Shown here in pieces: positions 1 through 64,000 of a stretch of 64,000 nt of DNA. Made by a program: the position numbers and the translations under genes. The notes beneath the pieces were generated by a model. It ran no database searches and was not told the DNA's origin. It saw only the letters and a list, made by a program, of their open reading frames with translations. Source of the stretch: Thalassospira sp. (GTDB lineage Bacteria; Pseudomonadota; Alphaproteobacteria; Rhodospirillales; Thalassospiraceae); NCBI RefSeq assembly GCF_030690045.1, contig NZ_JAUYHK010000018.1, positions 1 through 64,000 of the forward strand, given 5' to 3'. Position 1 is the first letter of the stretch; every line of letters starts with the position of its first letter.

Positions 1-105
1 ATAGCGGCCGGGAACCACCTGATCCCATCCCGAACTCAGAAGTGAAACCTGCCTGCGCCGATGGTACTTTGTCTTAAGGCACGGGAGAGTAGGGCACCGC
101 CGGGC
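1..105 (+). rRNA. rrf: 5S ribosomal RNA, 3' part (5' end cut by window edge)
   Basis: The sequence reads as the body of a proteobacterial 5S rRNA, with the conserved CCCATCCCGAACTCAGAAGTG block at about 27-47, GATGGTACT near 60 and the GGGAGAGTAGG segment near 84-94. About ten bases of the 5' end lie outside the window. The tRNA-fMet that follows is the usual tail of an alphaproteobacterial rRNA operon (16S-Ile-Ala-23S-5S-fMet). The 3' end is placed by comparison and may be off by a few bases. Confidence 0.95.
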
Positions 106-151
106 CTTCAAAACACAGCATAATCCTTATTCCCTGTTCAAGACAAACATC

Positions 152-187
152 AACGCCGCTCCCTCAAAGAGTGGCGTTCGTCTTTGG
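152..187 (+). terminator. hairpin between 5S rRNA and tRNA-fMet
   Basis: A 10-bp stem pairs 152-161 with 169-178, including one G-T pair, and is followed by CGTCTTT. The T tract is poor, so it may be a processing structure or weak terminator rather than a full stop, which suits a tRNA transcribed from the same operon. Confidence 0.4.
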
Positions 188-221
188 TAAACACCAGATA
201 CCCAAGACAGACCTTCCTTGA

Positions 222-298
<77 letters not shown>

Positions 299-303
299 AC
301 ATT

Positions 304-340
304 AAAAAAGCTCGCCATTCGGCGGGCTTTTTGCTTTTTT
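304..340 (+). terminator. intrinsic terminator of the rRNA operon/tRNA-fMet
   Basis: The stem AAAAAGCTCGCC pairs across an ATTC loop with GGCGGGCTTTTT, followed by GCTTTTTT. It starts six bases after the tRNA CCA end and is the natural end of the rRNA transcript. Confidence 0.85.
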
Positions 341-449
341 GAGGTCGGGGGATTGTGGGTTGGGGGAAATTGTATATCTATGCATCGGTAAATAAGCATA
401 ATAAGCTGATTGCAGAAGTCCCCCGAAATTGCAAAACAAAGATCGTGTA

Positions 450-1280
450 ATGAGTAGTCTTACAGATATAGATAAACGTTACTTGGAAAAAATTCTCGGG
501 ATGAGTGGAGGGTACGTTCTGGATTTTAGCGATGCTACTTACGGTGAGTTCTTTTCGCGCTACAATGTTGAGATTCACAGTTCTCGCTACCAGAAGTATG
601 GGACGTCCAAAGCGAAAAAAATGCGAGCATTTTGGGAGTTGGAGGCCGATCAGATTGTTGCTCCTGTTCTTGCGGAGCTTCTGGCTTCTTATGAGGCAGA
701 TTGCGAGCTAAATAATCGGGAAGTTGAGAAGCCGATCCTAGATAAATCGAAGGAAATCGTAAATCGAATTGGAGGAAAAATTCGCGATGCTTCTGGGAAC
801 GAAACAGAGGATACTTTTTTAGGTCGTGAATTCAAGATACCAAACCTACATAAATTACCAATCGAACCTCAAGTAATTGTCATTGTAGAGCAAAGGCTTG
901 ATGAGGCGCGTGTAGCCTTAAAAGCCGGGGCTAGCCTTTGCGTGATTTTCATGTGCGGGAGCGTACTTGAGGCTGTTTTGTTAGGAACAGCGCAGACTAA
1001 GCCCGAGAAGTTTAATCGAGCGATAGCGAGTCCCAAAAATACGGATGGTAGGGTAAAGCCCTTGCACGAGTGGACTCTGGCGCAATTTATCGATGTTGCT
1101 TTTGAAGTTGGCCTATTGAAGCTGGATGTCAAAAAGTTTAGTCACGGATTAAGAGACTTCCGGAATTATATACACCCATATCAGCAAATGGTTTCGGGAT
1201 TTTCCCCTGATGAGCATACAGCCAAGGTTTGTTTCCAAGTTCTTAAGGCTGCACTGGCAAGTCTTGCGGGAGAAAGGTAA
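450..1280 (+). CDS. Abi/HEPN-like protein of unknown function (possible phage-defence gene)
   Basis: A 276-residue protein that I recognise only by general resemblance. The N-terminal half (LDFSDATYGEFF, then SKAKKMRAFWELE) resembles the domain shared by abortive-infection-type proteins. The C-terminal half ends in LRDFRNYIHP, the RNxxHP-like signature of HEPN and Abi_C-type helical domains. No signal peptide or membrane segment is visible. The ATG at 450 is preferred over the TTG at 429 because neither has a strong ribosome site and ATG is the better codon. The gene is visibly AT-richer than its neighbours and uses ATA, AGA and TTA codons that they avoid, so it was probably acquired behind the rRNA operon. 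It stands alone; the next gene is convergent. A defence role is inference. Confidence 0.75.
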   Translation: MSSLTDIDKRYLEKILGMSGGYVLDFSDATYGEFFSRYNVEIHSSRYQKYGTSKAKKMRAFWELEADQIVAPVLAELLASYEADCELNNREVEKPILDKSKEIVNRIGGKIRDASGNETEDTFLGREFKIPNLHKLPIEPQVIVIVEQRLDEARVALKAGASLCVIFMCGSVLEAVLLGTAQTKPEKFNRAIASPKNTDGRVKPLHEWTLAQFIDVAFEVGLLKLDVKKFSHGLRDFRNYIHPYQQMVSGFSPDEHTAKVCFQVLKAALASLAGER

Positions 1281-1330
1281 GCAAATACATATTGAGTCTT
1301 TTTTTCCTGAAATTTAATCAAGTACTCCCT

Positions 1331-2032
1331 CTAAATCACCGACTGCACCCGATGTCCCGGTGCGAAAACAAGGCGGGCATAGGTGATGCCGTGGTCGTTT
1401 TCCCAAGTCGTGCGTTCGATCAGGAAAAGCGGTGCATGGGGAGCCGCACCCAGCATTTCGGCCTCGCTGTTTGAGGCGGCAATGGCCGAAAAGGCCATTT
1501 CGCCATGCGTGTAGGGCGCATGCAAAACCAGCCATTCATTGGCACTGATGATCGAAAGGTCAGCATCGGCAATCGAGGGGGCCGCAGCAATTGCCACCCA
1601 GCGATTTTCAAACATATAGGGTTTGCCATCGGCCAGATGCAGCGATGTGACATGCAGCATATCGGCATCGGGCAGCACACCAAGGCGACCGCAAATATCA
1701 TGGGGCGGGGCGGCGCGTTCGGCGGAGATCAGGCTGTAGCCATAACGCTGGCCGCGGCCTTCGATTTCAAGGCGGATGACCGGGATATCGAGTTTGGCCT
1801 TGCGCACCGGATGCAGGGTGACGCGGGTTCCGGCCTTGCGGCGGCGGTCCAGAAAGCCTGCTGTTGCCAGTTCGCGCAGGGCGCGATTGACGGTGGCACG
1901 CGCACAGCCCAGTTCGCTGGCAAGTTCGACTTCCTTGGGAATCTGCTGCCCCGGTTTCCATTCACGGGTATGAATCCGGCGCAAAACCTCGTCATGCACG
2001 CTTTGCCAGTTGGTCAGTTCCGTCGTACTCAC
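1331..2032 (-). CDS. hutC: HutC, histidine utilisation repressor (GntR family)
   Basis: A 233-residue GntR-type regulator. Residues 8-72 form the winged helix (PKEVELASELGCARATVNRALREL) and residues 90-230 an UTRA ligand domain, in which HutC proteins classically bind urocanate. It starts at GTG 2032, with AAGGG about ten bases upstream, and its start overlaps the hutF stop by four bases (GTGA), so the two are translationally coupled. It should repress the hutF-hutC and hutI-onward transcripts through the operator at 3423-3432 and so control its own synthesis. Length and domain order are normal for the family. Confidence 0.95.
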   Translation of the reverse strand: MSTTELTNWQSVHDEVLRRIHTREWKPGQQIPKEVELASELGCARATVNRALRELATAGFLDRRRKAGTRVTLHPVRKAKLDIPVIRLEIEGRGQRYGYSLISAERAAPPHDICGRLGVLPDADMLHVTSLHLADGKPYMFENRWVAIAAAPSIADADLSIISANEWLVLHAPYTHGEMAFSAIAASNSEAEMLGAAPHAPLFLIERTTWENDHGITYARLVFAPGHRVQSVI

Positions 2033-3393
2033 ACCATATCCCTTAATTGTGCCATCACCTGCCGATACCGGTTCGTGATGCTGTCATGGGCGATATGGCG
2101 GCCCTCGCGAACCATATGGCGGCCCGCAGACCAGACATCGCGCACCATGCGGTCATCCCCGGCAAAGACAAAAGCATCAAGGATCGTATCGCCTGTCCGC
2201 CCGATCAGGTCAACCGATGTCGCATCAAGCGCCATCAGATCGGCCAGTGCCCCGACCTCGATCCGTCCGGCATTGCGTCCGGCGGCCTGTGCGCCGCCAA
2301 GGGCGACGTCGTCATAAAGACGGCGGGCGGTTGATTTTTGCGCGGTCGCAAGGGCGGCGCGGGAGCGATCGCGCAGGCGCTGGCTGTATTCCAGCGTGCG
2401 CAGTTCCTCGGACAGCGAAATGCGGATATTGGAATCCGACCCGATGCCGATCCGCCCATGATGGGCAAGATATCGCACACCGTCAAAAATACCATCGCCC
2501 AGACTGGATTCGGTGATCGGGCACAGCCCGGCAACCGCCCCGGTTCGGGCAAGGGCGATTGTTTCGTGTTCCTGCATCTGGGTGCAATGGATCAGACACC
2601 AGTTTGGTGCCACATCGGCATGATGGAGCAACCATTCGACCGGGCGTTGGCCCCAGGATGCCAGGACTTCCTCGACCTCGGCCACCTGTTCGGCAAGGTG
2701 CATATGCACCGGCCCGCCTTTGGCAAGTGATGTGGTGGTCATCAGATCGTCGCGGCCAACGGCGCGCAGGGAATGGGGGGCGACGCCAAGTCGGGCATCG
2801 GCGGGCAGGGTGGTTAGCGATTGGGCGGCATTTTCATACAGACGGGCAAAGCGGTCCGGATCATTGCCAAAGCGGATTTGCCCCGGTCCCAGTGGGCGTT
2901 TGTCACAACCACCATATTGATAATGCACCGGCAGCAGGGTCAGACCAATGCCGGTTTGCGCGGCGGCGGCAATGATACGGTCGGTCATTTCACCCAGCCG
3001 GTCATAGGGCACGCCGCCCGGTTGATGATGCAGATAATGAAATTCGGTGTTGGTGGCGTATCCGGCTTCCAGCATTTCCATCTGCACAAAGGCGGTAATC
3101 ACCTCGATGTGATCGGGGGTCAGTTGATCGAGAAAGCGGAACATCAATTGCCGCCATGTCCAGAAACTGTCGTGTGGATCGGGGCCGCGCCGTTCCGTCA
3201 GACCGGCCATTGATCGCTGAAAGGCGTGGCTGTGCAGATTGGCAACGGCAGGCAGAAGAATGCCTGTGCGGGTTCCCGACTCCGGCTGATTGGCGGAAAT
3301 GCTGGTGATAATGCCGGTCTGGTCAATCTCCACCCGGACATTGTCTTGCCATCCGGAAGGGGTAAGTGCCTGATTTGCCCATAGAACTGTCAT
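2029..3393 (-). CDS. hutF: HutF, formimidoylglutamate deiminase
   Basis: A 454-residue amidohydrolase that converts N-formimidoyl-glutamate to N-formyl-glutamate and ammonia, step four of the two-step (HutF/HutG) histidine route. Visible motifs are the [11 protein letters not shown] metal site, HMHLAEQ, the [13 protein letters not shown] segment and SDSNIR near the C-terminus. The reading frame is open further upstream, but that part encodes non-family residues and crosses the promoter region. ATG 3393 (MTVLWANQ) gives the family's usual start; ATG 3402 is an alternative. It heads a leftward operon with hutC. Confidence 0.95.
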
Positions 3394-3407
3394 CGGCTGC
3401 ATCCATC

Positions 3408-3436
3408 TTGACAGGGTTATTATGTGCGTACATATT
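3408..3436 (+). promoter_or_regulatory. hutI promoter
   Basis: TTGACA at 3408-3413, a 17-base spacer, then CATATT at 3431-3436. The HutC operator candidate lies inside the spacer, as expected for repression by blocking RNA polymerase. Confidence 0.55.
3423..3432. promoter_or_regulatory. HutC operator candidate
   Basis: TGTGCGTACA is a near-palindrome matching the TGTA-N2-TACA core reported for HutC sites, with one departure from symmetry. It sits between the -35 and -10 of the rightward promoter and touches the -10 of the leftward one, so one bound dimer could silence both arms of the locus. Confidence 0.6.
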
Positions 3437-3459
3437 ATACTTAATAACAGACTTATCAA
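3432..3459 (-). promoter_or_regulatory. hutF-hutC promoter
   Basis: Read on the minus strand: TTGATA (3459-3454), 16 bases, TAATAT (3437-3432). It faces away from the hutI promoter and overlaps it. Confidence 0.55.
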
Positions 3460-3476
3460 GGGGGCGTTGGTGCACC

Positions 3477-4679
3477 ATGTTGCTGCGAAATGCCAAAATT
3501 GTCACCATTGATCCGACCGGTGTCTATGGCCTGATCGGGCGCGGTGCGCTTGTCCTGTCTGGCGACAGCATCGCCTGGGTTGGGGACGATGATGCAATTC
3601 CCTTGCAATTTCAGGAATTTGAAACCCGCGATCTGGCCGGGCGTCTGATCACCCCGGCGCTGATCGATTGCCATACCCATGTGGTGCATGGCGGCAACCG
3701 GGCGGCGGAATTTGAAATGCGGTTGCTGGGGGCGAGCTACGAAGACATTGCGCGTCAGGGGGGTGGCATTGTTTCAACCGTGACCGCAACACGGGCAGCG
3801 GGGGTTGAGGATTTGCTGAAAGCCAGCCTGTCGCGCATTGATGCCCTGCTGGCCGAGGGTGTGGCGGTGATCGAGGTCAAATCCGGCTATGGCCTGGACC
3901 GCGAAACGGAACTGAACATGCTGCGCGCGGCACGGTTGATTGAGCAGCACCGACCGGTCCGGATCAAAACCAGTTTTTTGGGGGCGCATGCGGTGCCTGC
4001 CGAATATGCCGGGCGGGCGGATGATTATATTGACGAAATTTGCATTCCAACCCTGAAAGTCGCCCATGCCGAGGGGCTGGTCGATGCGGTTGACGGATTT
4101 TGCGAAGGCATCGCCTTTGACACCGCACAAATCGGCCGGGTGTTTGCCGCCGCACAGGCGCTGGGCATTCCGGTCAAACTGCATGCCGAACAATTATCCA
4201 ATATCGGTGGTACGCAATTGGCCGCTCGTTATGGTGCGTTATCGGTGGATCATGTGGAATATGCCAGCCTGGATGATGCAAGCGCCCTTGCGGCGTCCGG
4301 CACGGTGGCGGTGTTGTTGCCCGGTGCATTTTATGCCCTGCATGAAACGCAACATCCGCCTGTTGCGGCCTTTCGCCAATATGGTGTGCCAATGGCGGTT
4401 GCCACCGATTGCAATCCCGGCACCTCGCCAATGACATCCTTGTTGCTGGCGATGAATATGGCCTGCACCCTGTTTCGCCTGACCCCCGAAGAAGCATTGG
4501 CCGGGGTGACGATCCATGCGGCGCGTGCACTTGGCCTTAAGGATGCCGGGCGGATTGCCGCGGGCATGCGGGCCGATCTGGCGATCTGGGATGTCGATCA
4601 TCCGGCGGAACTTTCCTATCGCATCGGGTTTAACCCGCTGTTTGAACGTGTTTTTGCGGGTAAATTCTTGCCGCGTTAA
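3477..4679 (+). CDS. hutI: HutI, imidazolonepropionase
   Basis: A 400-residue metal-dependent amidohydrolase that opens 4-imidazolone-5-propionate to N-formimidoyl-glutamate. The metal site is [10 protein letters not shown], followed by the [14 protein letters not shown] segment typical of Hut[10 protein letters not shown] in the middle and [11 protein letters not shown] near the end. ATG 3477 is used because GGGGG lies about a dozen bases upstream and the family begins with MLLRNA-like residues; the open frame upstream crosses the promoter. First gene of the rightward hut operon, followed after 32 bases by hutH. Confidence 0.97.
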
Positions 4680-4711
4680 GGTTTTTGGGTGTGTCGGGCA
4701 AAGGATAGAGA

Positions 4712-6262
4712 ATGACCAGAATGGTAACACCGGCAGCGGCGACACTGGCCGATCTTGAACAAATCTGGCGCAAGGGACTTTCGGTGACGCTGGACCGGTC
4801 GGCGCGGGCCGGGGTCGAGGCGGCACATGCCATGGTGCGCAAGGCGGCCGATGGTGAGGCGGCGGTGTATGGGGTCAATACCGGCTTTGGCAAGCTGGCC
4901 TCGGTCAAGATTGCCGCGAGGGATACCGAAACCCTGCAACGCAACCTGATCCTCAGCCATTGTTGCGGTGTGGGCGAGGCATTGGATATTCCGACGACGC
5001 GCCTGATGATGGTGTTGAAATTATTGTCACTGGGGCGCGGTGCGTCCGGTGTGCGCTGGAACATTATCGAACAGATTGAAAAGATGTTGGCCCACGGTGT
5101 GACGCCGGTGGTGCCGTCGCAAGGGTCTGTCGGGGCATCGGGCGATCTGGCGCCGCTTGCGCATATGGCCGCCGTGATGATTGGCGCGGGCGAGGCGGTG
5201 TGGAACGGACAGGTGATGCAAGGTGGTGAAGCCCTTGCCAGGGCCGGTTTGTCGTCGGTGGTGCTGGGCCCGAAAGAAGGGCTGGCACTGATTAACGGTA
5301 CGCAATTTTCAACTGCCTGTGCGTTGACCGCGTTGTTCGGCGCATGGCGCAATGCGGCCAATTCCGTGATCAGTGCAGCACTTTCGACCGATGCGATTAT
5401 GGGGTCAACCGCGCCGTTGGTTGATGAAATTCATACTTTGCGCGGTCATCCCGGCCAGATCAATGTGGCACGCGCCATGCGTGATTTGATGGCGGGATCG
5501 GAAATCCGCGAAAGCCACCGCGAGGGGGACAGCCGCGTTCAGGATCCCTATTGCATCCGATGTCAGCCGCAAGTCACCGGGGCGGCAATGGATTTGCTGC
5601 GCTTTGCCGGGCAGACATTGGAGATCGAGGCCAATGCGGTGACGGATAATCCGCTGGTGCTGAAAGAAGACGGACGGATTGTGTCGGGCGGGAATTTCCA
5701 TGCCGAACCCGTGGCCTTTGCCGCCGATCAGATTGCGCTGGCGATTGCCGAAATCGGCGCGATTGCACAGCGCCGGGTGGCCTTGATGGTGGATCCCACC
5801 CTGTCGCATGATCTGCCGCCGTTTCTGACCCCGGAGCCGGGCCTGAATTCCGGCCTGATGATTGCCGAGGTGACGACGGCAGCCCTGATGAGCGAGAACA
5901 AACATCTTGCCAATCCGTGTTCGACAGACAGCACCCCGACCAGCGCCAATCAGGAAGACCATGTGTCGATGGCGGCCCACGGTGCACGGCGTCTGGCAAA
6001 AATGAATGCCAATCTGGCCTGTATTCTGGGTGTTGAAATGATTTGCGCCGCCCAGGGTATTGAATTTCGCGCCCCGCTTAAAACCAGCCCACGCCTGTGC
6101 GAGGTGATGCGTGCGTTGCGCCACGATATTCCTGCCATCAAGCAGGACCGCTATATGGCACCCGATCTGGTGCGGGCGGCGGAACGGGTGGTGGATGGTA
6201 CCTTTGTTGCGGCAGCCCGGCTTGCCGGGTTTGTGACGGGGGATGGGGCGCAAGGCCAATAA
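4712..6262 (+). CDS. hutH: HutH, histidine ammonia-lyase
   Basis: A 516-residue lyase that removes ammonia from histidine to give urocanate, the first step of the pathway. It carries the intact MIO-forming triad Ala-Ser-Gly at residues 142-144 ([11 protein letters not shown]), the active-site loop VYGVNTGFG at 52-60, NGTQ, and [11 protein letters not shown] with the conserved Tyr and Arg. Length is normal. This is the working histidase of the locus; a degenerate paralogue lies at 9202-10704. Confidence 0.97.
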
Positions 6263-6286
6263 TCTGAAGGCATAATAAGAAAAGAC

Positions 6287-6304
6287 CGGCGGGTCAGACC
6301 GCCG
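6287..6304 (+). other. intercistronic hairpin between hutH and hutX
   Basis: CGGCGG pairs with CCGCCG across a six-base loop, with no T tract. A second short hairpin (ATGTGC/GCGCAT) follows near 6321-6337. The 118-base gap may hold a processing site or an extra promoter; no clear promoter was found. Confidence 0.35.
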
Positions 6305-6380
6305 CAGAAGGGTGGAAGCAGATGTGCCTTTGCGCATGTCCAAAAAATAAAAGTGCCGACCGAATTCTAAACAGGAAATC

Positions 6381-7427
6381 ATGGGGCTTATCATGTCAAT
6401 GAAACGTATTAAACTGGCCGGTGTTGCGGCAATTCTGGCTTTGGGCGCATCAACCAGTGGTGCCAGCGCATCCTATTGCGGTGACGGCAATGTTGTTAAA
6501 TTTGCGGGGATCAGCTGGGAAAGCGGTGCCTTCATTACCGAAGTGATGATGAAAATCCTTGAAAAAGGATATGACTGTCAGGTGGATGCCATTCCGGGCA
6601 ATTCGATTACGCTGGAACAGGCGACCGCCAATAATGATATCCAGATTTTTGCCGAAGAATGGATTGGCCGCAGCGATATCTGGAACAAGGCGGTTGAACT
6701 GGATCAGGTTGTTGCCGTCGGTCAGACCTTTGTCGGTGCCAGTGAAGGCTGGTTTGTTCCAGATTATGTGATCAATGGCGATCCGGCGCGACAGATTGCG
6801 CCGATGGCACCGGACCTGAAGAGCGTTTCGCAACTGTCCGATCCGGAAATCGTCAAGTTGTTTACCGATCCGGAAGAGCCGTCAAAGGGCCGTTTTCTGA
6901 ATTGCCCGTCAGGCTGGACCTGCGAAGGGATCAGCACGGCAAAGCTAGAAGCTTACAAGCTGGATGAGAATTATGTGAATTTCCGCCCCGGTACCGGGAC
7001 GGCGTTGGATTCCGCCATTACCTCGGCCTATTTGCAGGGGGAGCCGATCCTGTTTTATTACTGGTCGCCGACTGCGATCATGGGAAAATTCAAACTCGCC
7101 CAGCTTGAAGAGCCGGCCTATTCCGATGCCTGCTGGAGCGAGTTGAGCAAATCCGATGGCAAGCGTGAGGAAGGTTGTGCTTTTCCGGGTGTTGATGTTG
7201 CCTATGGTGTGAACAGTACCTTTGCCAAGGATGCGCCGGAAATTATCGCCATTCTGGAAAAGGCAACCTTCCCGCTGGAAGACGTCAATGGCAGCCTCGC
7301 TTTCATGGTGGATAACAGCGTGGATGCGCCGGTGGCGGCCGAAGAATTTCTGAAAACCAAGGCGGATGTCTGGGGCCAGTGGGTTTCGGATGAAGCGCGG
7401 GCGAAGATCGAAGAAAGCCTGAAATAG
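6381..7427 (+). CDS. hutX: HutX-like periplasmic substrate-binding protein (ABC, ProX/OpuAC type)
   Basis: A 348-residue protein with a Sec signal peptide ending near ASASYCG at about residue 31, followed by an OpuAC/ProX-type fold (VKFAGISWESGAF, then ATANNDIQIFAEEW). With the permease and ATPase that follow it forms a binding-protein-dependent importer like the HutXWV histidine system of rhizobia. ATG 6381 is chosen because AGGA lies five bases upstream; ATG 6393 would leave it too far away. Histidine as substrate is inferred from position between hutH and hutG. Confidence 0.88.
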   Translation: MGLIMSMKRIKLAGVAAILALGASTSGASASYCGDGNVVKFAGISWESGAFITEVMMKILEKGYDCQVDAIPGNSITLEQATANNDIQIFAEEWIGRSDIWNKAVELDQVVAVGQTFVGASEGWFVPDYVINGDPARQIAPMAPDLKSVSQLSDPEIVKLFTDPEEPSKGRFLNCPSGWTCEGISTAKLEAYKLDENYVNFRPGTGTALDSAITSAYLQGEPILFYYWSPTAIMGKFKLAQLEEPAYSDACWSELSKSDGKREEGCAFPGVDVAYGVNSTFAKDAPEIIAILEKATFPLEDVNGSLAFMVDNSVDAPVAAEEFLKTKADVWGQWVSDEARAKIEESLK

Positions 7428-7441
7428 GATGATGTTATCGC

Positions 7442-7474
7442 CGGTTCTCCTGTTGTTTTCGGATGGGAGAACCG
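7442..7474 (+). other. hairpin downstream of hutX
   Basis: CGGTTCTCC (7442-7450) pairs perfectly with GGAGAACCG (7466-7474) just after the binding-protein gene and before the permease. There is no T tract. Such structures often protect the 3' end of the binding-protein message and so raise its level over the permease. Confidence 0.5.
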
Positions 7475-7530
7475 CGGTGGCGCATGCAGCCAGAATGTCC
7501 TGCAGACCTTTATTTTAAGGAAAACCTTCG

Positions 7531-8388
7531 ATGTTCCCTGACAGTTTTCATCTTTCGATCCGGGGGCCGGTGAATGAGGTCATTCAGGATCTGGTTATCA
7601 ATTATGGATGGATATTCAAGGCGATATCCCATTCCATCCTGCAATCTGTTTTGTTTATCGAATGGGTGTTGCGCGGATTGCCATGGTGGGTCGTGATTGT
7701 GATCTTCATGGCGATTGCCTGGCACAGTTCGCGGCGGATTTTATTGACCGCTGCCGTTGGTATTCTGTTGTTTGCTGTCGGGGTTCTGGGGCTTTGGGAC
7801 CTGACAATGCAGACTTTGGCCCTGATGCTGATGGCGACGATTGTGTCGGTTCTGATCGGGGTGCCGGTTGGTATTCTTGCGGCCAAAAACCGGTTTGTCC
7901 GGGGAGGCGTTCTGCCGGTTCTTGATATCATGCAGACCATGCCCAGTTTCGTCTATCTGATCCCGGCATTGATGTTGTTTGGCCTTGGCAAGGTTCCGGC
8001 GATTTTGGCGACGATCATTTACGCGGTGCCGCCCCTGATTCGCCTGACCGATCTTGGCATCCGGCAGGTCGACAAGGAAGTGGTCGAAGCCGCCACGGCA
8101 TTTGGTGGCAGCCCGGCACAGATATTGTTTGGTGTTGAATTGCCGTTGGCGACCCCGACCATTATGGCCGGTTTGAACCAGACGATCATGATGGCACTGT
8201 CGATGGTGGTGGTGGCCTCAATGATTGGCGCGCGCGGCCTTGGCGAACAGGTTTTGAACGGTATCCAGACACTGGATGTCGGCAAGGGACTGGAAGCGGG
8301 GATCGGCATTGTCATCCTGGCTGTTCTGCTTGATCGTATTACGCAAGGTTACGGCAAACCCAAAACAGGGGGAGCCGGTCATGGGTAA
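7531..8388 (+). CDS. hutW: HutW-like ABC transporter permease
   Basis: A 285-residue inner-membrane protein with about six to seven hydrophobic segments and the permease cytoplasmic loop DKEVVEAATAFGGSPAQILFGVELP (residues about 186-210), which holds the EAA motif that contacts the ATPase. It is of the ProW/OpuAB class, matching the ProX-like binding protein upstream. Its 3' end overlaps the start of hutV by eight bases, so the two are coupled. Confidence 0.9.
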   Translation: MFPDSFHLSIRGPVNEVIQDLVINYGWIFKAISHSILQSVLFIEWVLRGLPWWVVIVIFMAIAWHSSRRILLTAAVGILLFAVGVLGLWDLTMQTLALMLMATIVSVLIGVPVGILAAKNRFVRGGVLPVLDIMQTMPSFVYLIPALMLFGLGKVPAILATIIYAVPPLIRLTDLGIRQVDKEVVEAATAFGGSPAQILFGVELPLATPTIMAGLNQTIMMALSMVVVASMIGARGLGEQVLNGIQTLDVGKGLEAGIGIVILAVLLDRITQGYGKPKTGGAGHG

Positions 8389-9205
8389 AATTGAAATTCG
8401 CAATGTTTACAAAATCTTTGGGCATCAGGAACAAGTGGCGCTGGAGATGGCGCGCAACGGTCTGGACAAGGATGAAATCCTCAAACAGTCGGGATGCAGT
8501 GTTGGTCTGAACAATGTCAGCCTGACGATTGGGGCGGGCAAGATTTTTGTGATTATGGGGCTTTCGGGATCAGGCAAGTCAACGCTTGTCCGCCACCTTA
8601 ATCGCCTGATTGAACCTAGCAGTGGCGAAGTTCTGTTTGACGGCGACAATATTCTGGGGCTTTCGCCCAAAGCGTTACGGTCCTTCCGGACCCACCGTGT
8701 CAGTATGGTGTTTCAAAGTTTTGCCCTGATGCCACACCGAACCGTGATGCAGAATGTTGTTTATGGGCAACGGGTGCGTGGCACCGAAAAACAGGGAGCA
8801 AAACGTCTGGGGCAGCACTGGATCGAGGCGGTCAATCTGTCGGGATATGAAAACAAATATCCCCACGAATTGTCAGGCGGGATGCGCCAGCGTGTCGGTC
8901 TGGCCCGGGCGCTGGCGGCGGATACAGATGTGATCCTGATGGATGAGGCATTCAGTGCGCTGGACCCGCTGATCCGTGCTGAAATGCAGGATCAGTTGCT
9001 GCAACTTCAAAAGGAACTGTCCAAGACCATCGTCTTTATCACCCACGATCTTGAAGAAGCCCTTCGGATCGGGTCGGAAATTGCCATCCTGAAAGACGGA
9101 CAGCTTGTTCAGGTGGGGGCACCCGCCGATATTCTGAACAATCCGGCAAATGATTATGTCGCCCGTTTTGTCCAGCGGCGTCAGATCGGAGTTCAGGCAG
9201 AATGA
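8381..9205 (+). CDS. hutV: HutV-like ABC transporter ATP-binding protein
   Basis: A 274-residue ATPase of the ProV/OpuAA class. The Walker A is GLSGSGKST at residues 60-68, the signature LSGGMRQRVGLARALA, and the Walker B VILMDEAFSALDP. The segment MARNGLDKDEILKQSG before Walker A is typical of this class. There is no C-terminal CBS pair, so it is the short form. ATG 8381 overlaps the hutW stop; the longer frame upstream is only read-through. Its stop overlaps the next start (ATGA), tying the importer to the paralogue hutH2. Confidence 0.92.
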   Translation: MGKIEIRNVYKIFGHQEQVALEMARNGLDKDEILKQSGCSVGLNNVSLTIGAGKIFVIMGLSGSGKSTLVRHLNRLIEPSSGEVLFDGDNILGLSPKALRSFRTHRVSMVFQSFALMPHRTVMQNVVYGQRVRGTEKQGAKRLGQHWIEAVNLSGYENKYPHELSGGMRQRVGLARALAADTDVILMDEAFSALDPLIRAEMQDQLLQLQKELSKTIVFITHDLEEALRIGSEIAILKDGQLVQVGAPADILNNPANDYVARFVQRRQIGVQAE

Positions 9206-10704
9206 CGCAGCCTGTTCTTTTGTCATCTCCCCTGACTTGGGAGCAAGTTGCGGCCATTGCAGATGGTGCGCGGCTTGAACTGGCACCAATGGCACGTGAA
9301 CGGATCATCAAGGGACGGGTCATTGTCGATGCGTTGGTGATGCGTGGCATTAAGGGATACGGCATCAATACCGGTGTCGGTGCATTATGCGATGTGATTA
9401 TTGATCGGGACCAGCAACAGGCCCTGTCGCATAATATCCTGATGAGCCATGCCTGCGGAGTTGGCGACCCGTTGGGGCGGATCGAAACCCGCGCCATTAT
9501 GACGGCCCAGATCAATAATTTTGCACTGGGTGCATCGGGTGTGCGGATTGATGTGGTTGATGCCATGATTGCCCTTTTGAATGCGGATTGCATTCCGGTG
9601 GTGCCGTCACGTGGTTCGGTCGGTTATCTGACCCATGCTGCGTCAATCGGTCTGGTTCTGATCGGACATGGTCATGCGATGCATGATGGTGTGCGGATCA
9701 CAGGTGTCGAGGCTTGCAAGAAAGTCGGGATTGAGCCGTTGCGGCTGGAAGCCAAGGAGGGGCTCAGTCTTGTGAACGGGACGCCCTGTGCAACCGGGCT
9801 TGCCTGTGTTGCCCTGACGCGGATGCAGGTGCTTTCGGGGTGGGCTGATACGGTCGCGGCACTCAGTGCGGAAAATCTGGGGTGTCAGATCACAGCGTTT
9901 TCGGAAACCGCACTGGGGTTGCGAAAATCCGATGGATTGCAGCGGGTTGGCAAAAGCCTCCGGTTTTATTTGAGTAATAGCCCGATGTTAGCGGCATCTT
10001 TTGGAAAACGGACACAAGACCCGCTGAGCATAAGGGCCGTGCCGCATGTGCATGGTGCGGTACGCGACATGTTTGACAATGTTGTCCAGACGGTTGATCG
10101 CGAATTGGCGAGTGTGACGGATAATCCGGTTGTTTTGGGCGATGCGGATGCACCGGAAGTCCATTCCGAGGCCCATGCGGTCGGAGCGGCGTTGGCCTTG
10201 GCGCTGGATGGTCTTGCTGTGGCGGCTGCTGAACTGGCGGCGATTTCTGAACGCCGGATTGACCGGCTGGTCAATCCGATGGTCAGTGGGCTTCCGGCAT
10301 TTCTCGTGCGCGAAAGCGGGGTGTGCTCCGGTTACATGATTGCGCAATATACAGCCGTTGCGCTGGTTGCTGAAAACCGCCGTCTTGCCGCACCGGCAAG
10401 TCTGGATGGTGGAATTACGTCTGCCTTGCAGGAAGACATTCTGACCCATGCCACATCCTCTGCATGGAAATTTCTGGCTGTTCTCGACAATCTGGAACTT
10501 GTTCTGGCGATTGAACTTCTGGCGGCGACACAGGCTTATGACCTTCGGGCTGAGGGACTGGTGTCCGGGTTTCATACCGGCAAGGTTTATGAAGCTGTCC
10601 GGGCGGTGGTTCCATCCTATTGCGATGACCGTCCGATGCATGAAGATTTCGACGCGATCCGAACCTTTATGAAGGCCACCCCCATCAATCAGGAGATCGA
10701 TTGA
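9202..10704 (+). CDS. HutH2, aromatic amino acid lyase family protein lacking the MIO triad
   Basis: A 500-residue relative of histidine ammonia-lyase. It aligns with HutH without gaps through residue 141 (both have GSVG at 138-141), then goes straight to YLTHAASIG, so the Ala-Ser-Gly that cyclises to MIO is missing and the spacing to the next block (KEGL) is exactly three residues shorter. The active-site Tyr loop is kept (GYGINTGVG, 52-60). NGTQ is NGTP, and QDPYCIR is QDPLSIR: the Arg stays and the Tyr is lost. The frame is intact and the gene is coupled by a four-base overlap to hutV and by a one-base gap to hutG, so it is not a decaying pseudogene. A similar second HutH near the transporter occurs in Pseudomonas hut loci. 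Function unknown. Confidence 0.9.
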   Translation: MTQPVLLSSPLTWEQVAAIADGARLELAPMARERIIKGRVIVDALVMRGIKGYGINTGVGALCDVIIDRDQQQALSHNILMSHACGVGDPLGRIETRAIMTAQINNFALGASGVRIDVVDAMIALLNADCIPVVPSRGSVGYLTHAASIGLVLIGHGHAMHDGVRITGVEACKKVGIEPLRLEAKEGLSLVNGTPCATGLACVALTRMQVLSGWADTVAALSAENLGCQITAFSETALGLRKSDGLQRVGKSLRFYLSNSPMLAASFGKRTQDPLSIRAVPHVHGAVRDMFDNVVQTVDRELASVTDNPVVLGDADAPEVHSEAHAVGAALALALDGLAVAAAELAAISERRIDRLVNPMVSGLPAFLVRESGVCSGYMIAQYTAVALVAENRRLAAPASLDGGITSALQEDILTHATSSAWKFLAVLDNLELVLAIELLAATQAYDLRAEGLVSGFHTGKVYEAVRAVVPSYCDDRPMHEDFDAIRTFMKATPINQEID

Positions 10705-10705
10705 T

Positions 10706-11506
10706 ATGAATCCTGTGGAAATTCACCGCGGCGATGGCCCCATCGTTCTGGGATTACCCCATACGGGGATTCATGTTCCCGACGACATTGCCGCAAAACT
10801 GAATGATCGCGGGCGGGAATTGTCCGATACTGACTGGCATATTCATACCCTTTATGACGGGTTGCTTGACGGTGTTACGACCGTGCGTGCGACATTCCAT
10901 CGTTATGTGATTGATGCGAATCGCGATCCGGCGGGAGAAAGCCTTTATCCCGGTCAGAATACCACGACACTGGTGCCGCTGACCGATTTTGACGGGCATA
11001 ATATCTGGAATGAGGTCCCCGATGCGGCAGAAATCGAACGGCGCAAAGCGGCATTTCACACCCCTTATCACGCCGCCTTGACGGCGGAACTGGAACGGGT
11101 GCGCGCCCGGCACGGGGTGGCGATCCTGTATGATTGCCATTCAATCCGGTCCTATATTCCGTTCCTGTTTGACGGCATCCTGCCCGATTTCAATATTGGC
11201 ACCAATCAGGGCGCGACGTGCCACCCGGCGATTGAAGAGGCGACGCACAGGATATGTGCGCAAGCCAATGGTTATACCAGCATCGTCAATGGCCGGTTCA
11301 AGGGCGGATGGACTACCCGCCATTATGGTCGCCCCGGAATCCATCAGCACGCCATCCAGATGGAACTGGCGCAATCGACCTATCTGACCGCCGAGCAGGC
11401 CCCGTGGCAGTATGATTCTGCGAGGGCGGAAAAACTGCGCGGTCATTTGAAAAATATCCTGACAACACTGGCCGATCTGGCCCCGACGTTAAGAGGCACA
11501 TCATGA
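10706..11506 (+). CDS. hutG: HutG, N-formylglutamate deformylase
   Basis: A 266-residue zinc amidohydrolase of the FGase family that splits N-formyl-glutamate into glutamate and formate, the last step after HutF. The motif [12 protein letters not shown] at about residues 17-28, [12 protein letters not shown], and [10 protein letters not shown] with candidate metal ligands mark the family. It starts one base after the hutH2 stop, and its own stop overlaps the hutU start (ATGA). Confidence 0.95.
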
Positions 11507-13179
11507 GCACCAATCCGCGACATAACCAGCGCGACATTTATCCGGCAACCGGCACCGAAATCACGGCCAAAAGCTGGCTGACCGAAGCGCCGATGCGCAT
11601 GCTGATGAATAATTTGCATCCCGATGTTGCCGAAAACCCGCATGAACTGGTGGTTTATGGCGGCATTGGCCGGGCGGCACGCACATGGCAGGATTTCGAC
11701 CTGATTGTCGAGAGCCTGAAAAAACTGGAAGCGGATGAAACCCTTCTGGTGCAGTCGGGCAAGCCGGTCGGGGTATTTCGGACCCACAAGGATGCGCCGC
11801 GTGTTTTGATTGCCAATTCCAATCTGGTGCCGCACTGGGCCAATTGGGACCATTTCAACGAACTCGATAAAAAAGGTCTGGCGATGTATGGCCAGATGAC
11901 GGCAGGGTCGTGGATCTATATCGGGTCGCAGGGCATTGTGCAGGGCACCTATGAAACCTTTGTCGAGGCCGGGCGTCAGCATTATGACGGCAACCTGACC
12001 GGGCGATGGATTCTGACCGCCGGTCTTGGCGGCATGGGTGGGGCGCAACCCTTGGCTGCCGTGATGGCCGGGGCGTGTTGTCTGGCGGTGGAATGCGATG
12101 AAACGCGGGCCGATTTCCGCCTGCGCACCCGTTATGTTGATGCCAAGACCCATTCGCTGGACGAGGCATTGGCGATGATTGAGGGTTGGACAAAGGCCGG
12201 GGAAGCCAAATCGGTGGCGCTGATTGGCAATGCCGCCGATATTTATCCCGAACTGGTCAAACGCGGCGTGCGCCCCGATATCGTCACCGATCAGACATCG
12301 GCCCATGATCCGCTGCATGGCTATTTGCCGCAGGGCTGGAACATGGCGCAGTGGAAGGAAAAACAGGAAAGCGACCCCAAGGCGGTTGAAAAAGCGGCGC
12401 GTGCCAGTATGAAAATCCATGTCGCGGCGATGGTCGATTTCTGGAATGCCGGGGTGCCGACCCTTGATTATGGCAACAATATCCGGCAGGTCGCCAAGGA
12501 TGAAGGCCTTAAGGATGCCTTTGCCTTTCCGGGTTTTGTACCGGCCTATATCCGGCCCCTGTTTTGCCGGGGTGTCGGGCCGTTTCGCTGGGCGGCATTG
12601 TCGGGCGACCCCGAAGATATTTACAAGACCGATCAAAAGGTCAAGGAACTGATCCCCGATGACAAACATCTGCATAACTGGCTGGATATGGCACGGGATC
12701 GCATTGCGTTTCAGGGCCTGCCTGCCCGGATTTGCTGGGTCGGTCTGGGGCAGCGTCACCGGCTGGGCCTTGCCTTTAATGAAATGGTCCGCACCGGCGA
12801 ATTGAAAGCCCCGGTGGTGATTGGCCGCGACCATCTTGACAGCGGATCGGTCGCCAGCCCCAACCGCGAAACCGAAGCCATGAAAGACGGGTCGGATGCG
12901 GTCAGCGACTGGCCGCTTTTGAATGCGTTGCTGAATTGTGCGTCGGGCGCAACATGGGTTTCATTGCATCATGGCGGCGGTGTTGGTATGGGATTCTCTC
13001 AACATTCCGGAATGGTAATATGTTGTGACGGCACAGAAGATGCCGCACGCAGGGTCGAACGTGTCCTTTGGAACGATCCGGCAACCGGTGTGATGCGTCA
13101 CGCCGATGCCGGGTATGACATCGCTTTGGATTGTGCACGGGAATACGGGCTGAACCTGCCCGGCATTCTTGACAGGTAA
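11503..13179 (+). CDS. hutU: HutU, urocanate hydratase
   Basis: A 558-residue NAD-dependent urocanase that hydrates urocanate to 4-imidazolone-5-propionate, step two of the pathway. It opens with [15 protein letters not shown] and contains the signature [17 protein letters not shown] with the catalytic Cys, plus the NAD-binding [12 protein letters not shown]. Length is normal. It lies eight kilobases from hutH in the same direction and is the last classical hut gene before the TRAP genes. Confidence 0.97.
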
Positions 13180-13207
13180 ATCAGGTTCACCATCAGGAGG
13201 GTTAAAC

Positions 13208-14302
13208 ATGAAGAGACGTGAATTTCTGACAGCGGGTGTGGCAGGTGCCGGTGCGGTTGCCGCCGCCACCTTTGCCACCCCGGCCATTGCCCAGGACAAA
13301 CGGCAGTGGAACATGGTCACCGCATGGCCGAAAAACCTGCCCGGACCGGGGGTGGCAGCCCAGATGCTGGCCGACCGGATCACCACCCTGTCGGGGGGGC
13401 GGATTGAAGTCAAACTGCATGCCGCAGGCGAACTGGTGCCGGGCAATGGCGTATTTGATGCGGTATCCGAAGGCACGGTAGAACTTTACCATGCCGTTCC
13501 GGCCTATTGGGGATCGAAATCCAAGGGGATTTTGCTGTTTGGGTCGCAGCCCTTTGGCCTGCGGGCGGATGAACAGTTTGGCTGGCTGGCGCATGGCGGC
13601 GGTCAGGAACTGTATGACGAAATTTATGGTCAGTTTGGTTTGAAGCCCTTCCTGTGTGGCAATTCCGGCCCGCAATGGCAGGGATGGTTCCGCAATGAAA
13701 TCCATTCGGTGGATGACCTCAAGGGGCTTAAATTCCGCACCACCGGTCTGGCATCGGAAATGTGTTCCAAACTGGGCATGGCGGTTCAGGCGATGGGGGG
13801 CCGGGATATGTTCCAGGCGCTTCAGACCGGGGCGCTTGATGCCGGTGAATTTATCGGCCCGTGGAGCGACAGCGCACTGGGTTTCCAGCAGGTTGCCAAA
13901 AACTATTACTGGCCGGGTGTTGGCGAACCGTCCTCGGCCGAGGAATGCGTGGTCAATGCCAAGGCATTTAACGACCTGCCCGCAGACCTTCAGGCGGTTG
14001 TCAGATATGCCTGTGACAGCCTTTATAACCCGGTGCTGACCGAATATAACACCAAGCATGCGCTGGCCCTGAAAGAACTGGTTGCCGATCATGGTGTACA
14101 GGTGCGTATGTTGCCCGAAGACATCATCGTTGCCATGGGCAAGGCGGCCGAAGAAGTGGTGGGCGAATTGCGCGAAGATGGCGATCCTTTGGTGCGCAAG
14201 ATCACCGAAAGTTTCGTTGAATATCGTGACAGCATCGGTGCCTATATGACCTATGCCGATAACGGGCAGATGAATGCCCGCGCCAAGGTGCACGGTTACT
14301 GA
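13208..14302 (+). CDS. TRAP transporter substrate-binding protein, TakP/DctP family (Tat-exported)
   Basis: A 364-residue periplasmic binding protein. It starts with a twin-arginine signal (KRREFLTAG at residues 2-10) and a cleavage region near AIAQDK. The mature part follows the TakP pattern: WPKNLPGPG, AGELVPGNGVFDAVSEG, the carboxylate-gripping Arg in LKGLKFRTTGL, and GALDAGEFIGPWSD. TakP relatives bind 2-oxo acids, so the ligand is likely an oxo- or hydroxy-acid. ATG 13208 follows an excellent AGGAGGG. It is 28 bases after hutU on the same strand. Confidence 0.92.
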   Translation: MKRREFLTAGVAGAGAVAAATFATPAIAQDKRQWNMVTAWPKNLPGPGVAAQMLADRITTLSGGRIEVKLHAAGELVPGNGVFDAVSEGTVELYHAVPAYWGSKSKGILLFGSQPFGLRADEQFGWLAHGGGQELYDEIYGQFGLKPFLCGNSGPQWQGWFRNEIHSVDDLKGLKFRTTGLASEMCSKLGMAVQAMGGRDMFQALQTGALDAGEFIGPWSDSALGFQQVAKNYYWPGVGEPSSAEECVVNAKAFNDLPADLQAVVRYACDSLYNPVLTEYNTKHALALKELVADHGVQVRMLPEDIIVAMGKAAEEVVGELREDGDPLVRKITESFVEYRDSIGAYMTYADNGQMNARAKVHGY

Positions 14303-14311
14303 TAACAGACA

Positions 14312-14350
14312 ACAACCGGCGTATCAGAAGGTGCGCCGGTTGTTTTCGTT
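14312..14350 (+). terminator. attenuating terminator between the TRAP binding protein and permease genes
   Basis: ACAACCGGCG (14312-14321) pairs with CGCCGGTTGT (14334-14343), followed by TTTCGTTTT. It lies only 13 bases before the next start, so it likely lowers permease expression relative to the binding protein rather than ending the operon. Confidence 0.7.
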
Positions 14351-14362
14351 TTGGGGGATGTC

Positions 14363-14866
14363 ATGCAACGCCTTGCCGATCTGCTGGATCTGGTCAATCA
14401 CTGGACCGGAATGACCGTGCGCTGGTTCGCGCTTTTGATGGTTCTGATCCAATTTTCCATTGTGCTGCTGCGCTATGTTTTCGGCATGAGTTCCATCGCC
14501 CTGAATGAAAGCGTGCTGTATCTGCATTCCGGGCTTTTCATGCTGGGTGCGGGCTATACGCTTTTGGTCGACAAGCATGTGCGCGTTGATATTTTCCATG
14601 CAAAGGCAACGACGCAAAACAAGGCGCGCATCGATATTTTCGGGCATGTGTTTTTGTTACTGCCGTCGATGTTTGTCTTGCTGTACTGGTCGTGGCCGTC
14701 GGTGATCAATGCGATCATGTTGCGGGAAGGGGCGATTTCGGTGGGCGGTATTCCCGCCGTCTGGCTGTTGAAATCGCTGATTCCGGCCTTTTGTATTCTA
14801 TTGATGATTCAGTCGTTGTCTTGCCTGTTACGCCAGATCCTTGTTCTGAGAGGTCGCGCAATCTGA
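14363..14866 (+). CDS. TRAP transporter small permease (DctQ type)
   Basis: A 167-residue membrane protein with four hydrophobic segments and the motif GAGYTLLVDKHVRVDIF of DctQ subunits. It starts at ATG 14363 behind GGGGG; the TTG at 14351 is less likely. Its stop overlaps the start of the large permease (TGATG), so the two subunits are made together. Confidence 0.92.
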   Translation: MQRLADLLDLVNHWTGMTVRWFALLMVLIQFSIVLLRYVFGMSSIALNESVLYLHSGLFMLGAGYTLLVDKHVRVDIFHAKATTQNKARIDIFGHVFLLLPSMFVLLYWSWPSVINAIMLREGAISVGGIPAVWLLKSLIPAFCILLMIQSLSCLLRQILVLRGRAI

Positions 14867-16413
14867 TGGAATATCTCGACCTTTTGATGTTTGTGGTGCT
14901 GATTGCCTGTATTTTGCTGGGCTTTCCGGTGTCGTTTTCGATTTCCGGGGTGGCTGTGGGTTTTGCCACGCTGGGCTGGATCAGTGGCGAAATGAATATC
15001 GCCCTTTTGGGGGCTTTCGGCCAACGGGTGTTTGGCCTTCTGACCAATGATGTGCTGATTGCCATTCCGCTGTTTGTCCTGATGGGGGTGGTTCTGGAAC
15101 GATCCCGTATTGCCGAGGATTTACTCCATACCATGGGGCGGCTGTTTGGGCAGTTGCGCGGCGGATTGGGAATCTCGGTGGTGCTGGTTGGCGCGTTGCT
15201 GGCAGCATCGACCGGGATTGTCGGGGCAACGGTGATTGCCATGGGTATGATCGCCCTGCCGACCATGTTGCGCACCGGATATGATCCGAAACTGGCATCA
15301 GGGGTGGTGTGTACCGCCGGGACGCTGGGCCAGATCATTCCGCCATCAACCCTTTTGATCATTTTGTCCGATGTGATGTCATCGGCCTATCAGCAGGCGC
15401 AATATGAACAGGGCAAATTCAGCATCAGCACCATTTCCGTCGGCCAGATTTTTGCCGGTGCCCTGGTGCCGGGCCTGACGCTGGTCGGGATTTATATTGT
15501 TTATATTTTGCTGCGCGGGTTTTTGCGGCCCGGTGACATGCCGCCTGCCAAAAATGACGATGGCCGACCGGATGCAGGTGAAGTAATCCGGGCAGTGGTG
15601 CCGCCGGTCTTGCTGATTGTTGCGGTTCTCGGGGCCATTCTGGGCGGTGTTGCGACCCCGACCGAGGCAGCATCGGTCGGTGCGATTGGCGCGACTCTGA
15701 TGGCGGGTATCCGGCAGGGCGGCAACCGCAAACTGATTTTGGGTGGCACTTTGATGTTGCTGGTTCTGGCGGTTCTGGCCGGTATGGCGCCGGTGCGGTT
15801 TCAGCGCAGCGACCTGACATCGGGGGATCTGATGCTGGGCGCGTTTTATGTCGGGCTGGCGATTTTGGGCGTGGCCGCCATTCTGGCAGCGCTGCGGCAG
15901 GCATGGCGGGGCGATATCCTGAAATCGGCGATGACATCGACGATGACGGTGACCGCCATGATTTTTGCCACCATTCTGACGGCCAGCATGTTCTCGCTGG
16001 TGTTTGTCGGACTGGGTGGCGAGGAACGTATGGCTTCGATCCTGGAAGCCATGCCGGGCGGTCCGACCGGGGCGCTGGTGTTTTGCATGGCGCTGATTTT
16101 TATTCTGGGTTTCTTTCTGGATTTTGTCGAAATCACCGTGATTTTGCTGCCGCTGATTGCACCGGTGCTGATCATGATGGGGCATGATCCGGTATGGCTG
16201 GCGATCCTGATTGCGATCAATCTGCAAACATCGTTCTTGACGCCGCCTTTTGGCTTTTCGCTGTTTTACCTGCGCGGGGCGGCGCCGCCGGAAATTACCA
16301 CCGGGCAAATTTATGCCGGGGTAATGCCGTTTATCGCCTTGCAAATCCTGTGCATTGTCGTGATCTGGTTCTGGCCGGCCTTGGCGACATGGTTGCCCGG
16401 TGTAGTATTCTGA
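14866..16413 (+). CDS. TRAP transporter large permease (DctM type)
   Basis: A 515-residue transporter subunit with more than ten hydrophobic segments. The IPLFVLMGVVLERS, ASTGIVGATVIAMG, CTAGTLGQIIPPSTLLI and LTPPFGFSLFYLRG blocks define DctM and hold the sodium and substrate sites. It is longer than many DctM proteins because of extra hydrophobic residues at about 270-340, a form seen in TakM-like systems. ATG 14866 is fixed by the overlap with the small permease; the frame upstream is noise. Confidence 0.93.
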   Translation: MEYLDLLMFVVLIACILLGFPVSFSISGVAVGFATLGWISGEMNIALLGAFGQRVFGLLTNDVLIAIPLFVLMGVVLERSRIAEDLLHTMGRLFGQLRGGLGISVVLVGALLAASTGIVGATVIAMGMIALPTMLRTGYDPKLASGVVCTAGTLGQIIPPSTLLIILSDVMSSAYQQAQYEQGKFSISTISVGQIFAGALVPGLTLVGIYIVYILLRGFLRPGDMPPAKNDDGRPDAGEVIRAVVPPVLLIVAVLGAILGGVATPTEAASVGAIGATLMAGIRQGGNRKLILGGTLMLLVLAVLAGMAPVRFQRSDLTSGDLMLGAFYVGLAILGVAAILAALRQAWRGDILKSAMTSTMTVTAMIFATILTASMFSLVFVGLGGEERMASILEAMPGGPTGALVFCMALIFILGFFLDFVEITVILLPLIAPVLIMMGHDPVWLAILIAINLQTSFLTPPFGFSLFYLRGAAPPEITTGQIYAGVMPFIALQILCIVVIWFWPALATWLPGVVF

Positions 16414-16432
16414 CATTGCAAATCGCTTGTTG

Positions 16433-16491
16433 GGCGGGATCGGGATGGCTATGGTGCAGGGCAATATCCATCCTGTCCGGGGTCTCCCGCC
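16433..16491 (+). other. nested inverted repeat between dctM-like gene and Ldh2-like gene
   Basis: Outer arms GGCGGGA (16433-16439) and TCCCGCC (16485-16491) enclose GGATGG (16443-16448) and CCATCC (16468-16473). There is no T tract, so it is not a clear terminator; it may set mRNA stability or bind a protein. Confidence 0.4.
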
Positions 16492-16509
16492 ATCAAGGGG
16501 TTATCAGAT

Positions 16510-17502
16510 ATGAAGCTGTCACTTGCGGATGCCGAACGCATCGTGATTGATGCGTTGTTGCGCAACAATGTCAGTGCGGAAAATGCCCGATCGGTGGCGA
16601 CTGCCCTTGTCGCGGCCGAGGCCGCCGGGCAGGGTGGACATGGATTGCGCCGGGTTCTTGCCTATGCGCAGCAGGCACGGGCGGGCAAGGTTAACGGCGA
16701 TGCGGTGCCGGTTGCATCCCGACCGTTTCCGGCGGCATTGCGAATTGATGCGGGCGATGGTTATGCCTATCCCGCACTTGATCTGGCGGTAGCACTTTTG
16801 CCCGATATCGCCCGGACACAAGGCATTGCCCTTGCCGCCATTCATCATTCGCACCATGCCGGGGTGATGGGCCTGACGGTGGAACGGTTTGCCGAGCAGG
16901 GACTGGTGGCCCTGATGGCGGCGAATGCCCCGGCGGCGATGGCGGCATGGGGTGGCAAACAGCCGCTTTATGGCACCAATCCGATTGCCTTTGCCGCCCC
17001 GGTGGCGGGGGATGCGCCGATTGTGATTGATCTTGCCTTGTCCAAGGTGGCCCGCGGCAAGATCATGGCCGCCCGGCAGAAGAATGTGCCGATTCCCGAT
17101 GACTGGGCCTTTGATTGCGATGGCGTACCCACCACCGATGCACAGGCGGCATTAAACGGGACCATGGTCCCGGCGGGCGGGCCGAAAGGGGCGGCATTGG
17201 CCCTGATGGTGGAAATTATGGCCGCAGGCCTGACTGGTGGCAATTTGTCGACCGGGGCATCGTCGCTGTTTGATGATCAGGGGCCGCCGCCGGGGCTGGG
17301 CCATATGATCATCGCGATTAATCCGCAGGTCAGCGGGGCGGATCATATGGCTGATCGTCTGGCCGGTCTTGCGGCCCTGCTGTTATCCGAAGATGGTGTG
17401 CGCCTGCCCGGACGGCGTGGCCAAACCGCCCGATCCGATGCCGGGATTAACGGCATCGAGGTTGAGGAAGATGTCCTGGCGGCGATCCGGGCACTGGATT
17501 GA
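16510..17502 (+). CDS. Ldh2 family (malate/L-lactate dehydrogenase-like) oxidoreductase
   Basis: A 330-residue NAD(P)-dependent enzyme of the YlbC/YiaK/Ldh2 class, which oxidises 2-hydroxy acids or reduces imines and oxo acids. Marks are GQGGHGLRR near residue 40, HHSHHAGVMG near 115 with the catalytic His, and GKQPLYGTNPIAFAAP. It follows the TRAP genes by 96 bases on the same strand and may process what they import. The exact substrate cannot be read; a 2-hydroxy or 2-oxo acid linked to histidine breakdown is a guess. Confidence 0.88.
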   Translation: MKLSLADAERIVIDALLRNNVSAENARSVATALVAAEAAGQGGHGLRRVLAYAQQARAGKVNGDAVPVASRPFPAALRIDAGDGYAYPALDLAVALLPDIARTQGIALAAIHHSHHAGVMGLTVERFAEQGLVALMAANAPAAMAAWGGKQPLYGTNPIAFAAPVAGDAPIVIDLALSKVARGKIMAARQKNVPIPDDWAFDCDGVPTTDAQAALNGTMVPAGGPKGAALALMVEIMAAGLTGGNLSTGASSLFDDQGPPPGLGHMIIAINPQVSGADHMADRLAGLAALLLSEDGVRLPGRRGQTARSDAGINGIEVEEDVLAAIRALD

Positions 17503-17514
17503 AATCCGAAGGCA

Positions 17515-19761
17515 TCAAGCCGGTTTTCGGCACCAGAACTGATACATTCCGCGAAAAGTGTCGGGATGCTCTTTTTCGTAGTCATCCCACAGTAGCAGTT
17601 TCTGATTGCTGGGATGATGGTGGATCGAATTTCTGAAAATTTGCAAGTCGCCGGTAAACTGTATTTCAAAGTCGAGAAATTCCAGATTGAGTTTTGTAAG
17701 AGCATCACAAACAGCAGGCAGGGTGAAACGGTGTTCCTGCACATGAAATACCAGATCACGGAAGGCGCTCAGGCTGAAAAAATCATGACGTCGGATCAGT
17801 TGGTGCAATGCCGGGTTGCCGCGTGACGCAGCATTGATAATGAACTGTCGGCAGTTGCGCATGTCATCCGGAGTCGGATCGAATTTTTCTTCTGTAACGA
17901 CTTCGCGGCCCGCAACAACGTCGTGTCGGGCATGTTCGCTATACAGGCCGATTTTCATCAATCCGCCGGGACGCAACAATTTTGTCAGAACCTGCCATCC
18001 TGCCACCGGGTCCTGCAAATGATGCAAAACACCAACACTTTCGATCACATCATATTGCGCATCCAGATTATCAAGTTCCAGAAGGTCGGCCTGTGCGAAA
18101 TCAATATTGGACAGACCAAGTTTTGCACATTGCCGTTTCGCATAAGCGAGGCTGCTGAGGCTCAGATCAATGGCGGTTACCCTTGCATTTTCAAACCGTG
18201 TTGCCGGCTGGATCGCATGTTGTCCGGTGCCGCAGCCAGCAACAAGAATCTCCGGTGATTTGGGCGAAATATAGTCCCCCAAGGGAAAATTCAGAGGCGG
18301 TGATTGCAATATACCGGCGATCGTCTTGGGCGTCTGTGTCAAGACCGTCTGCGTCCATCGCGGATAGGGGTTTTCCTCATATTGGGAACGCACTGACCGC
18401 GATATATCATGATCAATTCCGGTCAGCTGCGGCATGGATTGCTTCAGGACATTTTCTTCATGCGGTTCGATCAGTTGACGTGTCAGAACGACTTGCAGTT
18501 CCGGGTGAAAATCAGACAACAGAAAATCGTCGGGGATGAAAAATTCAAACAGCGGATCATAACAACCGATCAGTGCTATTTCCCAATCCTGAGGGGTGAC
18601 ATTGCGGTCAAGTTTGTTGCGGATTTGTTGCTGCAATTCATTAACCGCATTTCTTTCCCCGTCGGTCACCGCATAGGCATATTCATTGGTGAAGCATTGC
18701 AATGCCAGGGCAGAAACAAAGCCAACATCAACGTCTTTACCCTGATCCCGACACAGGAGAAGATTGCGACGAATAGCCGTCAGCATCCGTTCGGTCAGAA
18801 TATTGGCAATCGGGATGCGTTTCATCAGTTCCAGCAAAAGTGGCATTGCGGCCAGTTGGGCAATTTCGCCAAAAACTGACAGGTCAGCGGGCGTTTCCGG
18901 TGTGTTCGATTGGGCGTGCCGGGTAATCAGGTCACGGAAACTGGCGCGATGAAACAGTGCGCCAGAAACCGGCATGATCAGATCATAGGGGGGGATCGTA
19001 CTTGTGGTCAGAAGATGCAATATCCTGTCTTCGACATCTCCGCCGATATTGGTGACAAGGCCCTCAATGCAGGCCCGGAATGCCTGCCAGTGGCGGTTTT
19101 CGCCGGGGGCGATGCAAATGGCGATGCTATGAAATTCCAGTGCCGCGCGATATTGCTCCTGCATCTGGAATGCAACGCCTGTATCGGTTTGCAAATCGGC
19201 GTTTCGGGCCTGTTTTGACAGGGCGTGTTCGAATAAACGTAATGCCTCCGGAGGATTTCCCATATGCAAAAGAGCATTTCCTGCCGCTTTCAGGCATTCA
19301 AAATGATCGGGGTCATGTGACAGCGCGGTTTGGAAAAAGCCCAGTGCCTTGGGGAATTGCTGCCGGGCCGCATAAATACTGCCCAGATTGCGGTGGGCTT
19401 CGACATTGTCTGGTTTGAGTCGGATGGCAGTTCGCAGATGATTCTCGGCGTCGTCAAAGCGGTTCAATTCGCAAAGAACGGCCCCCATGCTGTTGTGTAA
19501 AGACGGATTGTCCGGGGAAATTTCCAGCGATTTTGCGATGAATACGACGGCTTCGGCAAGGGATCCTTCCTGTCGGGAACACAGACCCAGATAATGCAGG
19601 GCTTCGGCATGGTTTGGCTGCCGTTGCAAGATCGCATGATACAGTTCTTTTGCCTGCGCAAGTTGACCCGTGTTTTGAAAATTCACAGCAGCGGTGAAAA
19701 GTTGCCCGTTACTTTGACCATTGTAACCGGATTCGGTTTTTGTACCGTTGTGCTTACTCAT
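17515..19761 (-). CDS. TPR repeat protein fused to a SAM-dependent methyltransferase
   Basis: A 748-residue protein in three parts. Residues about 20-225 are tetratricopeptide repeats (for example LYHAILQRQPNHAEALHYLG). Residues about 230-490 form a helical region I do not recognise. Residues about 500-660 are a class I methyltransferase with the SAM loop ILVAGCGTGQHA, acidic motif VTAIDLSLSSL, and DVIESVGVLHHLQDP. No signal peptide is visible, so it is cytosolic. Such fusions are common in alphaproteobacteria and are sometimes linked to protein or glycan methylation, but the target is unknown. It stands alone and is convergent with the Ldh2 gene. Confidence 0.88.
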   Translation of the reverse strand: MSKHNGTKTESGYNGQSNGQLFTAAVNFQNTGQLAQAKELYHAILQRQPNHAEALHYLGLCSRQEGSLAEAVVFIAKSLEISPDNPSLHNSMGAVLCELNRFDDAENHLRTAIRLKPDNVEAHRNLGSIYAARQQFPKALGFFQTALSHDPDHFECLKAAGNALLHMGNPPEALRLFEHALSKQARNADLQTDTGVAFQMQEQYRAALEFHSIAICIAPGENRHWQAFRACIEGLVTNIGGDVEDRILHLLTTSTIPPYDLIMPVSGALFHRASFRDLITRHAQSNTPETPADLSVFGEIAQLAAMPLLLELMKRIPIANILTERMLTAIRRNLLLCRDQGKDVDVGFVSALALQCFTNEYAYAVTDGERNAVNELQQQIRNKLDRNVTPQDWEIALIGCYDPLFEFFIPDDFLLSDFHPELQVVLTRQLIEPHEENVLKQSMPQLTGIDHDISRSVRSQYEENPYPRWTQTVLTQTPKTIAGILQSPPLNFPLGDYISPKSPEILVAGCGTGQHAIQPATRFENARVTAIDLSLSSLAYAKRQCAKLGLSNIDFAQADLLELDNLDAQYDVIESVGVLHHLQDPVAGWQVLTKLLRPGGLMKIGLYSEHARHDVVAGREVVTEEKFDPTPDDMRNCRQFIINAASRGNPALHQLIRRHDFFSLSAFRDLVFHVQEHRFTLPAVCDALTKLNLEFLDFEIQFTGDLQIFRNSIHHHPSNQKLLLWDDYEKEHPDTFRGMYQFWCRKPA

Positions 19762-19819
19762 GAATTTTATCCTGTGGCGATTCCTGATCTGGCGCAGGTT
19801 TGACGGTAACGGTCATATG

Positions 19820-20461
19820 TTAATATTCCCGTCCCGGCCGGGCTTTATAGACCGGGAATTGCAGTTTGAATAACAATGCCGCTGCCCGCAGGGCAAAGGC
19901 GCACAGAAAGGCGGCCAAGGCGACCGGGGCCTTTGGCAAATCAAGGATGGCGGTACCGACCGTATAGATCGTTGCCCCGACCAGGGCAGCGGTAATATAG
20001 ATTTCCGGGCGCAGGATCAGCGGTAACTGGTTACAGACCACATCGCGGACCATGCCGCCAAAGGTGGCCGTAATCGTACCCAGAATGATGGCGACCAGCG
20101 GCGATACGCCAAGATTGAGGCCAATCGCCGCCCCGGTGACGCCAAACATGGCAAGCCCGATGGCATCCAGCCAGATCAGGGCAACATAGCGCCGTTCCAG
20201 CAAATGGGCGGTGAAATAGGTGATAACCGCACTGACCGCACAGGTAATCACCCAGGACGGGTCCCTGATCCAGAACACCGGTGTGGCCCCGGTAATCACA
20301 TCGCGCACGGTCCCACCGCCAATGCCGGTAAAGGTGGCGATCAGGACAAAGCCGACAATATCCATCTGACGGCGCGATGCCTCCAGCGCCCCGGTTACGG
20401 CAAACACCGCAACGCCCGTCAGTTCAAGCCAGTAGATCATGCTGGTCATGGTCAGTGTCAT
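19820..20461 (-). CDS. TRIC-type (UPF0126, YicG-like) membrane channel protein
   Basis: A 213-residue integral membrane protein built of two similar halves, each with the family mark: GGGTVRDVITG in the first, GGMVRDVVCN in the second. Bacterial members of this family are trimeric cation channels; some were earlier annotated as glycine transporters. ATG 20461 is chosen because GGGAA lies six bases upstream and the hydrophobic region begins soon after; the open frame upstream overlaps the divergent map region. Confidence 0.88.
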   Translation of the reverse strand: MTLTMTSMIYWLELTGVAVFAVTGALEASRRQMDIVGFVLIATFTGIGGGTVRDVITGATPVFWIRDPSWVITCAVSAVITYFTAHLLERRYVALIWLDAIGLAMFGVTGAAIGLNLGVSPLVAIILGTITATFGGMVRDVVCNQLPLILRPEIYITAALVGATIYTVGTAILDLPKAPVALAAFLCAFALRAAALLFKLQFPVYKARPGREY

Positions 20462-20604
20462 GGCGGTTCCCGTTTCCCCGATGGTTTTGTGGTGTTTTAT
20501 GGCATATTCCTGCGAGCAGCATACGATTTTCAGGGCAACTCGCCAGTGCCAATTTTTATCAGGCATTGTCATATGCCAAGGGTTGTCGCGCTTGACTTCG
20601 CACT

Positions 20605-20626
20605 GATCTGCCTGCATAGGCAGATC
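20605..20626 (+). promoter_or_regulatory. hairpin overlapping the ribosome binding site of map
   Basis: GATCTGCCT and AGGCAGATC form a perfect nine-bp inverted repeat around the loop GCAT. The last paired base directly precedes the ATG at 20627, and the AGG that should act as ribosome site is in the 3' arm. Confidence 0.55.
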
Positions 20627-21376
20627 ATGACAATTTCATCAGAAGCCGAACTGGAATTATTGCGCCGCATTGGCCGGATTTGTGCGCGGGCCCGCGATGT
20701 TATGGGAGCGGCATTGGTGCCGGGCATGACGACGGCGGAGCTGGACGATATCGGTCGTAAGATTCTGGAAGATGCCGGGGCGGTATCCGCACCGCAAAGC
20801 CAGTATAATTTCCCCGGTGCGACCTGTATCAGCGTCAATAATGCCATTGCGCACGGTGTTCCCGGCGATCAGATTTTGCGTGAAGGAGATCTGGTCAATA
20901 TTGATGTGTCGGCCGAACTGGATGGTTATTTTTCCGATACCGGGGCCAGTTTTACCGTCGGTCCGGCAAGGCCGGATATCGAAACCCTGTGCCGGGATGG
21001 CAAAAAGGCAATGTGGCAGGGGATCCGGGCGGTACGCGACCGGGCACCGTTGCGCGGGATCGGCCGCAATATTGAACTGTTTGCGCGCAAGGGCGGATAC
21101 AGCCTGATCCGCAATCTGGCCAGTCATGGTGTTGGCAAATCATTGCATGAAGAACCCCACACCATTCCGACATGGGATGAACCGCGCGAACAGCGGTTAT
21201 TGCGCAAGGGTCAGGTCATCACCATCGAACCGTTTTTGTCACGCGGTTCGCAATGGGCGCTGGAAGGTGAGGATGGCTGGACGCTGTATGCCGACACCGG
21301 TGCGCCAACAGTGCAATATGAACATACTCTGGTGGTGACGGCCAAGGGTGTCGAAATCCTGACGCTGCCGGGTTAA
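20627..21376 (+). CDS. map: type I methionine aminopeptidase
   Basis: A 249-residue metalloprotease that removes the initiator Met from new proteins. The five metal ligands can be placed: two Asp in IDVSAELDGYFSDTGASF, the His in SHGVGKSLHEEP, the Glu in TIEPF and the Glu in YEHTLVVT. Length is that of the short type I enzyme without an N-terminal zinc domain. It is divergent from the TRIC-type gene and shares a terminator with the convergent glcB. A stable hairpin covers its ribosome site. Confidence 0.96.
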   Translation: MTISSEAELELLRRIGRICARARDVMGAALVPGMTTAELDDIGRKILEDAGAVSAPQSQYNFPGATCISVNNAIAHGVPGDQILREGDLVNIDVSAELDGYFSDTGASFTVGPARPDIETLCRDGKKAMWQGIRAVRDRAPLRGIGRNIELFARKGGYSLIRNLASHGVGKSLHEEPHTIPTWDEPREQRLLRKGQVITIEPFLSRGSQWALEGEDGWTLYADTGAPTVQYEHTLVVTAKGVEILTLPG

Positions 21377-21378
21377 AA

Positions 21379-21415
21379 AACGAAGGCCACCCGGGTCAGA
21401 TGGCCTTCGTTTGGT
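21379..21415. terminator. bidirectional terminator between map and glcB
   Basis: AACGAAGGCCA (21379-21389) pairs with TGGCCTTCGTT (21401-21411). T-rich sequence follows in both directions (GTTTGG rightward, GTTTTTTAACC leftward), so it serves both convergent genes. Confidence 0.85.
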
Positions 21416-21420
21416 GTGTT

Positions 21421-23613
21421 TCACGCCCCGTATTTTGCCTTGGCTTCGCGGCGCCGCGCATGCAGGACCGGTTCGGTATAGCCATTGGGCTGTGCCCGGC
21501 CCATAAAGACCAGATCGCAGGCGGCCTGAAAGGCGATGCTGCCTTCAAAATTCGGGGCCATATTGCGATAGGACGGGTCCCCGGCATTTTGACCATCGAC
21601 GATGGCGGCCATCCGTTTGAGGGTTTCCATCACCTGTGCCTCGTCGCACAGGCCATGATGCAGCCAGTTGGCGATGTGCTGGCTGGAAATCCGCAAGGTG
21701 GCGCGGTCTTCCATCAGGCCGACATTGTTGATGTCGGGCACCTTGGAACATCCCACCCCCTGATCGATCCAGCGTACGACATAACCCAAAATACCCTGGG
21801 CGTTGTTATCAAGTTCCTGCTGGATTTCGCTGGGCATCGGTTTCTGGGTGCCCAGACGCGGGATTGACAGAATGTCATCCAGGCTGGCGCGTTCGCGTTT
21901 GCCGACTTCATCCTGAACAGCGCGGACATCGATCATGTGGTAATGCATGGCATGCAGGGTGGCGGCGGTGGGGGATGGCACCCAGGCGCAATTGGCCCCG
22001 GCCTTGGGATGGCCGATTTTCGCGGTCATCATCTCGGCCATGCGGTCCGGCTTGGCCCACATGCCCTTGCCGATCTGGGCAAGGCCTTTCATGCCGCATT
22101 CAAGACCGACATCGACATTCCAGTTTTCATAGGCGGCGATCCAGTATTGGTCCTTCATCGCGTCCTTGCGGACCATCGGACCGGCTTCCATGCTGGTATG
22201 AATTTCATCGCCGGTCCGGTCCAGAAAGCCGGTATTGATGAAGACAACCCGGTCCTGTGCCGCACGGATACATTCCTTTAGATTGATCGTGGTGCGGCGT
22301 TCCTCGTCCATGATGCCAACCTTGAGCGTGTTGGCCGGAAGGTTGATCGCCTGTTCGACAAAGCCAAACAGATCATTGGTCAGGGCGACTTCTTCGGGGC
22401 CGTGCATCTTGGGTTTGACGATATAGACGCTGCCGCTGCGGGAATTGGATACCCGGCTGTTGCCATCCAGATCATGTTTGGCGATCAGGCTGGTCATCAT
22501 CGCATCGAGAAAACCTTCGGGCACTTCATCGCCATTGGCATCAAGGATGGCATCGGTGGTCATCAGATGGCCGACATTGCGCACCAACATCAGGCTGCGG
22601 CCCGGCAGGGTGACTTCCTGCCCGTCATAGCCCTTGTAGGTGCGGTCGTCATTCAGACGACGGGTGATGGTCTTGCCACCTTTTTCCAGTTGTTCTTCCA
22701 GTGTCCCCTTCATCAGGCCCAGCCAGTTGCGATACACCGCCACCTTGTCTTCGGCATCGACGGCGGCAACCGAATCCTCACAATCCTGGATGGTGGTCAG
22801 GGCCGATTCCATAATGACGTCACAGACACCGGCGGCATGATATTTGCCAATCGGGTGGCTGCGGTCGATTTTGATTTCCAGATGAAGCCCATGATTGCGT
22901 AGCAAAATTGCCGCCAGTTCATCGCCGGTTTCATTAAAACCGATAAATTGCGACGGATGTGCCAATGCGGTTTCGGTGCCGTCCTGAAGGGTGGCATTGA
23001 GCATCCACCAGCCCGCCCCGTTATCGCGGACTTCGTACCGCGCAACATCGGCATGCAAACCATTGGCAAGCGGGGCGGCCTGATCGAGAAAATCCGCAGC
23101 ATAGGCAACAACCGCCGCCCCGCGTTTCGGATTAAAGGCCCCGCCTTTTTCCAGACGGTCTTCTTCGCCGATAACATCGGTGCCATAAAGCGCGTCATAC
23201 AGACTGCCCCAACGGGCATTGGCGGCATTGAGCGCATAACGCGCATTCATCACCGGCACGACAAGCTGCGGTCCGGCAACACGGGCGATTTCCGGGTCAA
23301 CATTGGTGGTGGCGATATAGAAATCCTCGCCTTCCGGCAGCAAATACCCGATTTCGGTCAGGAATTCCTTATAGGCGGCCGGATCGCGGGCCTGATCCTT
23401 GCGTGCTAGATGCCATGCGTCAATTTGGGCCTGCAATTCGTCGCGTTTCGCCAGAAGGGCGCGGTTGCGCGGGCCCAGTTCAGTGACGAGTTTCTCAAAC
23501 GATGACCAGAAATCATCGGCATCAATCCCGGTGCCGGGCAGAATGTCCCGGACCACCAGATCGTGCAGAATGGTTGCGATCTTGAGGCCGCCTTTGCTGA
23601 TACGTTGGGTCAT
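21421..23613 (-). CDS. glcB: malate synthase G
   Basis: A 730-residue enzyme of the glyoxylate shunt that condenses glyoxylate with acetyl-CoA to malate. Length and sequence are those of the G isoform: [68 protein letters not shown] with a catalytic acidic residue, and [14 protein letters not shown]. No isocitrate lyase is in the window, so it may serve glycolate or acetate use through genes elsewhere. Single gene, ended by the shared terminator. Confidence 0.97.
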
Positions 23614-23781
23614 GTTTCCTCTCGGTGGTCATCAGGGTTGGCGGATGCAAATGTACAAACGCCATTATGCGTGGCCCACAGCATATGGGGTTGCCGGGGC
23701 AATGGTCCACCATGCCTTTCACAAACGCGGGATGTTTTCCGCATAGTGGAAAGCCGGGCGATGAAGACGACGCAGGCACGA

Positions 23782-25110
23782 TCAGGCGGCGTTGGCTGTA
23801 CCGCCGGGATTTTGGGTTGGCGGTGGTGGTGACGGGGCACTGTCATCGGGCGGTGTCGGCGTCCCATCATTGGGCGCATCCGTGGTCGGGGCCATTTCAT
23901 AGGCCATCGGCGTTGTGCGCGGCACGGCAACAAATTGTCCCTGTTCCTCGATGCTGATGCGACGGCCAAAACCGGCGCGATACATGGCGAAAGTCCCGGT
24001 GGCAAGGGCGACAATCGCAAACATGCCCGGCAGACCCCATGCGCCAAAATGACCCAGTGCCAGCGAACCGACAACCGGCCCCACCGCCGCACCGGCCCCA
24101 TAGACAATCAACAGGGCGGCACTGGCGGGGACGAAATCCTCGGCAGACAGATAATCATTCACATAGGCGACCGACAGGGCATAGACCGGCATCACAAAAA
24201 TGCCGACCAAAGCGCCCCAGGCGATCACATTGTCATGCACGATCTGTGGCATCACCATCGGGATCAGGCAGGTTACGGCAAGCCCACCCAGAACGGCAAT
24301 CATCACATATTGCCGGGGTACCCTGTCGGACAGGCGGCCAATCGGCCACTGGCACAACATGCCGCCGAAAATAATGAAAAACATGAATGTTGCGATATCG
24401 GCGGTTGGCAAATCCAGCATGGCGGCAAAAACCGGCCCCAGCGCATAGACCGAGCCGGTCAGAATGCCGCTGCAAACAGCGCCAACAAAGCCCAGCGGTG
24501 AAATTTTATAAAGACGCCGGAATTTCATGCGTACCGTCTTGACCGCAGCAGGAGGCGGCTGACGGCTGAGCGCGATGGGCACCAGCGACAGCGACAGCAG
24601 GACGGATGCAAGGGTAAACAGTTCAAACCCGGTGACCGGCGACAGATTGAGCAATAATTGCCCGATGGCAAGGCCGCCGAGAGACGCCGTCATATAGACC
24701 GCCATCATGCCGCCGCGTGAATTGTTATCGACCTGTTCGTTCAGCCAGCTTTCGACCACCAGATAAAGCCCTGACAGGCAAAGCCCGGTGAAGGCGCGGA
24801 AAATGGCCCATGTCAGGGGATCGATAAAAACAGCATGCAGCAGGGAAATCGCCGATCCGATAGAGGCCAAGGCAGCAAAGGTGCGAATATGGCCAACCCG
24901 GTTGACCAGATTACCGCCCCAGACAATACCGCCAATAAACCCGATATAATAGGAGGCCATGATCAGCCCGGTATGGAACGGGGCAAAGTCTTCGGCAGAA
25001 GCGCGCAATGCCAGCAGGGAAGATTGCAGGGACGCCCCTGAATTCAGCGTGAAGGTAGCAAACAATGTTGCCGAAAGCGCAATCAGAATTGCGACTGGCG
25101 AGCGCGGCAT
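23782..25110 (-). CDS. MFS transporter (YcaD-like)
   Basis: A 442-residue carrier with twelve predicted membrane spans. The loop GNLVNRVGHIRTFAA after span 2 is the MFS signature, and the central segments (YLVVESWLNEQ, GGMLCQWPIGRLSDRVPRQYV) are typical of the YcaD group. The last 45 residues form a Pro/Thr-rich tail (PTPPDDSAPSPPPPTQ) that is not part of the fold. ATG 25110 is used, with AGAGG six to seven bases upstream, over the TTG at 25116. Substrate unknown. Confidence 0.88.
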   Translation of the reverse strand: MPRSPVAILIALSATLFATFTLNSGASLQSSLLALRASAEDFAPFHTGLIMASYYIGFIGGIVWGGNLVNRVGHIRTFAALASIGSAISLLHAVFIDPLTWAIFRAFTGLCLSGLYLVVESWLNEQVDNNSRGGMMAVYMTASLGGLAIGQLLLNLSPVTGFELFTLASVLLSLSLVPIALSRQPPPAAVKTVRMKFRRLYKISPLGFVGAVCSGILTGSVYALGPVFAAMLDLPTADIATFMFFIIFGGMLCQWPIGRLSDRVPRQYVMIAVLGGLAVTCLIPMVMPQIVHDNVIAWGALVGIFVMPVYALSVAYVNDYLSAEDFVPASAALLIVYGAGAAVGPVVGSLALGHFGAWGLPGMFAIVALATGTFAMYRAGFGRRISIEEQGQFVAVPRTTPMAYEMAPTTDAPNDGTPTPPDDSAPSPPPPTQNPGGTANAA

Positions 25111-25271
25111 AAACAACCTCTGGACTTGAAACGGGTCTGTGAAATCAACCAGGTATCTACCCTGCGGTGCGCAGCCCGTGCTGTCAACGATTCAGGGCAT
25201 CCACAGGGACTGTCGCACCTGTCGGCGCGGCAGTCCCGATATACGGCAGTCCGGTTTTGCAGAAGGGTTGT

Positions 25272-25457
25272 TTAGGCCCGTCCGCTACGCGGTCCGGCAA
25301 AGAACCAGATGATCAGACCGACCACCGGCAGAACCAGAATCAGGACTGTCCAGATAACCTTTGACCCGGTGCTGGCACCGCTGCCCATTACATTGACGAT
25401 GGCCCAGATATCGGCGATCAGGATCAGCAGGCCAATAATTCCACCATATTCAAGCAT
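25272..25457 (-). CDS. small PLDc_N-domain membrane protein
   Basis: A 61-residue protein with two hydrophobic segments (GLLILIADIWAIVNVM and VIWTVLILVLPVVGLIIWF). This matches the phospholipase D nuclease N-terminal (PLDc_N) domain that occurs alone as a short membrane protein. The PLD catalytic domain itself is absent. Role unknown. Confidence 0.8.
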   Translation of the reverse strand: MLEYGGIIGLLILIADIWAIVNVMGSGASTGSKVIWTVLILVLPVVGLIIWFFAGPRSGRA

Positions 25458-25576
25458 AACCCAACCTCTGTTTTATGTTTATGTTGTTGTGACGCGCGAT
25501 AGTAGCAGGAATTGCGGCGCCTGAATGCACAACGTTGAAAACAGGGATAAGTTCCCGCCGGGATACGATGGGCCGA

Positions 25577-26761
25577 TCAGGCGACCTGCCCGGCACACCA
25601 GCCCGATGACCACGCCCATTGAAAATTGAACCCACCCAGATGGCCGGTGACATCCACGACCTCGCCAATGAAATACAGGCCGGGCACCTTTCGGCTTTCC
25701 ATGGTTTGCGATGACAGCTCCCGCGTATCCACCCCGCCCAGTGTAACCTCGGCGGTGCGGTATCCTTCAGACCCTTGCGGGGTGACCTGCCATTGATTGA
25801 CGTCTTGTGCCAGAAGGCGCAGGGCCTTGTCGGCGGTATCGCCAACCGGGCGGTCCAGACCATGCCCTGTGGTGATTTGTACGGCCAGCCGGTTGGGCAG
25901 AATGCGTGACAGGACCGTATGCACCGCCTGTTTGGGGGTTTCGGTTTTGGCGGATTTCAACAGATCAAACGCATCCTGTTCAGGATTGAGATTGACCGTG
26001 ATGGCATCGCCTTCGCGCCAATAGGATGAAATTTGCAGGATCGACGGGCCGCTCAGGCCACGGTGGGTAAACAGCAGGCCTTCGCGAAACTGTTTCTTGT
26101 TGCATTGCACAATCGCATCGACCGAGATGCCGGAAAGCTGGCCCAGATCCTCCCGCGTGGCCGGATCGAATGTCAGCGGGACCAAAGCCGCACGGGTCGG
26201 CACGATATCAAGGGCGAACTGCCGGGCGATTTGATAGCCAAATCCGGTGGCACCGATTTTGGGGATCGACAACCCGCCACAGGCCACGACCAGCGACTGG
26301 CACGCCATTTGTCCGCCATTGCGCGCGGCAATTTGAAAGCCGCCGGTATCAAGGGCGGTGATATCGGTGATGCTGGTGCCCAGGCGGATTTGCACATTGG
26401 CGGCCTGACATTCATCCAGCAGCATATCAATGATCTGAAATGAGGATTCATCGCAGAACAACTGACCCAACGTCTTTTCGTGCCAGCCGATATTGTGGCG
26501 ATTGACCATGTCGAGAAAGTCATACTGCGTATAGCGTTTCAGGGCGGATACACAAAACCGGCGGTTTTCCGACAGGAAATTTTCCGGGCTGGCATGCAGA
26601 TTGGTGAAATTGCACCGCCCGCCGCCGGAAATGCGGATTTTTTCGGCCGGTTTTTCGGCATGATCAATCACGATGACCGAACGGCCCCGTTTGCCCGCCT
26701 CAATGGCGCACATCAAACCGGCGGCACCGGCCCCGATGATGATAACGTCAAAATGTTTCAC
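25577..26761 (-). CDS. HI0933/YhiN-family flavoprotein (NAD(P)/FAD-dependent oxidoreductase)
   Basis: A 394-residue flavoprotein. It begins with the dinucleotide fold FDVIIIGAGAAGLMCAIEAGKRG (residues 4-26), then ISGGGRCNFTNLHASPENF, the family mark, and ends with PGLYFIGEVVDVTGHLGGFNFQWAWSSG. Members bind FAD tightly, but their substrate is mostly unknown. Monocistronic as far as can be seen. Confidence 0.92.
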   Translation of the reverse strand: MKHFDVIIIGAGAAGLMCAIEAGKRGRSVIVIDHAEKPAEKIRISGGGRCNFTNLHASPENFLSENRRFCVSALKRYTQYDFLDMVNRHNIGWHEKTLGQLFCDESSFQIIDMLLDECQAANVQIRLGTSITDITALDTGGFQIAARNGGQMACQSLVVACGGLSIPKIGATGFGYQIARQFALDIVPTRAALVPLTFDPATREDLGQLSGISVDAIVQCNKKQFREGLLFTHRGLSGPSILQISSYWREGDAITVNLNPEQDAFDLLKSAKTETPKQAVHTVLSRILPNRLAVQITTGHGLDRPVGDTADKALRLLAQDVNQWQVTPQGSEGYRTAEVTLGGVDTRELSSQTMESRKVPGLYFIGEVVDVTGHLGGFNFQWAWSSGWCAGQVA

Positions 26762-26860
26762 GCGGGCCCGACCCTGTTTTCACTGCCAAAAGATGCCGCG
26801 CTTATAGGATTAATCCGGCGTGGTGTCAGCCCCTGTCATGCAAAGTATAGACTGTGCCGG

Positions 26861-27931
26861 TCAGTGGCAGGAAATGCGCATCCAGCCATTTGCCGGGTCA
26901 TCAATGTCATTTTGCGAGACCACGCGGTTTCGCCCGGTGGCCTTGGCGTGATACAGCGCCTGATCGGTGCGAGCAATCAGACGGCCCAGCGGTTCGCCAT
27001 ATTTGAAATTGCCGACCCCGATGGATACGGTGATCTGGCCCAGATCCTGATGGCTGATTTTACTGACGATTTTCTTGGAACTGATGGCATGGCGGATTTG
27101 TTCGGCCAGTTGCCGGGCGCAACCAATGCCGGTTTGCGGCAGGATGACGGCGAATTCCTCGCCACCATAACGGGCGGCAGTATCGCGGCCCTTGACGCTT
27201 TGTTTCAGGGTTTGCGCCAGAAGACGAATCACCTGATCGCCGGTCTGATGGCCGTGGGCATCGTTGAACTTTTTGAAATCGTCGATATCAATCAGCAATA
27301 ACGACATCGGGCTGCCGGTTTCCATCGCCTCCATCGCGCAGGCGCGCAATTTCTGATCAAACATTTTGCGATTGGCTATGCCGGTCAGGGCATCGGTCAT
27401 TGCCTCGCGCCGCATCGCTTCCAGATCTTCGCGCAGACGCGAAATTTCGCTGGATGATGTATCAAGGCGGTTTTCCAGAACCTTGTTGTGATTTTCCATT
27501 TCATGGGTGGCGTTCAACACGGTTTCCAGTGCGGTACGCATGCTTGCCAGATCGTCATTGCTCAGCCCGCTGGAAAAATCACCCAGCATCGATCCATAGG
27601 CGCGGGTATCGTCCCCGGCCTTCTGGATATGCCCCAGCAGAACCGTCAATTGGCGGCGCAGGTTTTCGGAAATGGTGTTAATGGTCTGCGTTTCGCGGGC
27701 ATGGCCAAAAAACCGTTCATGCAGGCGCTGACATTGCAGTTCGCCAAATTCCTGATGATTGCTGCGCAGGATATCAACAGTCTGGCTTAAATCCGGGTTT
27801 TTGCCCGACAGGTAATGATAGAAAATGGTGTAATTTTCGGGATGCGCGATCACGCCAAGCTCCGCCATCAGCGCCAGCGTATTATGCGCCAGCGCATCGG
27901 CCTGCCGAACTGTTTCGCCATATTCCGTCAT
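26861..27931 (-). CDS. GGDEF domain diguanylate cyclase
   Basis: A 356-residue protein. The first 150 residues are helical (TLALMAELGVIAHPENYTIFYHYLSG), a sensor-like region common in alphaproteobacterial cyclases, followed by a coiled coil (LENRLDTSSSEISRLREDLEAMRREA). The C-terminal cyclase has RYGGEEFAVILP as its active site, so it should make c-di-GMP. The product-inhibition site five residues upstream reads KGRD rather than RxxD. ATG 27931 has AGGAAA at good spacing; a GTG at 28012 would add 27 residues without a ribosome site. No membrane segment. Confidence 0.88.
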   Translation of the reverse strand: MTEYGETVRQADALAHNTLALMAELGVIAHPENYTIFYHYLSGKNPDLSQTVDILRSNHQEFGELQCQRLHERFFGHARETQTINTISENLRRQLTVLLGHIQKAGDDTRAYGSMLGDFSSGLSNDDLASMRTALETVLNATHEMENHNKVLENRLDTSSSEISRLREDLEAMRREAMTDALTGIANRKMFDQKLRACAMEAMETGSPMSLLLIDIDDFKKFNDAHGHQTGDQVIRLLAQTLKQSVKGRDTAARYGGEEFAVILPQTGIGCARQLAEQIRHAISSKKIVSKISHQDLGQITVSIGVGNFKYGEPLGRLIARTDQALYHAKATGRNRVVSQNDIDDPANGWMRISCH

Positions 27932-28147
27932 GAATGCCGGTTTCCTGCCTTTGCGACGGGCGGGTTGAAAAGAATAATGAAGTGTGTCCCGGGGCATGTC
28001 GGTTGTCGCCACACGTATTAAGGTCCGAATGTTATATCGCCGGTTTGGTGGCCGGTTCCTTGATATGGATCACCCCTGTGGCGCGATATTTCCGGCCCCG
28101 GAATTGCCGGTTGATATGCATTGGCGGGGCGGGCGTGATGTTAATTA

Positions 28148-28176
28148 TTGACGATACGTATCGTCTCGTTTATGGT
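28148..28176 (+). promoter_or_regulatory. promoter with TetR operator
   Basis: TTGACG (28148-28153), 17 bases, TATGGT (28171-28176). The perfect 16-base palindrome GACGATACGTATCGTC at 28150-28165 covers the -35 and half the spacer, which fits autorepression by the TetR protein encoded just downstream. Confidence 0.7.
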
Positions 28177-28205
28177 TTGCGGCAGTGAGAGCAGCGGGAA
28201 AAGCC

Positions 28206-28781
28206 ATGAAACGTTCTTCGATCAAACATCGCGCAATTTTGGATGCGGCTATCGAGGTTGCGGATCGGGATGGTTATGCCAGTACGACGATCGAGGCGAT
28301 TGCCGCCGTTGCCGGGGTTGGCAAACAAACGATTTATCGCTGGTGGCCGTCAAAATCAGCGCTGTTTATCGAGGTTTATGAAGATCTGGTGGATCGGCGC
28401 CTTCTGACGGCGAGGACGGGGAATCTGTCATCTGAACTGACAGAATTGTTGCAAAACCTGTTTCGGATCTACCGGCAGACACCGGCTGGACGGGTTCTTG
28501 TCGGGCTGGTGGCCGAGGCAAGTGCAAATGCCGATATCCGCAATGTCCTGAGCGCGGGGATCGTCGCCGGGCGGGCGGAAATTGTCACCGATCTGGTTCG
28601 GAAACATGCCCCGCCGATTGTGGGAGAATTGCCAGGCATTGATCCTGAAATCGTCAATGAAGTTCTGGTTGCGCTGGTCTGGAAGCGTCTGGCGATTGCG
28701 CCGGATCGTCTGGATGATGAAGCCGCCGCAGAAATCGCGGGGATTGCGCTTGCCGCTGCAAGACGGGAGGGTGTGTTGTGA
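28206..28781 (+). CDS. TetR family transcriptional regulator
   Basis: A 191-residue regulator. The N-terminal helix-turn-helix is clear (ASTTIEAIAAVAGVGKQTIYRWWPSK, about residues 24-49), and the C-terminal ligand domain resembles the TetR_C_11 type. ATG 28206 has GGGAAAA upstream. Its stop overlaps the next start (GTGA), so it forms a two-gene operon with an acetyltransferase. The palindrome in its promoter is the likely operator. Confidence 0.92.
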   Translation: MKRSSIKHRAILDAAIEVADRDGYASTTIEAIAAVAGVGKQTIYRWWPSKSALFIEVYEDLVDRRLLTARTGNLSSELTELLQNLFRIYRQTPAGRVLVGLVAEASANADIRNVLSAGIVAGRAEIVTDLVRKHAPPIVGELPGIDPEIVNEVLVALVWKRLAIAPDRLDDEAAAEIAGIALAAARREGVL

Positions 28782-29272
28782 ACACCGATATCATTCTGGG
28801 CGGTTATTATCCCGGCGCCCTTGCCGGTGTCATTACCCTGCATATGGATTATTACGCCCCGAAATGGGGATTGGGTGTGGCATTTGAAACGGGTCTGGCC
28901 AGTGGGATGGGGGCCTTTATGGAGCGGTATGATGCCGGGCGGGATTTGTTTGTCATGGCGACGGACCGATCCGGAACCGCCGTTGGGTCGATTACGGTTG
29001 ACGGGGTACAGGCCGGAGATGAAGGGGCAAGATTGCGCTGGTTTATTGTGGCCGATGCGATGCGCGGACAGGGACTTGGCACCATCCTGATGCAAAAAGC
29101 GGTCATGTTTCTGGACGATCGAAAATATCGTCGCTGTTATCTGACAACCTTTGCCGGGCTGGATGCGGCGCGTGCCTTATATGAAAAATCCGGTTTTGTC
29201 CTGAAAAAGCAACTGGCCGACGATCCGTGGTCAGGACATGTCGGCCAGCAATATTTTGAACGTCAGGTCTGA
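28778..29272 (+). CDS. GNAT family N-acetyltransferase
   Basis: A 164-residue acetyltransferase whose acetyl-CoA loop is MRGQGLGTILMQKAV at about residues 93-107, followed by CYLTTFAGLDAARALYEKSGF. It starts at GTG with GGGAGGG upstream and overlaps the tetR stop. Coupling to a TetR regulator suggests a detoxifying role, as in MarR- or TetR-acetyltransferase pairs, but the substrate cannot be read. Confidence 0.9.
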   Translation: MNTDIILGGYYPGALAGVITLHMDYYAPKWGLGVAFETGLASGMGAFMERYDAGRDLFVMATDRSGTAVGSITVDGVQAGDEGARLRWFIVADAMRGQGLGTILMQKAVMFLDDRKYRRCYLTTFAGLDAARALYEKSGFVLKKQLADDPWSGHVGQQYFERQV

Positions 29273-29282
29273 GGTCCAGACT

Positions 29283-29957
29283 TTACGCCGCCAGTTCATT
29301 CCACAGCGGATGAATCGGCGTTGCGTCTTCTTCGATTTTGGAAAAACGGGCGTCGCAATCAAAAAAGAAATTGTCTGCCAGATCGTCATTGACCTGCGAG
29401 ACTTCGCCGACAATCACCGGGCCCTTGCCGGTTTCGCCATAAAAACGATGCACAAGGGTCCGTGGCAGGGTGACACTTTGCCCCGGTTGCAACACGACCT
29501 TGCCCCCGGCAGGCAGGATATTGAGCTTGCCATCGGTGCGGACATGGACATCGGTTTTGGTGTCAAGGCTGCCATCGGCGGCAAGGTTGTAAAGTTCGAT
29601 CACCAGATTGCCGCCGCCGCGTACAATGATGTCTTCCATTTTGACCTTGTGATAATGCAGCGGGCATTCCTGATCCTCGCCGACAATCATGATTTTTTCG
29701 GCATAGGGGACTTCGCCCGGCTGACGCAAAATGCCATTGCGCAGGCAAAACAGGATCAGGCCCCGGCGCGCAAAATCACCCTCGCCATAATCGGTCACGT
29801 CCCAGCCCATCTGGTGGCTGCGGCACCATTTCGCCAGATCGGGGTTGGCTTCCCAGTCGGCAGGGGAAAAATGACCCCAGTCGGGCAGACGGAACGAGAT
29901 CGAATTGAAAAGTTCCTTGGCCTGGGTAATGCAGGCATTGATTTCGGAACGGCGCAT
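29283..29957 (-). CDS. D-lyxose ketol-isomerase family protein (DUF1498 cupin)
   Basis: A 224-residue cupin. The metal site CPLHYHKVKMEDIIVRGGG (about residues 97-115) and RTLVHRFYG carry the His, His, Glu and His ligands of D-lyxose isomerases, which interconvert D-lyxose and D-xylulose. The start at 29957 has GGAG eight bases upstream. It is convergent with the GNAT gene. A palindrome in the gap upstream may be its control site. No other sugar genes lie nearby. Confidence 0.85.
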   Translation of the reverse strand: MRRSEINACITQAKELFNSISFRLPDWGHFSPADWEANPDLAKWCRSHQMGWDVTDYGEGDFARRGLILFCLRNGILRQPGEVPYAEKIMIVGEDQECPLHYHKVKMEDIIVRGGGNLVIELYNLAADGSLDTKTDVHVRTDGKLNILPAGGKVVLQPGQSVTLPRTLVHRFYGETGKGPVIVGEVSQVNDDLADNFFFDCDARFSKIEEDATPIHPLWNELAA

Positions 29958-30042
29958 GGACGAACTCCGGACTTGGATGGTTTAGAGGATGACGCGCTTG
30001 AACATCTTGCGGCGCTTTTACCATGGTGTGGGGATGTTTGCG

Positions 30043-30076
30043 ATCAAAATTGAATGCATTCAATCGTGATTTTGAT
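30043..30076. promoter_or_regulatory. nested palindrome in a divergent promoter region
   Basis: ATTGAATGCATTCAAT (30049-30064) is a perfect 16-base palindrome. An outer pair, ATCAAAAT (30043-30050) and ATTTTGAT (30069-30076), surrounds it. It lies between the divergent lyxose isomerase-like and SIMPL genes; the binding protein is unknown. Confidence 0.55.
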
Positions 30077-30166
30077 GTCATCGCAATTTCACCATTTTTC
30101 AGGGTCAGTTAAGGGATGTTCGATGCTATCATCGCAAACCGTCATTCCCTTGATCAGGAAACAGTT

Positions 30167-30892
30167 ATGAGTACCAAAATCAGTTTTGCTGCCGCCGTCG
30201 TTGTTGCCATCGGGTTGGCCGGATCAGGTTGGCTGATCGGCAAGGGTATTACCGATATGCGGTCGCTGGACCGGTTTGTGACCGTCAAGGGGTTGGCCGA
30301 ACAGAATGTGCAGGCGGATCGCGCCGTCTGGCCGATCACCTATGTTGCCACGGATGATGTGTTGCAAACAGCGCAGGCCAAGATCAATGGCGATACGGAA
30401 AAGCTGCGCGCCTTTCTGGAAGGGCATGGCATCACGGCAGATATGACCGCCTTGCAGGATATTCAGGTGATGGATCAATTGGCACAGGCTTATCGGTCCG
30501 GCCCGGTTGAAAGCCGTTATATCATCAGCCAGACCCTTTTGGTCCGTACCGACAATATCGGGGCGGTGGTGGCGGCATCGCAGGATATTGGCCAGTTGTT
30601 GCAGCAGGATGTTGTGCTGGGCGGGCAGGGATATAATCCCGGCCCCAGTTATCTGTTTACCAAATTGAACGACATCAAGCCGGATATGATTGCGGCGGCC
30701 ACCGCCAATGCCCGCGAAAGTGCGGCGCAATTTGCCAAGGATTCGGGAGGCACGATTGGCGGTATCCGTCGTGCCAATCAGGGACTGTTTCAAATCATGC
30801 CCGGCGATGGCGCACAAAATATGAGCGAATCCAGTCAGATCGACAAAACCGTGCGGGTTGTCTCCACGCTGGAATATCTGCTGGTGGACTGA
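30167..30892 (+). CDS. SIMPL (DUF541) domain protein
   Basis: A 241-residue envelope protein with one N-terminal hydrophobic segment (FAAAVVVAIGLAGSGWLIG) that acts as signal anchor. The rest is a SIMPL/DUF541 domain: RFVTVKGLAEQNVQADRAVWPI, then ESRYIISQTLLVRTDNI and a C-terminal QIDKTVRVVSTLEYLL. The family is periplasmic and loosely tied to oxidative stress. ATG 30167 has AGGAAAC upstream; earlier in-frame residues cross the promoter region. Confidence 0.88.
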   Translation: MSTKISFAAAVVVAIGLAGSGWLIGKGITDMRSLDRFVTVKGLAEQNVQADRAVWPITYVATDDVLQTAQAKINGDTEKLRAFLEGHGITADMTALQDIQVMDQLAQAYRSGPVESRYIISQTLLVRTDNIGAVVAASQDIGQLLQQDVVLGGQGYNPGPSYLFTKLNDIKPDMIAAATANARESAAQFAKDSGGTIGGIRRANQGLFQIMPGDGAQNMSESSQIDKTVRVVSTLEYLLVD

Positions 30893-30942
30893 ACGGTTAG
30901 CAGAACAATTGACTTGGCGGGCAAAGCTGGTTTTATGCGCCG

Positions 30943-31557
30943 ATGATGGCGCGTTTGATTTTATTCAATAAACCCTTTGGGGTGCTGACCCAGTTTACCG
31001 ACCGTGAAAACGGTCGGGCGACCTTGGCCGACTATGTCGATTTGCCCGGTGTCTATGCCGCCGGGCGACTGGACCGCGACAGTGAAGGGTTGCTGTTGCT
31101 GACCGATCATGGGCCGCTGAACGCGCAAATCGCCCATCCCAAATACAAAAAACCGAAAACCTATTGGGTGCAGGTCGAAGGCGAGCCGGATGAAGCCGCC
31201 TTGCAGGCCTTGCGGAACGGGGTGGAACTGAAAGACGGCATGACCCGCCCGGCGCGGGTGCGGCGTATTGATGAGCCCGAAAATTTGTGGGAACGCGACC
31301 CGCCGGTGCGGTTTCGCAAATCGGTGCCGACAAGCTGGATCGAACTTGCCATTACCGAGGGCCGCAACCGGCAGGTGCGACGCATGACGGCGGCGGTTGG
31401 ATTTCCAACCTTGCGCCTGATCCGCCATGCGATTGGCGACTGGACGCTGGACGGGTTGGCCCCCGGTCAGTGGCGCGAAATTATGGTCGATGCCCCGCCT
31501 GCCGCAGCAAAAGCTCCGACATTTGTGCGCCCGGCAAAAACAGGCAGGCGGCGATGA
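30943..31557 (+). CDS. rluE: 23S rRNA pseudouridine synthase RluE-like
   Basis: A 204-residue pseudouridine synthase of the RsuA/RluB/RluE branch. The catalytic motif is [16 protein letters not shown] at about residues 40-55, and [27 protein letters not shown] is the second family block. There is no N-terminal S4 domain, as in E. coli RluE, which modifies U2457 of 23S rRNA. It is followed after 22 bases by rlmJ, another 23S rRNA enzyme. Confidence 0.9.
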
Positions 31558-31579
31558 GGACAAGGGGGAATATCGGGGA

Positions 31580-32458
31580 ATGTTAAGTTATCTGCACGGA
31601 TTTCATGCCGGGAATTTTGCCGATGTCCATAAACACATCACCCTGACACTGGTGCTGGAACATTTGCGGCGCAAGGACAAACCCTTTTGCGTGATCGATA
31701 CCCATGCCGGATCGGGGTGGTATGATTTACATGGCGATCAGGCGCGCAAAACCGGCGAATGGCAAGGCGGAATTGCGGCGGTTCAGAATAATAATGCTGC
31801 GCCGGAAATGGTGCAGCATTATCTGGATATTGTCGCCGGGTTCGAGCCGGAACGGCGTTGCCCGGATATGTGCGATGGTAAATCTGACAGCCTGTTTTAT
31901 CCGGGATCGCCTTTTTTGATTCGGGAAATGCTGCGCGCTGATGATCAACTGACCCTGATGGAATTGCATCCGCGGGAATATGATCTGCTGGCGCATCGGG
32001 TGCGCCGCGATGGCCGGATTCATCTGCATAAACGCGATGGGTATGAAGGGTTGGTGGCCCTGATGCCACCCGCAATCCGGCGCGGGCTGGTGTTGATGGA
32101 CCCCAGTTATGACGTCAAACAGGATTACAAAACCGCCGCGCATTCGATCCGGCGGGCCTGGGAAAAATGGCCAACCGGGATTTTCATGTTGTGGTATCCG
32201 GTGCTGGAATCCGGGTTTGATGTGGAATTGCGCAGCCATTTCGCCCAAATCCCGGCGGCGGGCGGGGTTTTGTGCGCCGAATTATCGACCGATCAGGGAG
32301 GGGCAAAGGGCCGGATGCGTGGCACCGGGCTTTTGATTATCAATCCGCCTTATCAACTGGATACACAATTGGCGCAGATTGGCGACTGGTTGGCAGGGGT
32401 GGTCAAACTACCCGCACCGGGACGGCACCGGGTGGATTGGCTTGTGCCATCTGCATGA
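31580..32458 (+). CDS. rlmJ: RlmJ, 23S rRNA adenine-2030 N6-methyltransferase
   Basis: A 292-residue SAM enzyme that methylates A2030 of 23S rRNA. It starts MLSYLHGFHAGNFADVHKH, the fixed opening of the family, then IDTHAGSGWYDL as SAM-site motif and VLMDPSYDVKQDY, the DPPY-like catalytic loop. ATG 31580 follows GGGGA; the longer frame overlaps rluE and is ignored. It forms an operon with rluE. Confidence 0.95.
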   Translation: MLSYLHGFHAGNFADVHKHITLTLVLEHLRRKDKPFCVIDTHAGSGWYDLHGDQARKTGEWQGGIAAVQNNNAAPEMVQHYLDIVAGFEPERRCPDMCDGKSDSLFYPGSPFLIREMLRADDQLTLMELHPREYDLLAHRVRRDGRIHLHKRDGYEGLVALMPPAIRRGLVLMDPSYDVKQDYKTAAHSIRRAWEKWPTGIFMLWYPVLESGFDVELRSHFAQIPAAGGVLCAELSTDQGGAKGRMRGTGLLIINPPYQLDTQLAQIGDWLAGVVKLPAPGRHRVDWLVPSA

Positions 32459-32494
32459 CAAAAAAACGCCGGTCTTTGGGACAAGACCGGCGTT
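32458..32494 (-). terminator. intrinsic terminator of rpoE-chrR
   Basis: On the minus strand AACGCCGGTCTT pairs with AAGACCGGCGTT, followed by a run of T residues (32466-32460). Rightward there is no T tract, so it mainly ends the leftward chrR transcript; it may also shield the 3' end of rlmJ. Confidence 0.8.
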
Positions 32495-32555
32495 AAGGTG
32501 CGTCCACAAGGACCGTTGGAAGACGCTTCAGGGAGAGGCAGAGACAGTTTCGGGG

Positions 32556-33260
32556 CTACATCCGGATAAAAGGTTGCAGCAGTTTTGGCAGAATACCGCT
32601 GAATTTAAGTGGCGCGTCGGTGGCAATCAGGCAGATGCAATCCTCGGCGGTATCGGCAATCGGCTGATGATCGTTATGGTCATCCAGATCGGCAACATCC
32701 CCGGCGCGGAACCGCCCGATATCGTCGATATAGGACCCCTTGAGCAACAGGGTCATTTCATGACCGCCATGCCCGTGATCGGGAATGCTGACACCCGGTG
32801 CGATTTTGAGCAGGCTGATACTGCCCTTGCTTTGCACATTTTTCAGCGGGAATTGTTTGACGCCCGGTGCCAGAATCCGCCACGGAATATCTTCCAGCGA
32901 CAGGATATTGTCGGGCAACATATTGGCCAGCGGGCGCGGAATTGACGGGATGGCATCACCGGTGATGCTGGGGCCGACAGCGACACGGCGCATCGGGGTC
33001 AGTTCTTCAAACCGGGCGTTTTCATTGGCACTTTCACGTTCGATCATCGCCATGACGTGATCAAGCGAATGGTCATTCATCGCCATATGATCGACTGATT
33101 CAAGAATGGCACCGCCGCAGGCCTCGAACGACGCGGCCTTTTCACGGCAATGCGGGCAAAGGGTCATATGGGTTGCAACAATCAGTTCCATGGCTTGCGA
33201 CAGGGTGCCGCTGGCATAGGCCATCAGGGTCTGATCGGTGGGATGATGTTTGATATTCAT
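32556..33260 (-). CDS. chrR: ChrR, zinc-binding anti-sigma factor with cupin domain
   Basis: A 234-residue anti-sigma factor. The N-terminal zinc domain has His6, His31, Cys35 and Cys38 (HMTLCPHC), the same positions as the ligands of Rhodobacter sphaeroides ChrR. The C-terminal cupin holds IPDHGHGGHEMTLLLKG, with the His, His and Glu of its own metal site. In Rhodobacter it releases RpoE on singlet oxygen exposure. Its start overlaps the rpoE stop (ATGA), giving coupled synthesis. Confidence 0.95.
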   Translation of the reverse strand: MNIKHHPTDQTLMAYASGTLSQAMELIVATHMTLCPHCREKAASFEACGGAILESVDHMAMNDHSLDHVMAMIERESANENARFEELTPMRRVAVGPSITGDAIPSIPRPLANMLPDNILSLEDIPWRILAPGVKQFPLKNVQSKGSISLLKIAPGVSIPDHGHGGHEMTLLLKGSYIDDIGRFRAGDVADLDDHNDHQPIADTAEDCICLIATDAPLKFSGILPKLLQPFIRM

Positions 33261-33847
33261 AGCACAGCTTCCAGTCCGCCACGCAGTTTCGTCAGGGCCA
33301 GCCGCAATCGCGACTTGACCGTGCCCAGTGGGATATCAAGCCTTTCGGCAATTTCACTGTGCGAACATTCTTCAAAGAAAGACAATTCAACGACCAGTTT
33401 TTGATCGGGGGGAAGGTCTTGCAACGCTGCATGGATCAAAACCGCATGTTCATCGCGATTCACAATGTCGTCGGCAAGCGGGCTTTCATCGACAATCAGC
33501 GTCGGATCGGCGTCATCTACCTCGATATGTTTGCGTTGCCGGAACCGGTCGATGCGCAGATTCCGGGCGATGGTAAATATCCATGTACTGGCTGCGGCCT
33601 TTTGCGGATCAAACAAATGTGCCTTGCGCCACACCTGCATCATGGCTTCTTGCGCCAGTTCCTCGGCATTTTCAGCCGTACCGCCAAACCGGAACATATA
33701 GGCTTTCACCCGGGGGCCGAAATGGGCAAAAAGCCGTGAAAAGGCTTCGCGGTCGCGGGTGGCCGCGACGGCAACGATCCAGTCGGCATATTGACGCGCA
33801 TCGTCCGCATTAACGGGTTTGCGCCGGTTTGTCGCCATACCGGTCAT
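33257..33847 (-). CDS. rpoE: RpoE, ECF sigma factor of the ChrR-controlled (ECF11) group
   Basis: A 196-residue sigma factor. Region 2 shows ARQYADWIVAVAATRDREAF and FDPQKAAASTWIFTIARNLRIDRFRQRKH; region 4 shows HSEIAERLDIPLGTVKSRLRLALTKLR. The frame is open back to 33895, but the predicted RpoE-type promoter would start RNA near 33893, so the first Met has no leader. ATG 33847 or 33838 is more likely; 33847 is given with reserve. Two divergent or distant operons in this window carry the same promoter type. Confidence 0.93.
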   Translation of the reverse strand: MTGMATNRRKPVNADDARQYADWIVAVAATRDREAFSRLFAHFGPRVKAYMFRFGGTAENAEELAQEAMMQVWRKAHLFDPQKAAASTWIFTIARNLRIDRFRQRKHIEVDDADPTLIVDESPLADDIVNRDEHAVLIHAALQDLPPDQKLVVELSFFEECSHSEIAERLDIPLGTVKSRLRLALTKLRGGLEAVL

Positions 33848-33899
33848 CGTGTTTATGGATCCCCTGTGGGGCCGAACCATTACATTTTGCATCATGCAA

Positions 33900-33929
33900 T
33901 TGTTACGGCGGGCCGATGAGATTGGATCA
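33900..33929 (-). promoter_or_regulatory. RpoE-type promoter of rpoE-chrR
   Basis: On the minus strand TGATCC (33929-33924), 18 bases, TAACAA (33905-33900). This matches the -35 and spacing of Rhodobacter RpoE promoters and implies autoregulation. Confidence 0.75.
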
Positions 33930-33997
33930 ATCCGGATGTTGTAAATATTCCGTTTGTTTCCAGATCATTCCTATCTTTTATGGGATGCCGCTGTAAG

Positions 33998-34027
33998 TGA
34001 TCTACATCATGGCACCCTGCGTAACAT
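33998..34027 (+). promoter_or_regulatory. RpoE-type promoter of the lipid-modification operon
   Basis: TGATCT (33998-34003), 18 bases, TAACAT (34022-34027), about 41 bases before the start of the FAD oxidoreductase gene. Confidence 0.75.
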
Positions 34028-34068
34028 ATGTATTCGATCCAGTGTTCATGCAAGCAGGCGCACCTTAA

Positions 34069-35412
34069 ATGACATCTTCTGTCGGGCAGAAACTTAAAAT
34101 TGCGGTTGTCGGGTCCGGTATTTCCGGGCTGTCGGCGGCGTGGCTGTTAAGCCAGAAACATGATGTCACCCTGTATGAAAAAGACGACAGGCCTGGCGGT
34201 CATTCCAACACGGTAGATGCCGGCACAACGCCGGTCGATACCGGGTTTATTGTTTATAATGTCGCAAGTTATCCCAATTTATGTGCGCTGTTTGATCATC
34301 TGGGCGTGCCGACGGCGGCCACCGAAATGTCGTTTGCGGCGTCGCTGGATAAAGGACGGGTCGAATATGGCGGCAGCAATCTTGCCAGCCTGATTGCCCA
34401 GAAGCGCAATTTGATGCGGCCTGATTTCTGGCGCATGGTGCGCGATATTTTGCGGTTCTATAAAGAAGCCCCGCTGGTTTTGAAAGATGAAGGCGCCGGG
34501 CAGCAAAGCCTTGGCGATTATCTGGCCGAACACCGTTACAGCATGGCGTTTCAGCGCGATCATTTGTTGCCGATGGGGGCGGCGATCTGGTCCACCCCGG
34601 TTGAGACCATGCTGGATTACCCGATTGCTGCCTTTGTGCGGTTTTGTGAAAATCATGGTTTGCTGCAATTGTCTGACCGACCGCAATGGCGCACGGTTTT
34701 GGGCGGGTCGCGTGAATATGTCAGCCGCATGGTGGATTGCATCAGTGGCGGGATGGTTCTTGATTGTGCCATTTCCCATGTCGGGCGCTGCGATGGCGGG
34801 GCCTTTATCGAAGACCGTTATGGCAAACGCCATCTGTTCGACCATGTGGTTCTGGCCTGCCATGCCGATCAGGCATTGGCCCTGCAACAGAATCCCGATC
34901 CGGCAGTAGCGCGGTTATTGGGCGCGTTTAAATATGAACGCAATCTGGCGATCCTGCATCACGATGAAACCTTGATGCCGAAAAACCGCAAGGTTTGGTC
35001 AAGCTGGAACTATCTGGCCGAGGGAATGGGCGAGGATCAGAAAGTCTGTGTGACATACTGGATGAACCGGTTGCAGCATCTTGACCCGAAGTCACCCCTG
35101 TTTGTCACCCTGAATCCGCCGCGCCCGCCGCGTGACGGCACGGTGATCCGGTCGTTTTTATATGACCATCCGTTGTTTGACAGCGCGGCGATGTGTGCGC
35201 AGCGCCTGTTGTGGAACATTCAGGGCAAGGACAATATCTGGTATTGCGGCAGTTATTTTGGCTATGGCTTTCACGAAGACGGTATTCAGTCTGGCCTTGC
35301 TGTTGCTGAGGCCTTGGGCGGGGTACGCCGCCCGTGGCAGGTGGAAAATGAAAGTGGCCGCATCCATGTTGCGCCGATTTTGGCCCTGCCCCGCAAGGAA
35401 AAAGCCGCATGA
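34069..35412 (+). CDS. FAD-dependent oxidoreductase (amine oxidase/desaturase type, COG2907)
   Basis: A 447-residue flavoprotein. The dinucleotide site KIAVVGSGISGLSAAWLL lies at residues 10-27, and EKDDRPGGHSNTV follows. This family is found next to DUF1365 and CFA-synthase-like genes in many proteobacteria, where it is thought to act on membrane fatty acids; in Rhodobacter a RpoE-controlled set makes methylated and furan fatty acids. First gene of a five-gene operon behind an RpoE-type promoter; its stop overlaps the next start (ATGA). Confidence 0.9.
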   Translation: MTSSVGQKLKIAVVGSGISGLSAAWLLSQKHDVTLYEKDDRPGGHSNTVDAGTTPVDTGFIVYNVASYPNLCALFDHLGVPTAATEMSFAASLDKGRVEYGGSNLASLIAQKRNLMRPDFWRMVRDILRFYKEAPLVLKDEGAGQQSLGDYLAEHRYSMAFQRDHLLPMGAAIWSTPVETMLDYPIAAFVRFCENHGLLQLSDRPQWRTVLGGSREYVSRMVDCISGGMVLDCAISHVGRCDGGAFIEDRYGKRHLFDHVVLACHADQALALQQNPDPAVARLLGAFKYERNLAILHHDETLMPKNRKVWSSWNYLAEGMGEDQKVCVTYWMNRLQHLDPKSPLFVTLNPPRPPRDGTVIRSFLYDHPLFDSAAMCAQRLLWNIQGKDNIWYCGSYFGYGFHEDGIQSGLAVAEALGGVRRPWQVENESGRIHVAPILALPRKEKAA

Positions 35413-36218
35413 AGGCGCAAACCGCATCGTCTTTGTTTGAAGGGACGGTGATGCATCACCGCCTGCGTCCGCGCGATCACAAGATGCGCTATAAGGTGGT
35501 ATCGTTTCTGTTCGATCTGGACGAGATCGACGGGCTGGCCGCACGTTTGAAACTGTTCAGCCGCAACGGGTTTAACCTGTTTTCCTTTTATGATCGTGAC
35601 CATGCCGATGGGGATGGTGAAAATATCCGCACCCGCATTGCCCGGATTTTGCAGCAACATGGTCTGGGTGACTGTGCCGCACGGATCGAATTGTTGTGTT
35701 ATCCGCGCATTCTGGGTTTTGTCTTCAATCCGCTGAGTGTTTATTTCTGTTATCAGGGGGATGGCCGTCTGGGTGCGATTCTGCATGAGGTGTCCAACAC
35801 CTTTGGCGACCGGCACAGTTACCTGATCCCGGTGACAGCAGAGACCACCGGGCGCAATGGCGTTGTGCACCAACATTGTGCCAAGGGGCTTTATGTCTCG
35901 CCCTTTATCGGCATGACGGCCGATTATCATTTTCGCATTTCTCCGCCGGGCAAAAATGTTGCGGTGGCAATCCGCGAAACCGATGGTGAGGGTGCATTTT
36001 TCAATGCGGCCTTTGTCGGTGATCGTGTGGCGTTAAATGACCGTACCTTGTTCGGGGCGTTTGTCCGCTATCCGTTGATGACGCTTAAGGTGATTGCGGG
36101 CATTCACTGGGAAGCCCTGAAACTGTGGCGCAAGGGTTTTGCGTTTCACAAACGCCCGGAACCGCCCCGCCATCCGGTGACATTTGTCCGGACTGCGACC
36201 GAAACGCCAAAGAGGTAA
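35409..36218 (+). CDS. DUF1365 family protein
   Basis: A 269-residue conserved protein. It begins with LFEGTVMHHRLRPRDHKMRYKV, the usual opening of DUF1365, and has LCYPRILGFVFNPLSVYFCY and EVSNTFGDRHSYL, both typical. No enzyme motif is recognised. It is always found with the oxidoreductase upstream and the CFA-like gene downstream, so it likely works on the same lipid. Coupled by overlap to the gene before it; the next gene begins five bases after its stop. Confidence 0.9.
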   Translation: MKAQTASSLFEGTVMHHRLRPRDHKMRYKVVSFLFDLDEIDGLAARLKLFSRNGFNLFSFYDRDHADGDGENIRTRIARILQQHGLGDCAARIELLCYPRILGFVFNPLSVYFCYQGDGRLGAILHEVSNTFGDRHSYLIPVTAETTGRNGVVHQHCAKGLYVSPFIGMTADYHFRISPPGKNVAVAIRETDGEGAFFNAAFVGDRVALNDRTLFGAFVRYPLMTLKVIAGIHWEALKLWRKGFAFHKRPEPPRHPVTFVRTATETPKR

Positions 36219-36223
36219 AGACA

Positions 36224-37504
36224 ATGCCCGATCAAAACCGAACCCCTTCTGCTTCGCGTCAATGGCTGGCGCGGCTGGCCCCTGTTTTCGCCCCGGTTCT
36301 GGGCGGCGTGATACGCCATCCTTCGATGCTGGAACGGATGTTGACCGGGGTGTTGTCGCATTTGAAACATGGCCGTTTGACGCTGGTTCTGCCCGACGGG
36401 CGCAGTTTGAATTTTGATGGTGTCGATCATCTGGATCTGCATGCGGTTTTGCATGTGCGCGACTGGCGGGCAATCCGCAAAATGATCACCGGCGGCGATG
36501 TCGGTTTTGCCGAATCCTATATTGACGGCGAATGGAAAAGCCCCGATCTGACCGCCTTGATGCGGGTGGCGGCATTGAACGAGGCGATTGTGCGGGCGCG
36601 ATTTGCCGGGGGGGTGTTATCGCGCCTGATCGGGCGGATCAAACATCTGCGCAATGCCAATTCTCTGGACGGTTCCAAACGCAATATTGCCTATCATTAT
36701 GACCTTGGAAACAGCTTTTACGACAAATGGCTGGACCCCGGCATGACCTATTCATCGGCCCTGTATTCGGGTGCCGGGCAAAGTCTTGAGGCTGCGCAGG
36801 ACACCAAATACAGCCGGATTTGCGAATTGGCGGATTTAAGACCGGGCGACCGAATTCTGGAAGTCGGTTGTGGCTGGGGTGGCTTTGCCGAACGGGCCGC
36901 CGGACAATATGGCGGCATTGTGGAATGCCTGACCCTGTCGCGTGAACAGCATGCCTATGCGCAAAACAGGATGCTGACCAAAGGTCTGGCTGATCGCACC
37001 CATATTGCACTGCGCGATTACCGCGAACAGGATGGCCAGTTTGACAAGCTGGTTTCGATTGAAATGTTCGAGGCGGTCGGCGAGGAACACTGGCCGACCT
37101 ATTTCGCCATGATCCGGGATCGCCTGAAACCCGGTGGCAAGGCGGTGTTGCAGATTATCACCATCGATAATGACCGGTTTGAAAGTTATCGTAGCGGGGC
37201 CGATTTTATTCAGCGTTATATCTTTCCGGGCGGTATGTTGCCGTCGCCTGATGCCTTGGCGCGGGCCATTGCCAAGGCCGGGCTGGAACTGACCCACAGC
37301 GAATATTTCGGTCCGTCCTATGCCACCACCCTGCAAGAATGGCAGCGCCGGTTTCAGCATGGCTGGGATGATATCGCCCGGCAGGGGTTTGACCTGCGTT
37401 TCAAACGGATGTGGGAATATTATCTGTCCTATTGCGAAACCGGCTTTATCGAAGGATCGATCAATGTCGGATTTTTTGTGATCGAACATCCCGAAAACAG
37501 TTAG
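36224..37504 (+). CDS. CFA-synthase family SAM methyltransferase (UfaM-like residues)
   Basis: A 426-residue methyltransferase acting on unsaturated phospholipid chains. SAM-binding motif ILEVGCGWGGFAERAAG at 211-227; HYDLGNSFYDKWLDPGMTYSSALY at 158-181. Against E. coli Cfa, Glu239 is kept (E283 in MFEAVG), as are Ile268 and Tyr317, but Cys139 is Ser178 and His266 is Gln310 (VLQII). Those two help bind the bicarbonate used in ring closure, so it may add a methyl branch instead of a cyclopropane. ATG 36224 has AGAGG upstream. Annotation pipelines will probably call it cyclopropane-fatty-acyl-phospholipid synthase. Confidence 0.9.
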   Translation: MPDQNRTPSASRQWLARLAPVFAPVLGGVIRHPSMLERMLTGVLSHLKHGRLTLVLPDGRSLNFDGVDHLDLHAVLHVRDWRAIRKMITGGDVGFAESYIDGEWKSPDLTALMRVAALNEAIVRARFAGGVLSRLIGRIKHLRNANSLDGSKRNIAYHYDLGNSFYDKWLDPGMTYSSALYSGAGQSLEAAQDTKYSRICELADLRPGDRILEVGCGWGGFAERAAGQYGGIVECLTLSREQHAYAQNRMLTKGLADRTHIALRDYREQDGQFDKLVSIEMFEAVGEEHWPTYFAMIRDRLKPGGKAVLQIITIDNDRFESYRSGADFIQRYIFPGGMLPSPDALARAIAKAGLELTHSEYFGPSYATTLQEWQRRFQHGWDDIARQGFDLRFKRMWEYYLSYCETGFIEGSINVGFFVIEHPENS

Positions 37505-37515
37505 GGCGCGGACCC

Positions 37516-38841
37516 ATGCGGCCTGACTCCCTTTCTGTATTGTTTTATGCCCTGCCTGCGGTGGCGGCGGCCATTCCGACCATTCCGGCCTATGTTTTGT
37601 TGCCCGGTTTTTATGGCGATACGCTGGGTGTTGGTTTGGCGGTGACCGGGGCGGTGTTGCTGGCCGTACGTCTGATTGATGTGGTGACCGATCCCCTGAT
37701 TGGCTGGATATCGGACCGGTCCGGGCGGCGCAAGATCTGGGTGGTTTTGGGGGCGATTATCGCCGGGGTCGGGCTTTGGCATTTGTTTTCCCCGCCCGAT
37801 GATCCGGACGGGCTTTATCTGTTTGTCTGGGCCAGTGTTTTGTTTTTGGGTTGGACCCTGTTTCAAATTCCCTATCTGGCATGGGGGGCGGAATTATCCG
37901 GGGATTACCGGCAACGATCCGCCATTACCGCCTGGCGCGAAGGATGCGGCCTGATCGGCATTTTGATGGCCGGGGCCATTCCGGTGATGATGATGATCGA
38001 TGATCGCGGTGCTGAAATCCGCATGATCGGACTGGTGACCGTGATTGCCGGGGCGATCACCATTGGTCTTTTGGCGTGGAAGGTGCCCGATCCGCATCAT
38101 TTAAAGCATTTGTCGGGGATATCCCCCGCCCGGTTGCCCGATTTTCGCAGTCTGATGCGCAACCGTCTGTTTGTGCGCCTGTTATCGGCGTGGTGGGTCA
38201 ATGGGCTTGCCAACGGGTTGCCTGCGGTGTGTTTTCCGCTGTTTGTGCGGTATTACCTGCAACTTGATTCTGCGGCTGAAAACATTCTGATCCTGCTGTA
38301 TTTCGCGGTTGCCATTCTGGCGATTCCGGTCTGGGTGGTGATGGCGGGCCGGTTTGGCAAACACCGGGTCTGGTGTGGGGCGATGATCATGGCGATTGCG
38401 GCCTTTGTCTTTGTGCCGTTGTTGGGGCCGGGCGATATGGCGGCCTTTGCGGTGATTTGTGTTGTGACCGGTGCAGCGCTTGGCGCTGATCTGGCCCTGC
38501 CACCGGCCATTCAGGCCGATGTCGATGACTGGGACCGGTATCGGTTTGGCGGGGATCGCACCGCCCTTTTATTTGCATTGTGGAACATGGCGAACAAGCT
38601 GGCGATGGGGCTTGCGGTGGGTATTGCCTTTCCGGTTTTGGGGGCATTGGGCCTGACCACGGATATCACCCCGACATCGACCGCCCTGATTGTACTGATT
38701 TTGATCTATGCGGTGATTCCCGTCGTACTGAAGACAATGGTGATTGTGATGATGTGGCGGTTTCCGATTGACGCCAGTCATCAGAATGCGATCCGTCGGC
38801 GTCTGTCGCGCCGCACAGTCACCTTACAGGGAGCAAGCTGA
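37516..38841 (+). CDS. GPH-family MFS transporter
   Basis: A 441-residue carrier with twelve spans of the glycoside-pentoside-hexuronide:cation group: DVVTDPLIGWISDRSGRRKIWVV after span 2 and LPYLAWGAELSGDY-like residues (IPYLAWGAELSGDYRQRS). In this gene setting it is more likely to move or flip a lipid-related compound than a sugar, but that is inference. It begins 11 bases after the methyltransferase gene and overlaps the next start (TGATG). Confidence 0.88.
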   Translation: MRPDSLSVLFYALPAVAAAIPTIPAYVLLPGFYGDTLGVGLAVTGAVLLAVRLIDVVTDPLIGWISDRSGRRKIWVVLGAIIAGVGLWHLFSPPDDPDGLYLFVWASVLFLGWTLFQIPYLAWGAELSGDYRQRSAITAWREGCGLIGILMAGAIPVMMMIDDRGAEIRMIGLVTVIAGAITIGLLAWKVPDPHHLKHLSGISPARLPDFRSLMRNRLFVRLLSAWWVNGLANGLPAVCFPLFVRYYLQLDSAAENILILLYFAVAILAIPVWVVMAGRFGKHRVWCGAMIMAIAAFVFVPLLGPGDMAAFAVICVVTGAALGADLALPPAIQADVDDWDRYRFGGDRTALLFALWNMANKLAMGLAVGIAFPVLGALGLTTDITPTSTALIVLILIYAVIPVVLKTMVIVMMWRFPIDASHQNAIRRRLSRRTVTLQGAS

Positions 38842-39389
38842 TGCTGCGGCATGGACTGGCCTTTTTTTTAATCTTCTTTGTCGCCGGATGTGGGTCAATG
38901 AAACCGCAGGACTTTGCCCAAAAACATCCGAAACTGGATGTTTTTGACTATTTCGCCGGGGAAACCCGCGCATGGGGGATTTTCGAGGATCGTTTTGGCA
39001 CATTGCGGCGGCAATTCACCGTCGATATTACCGGAACGATCGAGGACGGGGTTTTGACGCTGGAAGAGGATTTTGTCTATGACGATGGCGAGGAAGAGCG
39101 CCGGGTCTGGAAAATTCGCAAAACCGGTGATCACTGGTACGAAGGCGAGGCCGGGGATGTGGTGGGCATTGCCCGCGGCGAGCAATATGGCAATGCCCTG
39201 AACTGGACCTATGACATGGATTTGAAGGTGGGCGATGGCACCTGGCGGGTGTCGTTTGATGACTGGATGTTTTTGCAGGCCGACGGGGTAATGGTCAACC
39301 GCGCCCGGGTGCGCAAATGGGGGGTCGAAATTGGCGAGGTCACGCTGTTTTTTGCAAAGACCCCAACCGTCGCGCAAGCCGCCGAATGA
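38841..39389 (+). CDS. DUF3833 family lipoprotein
   Basis: A 182-residue lipoprotein with a short hydrophobic signal and lipobox VAGC, lipidated Cys17. The rest fits DUF3833 (FDYFAGETRAWGIFEDRFG, then DDGEEERRVWKI and MFLQADGVMVNRA), a lipocalin-like envelope protein. Last gene of the RpoE-type operon. Its last 50 bases overlap the convergent NTF2-like gene. Confidence 0.88.
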   Translation: MLRHGLAFFLIFFVAGCGSMKPQDFAQKHPKLDVFDYFAGETRAWGIFEDRFGTLRRQFTVDITGTIEDGVLTLEEDFVYDDGEEERRVWKIRKTGDHWYEGEAGDVVGIARGEQYGNALNWTYDMDLKVGDGTWRVSFDDWMFLQADGVMVNRARVRKWGVEIGEVTLFFAKTPTVAQAAE

Positions 39390-39798
39390 ACCAGCCCAGA
39401 ACAGGTATTCTGGCATAAAAAACCTGTGACGCATCCCAGTGATCGGTATGGGAGGCGACCTTGCTGCCATCTTCATTGAAACCGATTTCCGACATGCCGG
39501 TAAACTGCCAGTCGCCCAGAACCGGGATGCGGGCCGAAAATTGCCAGCGCAAAAAGGCCAGTTCCCGGTCAAGGGCAATATGGGTGACGATAAACCGGGG
39601 ATTTTCCGCCTCGACAAACATTTTTCCCAGATAGGCGCAAAGATCATCCTGCCCGGTGATTTGGGTGAAAGGATCGGCAAAACGGATATCCGATGTTGTC
39701 ACATCGCGCAAATTCGCCACCGTTTCCGGGCGCAAATGGGTGAAGCAGGCGGCGTATTTTTCGGCGGTCTGCCGGTGTGTTTCGGGATTTGTCGTCAT
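39340..39798 (-). CDS. NTF2/SnoaL-like domain protein
   Basis: A 152-residue NTF2-fold protein (FADPFTQITGQDDLCAYLGKMF, then LRWQFSARIPVLGDWQFTGMSEIGF). Such proteins are isomerase-like or ligand-binding and occur in the same RpoE-linked lipid gene set elsewhere. ATG 39798 overlaps the SDR stop (ATGA). The ORF continues upstream only by overlapping the SDR gene. Last gene of the DUF6134-SDR-NTF2 operon; its end overlaps the DUF3833 gene on the other strand. Confidence 0.85.
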   Translation of the reverse strand: MTTNPETHRQTAEKYAACFTHLRPETVANLRDVTTSDIRFADPFTQITGQDDLCAYLGKMFVEAENPRFIVTHIALDRELAFLRWQFSARIPVLGDWQFTGMSEIGFNEDGSKVASHTDHWDASQVFYARIPVLGWFIRRLARRLGSLQKTA

Positions 39799-40556
39799 TC
39801 GCCCATTACCTTGCGCATCAGTTTGAAATACCATTTATAGGGCAATATCCGCGCGAATTTAAGCTGCCGGACAAAGGGCGGGGGAAAGGCGATTTCAAAC
39901 CGGTCATCGCGCATAAGGCCAGCGTGGATATCATCCGCCGCCTGTTGCGGGGTTTGCAGATGCGGCATGTCAAAATCATTTTTGGCGGTCAGGCGGGTTT
40001 TGACAAATCCCGGATTGATCACGCGGACCAAAACACCACTACCTGCCAGTTCACCATGCAGGGTTTCACATAAATTGATCAGGGCGGCCTTGGTCGGGCC
40101 ATAGGCGGCGGCCTTTGGCAGGCCGCGATACCCCGCGACCGAGGCCACCACGGCAATTTCCCCTGAACCCCGTTCTCGCATGCGCGCCAGCAACGGTTCT
40201 AGGCAATTGACCACCCCCAGATAATTGATCTCGATATGCTGGCGGATGGTTTGGGCCGAAAATTCGGCCACGGGCATCGGGCTGTAAATTCCTGCGGCCA
40301 GAATAACCAGATCGGGCAGGCCGTGATCGGTTTCGATTTTTGCAATCGCCGTTGCAATTGCCGTTTGGTCGGTCACATCCAGCGGCAATGCGTGGATTTT
40401 GGGGCTTTCGGCGGCAAGATCGTTCAGGGCATCGGCATTGCGGGCCGAGGTAATCAGGATGGCATCGGGGTTTTGCCGCACAAATTTTTGCACCAGTGCC
40501 GCGCCAATTCCGGCCGATGCGCCGATGATCCAGATGGTGTTCCAGTGTTTGGTCAT
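39795..40556 (-). CDS. SDR family oxidoreductase
   Basis: A 253-residue short-chain dehydrogenase. The NAD(P) loop is IIGASAGIGAALVQKF near residues 10-25, and the active site is YGPTKAAL (YxxxK). ILAAGIY matches the NNAG-like stretch. Substrate unknown. It overlaps the DUF6134 gene upstream and the NTF2 gene downstream by four bases each, so the three are one coupled operon. Confidence 0.92.
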   Translation of the reverse strand: MTKHWNTIWIIGASAGIGAALVQKFVRQNPDAILITSARNADALNDLAAESPKIHALPLDVTDQTAIATAIAKIETDHGLPDLVILAAGIYSPMPVAEFSAQTIRQHIEINYLGVVNCLEPLLARMRERGSGEIAVVASVAGYRGLPKAAAYGPTKAALINLCETLHGELAGSGVLVRVINPGFVKTRLTAKNDFDMPHLQTPQQAADDIHAGLMRDDRFEIAFPPPFVRQLKFARILPYKWYFKLMRKVMGE

Positions 40557-41299
40557 TGCGGATCCTTGGTCGGGGTGCAGGTCAGGCAGCGATAGGTGAT
40601 TTCCGATCCGTCCCGCGCCACAAAGCGCAATCCGGCCCAGCGCCCGGCATCATCATACCACGCATTGGTTTCCAGTTGCCCGCGATAGGCATAATGGGCG
40701 GCGGACAGGGGGCCGTCCGGGGTGGGTAACGGGTCGGTGCCGATACGGGTGATGGTGACATCATTGGCCCGACCGGTGATGGTATTCAGAACCTGCGTGC
40801 TGTCCAGAACCCCGCAATGCCAGTGATCGGTCGGGAAAATATCGCCCGGCAGGGTTTCTGTTCCATCGGTATTTTCAACAATCAGCTTGCCCGCCTTGCG
40901 CCGCGCATTCAGGCTGGTTTGATCGCCATCATCATCGACCGTGACCGCAAGGGACGCCATGTCATCCCCCTGCCAGATGCTTTCGGACCGATAACGGAAT
41001 TGATAGACATTCAGGCCCAGAAACGAAATATCGATCCGGCTTTCGGCGACCACCTGTACCCCGTCCCGGCCTTGATTGAAGGTGACAACATGTTGCCCCA
41101 CCGGCAAATCGCCCCGGCGGATTTCAAATCGCAACTGATCACCATAACGCGCAATCGGGTCAAAGCCGGAACAGGATTTTTGGGCGATGTCGGGGGTGAG
41201 GGCGGCGATTTCGCGGTCTGCGGCCATGGCCGGGGGGATAAGACCGCCAATCACGGCAATGGCGGGGACCCAAAAGCCCGGCAGGCGCAGTACGGTCAT
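40553..41299 (-). CDS. DUF6134 family secreted protein
   Basis: A 248-residue exported protein. The signal peptide ends near PPAMAADREI (cleavage after AMA). The mature part is all beta-like (YGDQLRFEIRRGDLPVGQHVVTF) and closes with CLTC. ATG 41299 has AGGAA eight bases upstream. It is the first gene of an operon behind a clear RpoE-type promoter at 41334-41363. Function unknown. Confidence 0.82.
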   Translation of the reverse strand: MTVLRLPGFWVPAIAVIGGLIPPAMAADREIAALTPDIAQKSCSGFDPIARYGDQLRFEIRRGDLPVGQHVVTFNQGRDGVQVVAESRIDISFLGLNVYQFRYRSESIWQGDDMASLAVTVDDDGDQTSLNARRKAGKLIVENTDGTETLPGDIFPTDHWHCGVLDSTQVLNTITGRANDVTITRIGTDPLPTPDGPLSAAHYAYRGQLETNAWYDDAGRWAGLRFVARDGSEITYRCLTCTPTKDPQ

Positions 41300-41333
41300 G
41301 GGAAAAGTTCCTGATATGGTAAAATCCTTTATT

Positions 41334-41363
41334 TCCTTACGCAAATCGCGGAGCGGTGGATCA
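41334..41363 (-). promoter_or_regulatory. RpoE-type promoter of the DUF6134-SDR-NTF2 operon
   Basis: On the minus strand TGATCC (41363-41358), 18 bases, TAAGGA (41339-41334). The -35 and spacing are identical to the rpoE promoter. Confidence 0.72.
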
Positions 41364-41475
41364 ATCGCCCCAAAGATGGCCCTAAAAGTCTGGTCCGGGT
41401 CGCCGAAGACGGTTATAGCTTCGCCCTGTGGCGTGTTGCCGCACCATTTTGCATTTCATCAGGTACCGATCTGAT

Positions 41476-42249
41476 ATGAACCATCCCATTGCCGACGACC
41501 TGATTGCTGCGGTGCTGCATCGGGATTCCAACATCATCGTGTTGAACAAGCCGCCGGGGCTGGCATCGCATGGCGGACCGAAAACCTATCAGCATGTCGA
41601 TGCCTATCTGCCGCAACTGACATTCGGGATTTTGTCCGTTCCGGTTCTGGCGCACCGGCTGGATCGCGATACGGCCGGGTGTTTGATGCTGTGCCGTCAT
41701 GCCAAGGCATCGAAACGCATCACGCGGCTGTTTACCGAAAAGAAAATCGACAAGAAATACTGGGCGGTGGTGCGCGGTGTGATGCCCGATGATCATGGCA
41801 TGATCGATGCGCCGATCCACAAACATAATGATGAAAGCGGCTGGCGCATGGAAGTCCATGACGACGGACAGCCTTCGATCACCGAATACCGGGTTTTGGG
41901 CCGTACCGATGATCTGACCTGGATCGAATTGATCCCGCATACCGGGCGCACCCATCAATTGCGGGTGCATCTGGATCATATCGGTTTTCCCATTCTGGGT
42001 GATCCGTTTTACGGCACGGGCAAACCGCCGGTATTTGGCGGGATGCCGACGCTGCATTTGCTGGCCCGGCAACTGGTGGTGCCGTTTCATGCCGACCGCG
42101 ACCCGGTGGTGGTCAATGCGCCGCCGCCCGAACTGATGCGCGATGCGCTGGTGGCGTGTGGCTATGCGGATGGTATTTTTGCCGTCCCGGCCCTGTCAGT
42201 GGATGCTGAGAACAGCGGCGATGACAGCGATGCTGAAGGCGGAGAGTAA
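41476..42249 (+). CDS. RluA-family pseudouridine synthase
   Basis: A 257-residue enzyme with the RluA catalytic motif AHRLDRDTAGCLMLCR and PHTGRTHQLRVHLDHIGFPILGDPFYG. It lacks an S4 domain, so it is of the RluA/TruC type; the target may be 23S rRNA or tRNA. The last 25 residues are acidic (DAENSGDDSDAEGGE). ATG 41476 is preferred over the non-family start at 41428. The last 54 bases overlap the AEC gene on the other strand. Confidence 0.9.
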   Translation: MNHPIADDLIAAVLHRDSNIIVLNKPPGLASHGGPKTYQHVDAYLPQLTFGILSVPVLAHRLDRDTAGCLMLCRHAKASKRITRLFTEKKIDKKYWAVVRGVMPDDHGMIDAPIHKHNDESGWRMEVHDDGQPSITEYRVLGRTDDLTWIELIPHTGRTHQLRVHLDHIGFPILGDPFYGTGKPPVFGGMPTLHLLARQLVVPFHADRDPVVVNAPPPELMRDALVACGYADGIFAVPALSVDAENSGDDSDAEGGE

Positions 42250-43122
42250 GGTTTCCAGCGTGATGATCGAGGCCATGGCATCGGGGTCGCCATTGAGCTG
42301 GCGGGCCAGAATATAGGCATTGCCTGCGCAGGGCATCCCGGCATAGAGCACCCCCATCGCCAGAACCATGCCCGATATCCCGGCAAATTGCAGGGCAACA
42401 AGGGTGATGGCGGGCAGGATTGCCAGTTTCAGGGTGGTGGACAGGGCAATCGCCCCCATCGCCTGACGGTCCATCACAAACCGCAAACCGGCCCCGACCG
42501 ACAACAGGCTGAGCGGTAGGGCGGCGGTTTTAAACAGGGCGGCGGTATTTTCCACCGGTACGGGCACATGAATATTGGTGATGTTTAAAATCGCGCCGGC
42601 CCCGGCGGCGAGAATGATCGGATTTTTGGCAAGGCCGATCAAAACCCGGCGGATATTGCGTTGCCCGCCGCTGAGCGCATTGAGAACCACCACACCCAGC
42701 ATATTGGTGGCAATCACCATCACCGCGATAAATACGATGGCAAGGGCGAGGCCTTCGCTGCCATAAAGGGCATCGGCCACCGCCAGCAGAACGTAGCTGT
42801 TATAGCGCACCGCCCCCTGAAAGATCGAGGTGAATAGCGGCGTATTGCGCGTGATCCACGGGCGCAGGATCAACAGAACAGCCGATAAAAACAGGGTCGC
42901 GCCCAGCGTCACCGCCACGGCCCGCCCGGCATTGCCGGTGCTGAAATCCGCCCGGTAAATTTCCACCATCAACAGGGCCGGCAACAGCAAATAATAGGTC
43001 AGCCGGTCGATCCCGGCCCAGATATCGTTGCCGGTAATCAAAAACCGTTTGAGGGCAGCCCCGACCAGAATGGCGGCAAAAATCGGAAAGATCGCAGCGA
43101 TCAGTTCATAGGCAAGCGACAT
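42196..43122 (-). CDS. AEC family transporter (auxin efflux carrier type)
   Basis: A 308-residue membrane protein with about ten hydrophobic spans and the layout of AEC carriers: a first span at IFPIFAAILVGAALKRF and NAYILARQLNGDPDAMASIITLETLLS near the end. Bacterial members move malonate, malate or similar acids. ATG 43122 is chosen; a GTG at 43146 would overlap the mgsA stop by four bases and cannot be ruled out. It probably shares a transcript with mgsA. Confidence 0.88.
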   Translation of the reverse strand: MSLAYELIAAIFPIFAAILVGAALKRFLITGNDIWAGIDRLTYYLLLPALLMVEIYRADFSTGNAGRAVAVTLGATLFLSAVLLILRPWITRNTPLFTSIFQGAVRYNSYVLLAVADALYGSEGLALAIVFIAVMVIATNMLGVVVLNALSGGQRNIRRVLIGLAKNPIILAAGAGAILNITNIHVPVPVENTAALFKTAALPLSLLSVGAGLRFVMDRQAMGAIALSTTLKLAILPAITLVALQFAGISGMVLAMGVLYAGMPCAGNAYILARQLNGDPDAMASIITLETLLSAFSIAVIAAVLSIH

Positions 43123-43142
43123 GGGGGCTATGTCCGTTGGTG

Positions 43143-43589
43143 TCACACCTTGCGCGTGGCATAATCGGCAAAGATTTTTTCCGGGGAATGGTCGCGATAT
43201 TGTTCGCAGATCGCCGCGAAATCTGGGTTGCTGATCAGCAGGTCGGCGGTGCTGCGGTTGCAGGCAATCGGAACTTCGTACATGTTTGCCAGCCGGATCA
43301 GGGCGCGGACATCGACGTCGTGGGGCTGGGGCGTCATCGGGTCGGTAAAGAAAAACATCGCCTGCAACTGCCGGTGCGCGATCATGGATCCCAATTGCTG
43401 ATCACCGCCAAAAGGGCCGCTTTTGAGCGCCACGATATCAAGTTTGGGAAAGCGTTCCTGCAAGACCCGGCCTGTGGTGCCGGTGGCAAAGATTTTATAA
43501 AGGGCAAACTGATCCTGATGGGTGGCCAGCCAATCGGCCATTTCGCGTTTGCGGCGGTCATGGGCGACAAGTCCGATCGAAAGCGTCAT
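43143..43589 (-). CDS. mgsA: methylglyoxal synthase
   Basis: A 148-residue enzyme that turns dihydroxyacetone phosphate into methylglyoxal and phosphate, a bypass of lower glycolysis. The active-site stretch ALKSGPFGGDQQLGSMIA, with the catalytic Asp, and FFTDPMTPQPHDVDVRALIRL are fully conserved. Length is normal. It precedes an AEC transporter on the same strand. Confidence 0.97.
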   Translation of the reverse strand: MTLSIGLVAHDRRKREMADWLATHQDQFALYKIFATGTTGRVLQERFPKLDIVALKSGPFGGDQQLGSMIAHRQLQAMFFFTDPMTPQPHDVDVRALIRLANMYEVPIACNRSTADLLISNPDFAAICEQYRDHSPEKIFADYATRKV

Positions 43590-43734
43590 GGGGGGCTCCT
43601 GCGTCAGGAAGGTCAGTCATTAAGGGGACTGTACCATATCTGGCGATGCGATGACACAAGGTGTTGAGATAAAGGGAAAATTTGTGGATTTGCCGTAAGG
43701 GGAAAAGTTTTTTCGGATTTTGTGAAAAAAGTTC

Positions 43735-43763
43735 TTGATTTGTTCTTTTCCGTGGGATATAAA
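43735..43763 (+). promoter_or_regulatory. sigma-70-type promoter of a candidate small RNA
   Basis: TTGATT (43735-43740), a 17-base spacer, TATAAA (43758-43763). It is the best vegetative promoter visible in this gap and points to a terminator only about 35-65 bases downstream. Confidence 0.65.
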
Positions 43764-43769
43764 GAAAAA

Positions 43770-43828
43770 ATCAACGGGGCAACTGCGCCCGGACCGAAAC
43801 CCGCAAGGAGTGATCCTTGCGGGTTTTT
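43770..43828 (+). ncRNA. candidate small RNA, about 60 nt
   Basis: RNA from the promoter just upstream would begin near 43770 and end at a strong intrinsic terminator: AACCCGCAAGGA (43798-43809) pairs with TCCTTGCGGGTT and runs into TTTTT (43814-43828). A first small hairpin, GGGCAACTGCGCCC, lies before it. No ribosome site or convincing ORF fits inside. It does not match 6S, SRP or tmRNA as far as I can tell. Confidence 0.5.
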
Positions 43829-44360
43829 GCGTTCGGGCCATGAGGCCGACAGGCAAAAGCAGGAAAGCGGGAGCGGCAGGATGGTGTGTTTCAAGAAAAG
43901 GCGAAGACCGGTGACGGCAGGGGTCGGGATGGGGATAACGGATAAGAATCCGGGCGGGGGAACTGCGCCTGTACGCCCGAAATGCGCCCAAAAACCGCGA
44001 TGCCCGGCACCCAAGGCAAGAGGCAGCCCGAAGACCGCCCCGGCGAATTGCGGGGGACCATTGTCAAAGCCGGATCAGGCCCGGTGACATGCGCCATGAT
44101 CAGGCCGGGCGGAGTCTGTCCGGTGCGGAAGTCCGCCCGGACTCCGTCCGGATCGGTTTGGCCGATGCCGGAACCGTGACCTGTGGTGGCTGGTGCGGTG
44201 TTGCGGTCGGCGTGTTGCGGGATTGTACCCGGATTGCACCGGGTTGCTGTTGGGACGGGGAATCCGTTTGCGGCAGGTCCGTCATGAGGGCCGCCCTGTC
44301 GGGGTCGCCGGTCTGTGTGATCGTTCCGGATTCCGACGGGATTATCCCTGTGATCATCGG
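43829..44360. other. gene-free GC-rich stretch
   Basis: No recognisable protein in any frame. Open frames exist on both strands, but they are rich in Arg, Pro and Gly and resemble nothing. One strong hairpin lies at 44110-44146: CGGAG/CTCCG arms enclose TCCGGTGCGGA and TCCGCCCGGA around an AG loop. No T tract follows it. Confidence 0.5.
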
Positions 44361-44396
44361 GCAAAACAAAACGGCCGCCCGCAAGGGCGACCGTTT
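44361..44396 (-). terminator. intrinsic terminator of the TCA operon (after lpd)
   Basis: On the minus strand AAACGGTCGCCC pairs with GGGCGGCCGTTT (one G-T pair) around TTGC, followed by TGTTTTG. It begins 25 bases past the lpd stop. Confidence 0.8.
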
Positions 44397-44421
44397 GTGA
44401 AAATCCGCAAGCGGGACAATC

Positions 44422-45828
44422 TTACATGTGGATGGCGCGTTTATCGACGTCCATTGCGGCTTCCTTGACCGATTCGCCAAGGGCCGGGTGGGCGTGACAG
44501 GTCCGCGCGATGTCTTCGGCGGATGCGCCGTATTCCATCGCCAGAACCACTTCGGCAATCAGGTCGCCTGCGGCCGGGCCGACAATATGCGCGCCGACGA
44601 CACGGTGCGTTTTCTTGTCTTCCAGCAGTTTGACAAAACCTTCGGTGCTTTCCATGGCCTTGGCACGGGCATTGGCCGTGAAGGGGAATTTGCCGACAGC
44701 ATAATCGACGCCTTCGTCTTTGAGCTGTTCTTCGGTTTTGCCGACTGCGGCGATTTCCGGCCAGGTGTAAACCACGCCGGGAACCTTGTTGTAATCGACA
44801 TGTCCGGCTTCACCGGCCAGCATTTCGGCCAGGGCAACGCCGTCTTCTTCGGCCTTGTGCGCAAGCATCGGGCCTTTGATGGCGTCGCCAATGGCAAAGA
44901 TGCCCTGCACATTGGTCTGGAAATGTTCGTCGGTTTCAACGCGACCGCGATCATCGAGCTTGACCCCGACCGTATCAAGGCCAAGACCGGCGACATAGGG
45001 ACGACGCCCGATGGCAACCAGAACGACATCGGTCTTGATTTCTTCGGCAGCGCCGCCCTTGGACGGTTCGACCGTCAGGGTGACGCCGGACTTGCCCGAT
45101 TTGGCCCCGGTCACCTTGTGGCCGAGTTTGAAGGTCAGGCCCTGTTTGGCGAAAATGCGCTGGGTCTGTTTGACCAGTTCGCCATCCATACCCGGCAAGA
45201 TACGATCCAGATATTCGATGACGGTCACATCAGAACCCAGACGACGCCAGACGGAACCCAGTTCCAGCCCGATGACACCGGCACCGATCACGACCATTTT
45301 CTTGGGCACTTTCGGCAGGGTCAAAGCCCCGGTCGAGGAGACGATGTTTTTTTCGTCAATTTCGACACCCGGCAGCGGGGTGACTTCGGACCCGGTGGCG
45401 ATCACGATGTTTTTGGCGGTCAGGGTTTCTTCCCCGCCGTCAAGCTTCGCAACCTTGACCGTGGTGGCCGAGGTGATTTCGCCAGCACCCTTGACATAGG
45501 TTACCTTGTTCTTTTTGAACAGGAATTCGATGCCCTTGACGTTGGAATCAACCACCTTGTCCTTGCGGGCCATCATCTTGTCGATATTGACCTTGGGTTT
45601 GCTGATTTCGATGCCGTGAACATCGAAATGTTCGTTGGCTTCTTCAAAAAGATGCGAGGAATGCAGCAATGCCTTGGACGGAATGCAGCCGACATTCAGG
45701 CAGGTGCCGCCAAGGGTGCCGCGTTTTTCAACGCAGGCAACCTTGAGACCAAGCTGGGCGGCGCGGATGGCACAAACGTAACCACCGGGGCCCCCACCGA
45801 TCACGACAACGTCGTAGTTCTCACTCAT
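44422..45828 (-). CDS. lpd: dihydrolipoamide dehydrogenase (E3)
   Basis: A 468-residue flavoenzyme that reoxidises lipoamide in the 2-oxoglutarate dehydrogenase complex. FAD site [20 protein letters not shown], redox disulfide [16 protein letters not shown] site [15 protein letters not shown], and the C-terminal dimer segment [13 protein letters not shown] with the catalytic His. It is the last gene of the mdh-sucCDAB-lpd operon, 24 bases after sucB. Confidence 0.98.
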
Positions 45829-45852
45829 GAGTTCAGTGATCCTTCTGTCTGA

Positions 45853-47133
45853 TCAGATGTCGAGCAGGATGCGTTCCGGGTTTTCGATGCATTCCTTGAC
45901 GCGCACCAGGAACGAAACCGCTTCGCGGCCGTCAATGATGCGGTGGTCATAGGAAAGGGCGAGATACATCATCGGGCGGATTTCAACCTTGCCGTCGATG
46001 GCGACCGGGCGCATCTGGGTCTTGTGCATGCCCAGAATGCCCGATTGCGGGGCATTGAGGATCGGGGAGGACAGCAAGGAGCCGAAAACGCCGCCATTGG
46101 AAATGGTGAACGATCCGCCAGACATTTCATCCATGCCCAGTTTGCCATCGCGGGCGCGTTTGCCGAAATCGACAATCGTGCTTTCAAGATCGGCAAAATT
46201 TTTCTTTTCAGCCGAGCGAATGACCGGAACCACCAGACCTTGCGGGGTGCCAACGGCAACGCCGATATCGCAATAGTTTTTATAGATAAAGGAATCGCCA
46301 TCAATTTCGGCATTCACCGCCGGCCATTCATGCAGGGCGGTGGTGCAGGCCTTGATGAAGAACGACATGAAACCGAGTTTGACGCCGTGTTTCTTTTCAA
46401 AGCCGTCCTTGTATTTGTTGCGACATTCCAGAAGATTGGTCATGTCCACTTCGTTATAAGTGGTCAGCATGGCCGCGGTATTCTGGGCTTCTTTCAGGCG
46501 GCGCGCAATGGTCTGGCGCAGCTTGGACATTTTGACCCGTTCTTCGCCGTCGCGCAGATTGCGTTGCGGTTTCGGACCGGCCGGTGCAGCCGGTGCAGCA
46601 GCAACAGCGCGGGGGGCAGCAGAACCGCCGCCAGCCATGTAATCCATGACATCGCCCTTGGTCAGGCGACCATCGGTGCCCGATGCCGGGATTTTGGTGG
46701 CATCGAGATTATTGTCTTCGATCAGTTTGCGCACAGCCGGGGCCAGCGGGTGATCGGCATTGGCAGCCTGCGTTGCCGGAGCGGCAGCAGCAGGAGCAGG
46801 AGCCGCCGCCGGTTTGGCTTCTTCTTTTTTCGCCGGAGCCGGTTCTTCTTTTTTGGCTTCGGTTTTTTCAGCCGGGGCCGGAGCCGAGGCCGAAGCGCCT
46901 TCATTGATCAGGGCGATCAGGGCACCGACTTCAACTTCGTCACCTTCGGCGACAACCAGTTCGGCAATCGCACCGGCAACCGGCGAATTGACTTCGACGG
47001 TAACCTTGTCGGTTTCAAGTTCGACAATCGGTTCATCGGCAGCAACAGCGTCGCCAACCTTTTTGTACCATTTCGCAATCGTCGCTTCGCTAACAGATTC
47101 GCCCAGTGCGGGAACTTTTACTTCAGTCGCCAT
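45853..47133 (-). CDS. sucB: dihydrolipoyllysine succinyltransferase (E2 of 2-oxoglutarate dehydrogenase)
   Basis: A 426-residue acyltransferase. The lipoyl domain fills residues 1-78, with the lipoylated Lys in [12 protein letters not shown]. An Ala/Pro/Lys/Glu-rich linker follows (about 85-125), then a peripheral subunit-binding domain ([21 protein letters not shown]), a second linker and the catalytic domain with [17 protein letters not shown] 47133 follows GAGGAAAA; the extra seven residues upstream are not family. E2 core of the complex, binding SucA and Lpd. Confidence 0.97.
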
Positions 47134-47202
47134 TTTTTCCTCGACCGTTTTCAAACGGGCAGTGTGGGTCTGCCCAAAACAAAAAATATCTTTGATCGGG
47201 AC

Positions 47203-47227
47203 GGGCGGACGATGAAACGTCCGCCCG
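47203..47227 (-). other. intercistronic hairpin between sucA and sucB
   Basis: GGGCGGACG (47203-47211) and CGTCCGCCC (47219-47227) form a GC-rich nine-bp stem in the 100-base gap. No T tract follows at once, so it is more likely an mRNA stability or processing element than a stop. Confidence 0.45.
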
Positions 47228-47233
47228 CCGTCG

Positions 47234-50143
47234 TCATTTCACGCCAAGCGCGGCATTTACAAGTTCTGCCTGCTCGCGCAGATGGGTCTTCAAAAGGCCC
47301 GTTGCCGGGGATGCCGCCGCCGAACGACCGACATAAACCGGACGTCCTGCCTTGTGTTTGAGATCGGTCAGGACCTTTTCAATACGGCGATCCACAAAGT
47401 TCCATGATCCCATATTTTCCGGTTCTTCCTGACACCAGATGACATCGGCACCCGGATAGCGGGCGATCTGTTCGCCGACTTCTTTGGCAGGCCACGGATA
47501 AAGCTGTTCGACACGCACAACCGCGACATCGGTGATGCCACGATTTTCGCGTTCGGCGATCAGATCATAATAGACCTTGCCCGAACACAGAACGACCCGT
47601 TTGACCTTTTTATCGGCAATCTGCTTGTCGGTTTCGGCGATCACCGGCAGGAAGGTGGTTCCTGCGGCAAATTCGGCCAGCGACGAGACGCATTGTTTGT
47701 GACGCAGCAGCGATTTCGGCGTCATCAGAATCAGCGGTTTGCGGAAGGCGCGGCGGATCTGACGGCGCAGAATGTGGTAATAGTTTGCAGGGGTGGTGCA
47801 ATTGGCCACCTGCATATTGTTTTCACCACACAGCTGCAAATAGCGTTCAAGGCGGGCAGAACTGTGTTCCGGACCCTGACCTTCATAGCCATGCGGCAGC
47901 AACATCACGAGGCCCGACATGCGCAGCCATTTGGCTTCGCCTGACGCGATGAACTGGTCGATAATGACCTGCGCACCGTTGGCGAAATCGCCAAACTGGC
48001 CTTCCCACAGAACCAGCGCATGCGGTTCGGCAAGGGTGATGCCATATTCAAATCCGAGAACCCCGGCCTCGGACAGCGGCGAATTGAGAACTTCAAGTTC
48101 GGCCTGACCGGTGCGGATATGGTTCAGCGGGGTGTATTTTTCCTCGTTGGTCTGATCGACCAGTTTGGCATGACGTTGCGAGAAAGTGCCGCGCTGGCTG
48201 TCCTGACCGGACAGACGCACCGGGGTGCCTTCGCACATCAATGTGCCAAATGCCAAGGCTTCGCCGGTGGCCCAGTCAATGCCTTCGCCGGTTTCAAACA
48301 TCTTGGCCTTGGTCGCCAACTGACGCAGGATTTTGCGGTTGATGTCATAATCCGACGGCGGTGTGGAAATGGCCCGACCGACTTCTTGCAGCAGGTCAAT
48401 GTCAACACCGGTCTGGCCGATCCAGTCGGCATCGTCGCTGTGGCTGGACCCCATGCCCGACCATTTGCCTTCGAGCCAGTCCGCCTTGTTGGGGCGGTAG
48501 GATTCGGAGGCCTGAAATTCCTCATCCAGATGGGACTGGAATTTCCGGTCGAAAGCCTTGACCTGGTCTTCGTTAAACAGACCTTCGGCCACAAGCTGTT
48601 TGGCATAGAGGTCTTTGGTGGTCGGATGTTTACCGATCACGTCATACATTTTCGGCTGGGTAAAGGCCGGTTCGTCGCTTTCATTATGGCCAAAGCGGCG
48701 ATAGCAGAACATGTCGATCACGACGTCCTGTTTGAATTCCTGACGGTATTCAGTGGCGATGCGCGCAGCATGCACCACGGCCTCGGGATCGTCGCCATTC
48801 ACATGGATGATCGGGGCCTGAACCACCTTGGCAATGTCGGAACAATAGGGCGAAGAACGGCTGTCCGACGGCTTGGTGGTAAAGCCGATCTGGTTATTGA
48901 CCACAAAATGAATGGTGCCGCCGGTGCGGTAGCCTTTCAGATTGGACAGATCGAAGGTTTCGGCCACAAGGCCCTGGCCCGAAAATGCCGCATCACCATG
49001 CAGCAAAATCCCCAAAACCTGTTCGCGGTTGGTGTCCTTGCGCTGGGCCTGCTTGGCGCGGACCTTGCCCAGAACAACCGTGTTGACCGCTTCGAGGTGC
49101 GACGGGTTGGCTGTCAAAGACAGATGGACGACATTGCCGTCAAATTCACGGTCGGCCGAGGTGCCAAGGTGATATTTGACGTCGCCCGACCCCATGACAT
49201 CATCGGGTTTGGACGGATTGCCCATGAATTCCGAAAAAATCGCCTGAAACGGCTTTTTCATGACATTGGCAAGAACGTTCAGGCGGCCACGGTGCGGCAT
49301 GCCGAACACAACTTCGCGAATGCCAAGCTGGCTGCCGCGTTTGAGGATTTGCTCAAGCGCGGGAATCAGGGCTTCGCCACCATCAATGCCGAAACGCTTG
49401 GTTCCGACATATTTGGTGTGCAGGTAATTCTCGAACCCTTCGGCCTCGACCAGACGTTCCAGAATGGCTTCCTTGCCGCGTGCGGTAAAGTCGGTCTGAT
49501 TGCCGATGCTTTCGATACGCTGCTGAATCCAGGATTTCTGTTCGGGTTCCTGAATATGCATGAATTCGATGCCGATGGAGCCGCAATAGGTTTTGCGGAC
49601 CAGTGACATGATCTGCCGGATGGTGGCGGTTTCCATACCCAGAACATTGGCAATGAAAATCGGCCGGTCCATATCGGCTTCGGTAAAGCCATAGGTCTTG
49701 GGGTCAAGTTCCGGATGCGGGGCGACCGGGGTCAGGCCCAGCGGATCAAGATTGGCCTCAAGATGGCCGCGCACGCGATAGCTGCGGATCAGCATCAGGG
49801 CGCGGATGGCATCATTGGCGGCAGAACGCACGGTATCGGAATGGATCGAGACCGGTTGCGGTGCTGCTATGGGGGCGTAACCGCCATTGCTGCGCGGGCG
49901 TTCGGCATGTCCCTGGGACACGTCATAACCATCCATGCCGCCAACAACGCGGGTTTCGCGAGGCTGCCAGCTTGGTCCGCGCATTTCTGCGAGGATGTCC
50001 TGGGCGTCGTCTTGCAACTGCGCAAAAAAGTCGGCCCAGCTCTGGTCAACCGATTGCGGGTTGTCCAGATACCGGGCATAAATTTCAGCGATATAGGTCG
50101 CATTCGACTCGGTGATAATTGTGTCGAAATCCTGAGGTTTCAT
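47234..50143 (-). CDS. sucA: 2-oxoglutarate dehydrogenase E1 component
   Basis: A 969-residue thiamine diphosphate enzyme that decarboxylates 2-oxoglutarate and passes the succinyl group to SucB. It begins with [24 protein letters not shown], the N-terminal segment that docks E2. Then come [18 protein letters not shown] and [10 protein letters not shown], the ThDP site near [12 protein letters not shown] and NNQIGFTT, and [20 protein letters not shown]. Start ATG 50143; the eleven residues upstream are not family-like. Length is normal. Confidence 0.98.
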
Positions 50144-50209
50144 TTGTGGTCGTGGAAGGCGCAACCCGATGATCACGCCCCCCTTTGCCTTTCCTCTAAC
50201 TACCCAATA

Positions 50210-51085
50210 TTAGCCTTTGAGAGCCTTCAGCATGGTCGAGCCGAGGCTTGCCGGAGAATCGGCGACAAAAACGCCCGCAGAGCGCATTGCTTCCATCTTG
50301 GCCTCGGCCGTACCCTTGCCACCGGAAATAATCGCACCGGCATGGCCCATGCGTTTGCCCGGAGGTGCGGTTACACCGGCGATGAAACCGGCAACCGGTT
50401 TCTTCACTTTGGAGGCCATCAGGAATTCACATGCTTCTTCTTCGGCAGAACCGCCGATTTCACCAATCATGATGATGCCTTCGGTTTCCGGATCGCGCAG
50501 GAACAGATCAAGGCAATCGATAAAGTTGGTGCCGTTGACCGGATCACCACCAATACCGATACAGGTTGACTGGCCCAGACCGGCCGCAGTGGTTTGCGCC
50601 ACTGCTTCGTAGGTCAGGGTGCCGGAACGCGACACGATGCCGATTTTGCCGCGACGGTGAATGTGACCGGGCATAATGCCGATCTTGCATTCGTCCGGGG
50701 TGATCACACCCGGGCAGTTCGGACCGATCAGGCGGGTATTGGTGCCTGACAGGGCGCGTTTGACGCGGACCATGTCGGCGACCGGAATACCTTCGGTGAT
50801 GCAAACGGCCAGTTCGATTTTGGCGTCGATGGCCTCAAGAATGGCGTCGGCCGCGAAGGGTGGCGGAACATAGATCACCGAGGCATTGGCACCGGTGGCA
50901 TGAACGGCTTCGTCAACCGTATCAAAAACCGGCAGATCAAGATGTTTGGTGCCGCCTTTGCCCGGCGTGACACCGCCGACCATTTTGGTGCCATAGGCAA
51001 TGGCCTGTTCGCTGTGGAATGTCCCCTGCGAACCGGTGAAGCCCTGGCAGATGACCTTGGTGTTTTTATTAATGAGAACAGCCAT
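50210..51085 (-). CDS. sucD: succinyl-CoA ligase, alpha subunit
   Basis: A 291-residue subunit that carries the phosphohistidine of succinyl-CoA synthetase ([18 protein letters not shown]). CoA-binding [19 protein letters not shown] at the N-terminus and [21 protein letters not shown] are family marks. It begins two bases after the sucC stop and lies 66 bases before sucA. Confidence 0.98.
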
Positions 51086-51087
51086 GG

Positions 51088-52287
51088 TTACGCGGCCTCC
51101 TTCACAGCTTTGACCACTTTTTCAGCGGCATCGGCAAGATTGTCGGCCGAGACGATCGGCAGACCGGATTCACTGAGGATCTTTTTGCCGAGATCAACAT
51201 TCGTACCTTCAAGGCGCACAACCAGTGGCACATTCAGGCTGACTTCGCGGGCCGCAGCAATCACGCCTTCGGCGATGACGTCGCAGCGCATGATGCCGCC
51301 GAAAATATTGACCAGAATGCCTTCGACATTCGGGTCCGACAGGATCAGCTTGAACGCGGTGGTCACACGTTCCTTGGTGGCGCCGCCGCCAACGTCAAGG
51401 AAGTTGGCCGGTTCGCCGCCATACAGCTTGATGATGTCCATGGTGGCCATCGCAAGACCGGCACCATTGACCATGCAGCCGATTTTGCCATCCAGCTTGA
51501 TATAGTTCAGGCTGTGTTTTGCGGCTTCGAGTTCGGCCGGGTTTTCTTCGTCTTCGTCGCGCAATTCTTCGATTTCGGGATGACGGAACAGGGCGTTGTC
51601 ATCGAAATTCATTTTGCAATCGAGCGCGATGATGTCGCCTTCGCCGGTGACGACCAGCGGGTTGATTTCAACCATGGCGGCATCGGTTTCGAGGAAGCAT
51701 TTATACATGGCGGTCATGAATTGGACGGCCTTGGAGACCTGCTTGCCTTCGAGGCCCAGCGCAAAGGCGAGTTTGCGACCGTGGAAGCCCGAAAAGCCCG
51801 ATGCCGGATCGATATCAACGGTGATGATCTTTTCCGGGGTGTGGGCGGCAACTTCTTCGATGTCCATGCCGCCTTCGGTCGAGGCCATGAAGATGATGCG
51901 CGAACAGGCGCGGTCAACAAGGATCGACAGATACAGCTCACGCGCAATGTCGCAGCCTTCTTCGATGTAGACGCGCTTGACTTCCTTGCCGTCGGGACCG
52001 GTCTGATGGGTGACCAGGGTCGCGCCCAGCATCTGTCCTGCGTTGGTGCCAACATCGTCGATGCCCTTGACGACGCGAACGCCGCCCTTGTCACCGGCGG
52101 ATGCCTGCATAAAGGTGCCTTTGCCGCGTCCGCCAGCATGGATCTGGGACTTGACCACATAAACCGGGCCAGCCAGTGCCTGTGCTGCTTCGATGGCTTC
52201 CTGTGCCGTGTAGGCAACCTTGCCGTTAGGCACGGTCACACCGTATTTGCGAAGAATTTCTTTCGCCTGGTACTCATGAATATTCAT
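51088..52287 (-). CDS. sucC: succinyl-CoA ligase, beta subunit
   Basis: A 399-residue ATP-grasp subunit. It opens [17 protein letters not shown], the fixed start of SucC, then [16 protein letters not shown] as nucleotide-binding region, [27 protein letters not shown], and [16 protein letters not shown]. The frame is open for 39 more residues upstream, but that part is not family. It lies 170 bases downstream of mdh. Confidence 0.98.
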
Positions 52288-52457
52288 GTTCGGTCGCTTT
52301 CTTGCCTTCCATACGTTTCCCGGTGGGTCAGGAACCGTGGTTTCAATGTCCCTGTCTAAAGAGGGGACGCTGTTGCGAGCCGCGCGATCATAACCTGCCC
52401 TCATGGCGGGTCATGATTGAAAAACGGGCCGGTTGAAAACCAGCCCGCATCGCGTTC

Positions 52458-53780
<1,323 letters not shown>

Positions 53781-53869
53781 TCAGCCATGCAGGTCCTGCG
53801 ACGTTCTGTGCGACAAACCGGCGGCATCGGGCAGGTGGAGTCGTCTTTGGCACCGGGTGGTGACGGGGG

Positions 53870-54994
53870 TCAGGTCAGATGCGTCAGATCAAGATATTCC
53901 TGACTGCGCATTTCGGTCAGGCGCGACACTGTGCGTTGAAATTCAAAGGCATAATCGCCATCGGTGTAAAGATCGCCCGGCGGGGTTTCCATGGCGCAGA
54001 CCAGCTTGGTTTTATGTTCATACATCGCATCGATCAGGGTGCCGAACCGTTTGGCCCAGTCGCGGCGCGAATCCGGCATTTTGGGAATCAGGTCGATGAC
54101 GATGGTGTGAAAATGGGTGGCCAGCGCAATATAATCGCCCGGACCCAGCGGGCGGGTGCATAATTCTTCAAACGTGAAACGTGCCACCCCGGCCCCGGCG
54201 GCCGAAATAGCAATTTTGCGGCCCTTGACCGTCAGGGAATCGGCGCTGACACGCGCCCCTTCGGTCAGGGTGGCAAACAACCGGTCGATTTTGGCGGGGG
54301 TATTGGCATCGGCAGGCCAGACAAAAACATCGGATGCCGTCAGATTGCGCATGCGGTAATCGGTCGGGCTGGCCAGTTCCAGCACATCGAGTTTTTGTTT
54401 GATCATGTCGATAAAGGGCAGGAAATTCTGGCGTTGCAGGCCGTTTTTATACAGATCATCGGGCATGCGGTTTGAGGTGGTGACGATCACCACCCCCTTG
54501 TCGAACAGATGTTCAAACAGGCGGCCCAGAATCATCGCATCGGTAATATCGGTGACCTGCATTTCATCGAAACACAAAAGCCATGCCGCGGCGGCAAGGT
54601 CGTGGGCAATAGGCGGGATCGGGTCTGAGTCATCATCGGTTTTCGAGGTGCGGAACCGGTGCAGCCTGTCATGGACATCCTGCATGAAATCATGGAAATG
54701 CACGCGGCGTTTTTCCGCAACCGGCACGGTGTCAAAAAACAGATCCATCAGCATCGATTTGCCGCGCCCGACCTCGCCATAAATATACAGACCCTGGGGC
54801 GGCTGGGGTTCTTCGCGGCGGCGCGTCAGGCCAAACCGTGCGCGCCATCCGGTTGCCCCGGTATGGGGCCGGTAATCGCGCAGGGCGTTAAACAGGCTTT
54901 GCAGTTTTTCGGCGCATAATTCCTGCATCGGATCATGGGCCAGTTCGCCGCTGGCAATTTTTGTCCGGTAACGTTCAAGCGGGCCGTCGGTCAT
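53870..54994 (-). CDS. zapE: ZapE (AFG1-like) ATPase, cell division protein
   Basis: A 374-residue P-loop ATPase. Walker A is GEVGRGKSMLMDLFF and Walker B is AWLLCFDEMQVTDI. RVHFHDFMQDVHDRLHRFR and TTSNRMPDDLYKNGLQR are the family's other blocks. In E. coli ZapE acts on FtsZ rings during late division. It lies upstream of mdh on the same strand, a neighbourhood common in alphaproteobacteria, but 460 bases separate them. Confidence 0.95.
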   Translation of the reverse strand: MTDGPLERYRTKIASGELAHDPMQELCAEKLQSLFNALRDYRPHTGATGWRARFGLTRRREEPQPPQGLYIYGEVGRGKSMLMDLFFDTVPVAEKRRVHFHDFMQDVHDRLHRFRTSKTDDDSDPIPPIAHDLAAAAWLLCFDEMQVTDITDAMILGRLFEHLFDKGVVIVTTSNRMPDDLYKNGLQRQNFLPFIDMIKQKLDVLELASPTDYRMRNLTASDVFVWPADANTPAKIDRLFATLTEGARVSADSLTVKGRKIAISAAGAGVARFTFEELCTRPLGPGDYIALATHFHTIVIDLIPKMPDSRRDWAKRFGTLIDAMYEHKTKLVCAMETPPGDLYTDGDYAFEFQRTVSRLTEMRSQEYLDLTHLT

Positions 54995-55090
54995 GCAGGA
55001 TGTCTTTCATGCAGGCGGTCAGGGGTCAGGAGGCGGGTCATCCAACCGACATAAAAGGTTCGCCGCCGCAATGCAATATGGTGTGGTGTT

Positions 55091-56080
55091 TCAGATCAGG
55101 CGCAGTTTTTTAAACAGCCAGACCTCGGCAATCACCACCACGGCCATGATGGCGGCGACCACCGGAAACCCCAATGGATTTTCCGCCGCCGGAATACCGC
55201 CGACATTGATGCCCAAAAGCCCGGTCAGGAAACTGATTGGCAGAAACAGCCCGGCAATCACGGTCAGCCAATACATGGTGCGGTTCATGCGTTCGGTTTC
55301 GACGGCCATCAGACTGTCATTGACGATCTGGGTACGGTCGCGCAGGGAATCCAGTTCTTCGACCAGCCGGGTGACGCGATCGGTCAGGGTGCGGGCCCGG
55401 CGTTTGTCGCGTTTGTCCGGCCATGCCGGTTTCTGATCAACATAAGTCCCCAGAGCATCGCGTTGCGGGGCCATATGGCGGCGCAATCGTGACAGGCGGC
55501 GGCGAATGTCGCCGCTGGTCATACGCAATTTCAGGGTTTTGGCATCGGGGCTTTCATCAAGAACATCTTCCAGCCCGTCCACGGTTTCCTCGATCTGGCG
55601 GACCACATCATCCAGACGGAAGATCAGACGTTCCGCCAGTGTTAAAACAAATTCATCGGCATTATGGGGGGCATGGCCATCGGTGATGGCGGCACGGATA
55701 TCGGCAAAGGCCCTGATCGACTGATTGCGCAGGGTGATGACCAGGGTGTCACTGACCCAGATGCGCACGGAAATCATGTCTTCGGGGTCGGATTCGGCAT
55801 TGAGATTGACCCCGCGCAGATTGAGCAAATATCCCTGATCATAAAAGGATACGGATGGCCGGGTGCCGCGGGTCGCCAGATTTTCGACGATGGTGGGATC
55901 AAGGCCGATCTTGTCGGTCAGCCATTGTGCAACCCCGGCCCCCATCCAGTTCAGATGCACCCATAAATAGGTGTCATCCGGGGTGGGCGGGACGCCGTTG
56001 GCAATATCGTCCCATGACAGGGCGATACCCCGCCCGGTTTTGTCGATATGAAAGGCATTGAGCAGTGCGGCGGATGACAT
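55091..56080 (-). CDS. zntB: ZntB-like zinc transporter (CorA superfamily)
   Basis: A 329-residue metal channel. A long cytosolic domain (residues 1-265) is followed by two C-terminal spans. The pore signature is GLLGINVGGIP: the Gly-Ile-Asn form of ZntB rather than the Gly-Met-Asn of CorA magnesium channels. The residue before span one (ERMNRTMYWLTVIAGLFLPISFLTG) is typical. It should move zinc in a proton-linked way. Divergent from the MscS gene. Confidence 0.92.
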   Translation of the reverse strand: MSSAALLNAFHIDKTGRGIALSWDDIANGVPPTPDDTYLWVHLNWMGAGVAQWLTDKIGLDPTIVENLATRGTRPSVSFYDQGYLLNLRGVNLNAESDPEDMISVRIWVSDTLVITLRNQSIRAFADIRAAITDGHAPHNADEFVLTLAERLIFRLDDVVRQIEETVDGLEDVLDESPDAKTLKLRMTSGDIRRRLSRLRRHMAPQRDALGTYVDQKPAWPDKRDKRRARTLTDRVTRLVEELDSLRDRTQIVNDSLMAVETERMNRTMYWLTVIAGLFLPISFLTGLLGINVGGIPAAENPLGFPVVAAIMAVVVIAEVWLFKKLRLI

Positions 56081-56229
56081 GCGATCATTTCCCGTATCCT
56101 GACAATAACGGACATAATCAGAACATCAATATCGTTAATGAGTCGTTTGGCGAAGCAGTGTACCCTGTCGCGCATCGGAAAATGAATGCCATCGTCGTGC
56201 GATGGTGATGGGAAAATGGATTGCGAAAT

Positions 56230-58797
56230 ATGAGCGGTTTGCGGCGTCTTGCGGTTCTGGCGATATGGATTGTGATGATGATGGCGGGATATGCCGCGCC
56301 ATCCCATGCCCAGAATATTGATGCTGGCGGTGAAAAATTGCTGCTGGAAAAACCGCAGGAAGTGATCGAACGCTGGGGCCAGTCTTTCGAGTCCTTGCAG
56401 GACGATCTTTCGGCCGACGACATTACAGGTCGGATTTTGCTGGATGGGCGGACGAATCTGGAACGAACCGTTTCGGAAATCCGGGAATTTGAAGCCCTTG
56501 CCCGCACCCGGCTGGAACGCCTGAACGCGGCGATGGAAAAGCTGGGCCCGAAACCCGAAGAAGGGGCGGTTGACGAAGCCCCGGAACTGGCGGCAGAACG
56601 CAAACGCCTGAGCGATGAAATCACCCGGATCAGCGGTTTGCAAAAACAGGCGGAACTGGCCGGGTTTCGCGGCAACGAATTGATGGATCAGGTCGCCCGT
56701 GTTTCGCGCGAACGGTTCACCCGGAGGATATTTGGCCGGGTCGATGTGCCGTTGGACCCCCTGATCTGGCAACAATCATGGTCCGAGGCCACCCAGTTTC
56801 CCGATCTGGTGCGCGCCCGCTATTCCGACGATCAGATCACCGGGCAGTTGATTGATCATCTTTCCGATGTCGCGCCGGGGCTGATCTTGTTGTTGTGTCT
56901 GGTGGTGGCCGGGTTGATCGGCAGCGAGGTTCTGGTGCTGCGTTGGTTGCCGGCGCGCTGGAAGAATGTGCCGCCGGAAGACCACATCGCCCTGATTTCC
57001 GGTACGCGATTTTTGCTGACCGTTCTGGTGCCGGGTACGGCTTTGCTGATCATGTATCAGGTTTTTGAAAAACAGGGCAACCTGATGGCGGGCAGCACCG
57101 AGGATTTCATCCATCAGTGTTTTTCTGCGTTGATTTTCATGATTTTTGTCGGGGCGTCGGTGCGCAGCATTTTTTCGCCCTTTGCCCCGGAAATGCGCCG
57201 GGTCGGTACTACGGTCACCGGGGCACGGATGGTCGGGTTTTTGGCCCTGCTCAATGCCCTGATTTTTGCGGGCGATATGGTGCTGTTACAGGGGGCCACC
57301 ACTTTGGGGGCGTCGCTGGACCTTGCCCTGGTGCAAAGCGTTACCAATGTTCTGCTGATCAGTGCCTTGATGTTTGTGGCGACCATGGGCCGCTGGTGGG
57401 ATCATTCGGACCCGGATCGCAAAATTCTGTCGAGCAAGGTTGAACGGCGCACCCGACGCACCTTGCGGATTATTTCGATTGTGATCCCGGTTCTGGCGTT
57501 GGTCGGCTATGTGTCGCTGGCGCGGTTCCTGCTTGAAAACATTATGGTGGCGGCGGCTTTTGTCATCAGTTTCTGGGTATTGCGCGAATATGCCCGCGCC
57601 CTGGTTCATACCTATCTGGTCAAACCCGATGTGCCGCGTGATGAAAACGCCACCAGTGATGCGGTGCATGGCACGCTGTATTTCTGGTTGCGGGTGACGG
57701 TTGATGCGGTGCTGGTGACCATTGCCGTGCCGATGGCGATTTTACTGTTTACCGATACCGGCTGGGAGGCGTTGATTGCTGTCACCGAGGCGGCCTTTAT
57801 CGGGGTGCAGATCGGCACCATCAATATTTCGCTCCGCGCCATTCTGGTCGCGATTTTGCTGTTTCTGGTTTTGCTGTCGGTCATGCGGTTTTTTCAGCGT
57901 ATGCTCAATACCCGCGTATTGCCCAATACCAAGCTGGATCAAGGTTTGCAGCATTCGGTTTCGGCGATTTTCGGCTATGTCGGGATTATTCTGGCGGTGT
58001 TGCTGGCGGTGTCGGCGGCCGGGGTGGATTTGTCCAATCTTGCCATCATTGCCGGTGCGATTTCGGTCGGCATCGGTTTTGGCATGCAAAGCATCGTCAA
58101 TAACTTTGTTTCGGGCCTGATCCTGCTGATCGAACGGCCGATCAAGGTCGGGGACTGGATCGTGGTCGGGGCCGATCAGGGGCTGGTCAAGGATATCCGG
58201 GTGCGGGCGACCGAGATTGAAACCTTTGACCGTTCATCGGTGGTGATCCCCAATTCCGAACTGATTTCCAACCGGGTGATGAACTGGACCCTGACGGATC
58301 GCAACGGGCGCGGCATTGTCCGCATTGGCGTTGCGTATGGTTCGGATGCGGAAAAGGTGCGGTCGATCCTGCTGGATATTGCCGACAGCCGCACCGAAAT
58401 TCTCAGCTATCCGGCGCCGCAGGTGGTGTTTATGGATTTCGGGGCCAGTTCGCTGGATTTTGAATTGCGGTTTTTCCTGCGCGACATCAGCAATGTTCTG
58501 GCGGTTTCCAGTGCCATCCGATTTGAAATTCTGGAACGGTTCCGCACCGAAAATGTTGAAATTCCGTTCCCGCAACAGGATTTGCATTTGCGCGATATCG
58601 ACCGGCTGGAAGACGCCATTCGCAGCATCGGTCAGGGCAACCCGCCGCCCCGCAAGGAAGAGACGCCCGTCGCCGAAACGCCCGAACCTGCGCCCGAACC
58701 AATGCCGGAAACCGGCACCGATAGCGGCAAGGGCGGACAGGATGCAACGCCATCGGCGGCGACACGGGAATTGCCCGATGACGGCGATGCAAAATAA
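56230..58797 (+). CDS. DUF3772 domain-containing MscS-family mechanosensitive channel
   Basis: An 855-residue channel. A signal peptide (VLAIWIVMMMAGYAAPSHAQ) leads to a periplasmic helical domain of DUF3772 type (about 30-190), then about ten membrane spans and a C-terminal MscS core: IAGAISVGIGFGMQSIVNNFVSG as pore helix, then LIERPIKVGDWIVV and IRVRATEIETFDRSSVVIPNSE. The last 60 residues are a Pro/Glu-rich tail. It opens under membrane tension during osmotic downshock. ATG 56230 and TTG 56221 both have usable ribosome sites; ATG is given. Confidence 0.93.
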   Translation: MSGLRRLAVLAIWIVMMMAGYAAPSHAQNIDAGGEKLLLEKPQEVIERWGQSFESLQDDLSADDITGRILLDGRTNLERTVSEIREFEALARTRLERLNAAMEKLGPKPEEGAVDEAPELAAERKRLSDEITRISGLQKQAELAGFRGNELMDQVARVSRERFTRRIFGRVDVPLDPLIWQQSWSEATQFPDLVRARYSDDQITGQLIDHLSDVAPGLILLLCLVVAGLIGSEVLVLRWLPARWKNVPPEDHIALISGTRFLLTVLVPGTALLIMYQVFEKQGNLMAGSTEDFIHQCFSALIFMIFVGASVRSIFSPFAPEMRRVGTTVTGARMVGFLALLNALIFAGDMVLLQGATTLGASLDLALVQSVTNVLLISALMFVATMGRWWDHSDPDRKILSSKVERRTRRTLRIISIVIPVLALVGYVSLARFLLENIMVAAAFVISFWVLREYARALVHTYLVKPDVPRDENATSDAVHGTLYFWLRVTVDAVLVTIAVPMAILLFTDTGWEALIAVTEAAFIGVQIGTINISLRAILVAILLFLVLLSVMRFFQRMLNTRVLPNTKLDQGLQHSVSAIFGYVGIILAVLLAVSAAGVDLSNLAIIAGAISVGIGFGMQSIVNNFVSGLILLIERPIKVGDWIVVGADQGLVKDIRVRATEIETFDRSSVVIPNSELISNRVMNWTLTDRNGRGIVRIGVAYGSDAEKVRSILLDIADSRTEILSYPAPQVVFMDFGASSLDFELRFFLRDISNVLAVSSAIRFEILERFRTENVEIPFPQQDLHLRDIDRLEDAIRSIGQGNPPPRKEETPVAETPEPAPEPMPETGTDSGKGGQDATPSAATRELPDDGDAK

Positions 58798-58803
58798 ACC
58801 GGG

Positions 58804-59205
58804 TCAGATATCGCACAGGGTGGTGGCAATCCGTTGCCCCATCGGGGCCATCAGATACCGGTCCGCCGGGCCCAGCCAGGCATATTCGGCAATTTCGCGA
58901 CCGGGTTGAAATTGCCCGGTGTAACCGGCCGAAAAGCAGGTCATTTCGATCCGGGCATCGGGTGGTAAATTATGGCCCGTTCCGGTGAAAATACCCAGCC
59001 GGGTCAGGCTGTCGGGGATCAGGGCGACACCCAGTTCCTCGTGAATTTCGCGGATCAGGGCGTCTTGCGGGCTTTCCCCGGCGTCAATCTTGCCGCCGGG
59101 CAGGTAAAACCTGTCCCGGTTCCGGGTTCGGACGGCAAGGATTTTTGTCCCGTCGGTCAGAACCCAGTTGGCGGTGCGGATCAGTAAGGGAATTGGACCG
59201 GGCAT
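58804..59205 (-). CDS. NUDIX hydrolase
   Basis: A 133-residue pyrophosphohydrolase with a complete Nudix box, GGKIDAGESPQDALIREIHEELGV, at about residues 37-60. The substrate is not readable; the position after nadC might suggest a dinucleotide such as NADH or ADP-ribose, but this is a guess. Its ATG shares one base with the nadC stop (TAATG), so the two genes are coupled. Confidence 0.92.
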   Translation of the reverse strand: MPGPIPLLIRTANWVLTDGTKILAVRTRNRDRFYLPGGKIDAGESPQDALIREIHEELGVALIPDSLTRLGIFTGTGHNLPPDARIEMTCFSAGYTGQFQPGREIAEYAWLGPADRYLMAPMGQRIATTLCDI

Positions 59206-60044
59206 TACAGAATTGCCACATCCAGTCCGATATCGACCGCCGGGGCGGACTGGGTAATTCGCCCGACCGAGACATAATCAACGCCGGTGGCGGCAATGGC
59301 GGCGATGGTATCAAGGCGCACGCCGCCCGATGCCTCGGTCTTGCAACGCCCGGCAACGATGGCAACCGCCTGGCGCAGCATGTCGGGTGTCATGTTATCA
59401 AGCAGGATGATATCGGCCCCGGCGTCGGTGGCCTCGCGAACCTGATCAAGGGTATCGCATTCGACCTCGATCTTTGGCAGATTGGCAGCACGGGCCGATT
59501 GCACGCATTGTGTGATGGATCCGACGACGCCAATATGGTTGTCCTTGATCATCACCCCGTCATACAGCCCCATGCGGTGATTTTGCGCCCCGCCCATGCG
59601 GGTGGCATATTTTTCCAGCTTGCGCCATCCCGGCAGGGTCTTGCGGGTATCAAGCAATGTCGCGGTGCTGTTGCCCATCGCGGCGACATAATGTGCTGTG
59701 GTGGTGGCAATGCCCGACAGATGTTGCAGGGTGTTCAGCGCGGTGCGTTCGGCGGTCAGAATGCCGCGTGCCGATCCTTCGACCACGGCCAGAATGCCTT
59801 TGGCCGCCACGCGGTCGCCGTCTTTGCACTGCGCCTGGATTTTGGCATCCGGCACCAGTTTGCGAAAACAGTCCAGGGCGATATCCAGCCCGGCCACCAC
59901 GATATCCTCGCGGGTTTCAAGGGCAACCCGCAGCCGGGCGGTTTCGGGGATCACATGGTTCGATGTGATGTCGCCGGGGCCGATATCCTCGGCAAAGGCG
60001 CGGTCGATAAAATCGGAAATCTCGGCCGGAGTCAGGACGGTCAT
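59205..60044 (-). CDS. nadC: nicotinate-nucleotide pyrophosphorylase (quinolinate phosphoribosyltransferase)
   Basis: A 279-residue enzyme that joins quinolinate and PRPP to give nicotinate mononucleotide, releasing carbon dioxide, in NAD synthesis. AEDIGPGDITS near the start, TRKTLPGWRKLEKYA, GGAQNHRMGLYDGVMIKDNH and EVECDTLDQV are the family blocks. ATG 60044 gives normal length; ATG 60077 is a weaker option lying next to the nadA terminator. It lies 80 bases after nadA. Confidence 0.97.
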   Translation of the reverse strand: MTVLTPAEISDFIDRAFAEDIGPGDITSNHVIPETARLRVALETREDIVVAGLDIALDCFRKLVPDAKIQAQCKDGDRVAAKGILAVVEGSARGILTAERTALNTLQHLSGIATTTAHYVAAMGNSTATLLDTRKTLPGWRKLEKYATRMGGAQNHRMGLYDGVMIKDNHIGVVGSITQCVQSARAANLPKIEVECDTLDQVREATDAGADIILLDNMTPDMLRQAVAIVAGRCKTEASGGVRLDTIAAIAATGVDYVSVGRITQSAPAVDIGLDVAIL

Positions 60045-60076
60045 GAGGGGCTGCCGTGTTTGGAAGGAAAGGGGCA

Positions 60077-60114
60077 TAAAACAGCCCCGCAAGACAAAAG
60101 CCGTGCGGGGCTGT
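60077..60114 (-). terminator. terminator-like hairpin between nadA and nadC
   Basis: On the minus strand ACAGCCCCGCA (60114-60104) pairs with TGCGGGGCTGT (60091-60081), followed by TTTATG. Stem of eleven pairs, GC-rich, short T tract. It can stop or weaken transcription from nadA into nadC. Confidence 0.7.
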
Positions 60115-60124
60115 GATGATGATA

Positions 60125-61156
60125 TCAGGCCGCGACATTCGTGCTGTCGGGTTTGAGCGGAATGCCTTGCGACATTTCCAGCATCCGTTCCAGCGGCTTG
60201 ACCGCCGCAAGGCGCAAATCTTCGGGCATGATGATTTGCGGGCCGTTATTGACCAGACACAGATAGAGTTTTTCCAGCGTATTCAGTTCCATGAACGGGC
60301 AGTTGTTGCAGGCACAACTGCCATCGGCACCGGGCACGGGGATGAAGGTTTTGTGCGGGGCGGCCTTTTCCATCTGGTGGATGATGTGGGGTTCGGTCGC
60401 GATCAGATATTTCTGATCCGGGCCGTTGATCACATATTCCAGAATGGCGCGGGTTGACCCGATCTGATCGGCATGGCGCAAAATGCCGTCAGGGCATTCC
60501 GGGTGGGCGGCAATTTTGGCATCCGGATTTTGCGTTTTCAGGCGGATCAGTTCGCGTTCGGAAAACTGTTCATGGACGATGCACGACCCGTTCCAAAGCG
60601 TCATGTCGCGCCCGGTTTTCTTGGCAAGATAAGCACCAAGATGACGGTCGGGCGCCCACAGGATCGGTTTATCAAGCGGGATCTGATCGATGATTTCGGC
60701 GGCGTTTGACGATGTGACGATGATGTCGGACGCGGCCTTTACCTCGGCCGAGCAATTGATATAGGTGACCGAGACATGATCGGGATGGGCTTCGCGGAAT
60801 TTGCGAAACGGTTCGGGCTGACACGAATCTTCCAGCGAACATCCGGCCTTGGAATCGGGCAGCAGAACGGTTTTTTGTGGGCTGAGGATTTTGGCGACTT
60901 CGGCCATAAACCGCACCCCGCAAAACACGATGACATCGGCATCGGTGGCCGCGGCCTTGCGCGACAGATCAAGACTGTCACCGACAAAATCGGCAATATC
61001 CTGAATTTCGCCATCCTGATAATAATGCGCCAGAATGATCGCGTTTTTCTCTTTCTTGAGGCGGGCAATCTCCGCTTCAAGATCAAGGGTCGGATCAATC
61101 TGGGTAACAGACATCGCATCGGCGCGGGCTTCTGCGATTGTTGTAATCTGATTCAT
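60125..61156 (-). CDS. nadA: quinolinate synthase
   Basis: A 343-residue iron-sulfur enzyme that condenses iminoaspartate with dihydroxyacetone phosphate to quinolinate. [24 protein letters not shown] opens the core, and the [4Fe-4S] ligands should be Cys in [10 protein letters not shown], the Cys in WNGSCIVHE or HPECPDG, and CACNNCPFM near the C-terminus. nadC follows. nadB (L-aspartate oxidase), often in the same operon, is not in the window. Confidence 0.97.
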
Positions 61157-61306
61157 GGCGTTTACTCGTCTCGCCTCTGTGCAACCCGGAGATAATCAGC
61201 GGGAACCGATGTTGCAAGTTGATGACTTTGTTAAATCCTGAATATCGCCATCGCGGGGCAAAGGCAAGGGAATGGGGGCGATGCCAAATCCGGCAAGCTG
61301 GCGGGA

Positions 61307-61657
61307 TTAGGCCTTGGTAAAGAAACTGGCTTTGCGGATGTGATTGTCCTCAATCTCATAGACGCACACCATTTCGACCGATCCCTTGCCCGCGGCGAAG
61401 TTGCGCGTGACCATTTCATGGTCGATGACAATCGTGCCGACAACCAGCCGGTTTAGAAGTTCCGCCGACAGGTCCGGCTCGGCAAACCGGGTTTCAAAGC
61501 GCGGGCGGATTTCCGCATGGCCCTTTGCCAGAAGGTCGCCATGCAAGACATAAAGTTCGGCATCCTGTGCATAGCATTTCAGAAGGGCGTCGATATCTTT
61601 TGCATTATAGGCGTCAAGCTGTGCCTGAACGATGGCATGGGGTGTCCTGTTTTTCAT
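61307..61657 (-). CDS. SnoaL/NTF2-like domain protein
   Basis: A 116-residue NTF2-fold protein (IVQAQLDAYNAKDIDALLKCYAQDAELYVL, typical of the SnoaL-like group, then MVTRNFAAGKGSVEMVCVYEIEDNHIRKASFF). Members act as small isomerases or ligand binders. It lies 150 bases upstream of nadA on the same strand and might share its transcript. Function unknown. Confidence 0.85.
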   Translation of the reverse strand: MKNRTPHAIVQAQLDAYNAKDIDALLKCYAQDAELYVLHGDLLAKGHAEIRPRFETRFAEPDLSAELLNRLVVGTIVIDHEMVTRNFAAGKGSVEMVCVYEIEDNHIRKASFFTKA

Positions 61658-61754
61658 CGCAATTCCTGTAATAGAGAGGGGCCATTTTTGACAGTAATAT
61701 CAGCGTGCAACAATCAGAATATGGTATTTGAGAACGCCCCGGCAAACATTGGTG

Positions 61755-61784
61755 TTGCAAAAATGTCATAAAAATGTGTATAAG
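61755..61784 (+). promoter_or_regulatory. promoter candidate upstream of the small conserved protein
   Basis: TTGCAA (61755-61760), 18 bases, TATAAG (61779-61784). RNA would begin near 61791, giving a leader of about 235 bases before the ORF at 62026. Confidence 0.5.
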
Positions 61785-61790
61785 GAGGGC

Positions 61791-61994
61791 CGGTATTCAT
61801 GTGCCGGTTCTATCCGAAGATTTCTGTTTTTGATGTCGGGCCTTGTGTCGTGTAAACGCGCCGGGTGCCGTTATGGCCCCGAATGTCATAGAACCGGTTG
61901 TCATCTGCATCCGTTTTAACCGAAATCCGCCAGACCACATCCGATCCTGTTTTCGGGGCAGCCGTCAAGGGCTTCTCCGTTTTGTTGTTTTATT
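61791..61994 (+). ncRNA. structured leader or small RNA candidate
   Basis: CCGGTTCTAT (61804-61813) is the exact complement of ATAGAACCGG (61888-61897) and can close a 94-base domain. Inside it a CGGGCC/GGCCCCG pairing is possible. At 61955-61978 GGGGCAGCC can pair with GGCTTCTCC (one mismatch), followed by GTTTTGTTGTTTT, which looks like a terminator or attenuator. I do not recognise a known riboswitch or 6S RNA. Confidence 0.45.
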
Positions 61995-62025
61995 GTTGGC
62001 CCGCCAACGCAGAAGGAAACGTCCC

Positions 62026-62388
62026 ATGACAATGCGCACCCTTACCAAAACCGTGACATTCTCAAGACGGTTCAGCCTGCGGGGACTGGCAGAAGTTCTG
62101 CCGTCGGGCGCTTATAGCGTCACCACCATACAGGAACTGCCCGAAGGTGTGACTTATCCGGTGTATCGCACGGTTTCGACGCAAATTCAGTTGCAGGGCG
62201 ATGCCGGGGATGCCGGTCGTCTGATGACGATTGACCCGCGCGATCTGGAAACCGCGATCTTGCAGGATCAACGATCCCTTGATGCGCGGGAAAAAACCAC
62301 GGGTCGGCAAAAACAGGCGATCCGTTCGCCCCGCCGCCGTGCGGCCTTTAAATTCGATGAAATGGACAAGAACGTCCGCCAGGCCTGA
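62026..62388 (+). CDS. conserved alphaproteobacterial small protein of unknown function
   Basis: A 120-residue cytosolic protein. The core TVTFSRRFSLRGLAEVLPSGAYSVTTIQELPEG and TIDPRDLETAILQDQ follows a pattern I associate with widespread alphaproteobacterial proteins of unknown function. The C-terminal third is rich in Arg and Lys. ATG 62026 follows AAGGAAAC; the longer frame upstream crosses the leader. Its long leader suggests RNA-level control. Confidence 0.75.
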   Translation: MTMRTLTKTVTFSRRFSLRGLAEVLPSGAYSVTTIQELPEGVTYPVYRTVSTQIQLQGDAGDAGRLMTIDPRDLETAILQDQRSLDAREKTTGRQKQAIRSPRRRAAFKFDEMDKNVRQA

Positions 62389-62431
62389 GCCTCAAAGAGG
62401 CCCAAGACCGACAGCACGAGGTAGCCTGTGG

Positions 62432-63820
62432 CTACACCGTAAACCCGTAAAGCTCCCATTCCGCGTTTGAAACTTCCAGCGCCATGCGGTGATATTCGGC
62501 CCGTTTGATGGCACCAAAGGCCGTATGCAGGCAATCGCCAAGGGCGTGTCGGGTGAAGGCGGACTGATCGAAACGGTCAATTGCTTCAAGCCAGCCTTGC
62601 GGCAGGTCACCGGGTTTTTTGGCGGCGTTCATTTCGTCATTGGACGGTGCGCCGGGATCGGTTTTGTGTTCGATGCCGTCAAGGGCGGCGGCAAGGGTGA
62701 CGGTGGCAACCAGATAGGGATTGGCATCAACCCCGGCAACGCGATGTTCAAAATGCCGGGTTTTGCCCGGCTGACCCGGCACACGGATGGCAACATTGCG
62801 GTTTTCAATGCCCCAGTCATCCGATGCCGGGGAATAAACCGCCGAGGCAAAGCGCCGCCATGAATTCATAAACGGGGCGAGAACCAGCATGGTATCGCCA
62901 ATCGTTCCGCGAATGCCACCAATCGCATGAAGCATCAGGGGGCTTAGGGACCCGTCCGGCTGATCGGCAAACAGGTTATTGCCATCCCCATCGGCCAGCG
63001 ACAGATGCAGATGCATGCCCGATCCGGCCTCGTGGCCGAAGGGTTTGGGCATAAAGCAGGCCTCCAGCCCGAAGCGCCTTGCACAGGTGCGGATCAGGCG
63101 TTTGGCGATGATCACATCATCGGCGGCCCGCAACAGATCGCGATAGCGGATGGTCAGTTCATATTGCCCCGGCGCATATTCGGAAATCAGGGTTTCCAGC
63201 GTCAGGCCCAGATGGGCCGCGCCTGCGTAAATCGCATCAAACAGCGGCGACATTTCATCAAGTTCATCGACCGACATGGTATTGCGCAGATTGCTGTGCC
63301 GATTGGTCAGGACATAGGGCGCGGGGCGATAGCGCCCGTCGGGCGTTTTTTGCGGATCGATCAGATAAAATTCAAGTTCAAACGCGCCCATCGGGGTGAA
63401 ACCGGCGGCCTTTGCGCGGTCAATCTGGCGGGCAAGGGCCGGGCGCGGTTCGCCTGCCACCGGTGATCCGTCATCGTGATACATGCTGATCAGCAATTGC
63501 CCGCGTTTGGTGTGGGGCAGATAGCCGAGCGTGCCGGGGATCGGCCAGCAGCGTTTGTCGCCGCCGCCTTCGGTCATGACAAGGCCGGATGCCGCCACAT
63601 CGTCGCCCGCCACATCCTGCCCGAACAGCGACATCGGCAGCGCCCGGCCTGCGGTATAAACCCCTTCAAGTTCATGACGGCGGATGGTCTTGCCCCGGCC
63701 AATACCGTGACAATCGGTCAGAAACACGTCAATCGCCTGCATATCGGGGTATTTTTCAAGAAAGGCCAAAGCCTCGGCAAGGTCGGCACCCCCGGGTGCA
63801 AGCGGTGTGGTTCCGGTCAT
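62432..63820 (-). CDS. glutamine synthetase family protein (PuuA/GlnT type)
   Basis: A 462-residue ATP-dependent ligase. The glutamine synthetase core is clear: MGAFELEFYLI, GQYELTIRYRDLLRAADD, HEAGSGMHLHLSL, PASDDWGIENRNVAIRVPG and DANPYLVATVTLAAALDG. It is closer to gamma-glutamylpolyamine synthetases than to GlnA, so polyamine or amine catabolism is likely. ATG 63820 has GGGGTAAT upstream; the longer frame runs into the preceding gene. It follows that gene by four bases. Confidence 0.9.
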   Translation of the reverse strand: MTGTTPLAPGGADLAEALAFLEKYPDMQAIDVFLTDCHGIGRGKTIRRHELEGVYTAGRALPMSLFGQDVAGDDVAASGLVMTEGGGDKRCWPIPGTLGYLPHTKRGQLLISMYHDDGSPVAGEPRPALARQIDRAKAAGFTPMGAFELEFYLIDPQKTPDGRYRPAPYVLTNRHSNLRNTMSVDELDEMSPLFDAIYAGAAHLGLTLETLISEYAPGQYELTIRYRDLLRAADDVIIAKRLIRTCARRFGLEACFMPKPFGHEAGSGMHLHLSLADGDGNNLFADQPDGSLSPLMLHAIGGIRGTIGDTMLVLAPFMNSWRRFASAVYSPASDDWGIENRNVAIRVPGQPGKTRHFEHRVAGVDANPYLVATVTLAAALDGIEHKTDPGAPSNDEMNAAKKPGDLPQGWLEAIDRFDQSAFTRHALGDCLHTAFGAIKRAEYHRMALEVSNAEWELYGFTV

Positions 63821-63824
63821 GATA

Positions 63825-64000
63825 TTACCCCTGATAACGCCGGAAGAAATACCGGTCCTGCGGCACGCCATCGGGCAGCGGCTCGGCGATGGTGCCCGGC
63901 ACGTCGATTTTCTGATCGGAGGCGACAATCGCACCTGTGATCAGGGCGGTTGGCAATGTCTGGCCGATAAAGGCGGCGATTTTGGCGTTCAGGGCCTCGT
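63825..64000 (-). CDS. 3' end of an unidentified gene (cut by window edge)
   Basis: The minus strand is open from the window edge to a TAA at 63827-63825, giving at least 57 residues that end in VPQDRYFFRRYQG. It precedes the glutamine synthetase-like gene by only four bases, so the two form an operon. The fragment shows no family motif that I recognise. Confidence 0.7.
   Translation of the reverse strand, partial: EALNAKIAAFIGQTLPTALITGAIVASDQKIDVPGTIAEPLPDGVPQDRYFFRRYQG

Follow-up and report, generated by a model that had tools for sequence, protein, structure and literature searches.

A histidase paralogue without the MIO triad, linked to a ProX-type importer in Thalassospira, as a candidate trimethylamine-lyase for histidine betaine

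Introduction

A histidine ammonia-lyase (HAL, HutH) that lacks the MIO electrophile cannot activate an amino group, and the MIO-less relative that, to our knowledge, has been characterized is ergothionase. A 2022 study by Yan is said to have described an ergothioneine sulfonate pathway in Agrobacterium radiobacter, with a trimethylamine-lyase and a product ending in urocanate. PA5093 is presumably a HutH paralogue. In published sources, ergothionase, without MIO, cleaves a betaine to trimethylamine and thiourocanate (PMC13405746); PA5093 is called hutG (PMC12772324); and HutXWV takes part in histidine uptake, with the Pseudomonas fluorescens HutH1 of the hutXWV module being called a histidase and being dispensable for growth on histidine (PMC8871633). 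A search of titles and abstracts, in which subscription journals were thinly covered, returned no paper on a hercynine-degrading lyase or on a MIO-less HutH2.

Here we analyse the hut locus in a 64,000-nt stretch of Thalassospira sp. DNA (contig NZ_JAUYHK010000018.1, positions 1 to 64,000; hereafter the window), which encodes an ordinary histidase and, behind an importer, a second HutH protein without the MIO triad, HutH2. We infer its activity, substrate, product and residue roles from comparative evidence, and conclude that HutH2 is, on balance, probably an active MIO-independent trimethylamine-lyase (a C-N lyase) that acts on imported hercynine (N-alpha-trimethylhistidine, histidine betaine) and gives urocanate.

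Results

In the hut locus, the minus strand carries hutC and hutF and the plus strand hutI, hutH, hutX, hutW, hutV, hutH2, hutG and hutU, with TRAP transporter genes after them. The TRAP permeases and the hutC-like GntR repressor gene (1331..2032, minus strand) were named by similarity, the latter through its orthologue, which groups with L115_6, a protein that passes TIGR02018. The adjoining hutF (2029..3459, minus strand, start uncertain) encodes formimidoylglutamate deiminase (TIGR02022, 563 bits), and hutI (3471..4679, plus strand, start uncertain) imidazolonepropionase (TIGR01224, 449.5 bits). The next plus-strand gene, hutH (4712..6262), specifies an ordinary MIO histidase with the motif GSVGASGD, scoring 669.6 bits against the HutH equivalog TIGR01225 (cut-off 539.15). 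Three importer genes follow on the same strand: hutX (6381..7427) for a ProX-type (OpuAC) substrate-binding protein with conserved tryptophans (PF04069, 189.4 bits), hutW (7531..8388) for a choline/betaine-class permease (TIGR03416, 288 bits, below the cut-off of 363), and hutV (8381..9205, start uncertain) for the ATP-binding subunit (TIGR01186, 346.9 bits, above the cut-off of 326.6). Beyond hutH2 lie hutG (10706..11506, plus strand), encoding N-formylglutamate deformylase (TIGR02017, 373.5 bits, over cut-off), and hutU (11503..13179, plus strand), encoding urocanase (TIGR01228, 961.4 bits) and the sole match at E <= 1e-50 in the source genome.

Alignments, profile matches and a predicted HAL fold identify the product of hutH2 (9202..10704, plus strand) as a HAL-family protein, full-length with respect to the Lyase_aromatic domain (PF00221, 489 bits). 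A preliminary description of this DNA, made from the sequence alone, had reported that the MIO triad is cleanly deleted from an otherwise intact frame, and this is what we observe. The frame runs uninterrupted for 500 amino acids; GSVG begins at residue 138 in both proteins and is followed by ASGDLAP in HutH and by YLTH in HutH2, where Y142 directly succeeds GSVG and is followed by L, T and H145 (codons at 9613..9636, plus strand), and the spacing from GSVG to KEGL is 50 residues in HutH and 47 in HutH2. The same description had the two proteins aligning without gaps up to GSVG, which is nearly so, although MAFFT places a compensating single-residue gap near the N-terminus. Its conclusion that HutH2 is no normal MIO histidase also stands: the protein lacks the Ala-Ser-Gly triad that forms MIO and that marks a histidine ammonia-lyase, and its 474.8 bits against TIGR01225 fall under the HutH cut-off. 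So does the reported coupling to the importer and to hutG, as the hutH2 start codon at 9202 and the hutV stop overlap in the sequence ATGA, and the hutH2 stop at 10704 ends one base before the hutG ATG at 10706. A third HAL-family member of the source genome, on contig C12, has an intact triad.

To place HutH2 among its relatives, we collected 192 non-redundant HAL-family proteins, of which 98 are HutH2-type, 87 MIO-type (ASG or ACG) and seven ergothionase-like, the Treponema denticola ergothionase being one of these. All 98 HutH2-type proteins carry the motif GS[VA]GY[LI]xH with the same three-residue loss, the seven ergothionase-type proteins have a loop only one residue shorter than that of HAL (SSIG-EG-D, GSIG-AA-D and similar), and no intermediates between the MIO-type and HutH2-type were present among the 192. 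Within the genus, dN/dS ranged from 0.07 to 0.21 for hutH2 (15 pairs) and from 0.02 to 0.12 for hutH, so that hutH2 is under purifying selection, somewhat weaker than that on hutH. Because the same loss recurs in these 98 proteins and in all of 20 further loci (below), the missing triad of HutH2 is genuine and due neither to chance nor to sequencing error. That HutH2 might be an ordinary histidase disfigured by a sequencing or assembly error, a notion for which we found no supporting point, is virtually inconceivable: the family-wide deletion, the single clade and the purifying selection refute it.

In the genus, the importer and hutH2 come and go together. All 15 hut loci fetched from congeners without a HutH2-type gene have the order hutC-hutF / hutI-hutH-hutG-hutU-dctPQM and lack the cassette hutX-hutW-hutV-hutH2 (6263..10705 in the window, plus strand) as a whole. 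Six genomes with the YLTH type have the same order with the cassette inserted between hutH and hutG (one of these loci is cut at hutC by a contig end). Of the remaining eight of 29 genomes, five encode a GSAGYL type behind a HisJQMP-like importer and three (G008, G009, G019) have no HutH2, nor any hutH or hutU at the thresholds used; overall, a HutH2-type relative occurs in 10 of 28 congeners, or 11 of 29 genomes with the source genome included. An orthologue of HutX, at 84% identity or more, was found in exactly the six cassette genomes, and a ProX paralogue of 43-46% identity in 29/29. Because the cassette is present or absent whole and the HutX orthologue is limited to those six, hutXWV and hutH2 form a single dispensable unit superimposed on an already complete histidine pathway. 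The proposed check, to see if the three-residue gap recurs in every second HutH encoded beside hutXWV, gave a positive answer for the genus: a HutX orthologue (84-100%) and a MIO-less neighbour occur in one and the same set of six among the 29 genomes. This answer covers the genus, the remaining loci having been collected via HutH2 itself.

Both hutU and a HAL with the ASG triad were detected in 19/19 HutH2 genomes checked; we drew no comparison of hutU with other genomes because those were hand-chosen. Each of the six cassette genomes has one hutU match, 90-91% identical to that of the window, and the same holds for cassette-less congeners. No additional enzyme that could handle a thio or sulfo product is encoded in the cassette. 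No trimethylamine sink was found, the GMA-synthetase family TIGR03105 being present in one of 11 HutH2 genomes versus 13 of 18 without HutH2 in the genus.

Beyond the genus, HutH2-type genes occur in many bacteria. Counting the source genome, they were detected in 9 of 385 genomes of a class sample and in 23 of 398 of an even phylum sample; the motif was present in all 20 newly fetched loci of the latter (one of which repeats an earlier gene) and had already been read in the remaining three. Scanning genome contigs contributed 80 named loci, the best 80 by score of at least 582 relatives and thus no random sample, from Sinorhizobium/Ensifer, Rhizobium, Mesorhizobium, Burkholderia, Paraburkholderia, Pseudomonas, Pantoea, Erwinia, Gluconobacter and others. 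Where records are annotated, these genes are labelled histidine ammonia-lyase or hutH. One example is the hutXWV-linked gene on Sinorhizobium meliloti pSymB, which adjoins a ProXWV-type importer, is annotated as histidine ammonia-lyase and encodes a protein 66% identical to HutH2. Pseudomonas loci show the order hutX, hutW, an ATPase gene and the gene for a MIO-less HutH2, then hutH, with the ASG triad of the latter read in four of them (L133, L141, L148, L151); by way of these loci, the HutH1 of the P. fluorescens SBW25 hutXWV module can be likened by position to the HutH2 family.

The claim that HutH2 is tied to its importer was likewise borne out across the family. A component of an ABC importer lies directly upstream of the HutH2-type gene in 79/98 loci compared to 0/19 MIO-type HAL controls (20 control loci were fetched and L201, with no recognised target, was dropped; the controls come from one class only and the HutH2 loci from several), and in 17/20 further loci of the phylum sample. 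As two pairs among these 118 loci represent the same gene, the total is 116 distinct HutH2 genes, 94 with an ABC component directly upstream and 22 without a recognised one, or 18 if two BCCT and two OpuC cases are counted. Within 3 kb, 46 of the 98 loci have a HisJQMP-like importer, of the amino-acid class and the commonest kind, 33 a ProXWV-like one, two an OpuC-like one and 17 another or none. We distinguish four importer kinds, three of which are of betaine type (ProXWV, OpuC/EgtU-like and BCCT). The 46 HisJ-type binding proteins were also aligned, and the alignment had no bearing on substrate.

The window's own binding protein is of ProX type, having an OpuAC domain and two aligned tryptophans, and scores 103.2 bits against the curated ProX model NF008334, below its cut-off of 215. 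The tryptophans, W179 and W228, align with ProX W140 and W188 (hand-counted numbers), which we take to be members of the ProX tryptophan cage, and both are present in all 34 HutH2-linked HutX proteins, that of the window included. In two Agrobacterium loci (L115, L128), an OpuC-type operon is followed by a HutC-type repressor, which in L115 passes TIGR02018 (278.8 bits, cut-off 220), and then by HutH2. The binding proteins of these loci belong to OpuAC (168.2 and 165.9 bits); among solved chains, that of L115 comes nearest to EgtUC, which binds ergothioneine, with a modest 1.3e-23. As EgtUC strongly discriminates against hercynine (PMC9732360), this resemblance leaves the ligand unfixed. Two loci from a single family (L264, L266) have the HutH2 gene behind a BCCT betaine/carnitine/choline transporter (PF02028, 390.9 and 399.7 bits); the closest solved chains to the L264 protein are a trimethylamine transporter and BetP, and both proteins score below the curated cut-offs of named BCCT models. 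Besides HutH2, L266 has a separate ergothionase-type gene adjoining an OpuC-type importer.

Other neighbours bear on which histidine derivative is consumed. An oxidase gene lies within 3 kb in 19/98 HutH2 loci and in 0/19 controls; its representative scores 414 bits against the N-methyl-L-tryptophan oxidase model, above the cut-off of 257. An N-methyl amino acid oxidase next to the gene in these loci, together with the 46 loci with HisJ-type importers, is what one might expect of a MIO-free lyase or hydratase acting on another histidine derivative, such as N-methylhistidine, N,N-dimethylhistidine or imidazole-lactate. We regard this as quite improbable, since secondary and tertiary amines and hydroxide are, on chemical reasoning, poorer leaving groups without MIO, and three of the importer kinds are of the quaternary-amine class. 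The oxidase also fits a diet of N-methylated histidines; a pure hercynine model does not predict an oxidase for monomethylated amines.

An AlphaFold2 model of HutH2 (pLDDT 87, pTM 0.88) has the HAL fold, with pLDDT below 50 at residues 364-372, 401-414 (which include E411) and 498-500. Its best PDB matches in Foldseek were P. putida HAL entries, with which it shares 35-36% identity (1b8f, TM 0.89), and ergothionase of T. denticola (PDB 6s7j) ranked 15th (TM 0.87). HutH2 also has the substrate-binding residues of the P. putida enzyme but not its MIO triad, Tyr280 or Phe329. In a tree of 80 rows, including 40 of the 98 HutH2-type proteins and calculated with the MIO loop, the Tyr280 column and the Phe329 stretch left out, HutH2-type sequences formed one clade (100/100) and ergothionase-type sequences, seven rows with 6s7j, another (100/99), with HutH2 outside the latter. 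The separation of the two types in this careful tree is weak, a joint clade not being rejected (p-AU 0.342); an earlier quick tree was poor, two constrained trees having scored better.

The active-site residues divide into a kept and a lost set. In HutH2 numbering, Y53, H83, Y142, H145, R278, Y383 and E411 are each conserved in 98/98 HutH2-type proteins, and N192 and L275 in 97/98. The kept set includes the counterparts of HAL H83, N195, R283 and E414 (H83, N192, R278 and E411 in HutH2), which we take to be the residues that bind imidazole and carboxylate. At the E411 position, Glu in histidase, four TAL-like MIO proteins have Gln and two HALs cut at the locus end have a gap. All six HAL active-site positions tested fall among the 104 of 500 columns that are at least 97% identical (the most conserved 21%), for which the naive chance is 8e-5, a figure that ignores that HAL relatives conserve such positions anyway. 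Among the lost set, the position of HAL Tyr280 is Leu (L275) in 97 of 98 HutH2-type proteins, Tyr in 84 and Leu in three of 87 MIO-type, and Leu in five and Ile in two of seven ergothionase-type, so that its loss is not exclusive to MIO-less proteins; that of HAL Phe329 is Phe in 87/87 MIO-type proteins and Ala (64) or Pro (34) in the 98 HutH2-type.

These patterns weigh on the possibility that HutH2 is a true ergothionase-like enzyme, with ergothioneine or its sulfonate as main substrate and thiourocanate or urocanate sulfonate as product. T. denticola ergothionase has the same fold without MIO, has Leu in place of Tyr280, and shares with HutH2 the residues Tyr53, His83 and the imidazole Glu; the unrejected joint clade and the EgtUC-like binding protein of one importer kind point the same way. 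We nevertheless consider it unlikely. HutH2 lies outside the sampled ergothionase clade and has lost three loop residues rather than one; HAL Phe329 is kept in ergothionase and lost in HutH2, whereas the reverse is true of HAL Asn195. The position of T. denticola Lys384 (hand-numbered), Lys in five of seven ergothionase-type proteins, is Tyr383 in all 98 of the HutH2-type, and the H83 position, His throughout the HutH2-type, is Arg in five of seven ergothionase-type proteins and His in two, T. denticola among them. The single hutU, alike with and without the cassette, the lack of a thio or sulfo enzyme in the cassette, and the separate ergothionase-type gene beside HutH2 in L266 also argue against it. 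HutH2 would be ergothionase-like in its manner of working, and we do not claim membership of the ergothionase family; filing it as an ergothionase was considered and not adopted, given Tyr383 at the Lys384 position and a place outside the seven-row clade in a tree for which a union with that clade is not rejected.

The preliminary description had further suggested a pseudoenzyme, that is, a dead HAL fold regulating HutH or the importer through mixed tetramers or histidine binding. The loss of MIO, Tyr280 and Phe329, and the additional ASG-type HAL in every HutH2 genome checked, are compatible with such a role, which we hold to be rather unlikely given the complete or almost complete conservation of the substrate-contacting residues. 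The gene also follows importers of four kinds, HutH is kept where HutH2 is absent, and in 61/98 HutH2 loci a search within 3 kb for the hut enzyme genes hutF, I, G, U and D detected none of them.

Discussion

The preliminary description had offered, as its other suggestion, a lyase or hydratase using another mechanism, for example on imidazole-lactate. Of this, the lyase by another mechanism is the part that we favour; a quaternary-ammonium histidine derivative is preferred as substrate over imidazole-lactate because the combined loss of MIO and of HAL Tyr280 is the pattern of ergothionase, a trimethylamine-lyase. In the hercynine trimethylamine-lyase reading, the ProX-type HutXWV importer would bring in a quaternary-ammonium histidine derivative, most likely hercynine. 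E411 and H83 would then hold the imidazole and R278 and N192 the carboxylate, much as in histidase, and a base such as Y53 may take the beta proton. Trimethylamine being a good leaving group already, the MIO electrophile would not be needed, and the space vacated by MIO, Tyr280 and Phe329 could accommodate the trimethylammonium group. The urocanate so formed would be broken down by HutU, HutI, HutF and HutG and would also relieve repression by HutC. That the product would be plain urocanate, and the substrate accordingly hercynine rather than ergothioneine, is suggested by the single hutU match of 90-91% identity, as in cassette-less congeners.

Several observations count against the hercynine reading: the amino-acid class of the commonest importer and the reported part of HutXWV in histidine uptake; the anti-correlation of TIGR03105 with the gene and the Leu at the Tyr280 position of three of 87 MIO-type proteins; and Tyr383 in place of the Lys of most ergothionase-type proteins, together with the separate clade. 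To these are added the neighbouring oxidase for monomethylated amines, the 22 distinct genes that have no recognised ABC component immediately upstream, the origin of the controls in one class, and the low pLDDT of the model around E411.

Taken across the family, the results raise the prospect, which we put somewhat short of an even chance, of a widespread and unrecognised histidine-betaine pathway, in which a family of MIO-free hercynine trimethylamine-lyases in rhizobia, burkholderias, pseudomonads, Pantoea and marine bacteria would be served by interchangeable importers, feed the hut pathway and have lost MIO independently of ergothionase. If this is true, the histidine ammonia-lyase and hutH labels on the genes of this family are wrong, and the dispensability of P. 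fluorescens HutH1 for growth on histidine, a published puzzle (PMC8871633), would be explained. Histidine betaine would become a recognised nutrient that yields trimethylamine, and HutH2 would join ergothionase as a natural example of an ammonia-lyase fold abandoning MIO when the substrate carries its own leaving group.

A single hut locus fetched for comparison, L266, holds a pair of MIO-less lyases, at 4078-6545 (minus strand) beside 8978-12233. Its ergothionase-type gene carries the loop motif GSLGAADLA and has 6s7j, the ergothionase of T. denticola, as its top PDB match. An OpuC-type importer adjoins this gene, and HutH2, the other MIO-less relative, lies downstream of a BCCT transporter.

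Further ergothionase-type genes were found in rhizobia. In R. leguminosarum (CP090551, locus L165, gene region 1887-8479), the gene is annotated as histidine ammonia-lyase, and its neighbours are a gene labelled hutC, genes of the MaoC and SDR types and a member of the sulfate exporter family; the gene set may be linked to ergothioneine sulfonate. The ergothionase-type HAL relative on S. meliloti pSymA (NZ_CP021824, locus L162, 8905-10545) has a frame whose start resembles a signal peptide.

The genome containing the window encodes a third HAL-family protein (locus L043, contig C12, 9653-11545), in which Gln occupies the imidazole Glu position. The surrounding genes look as if they serve fatty-acid-type synthesis and export, and perhaps constitute an aryl-polyene-like cluster. 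Searching a plasmid collection with HutH2 matched 204 Klebsiella plasmid records at the level of the HAL family; among the matches listed, identity to HutH2 was ~36% and the annotations read aromatic amino acid ammonia-lyase, histidine ammonia-lyase or hutH.

A comparison of 21 hut loci from Thalassospira showed the TRAP transporter genes dctPQM (13205-16413 in the window) 3′ of hutU in every one. Behind them in the window lies an Ldh_2 family dehydrogenase gene (PF02615, 16510-17502), which was found in none of the 20 other loci, some of which may stop short of its position.

Finally, two HutH2-encoding genomes each carry a divergent additional urocanase (G027:C2:139712-141316 and G099:C1:1062857-1064461), scoring 689 and 698 bits, respectively, versus ~970 for ordinary urocanase. 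These enzymes are possibly thiourocanate hydratases.
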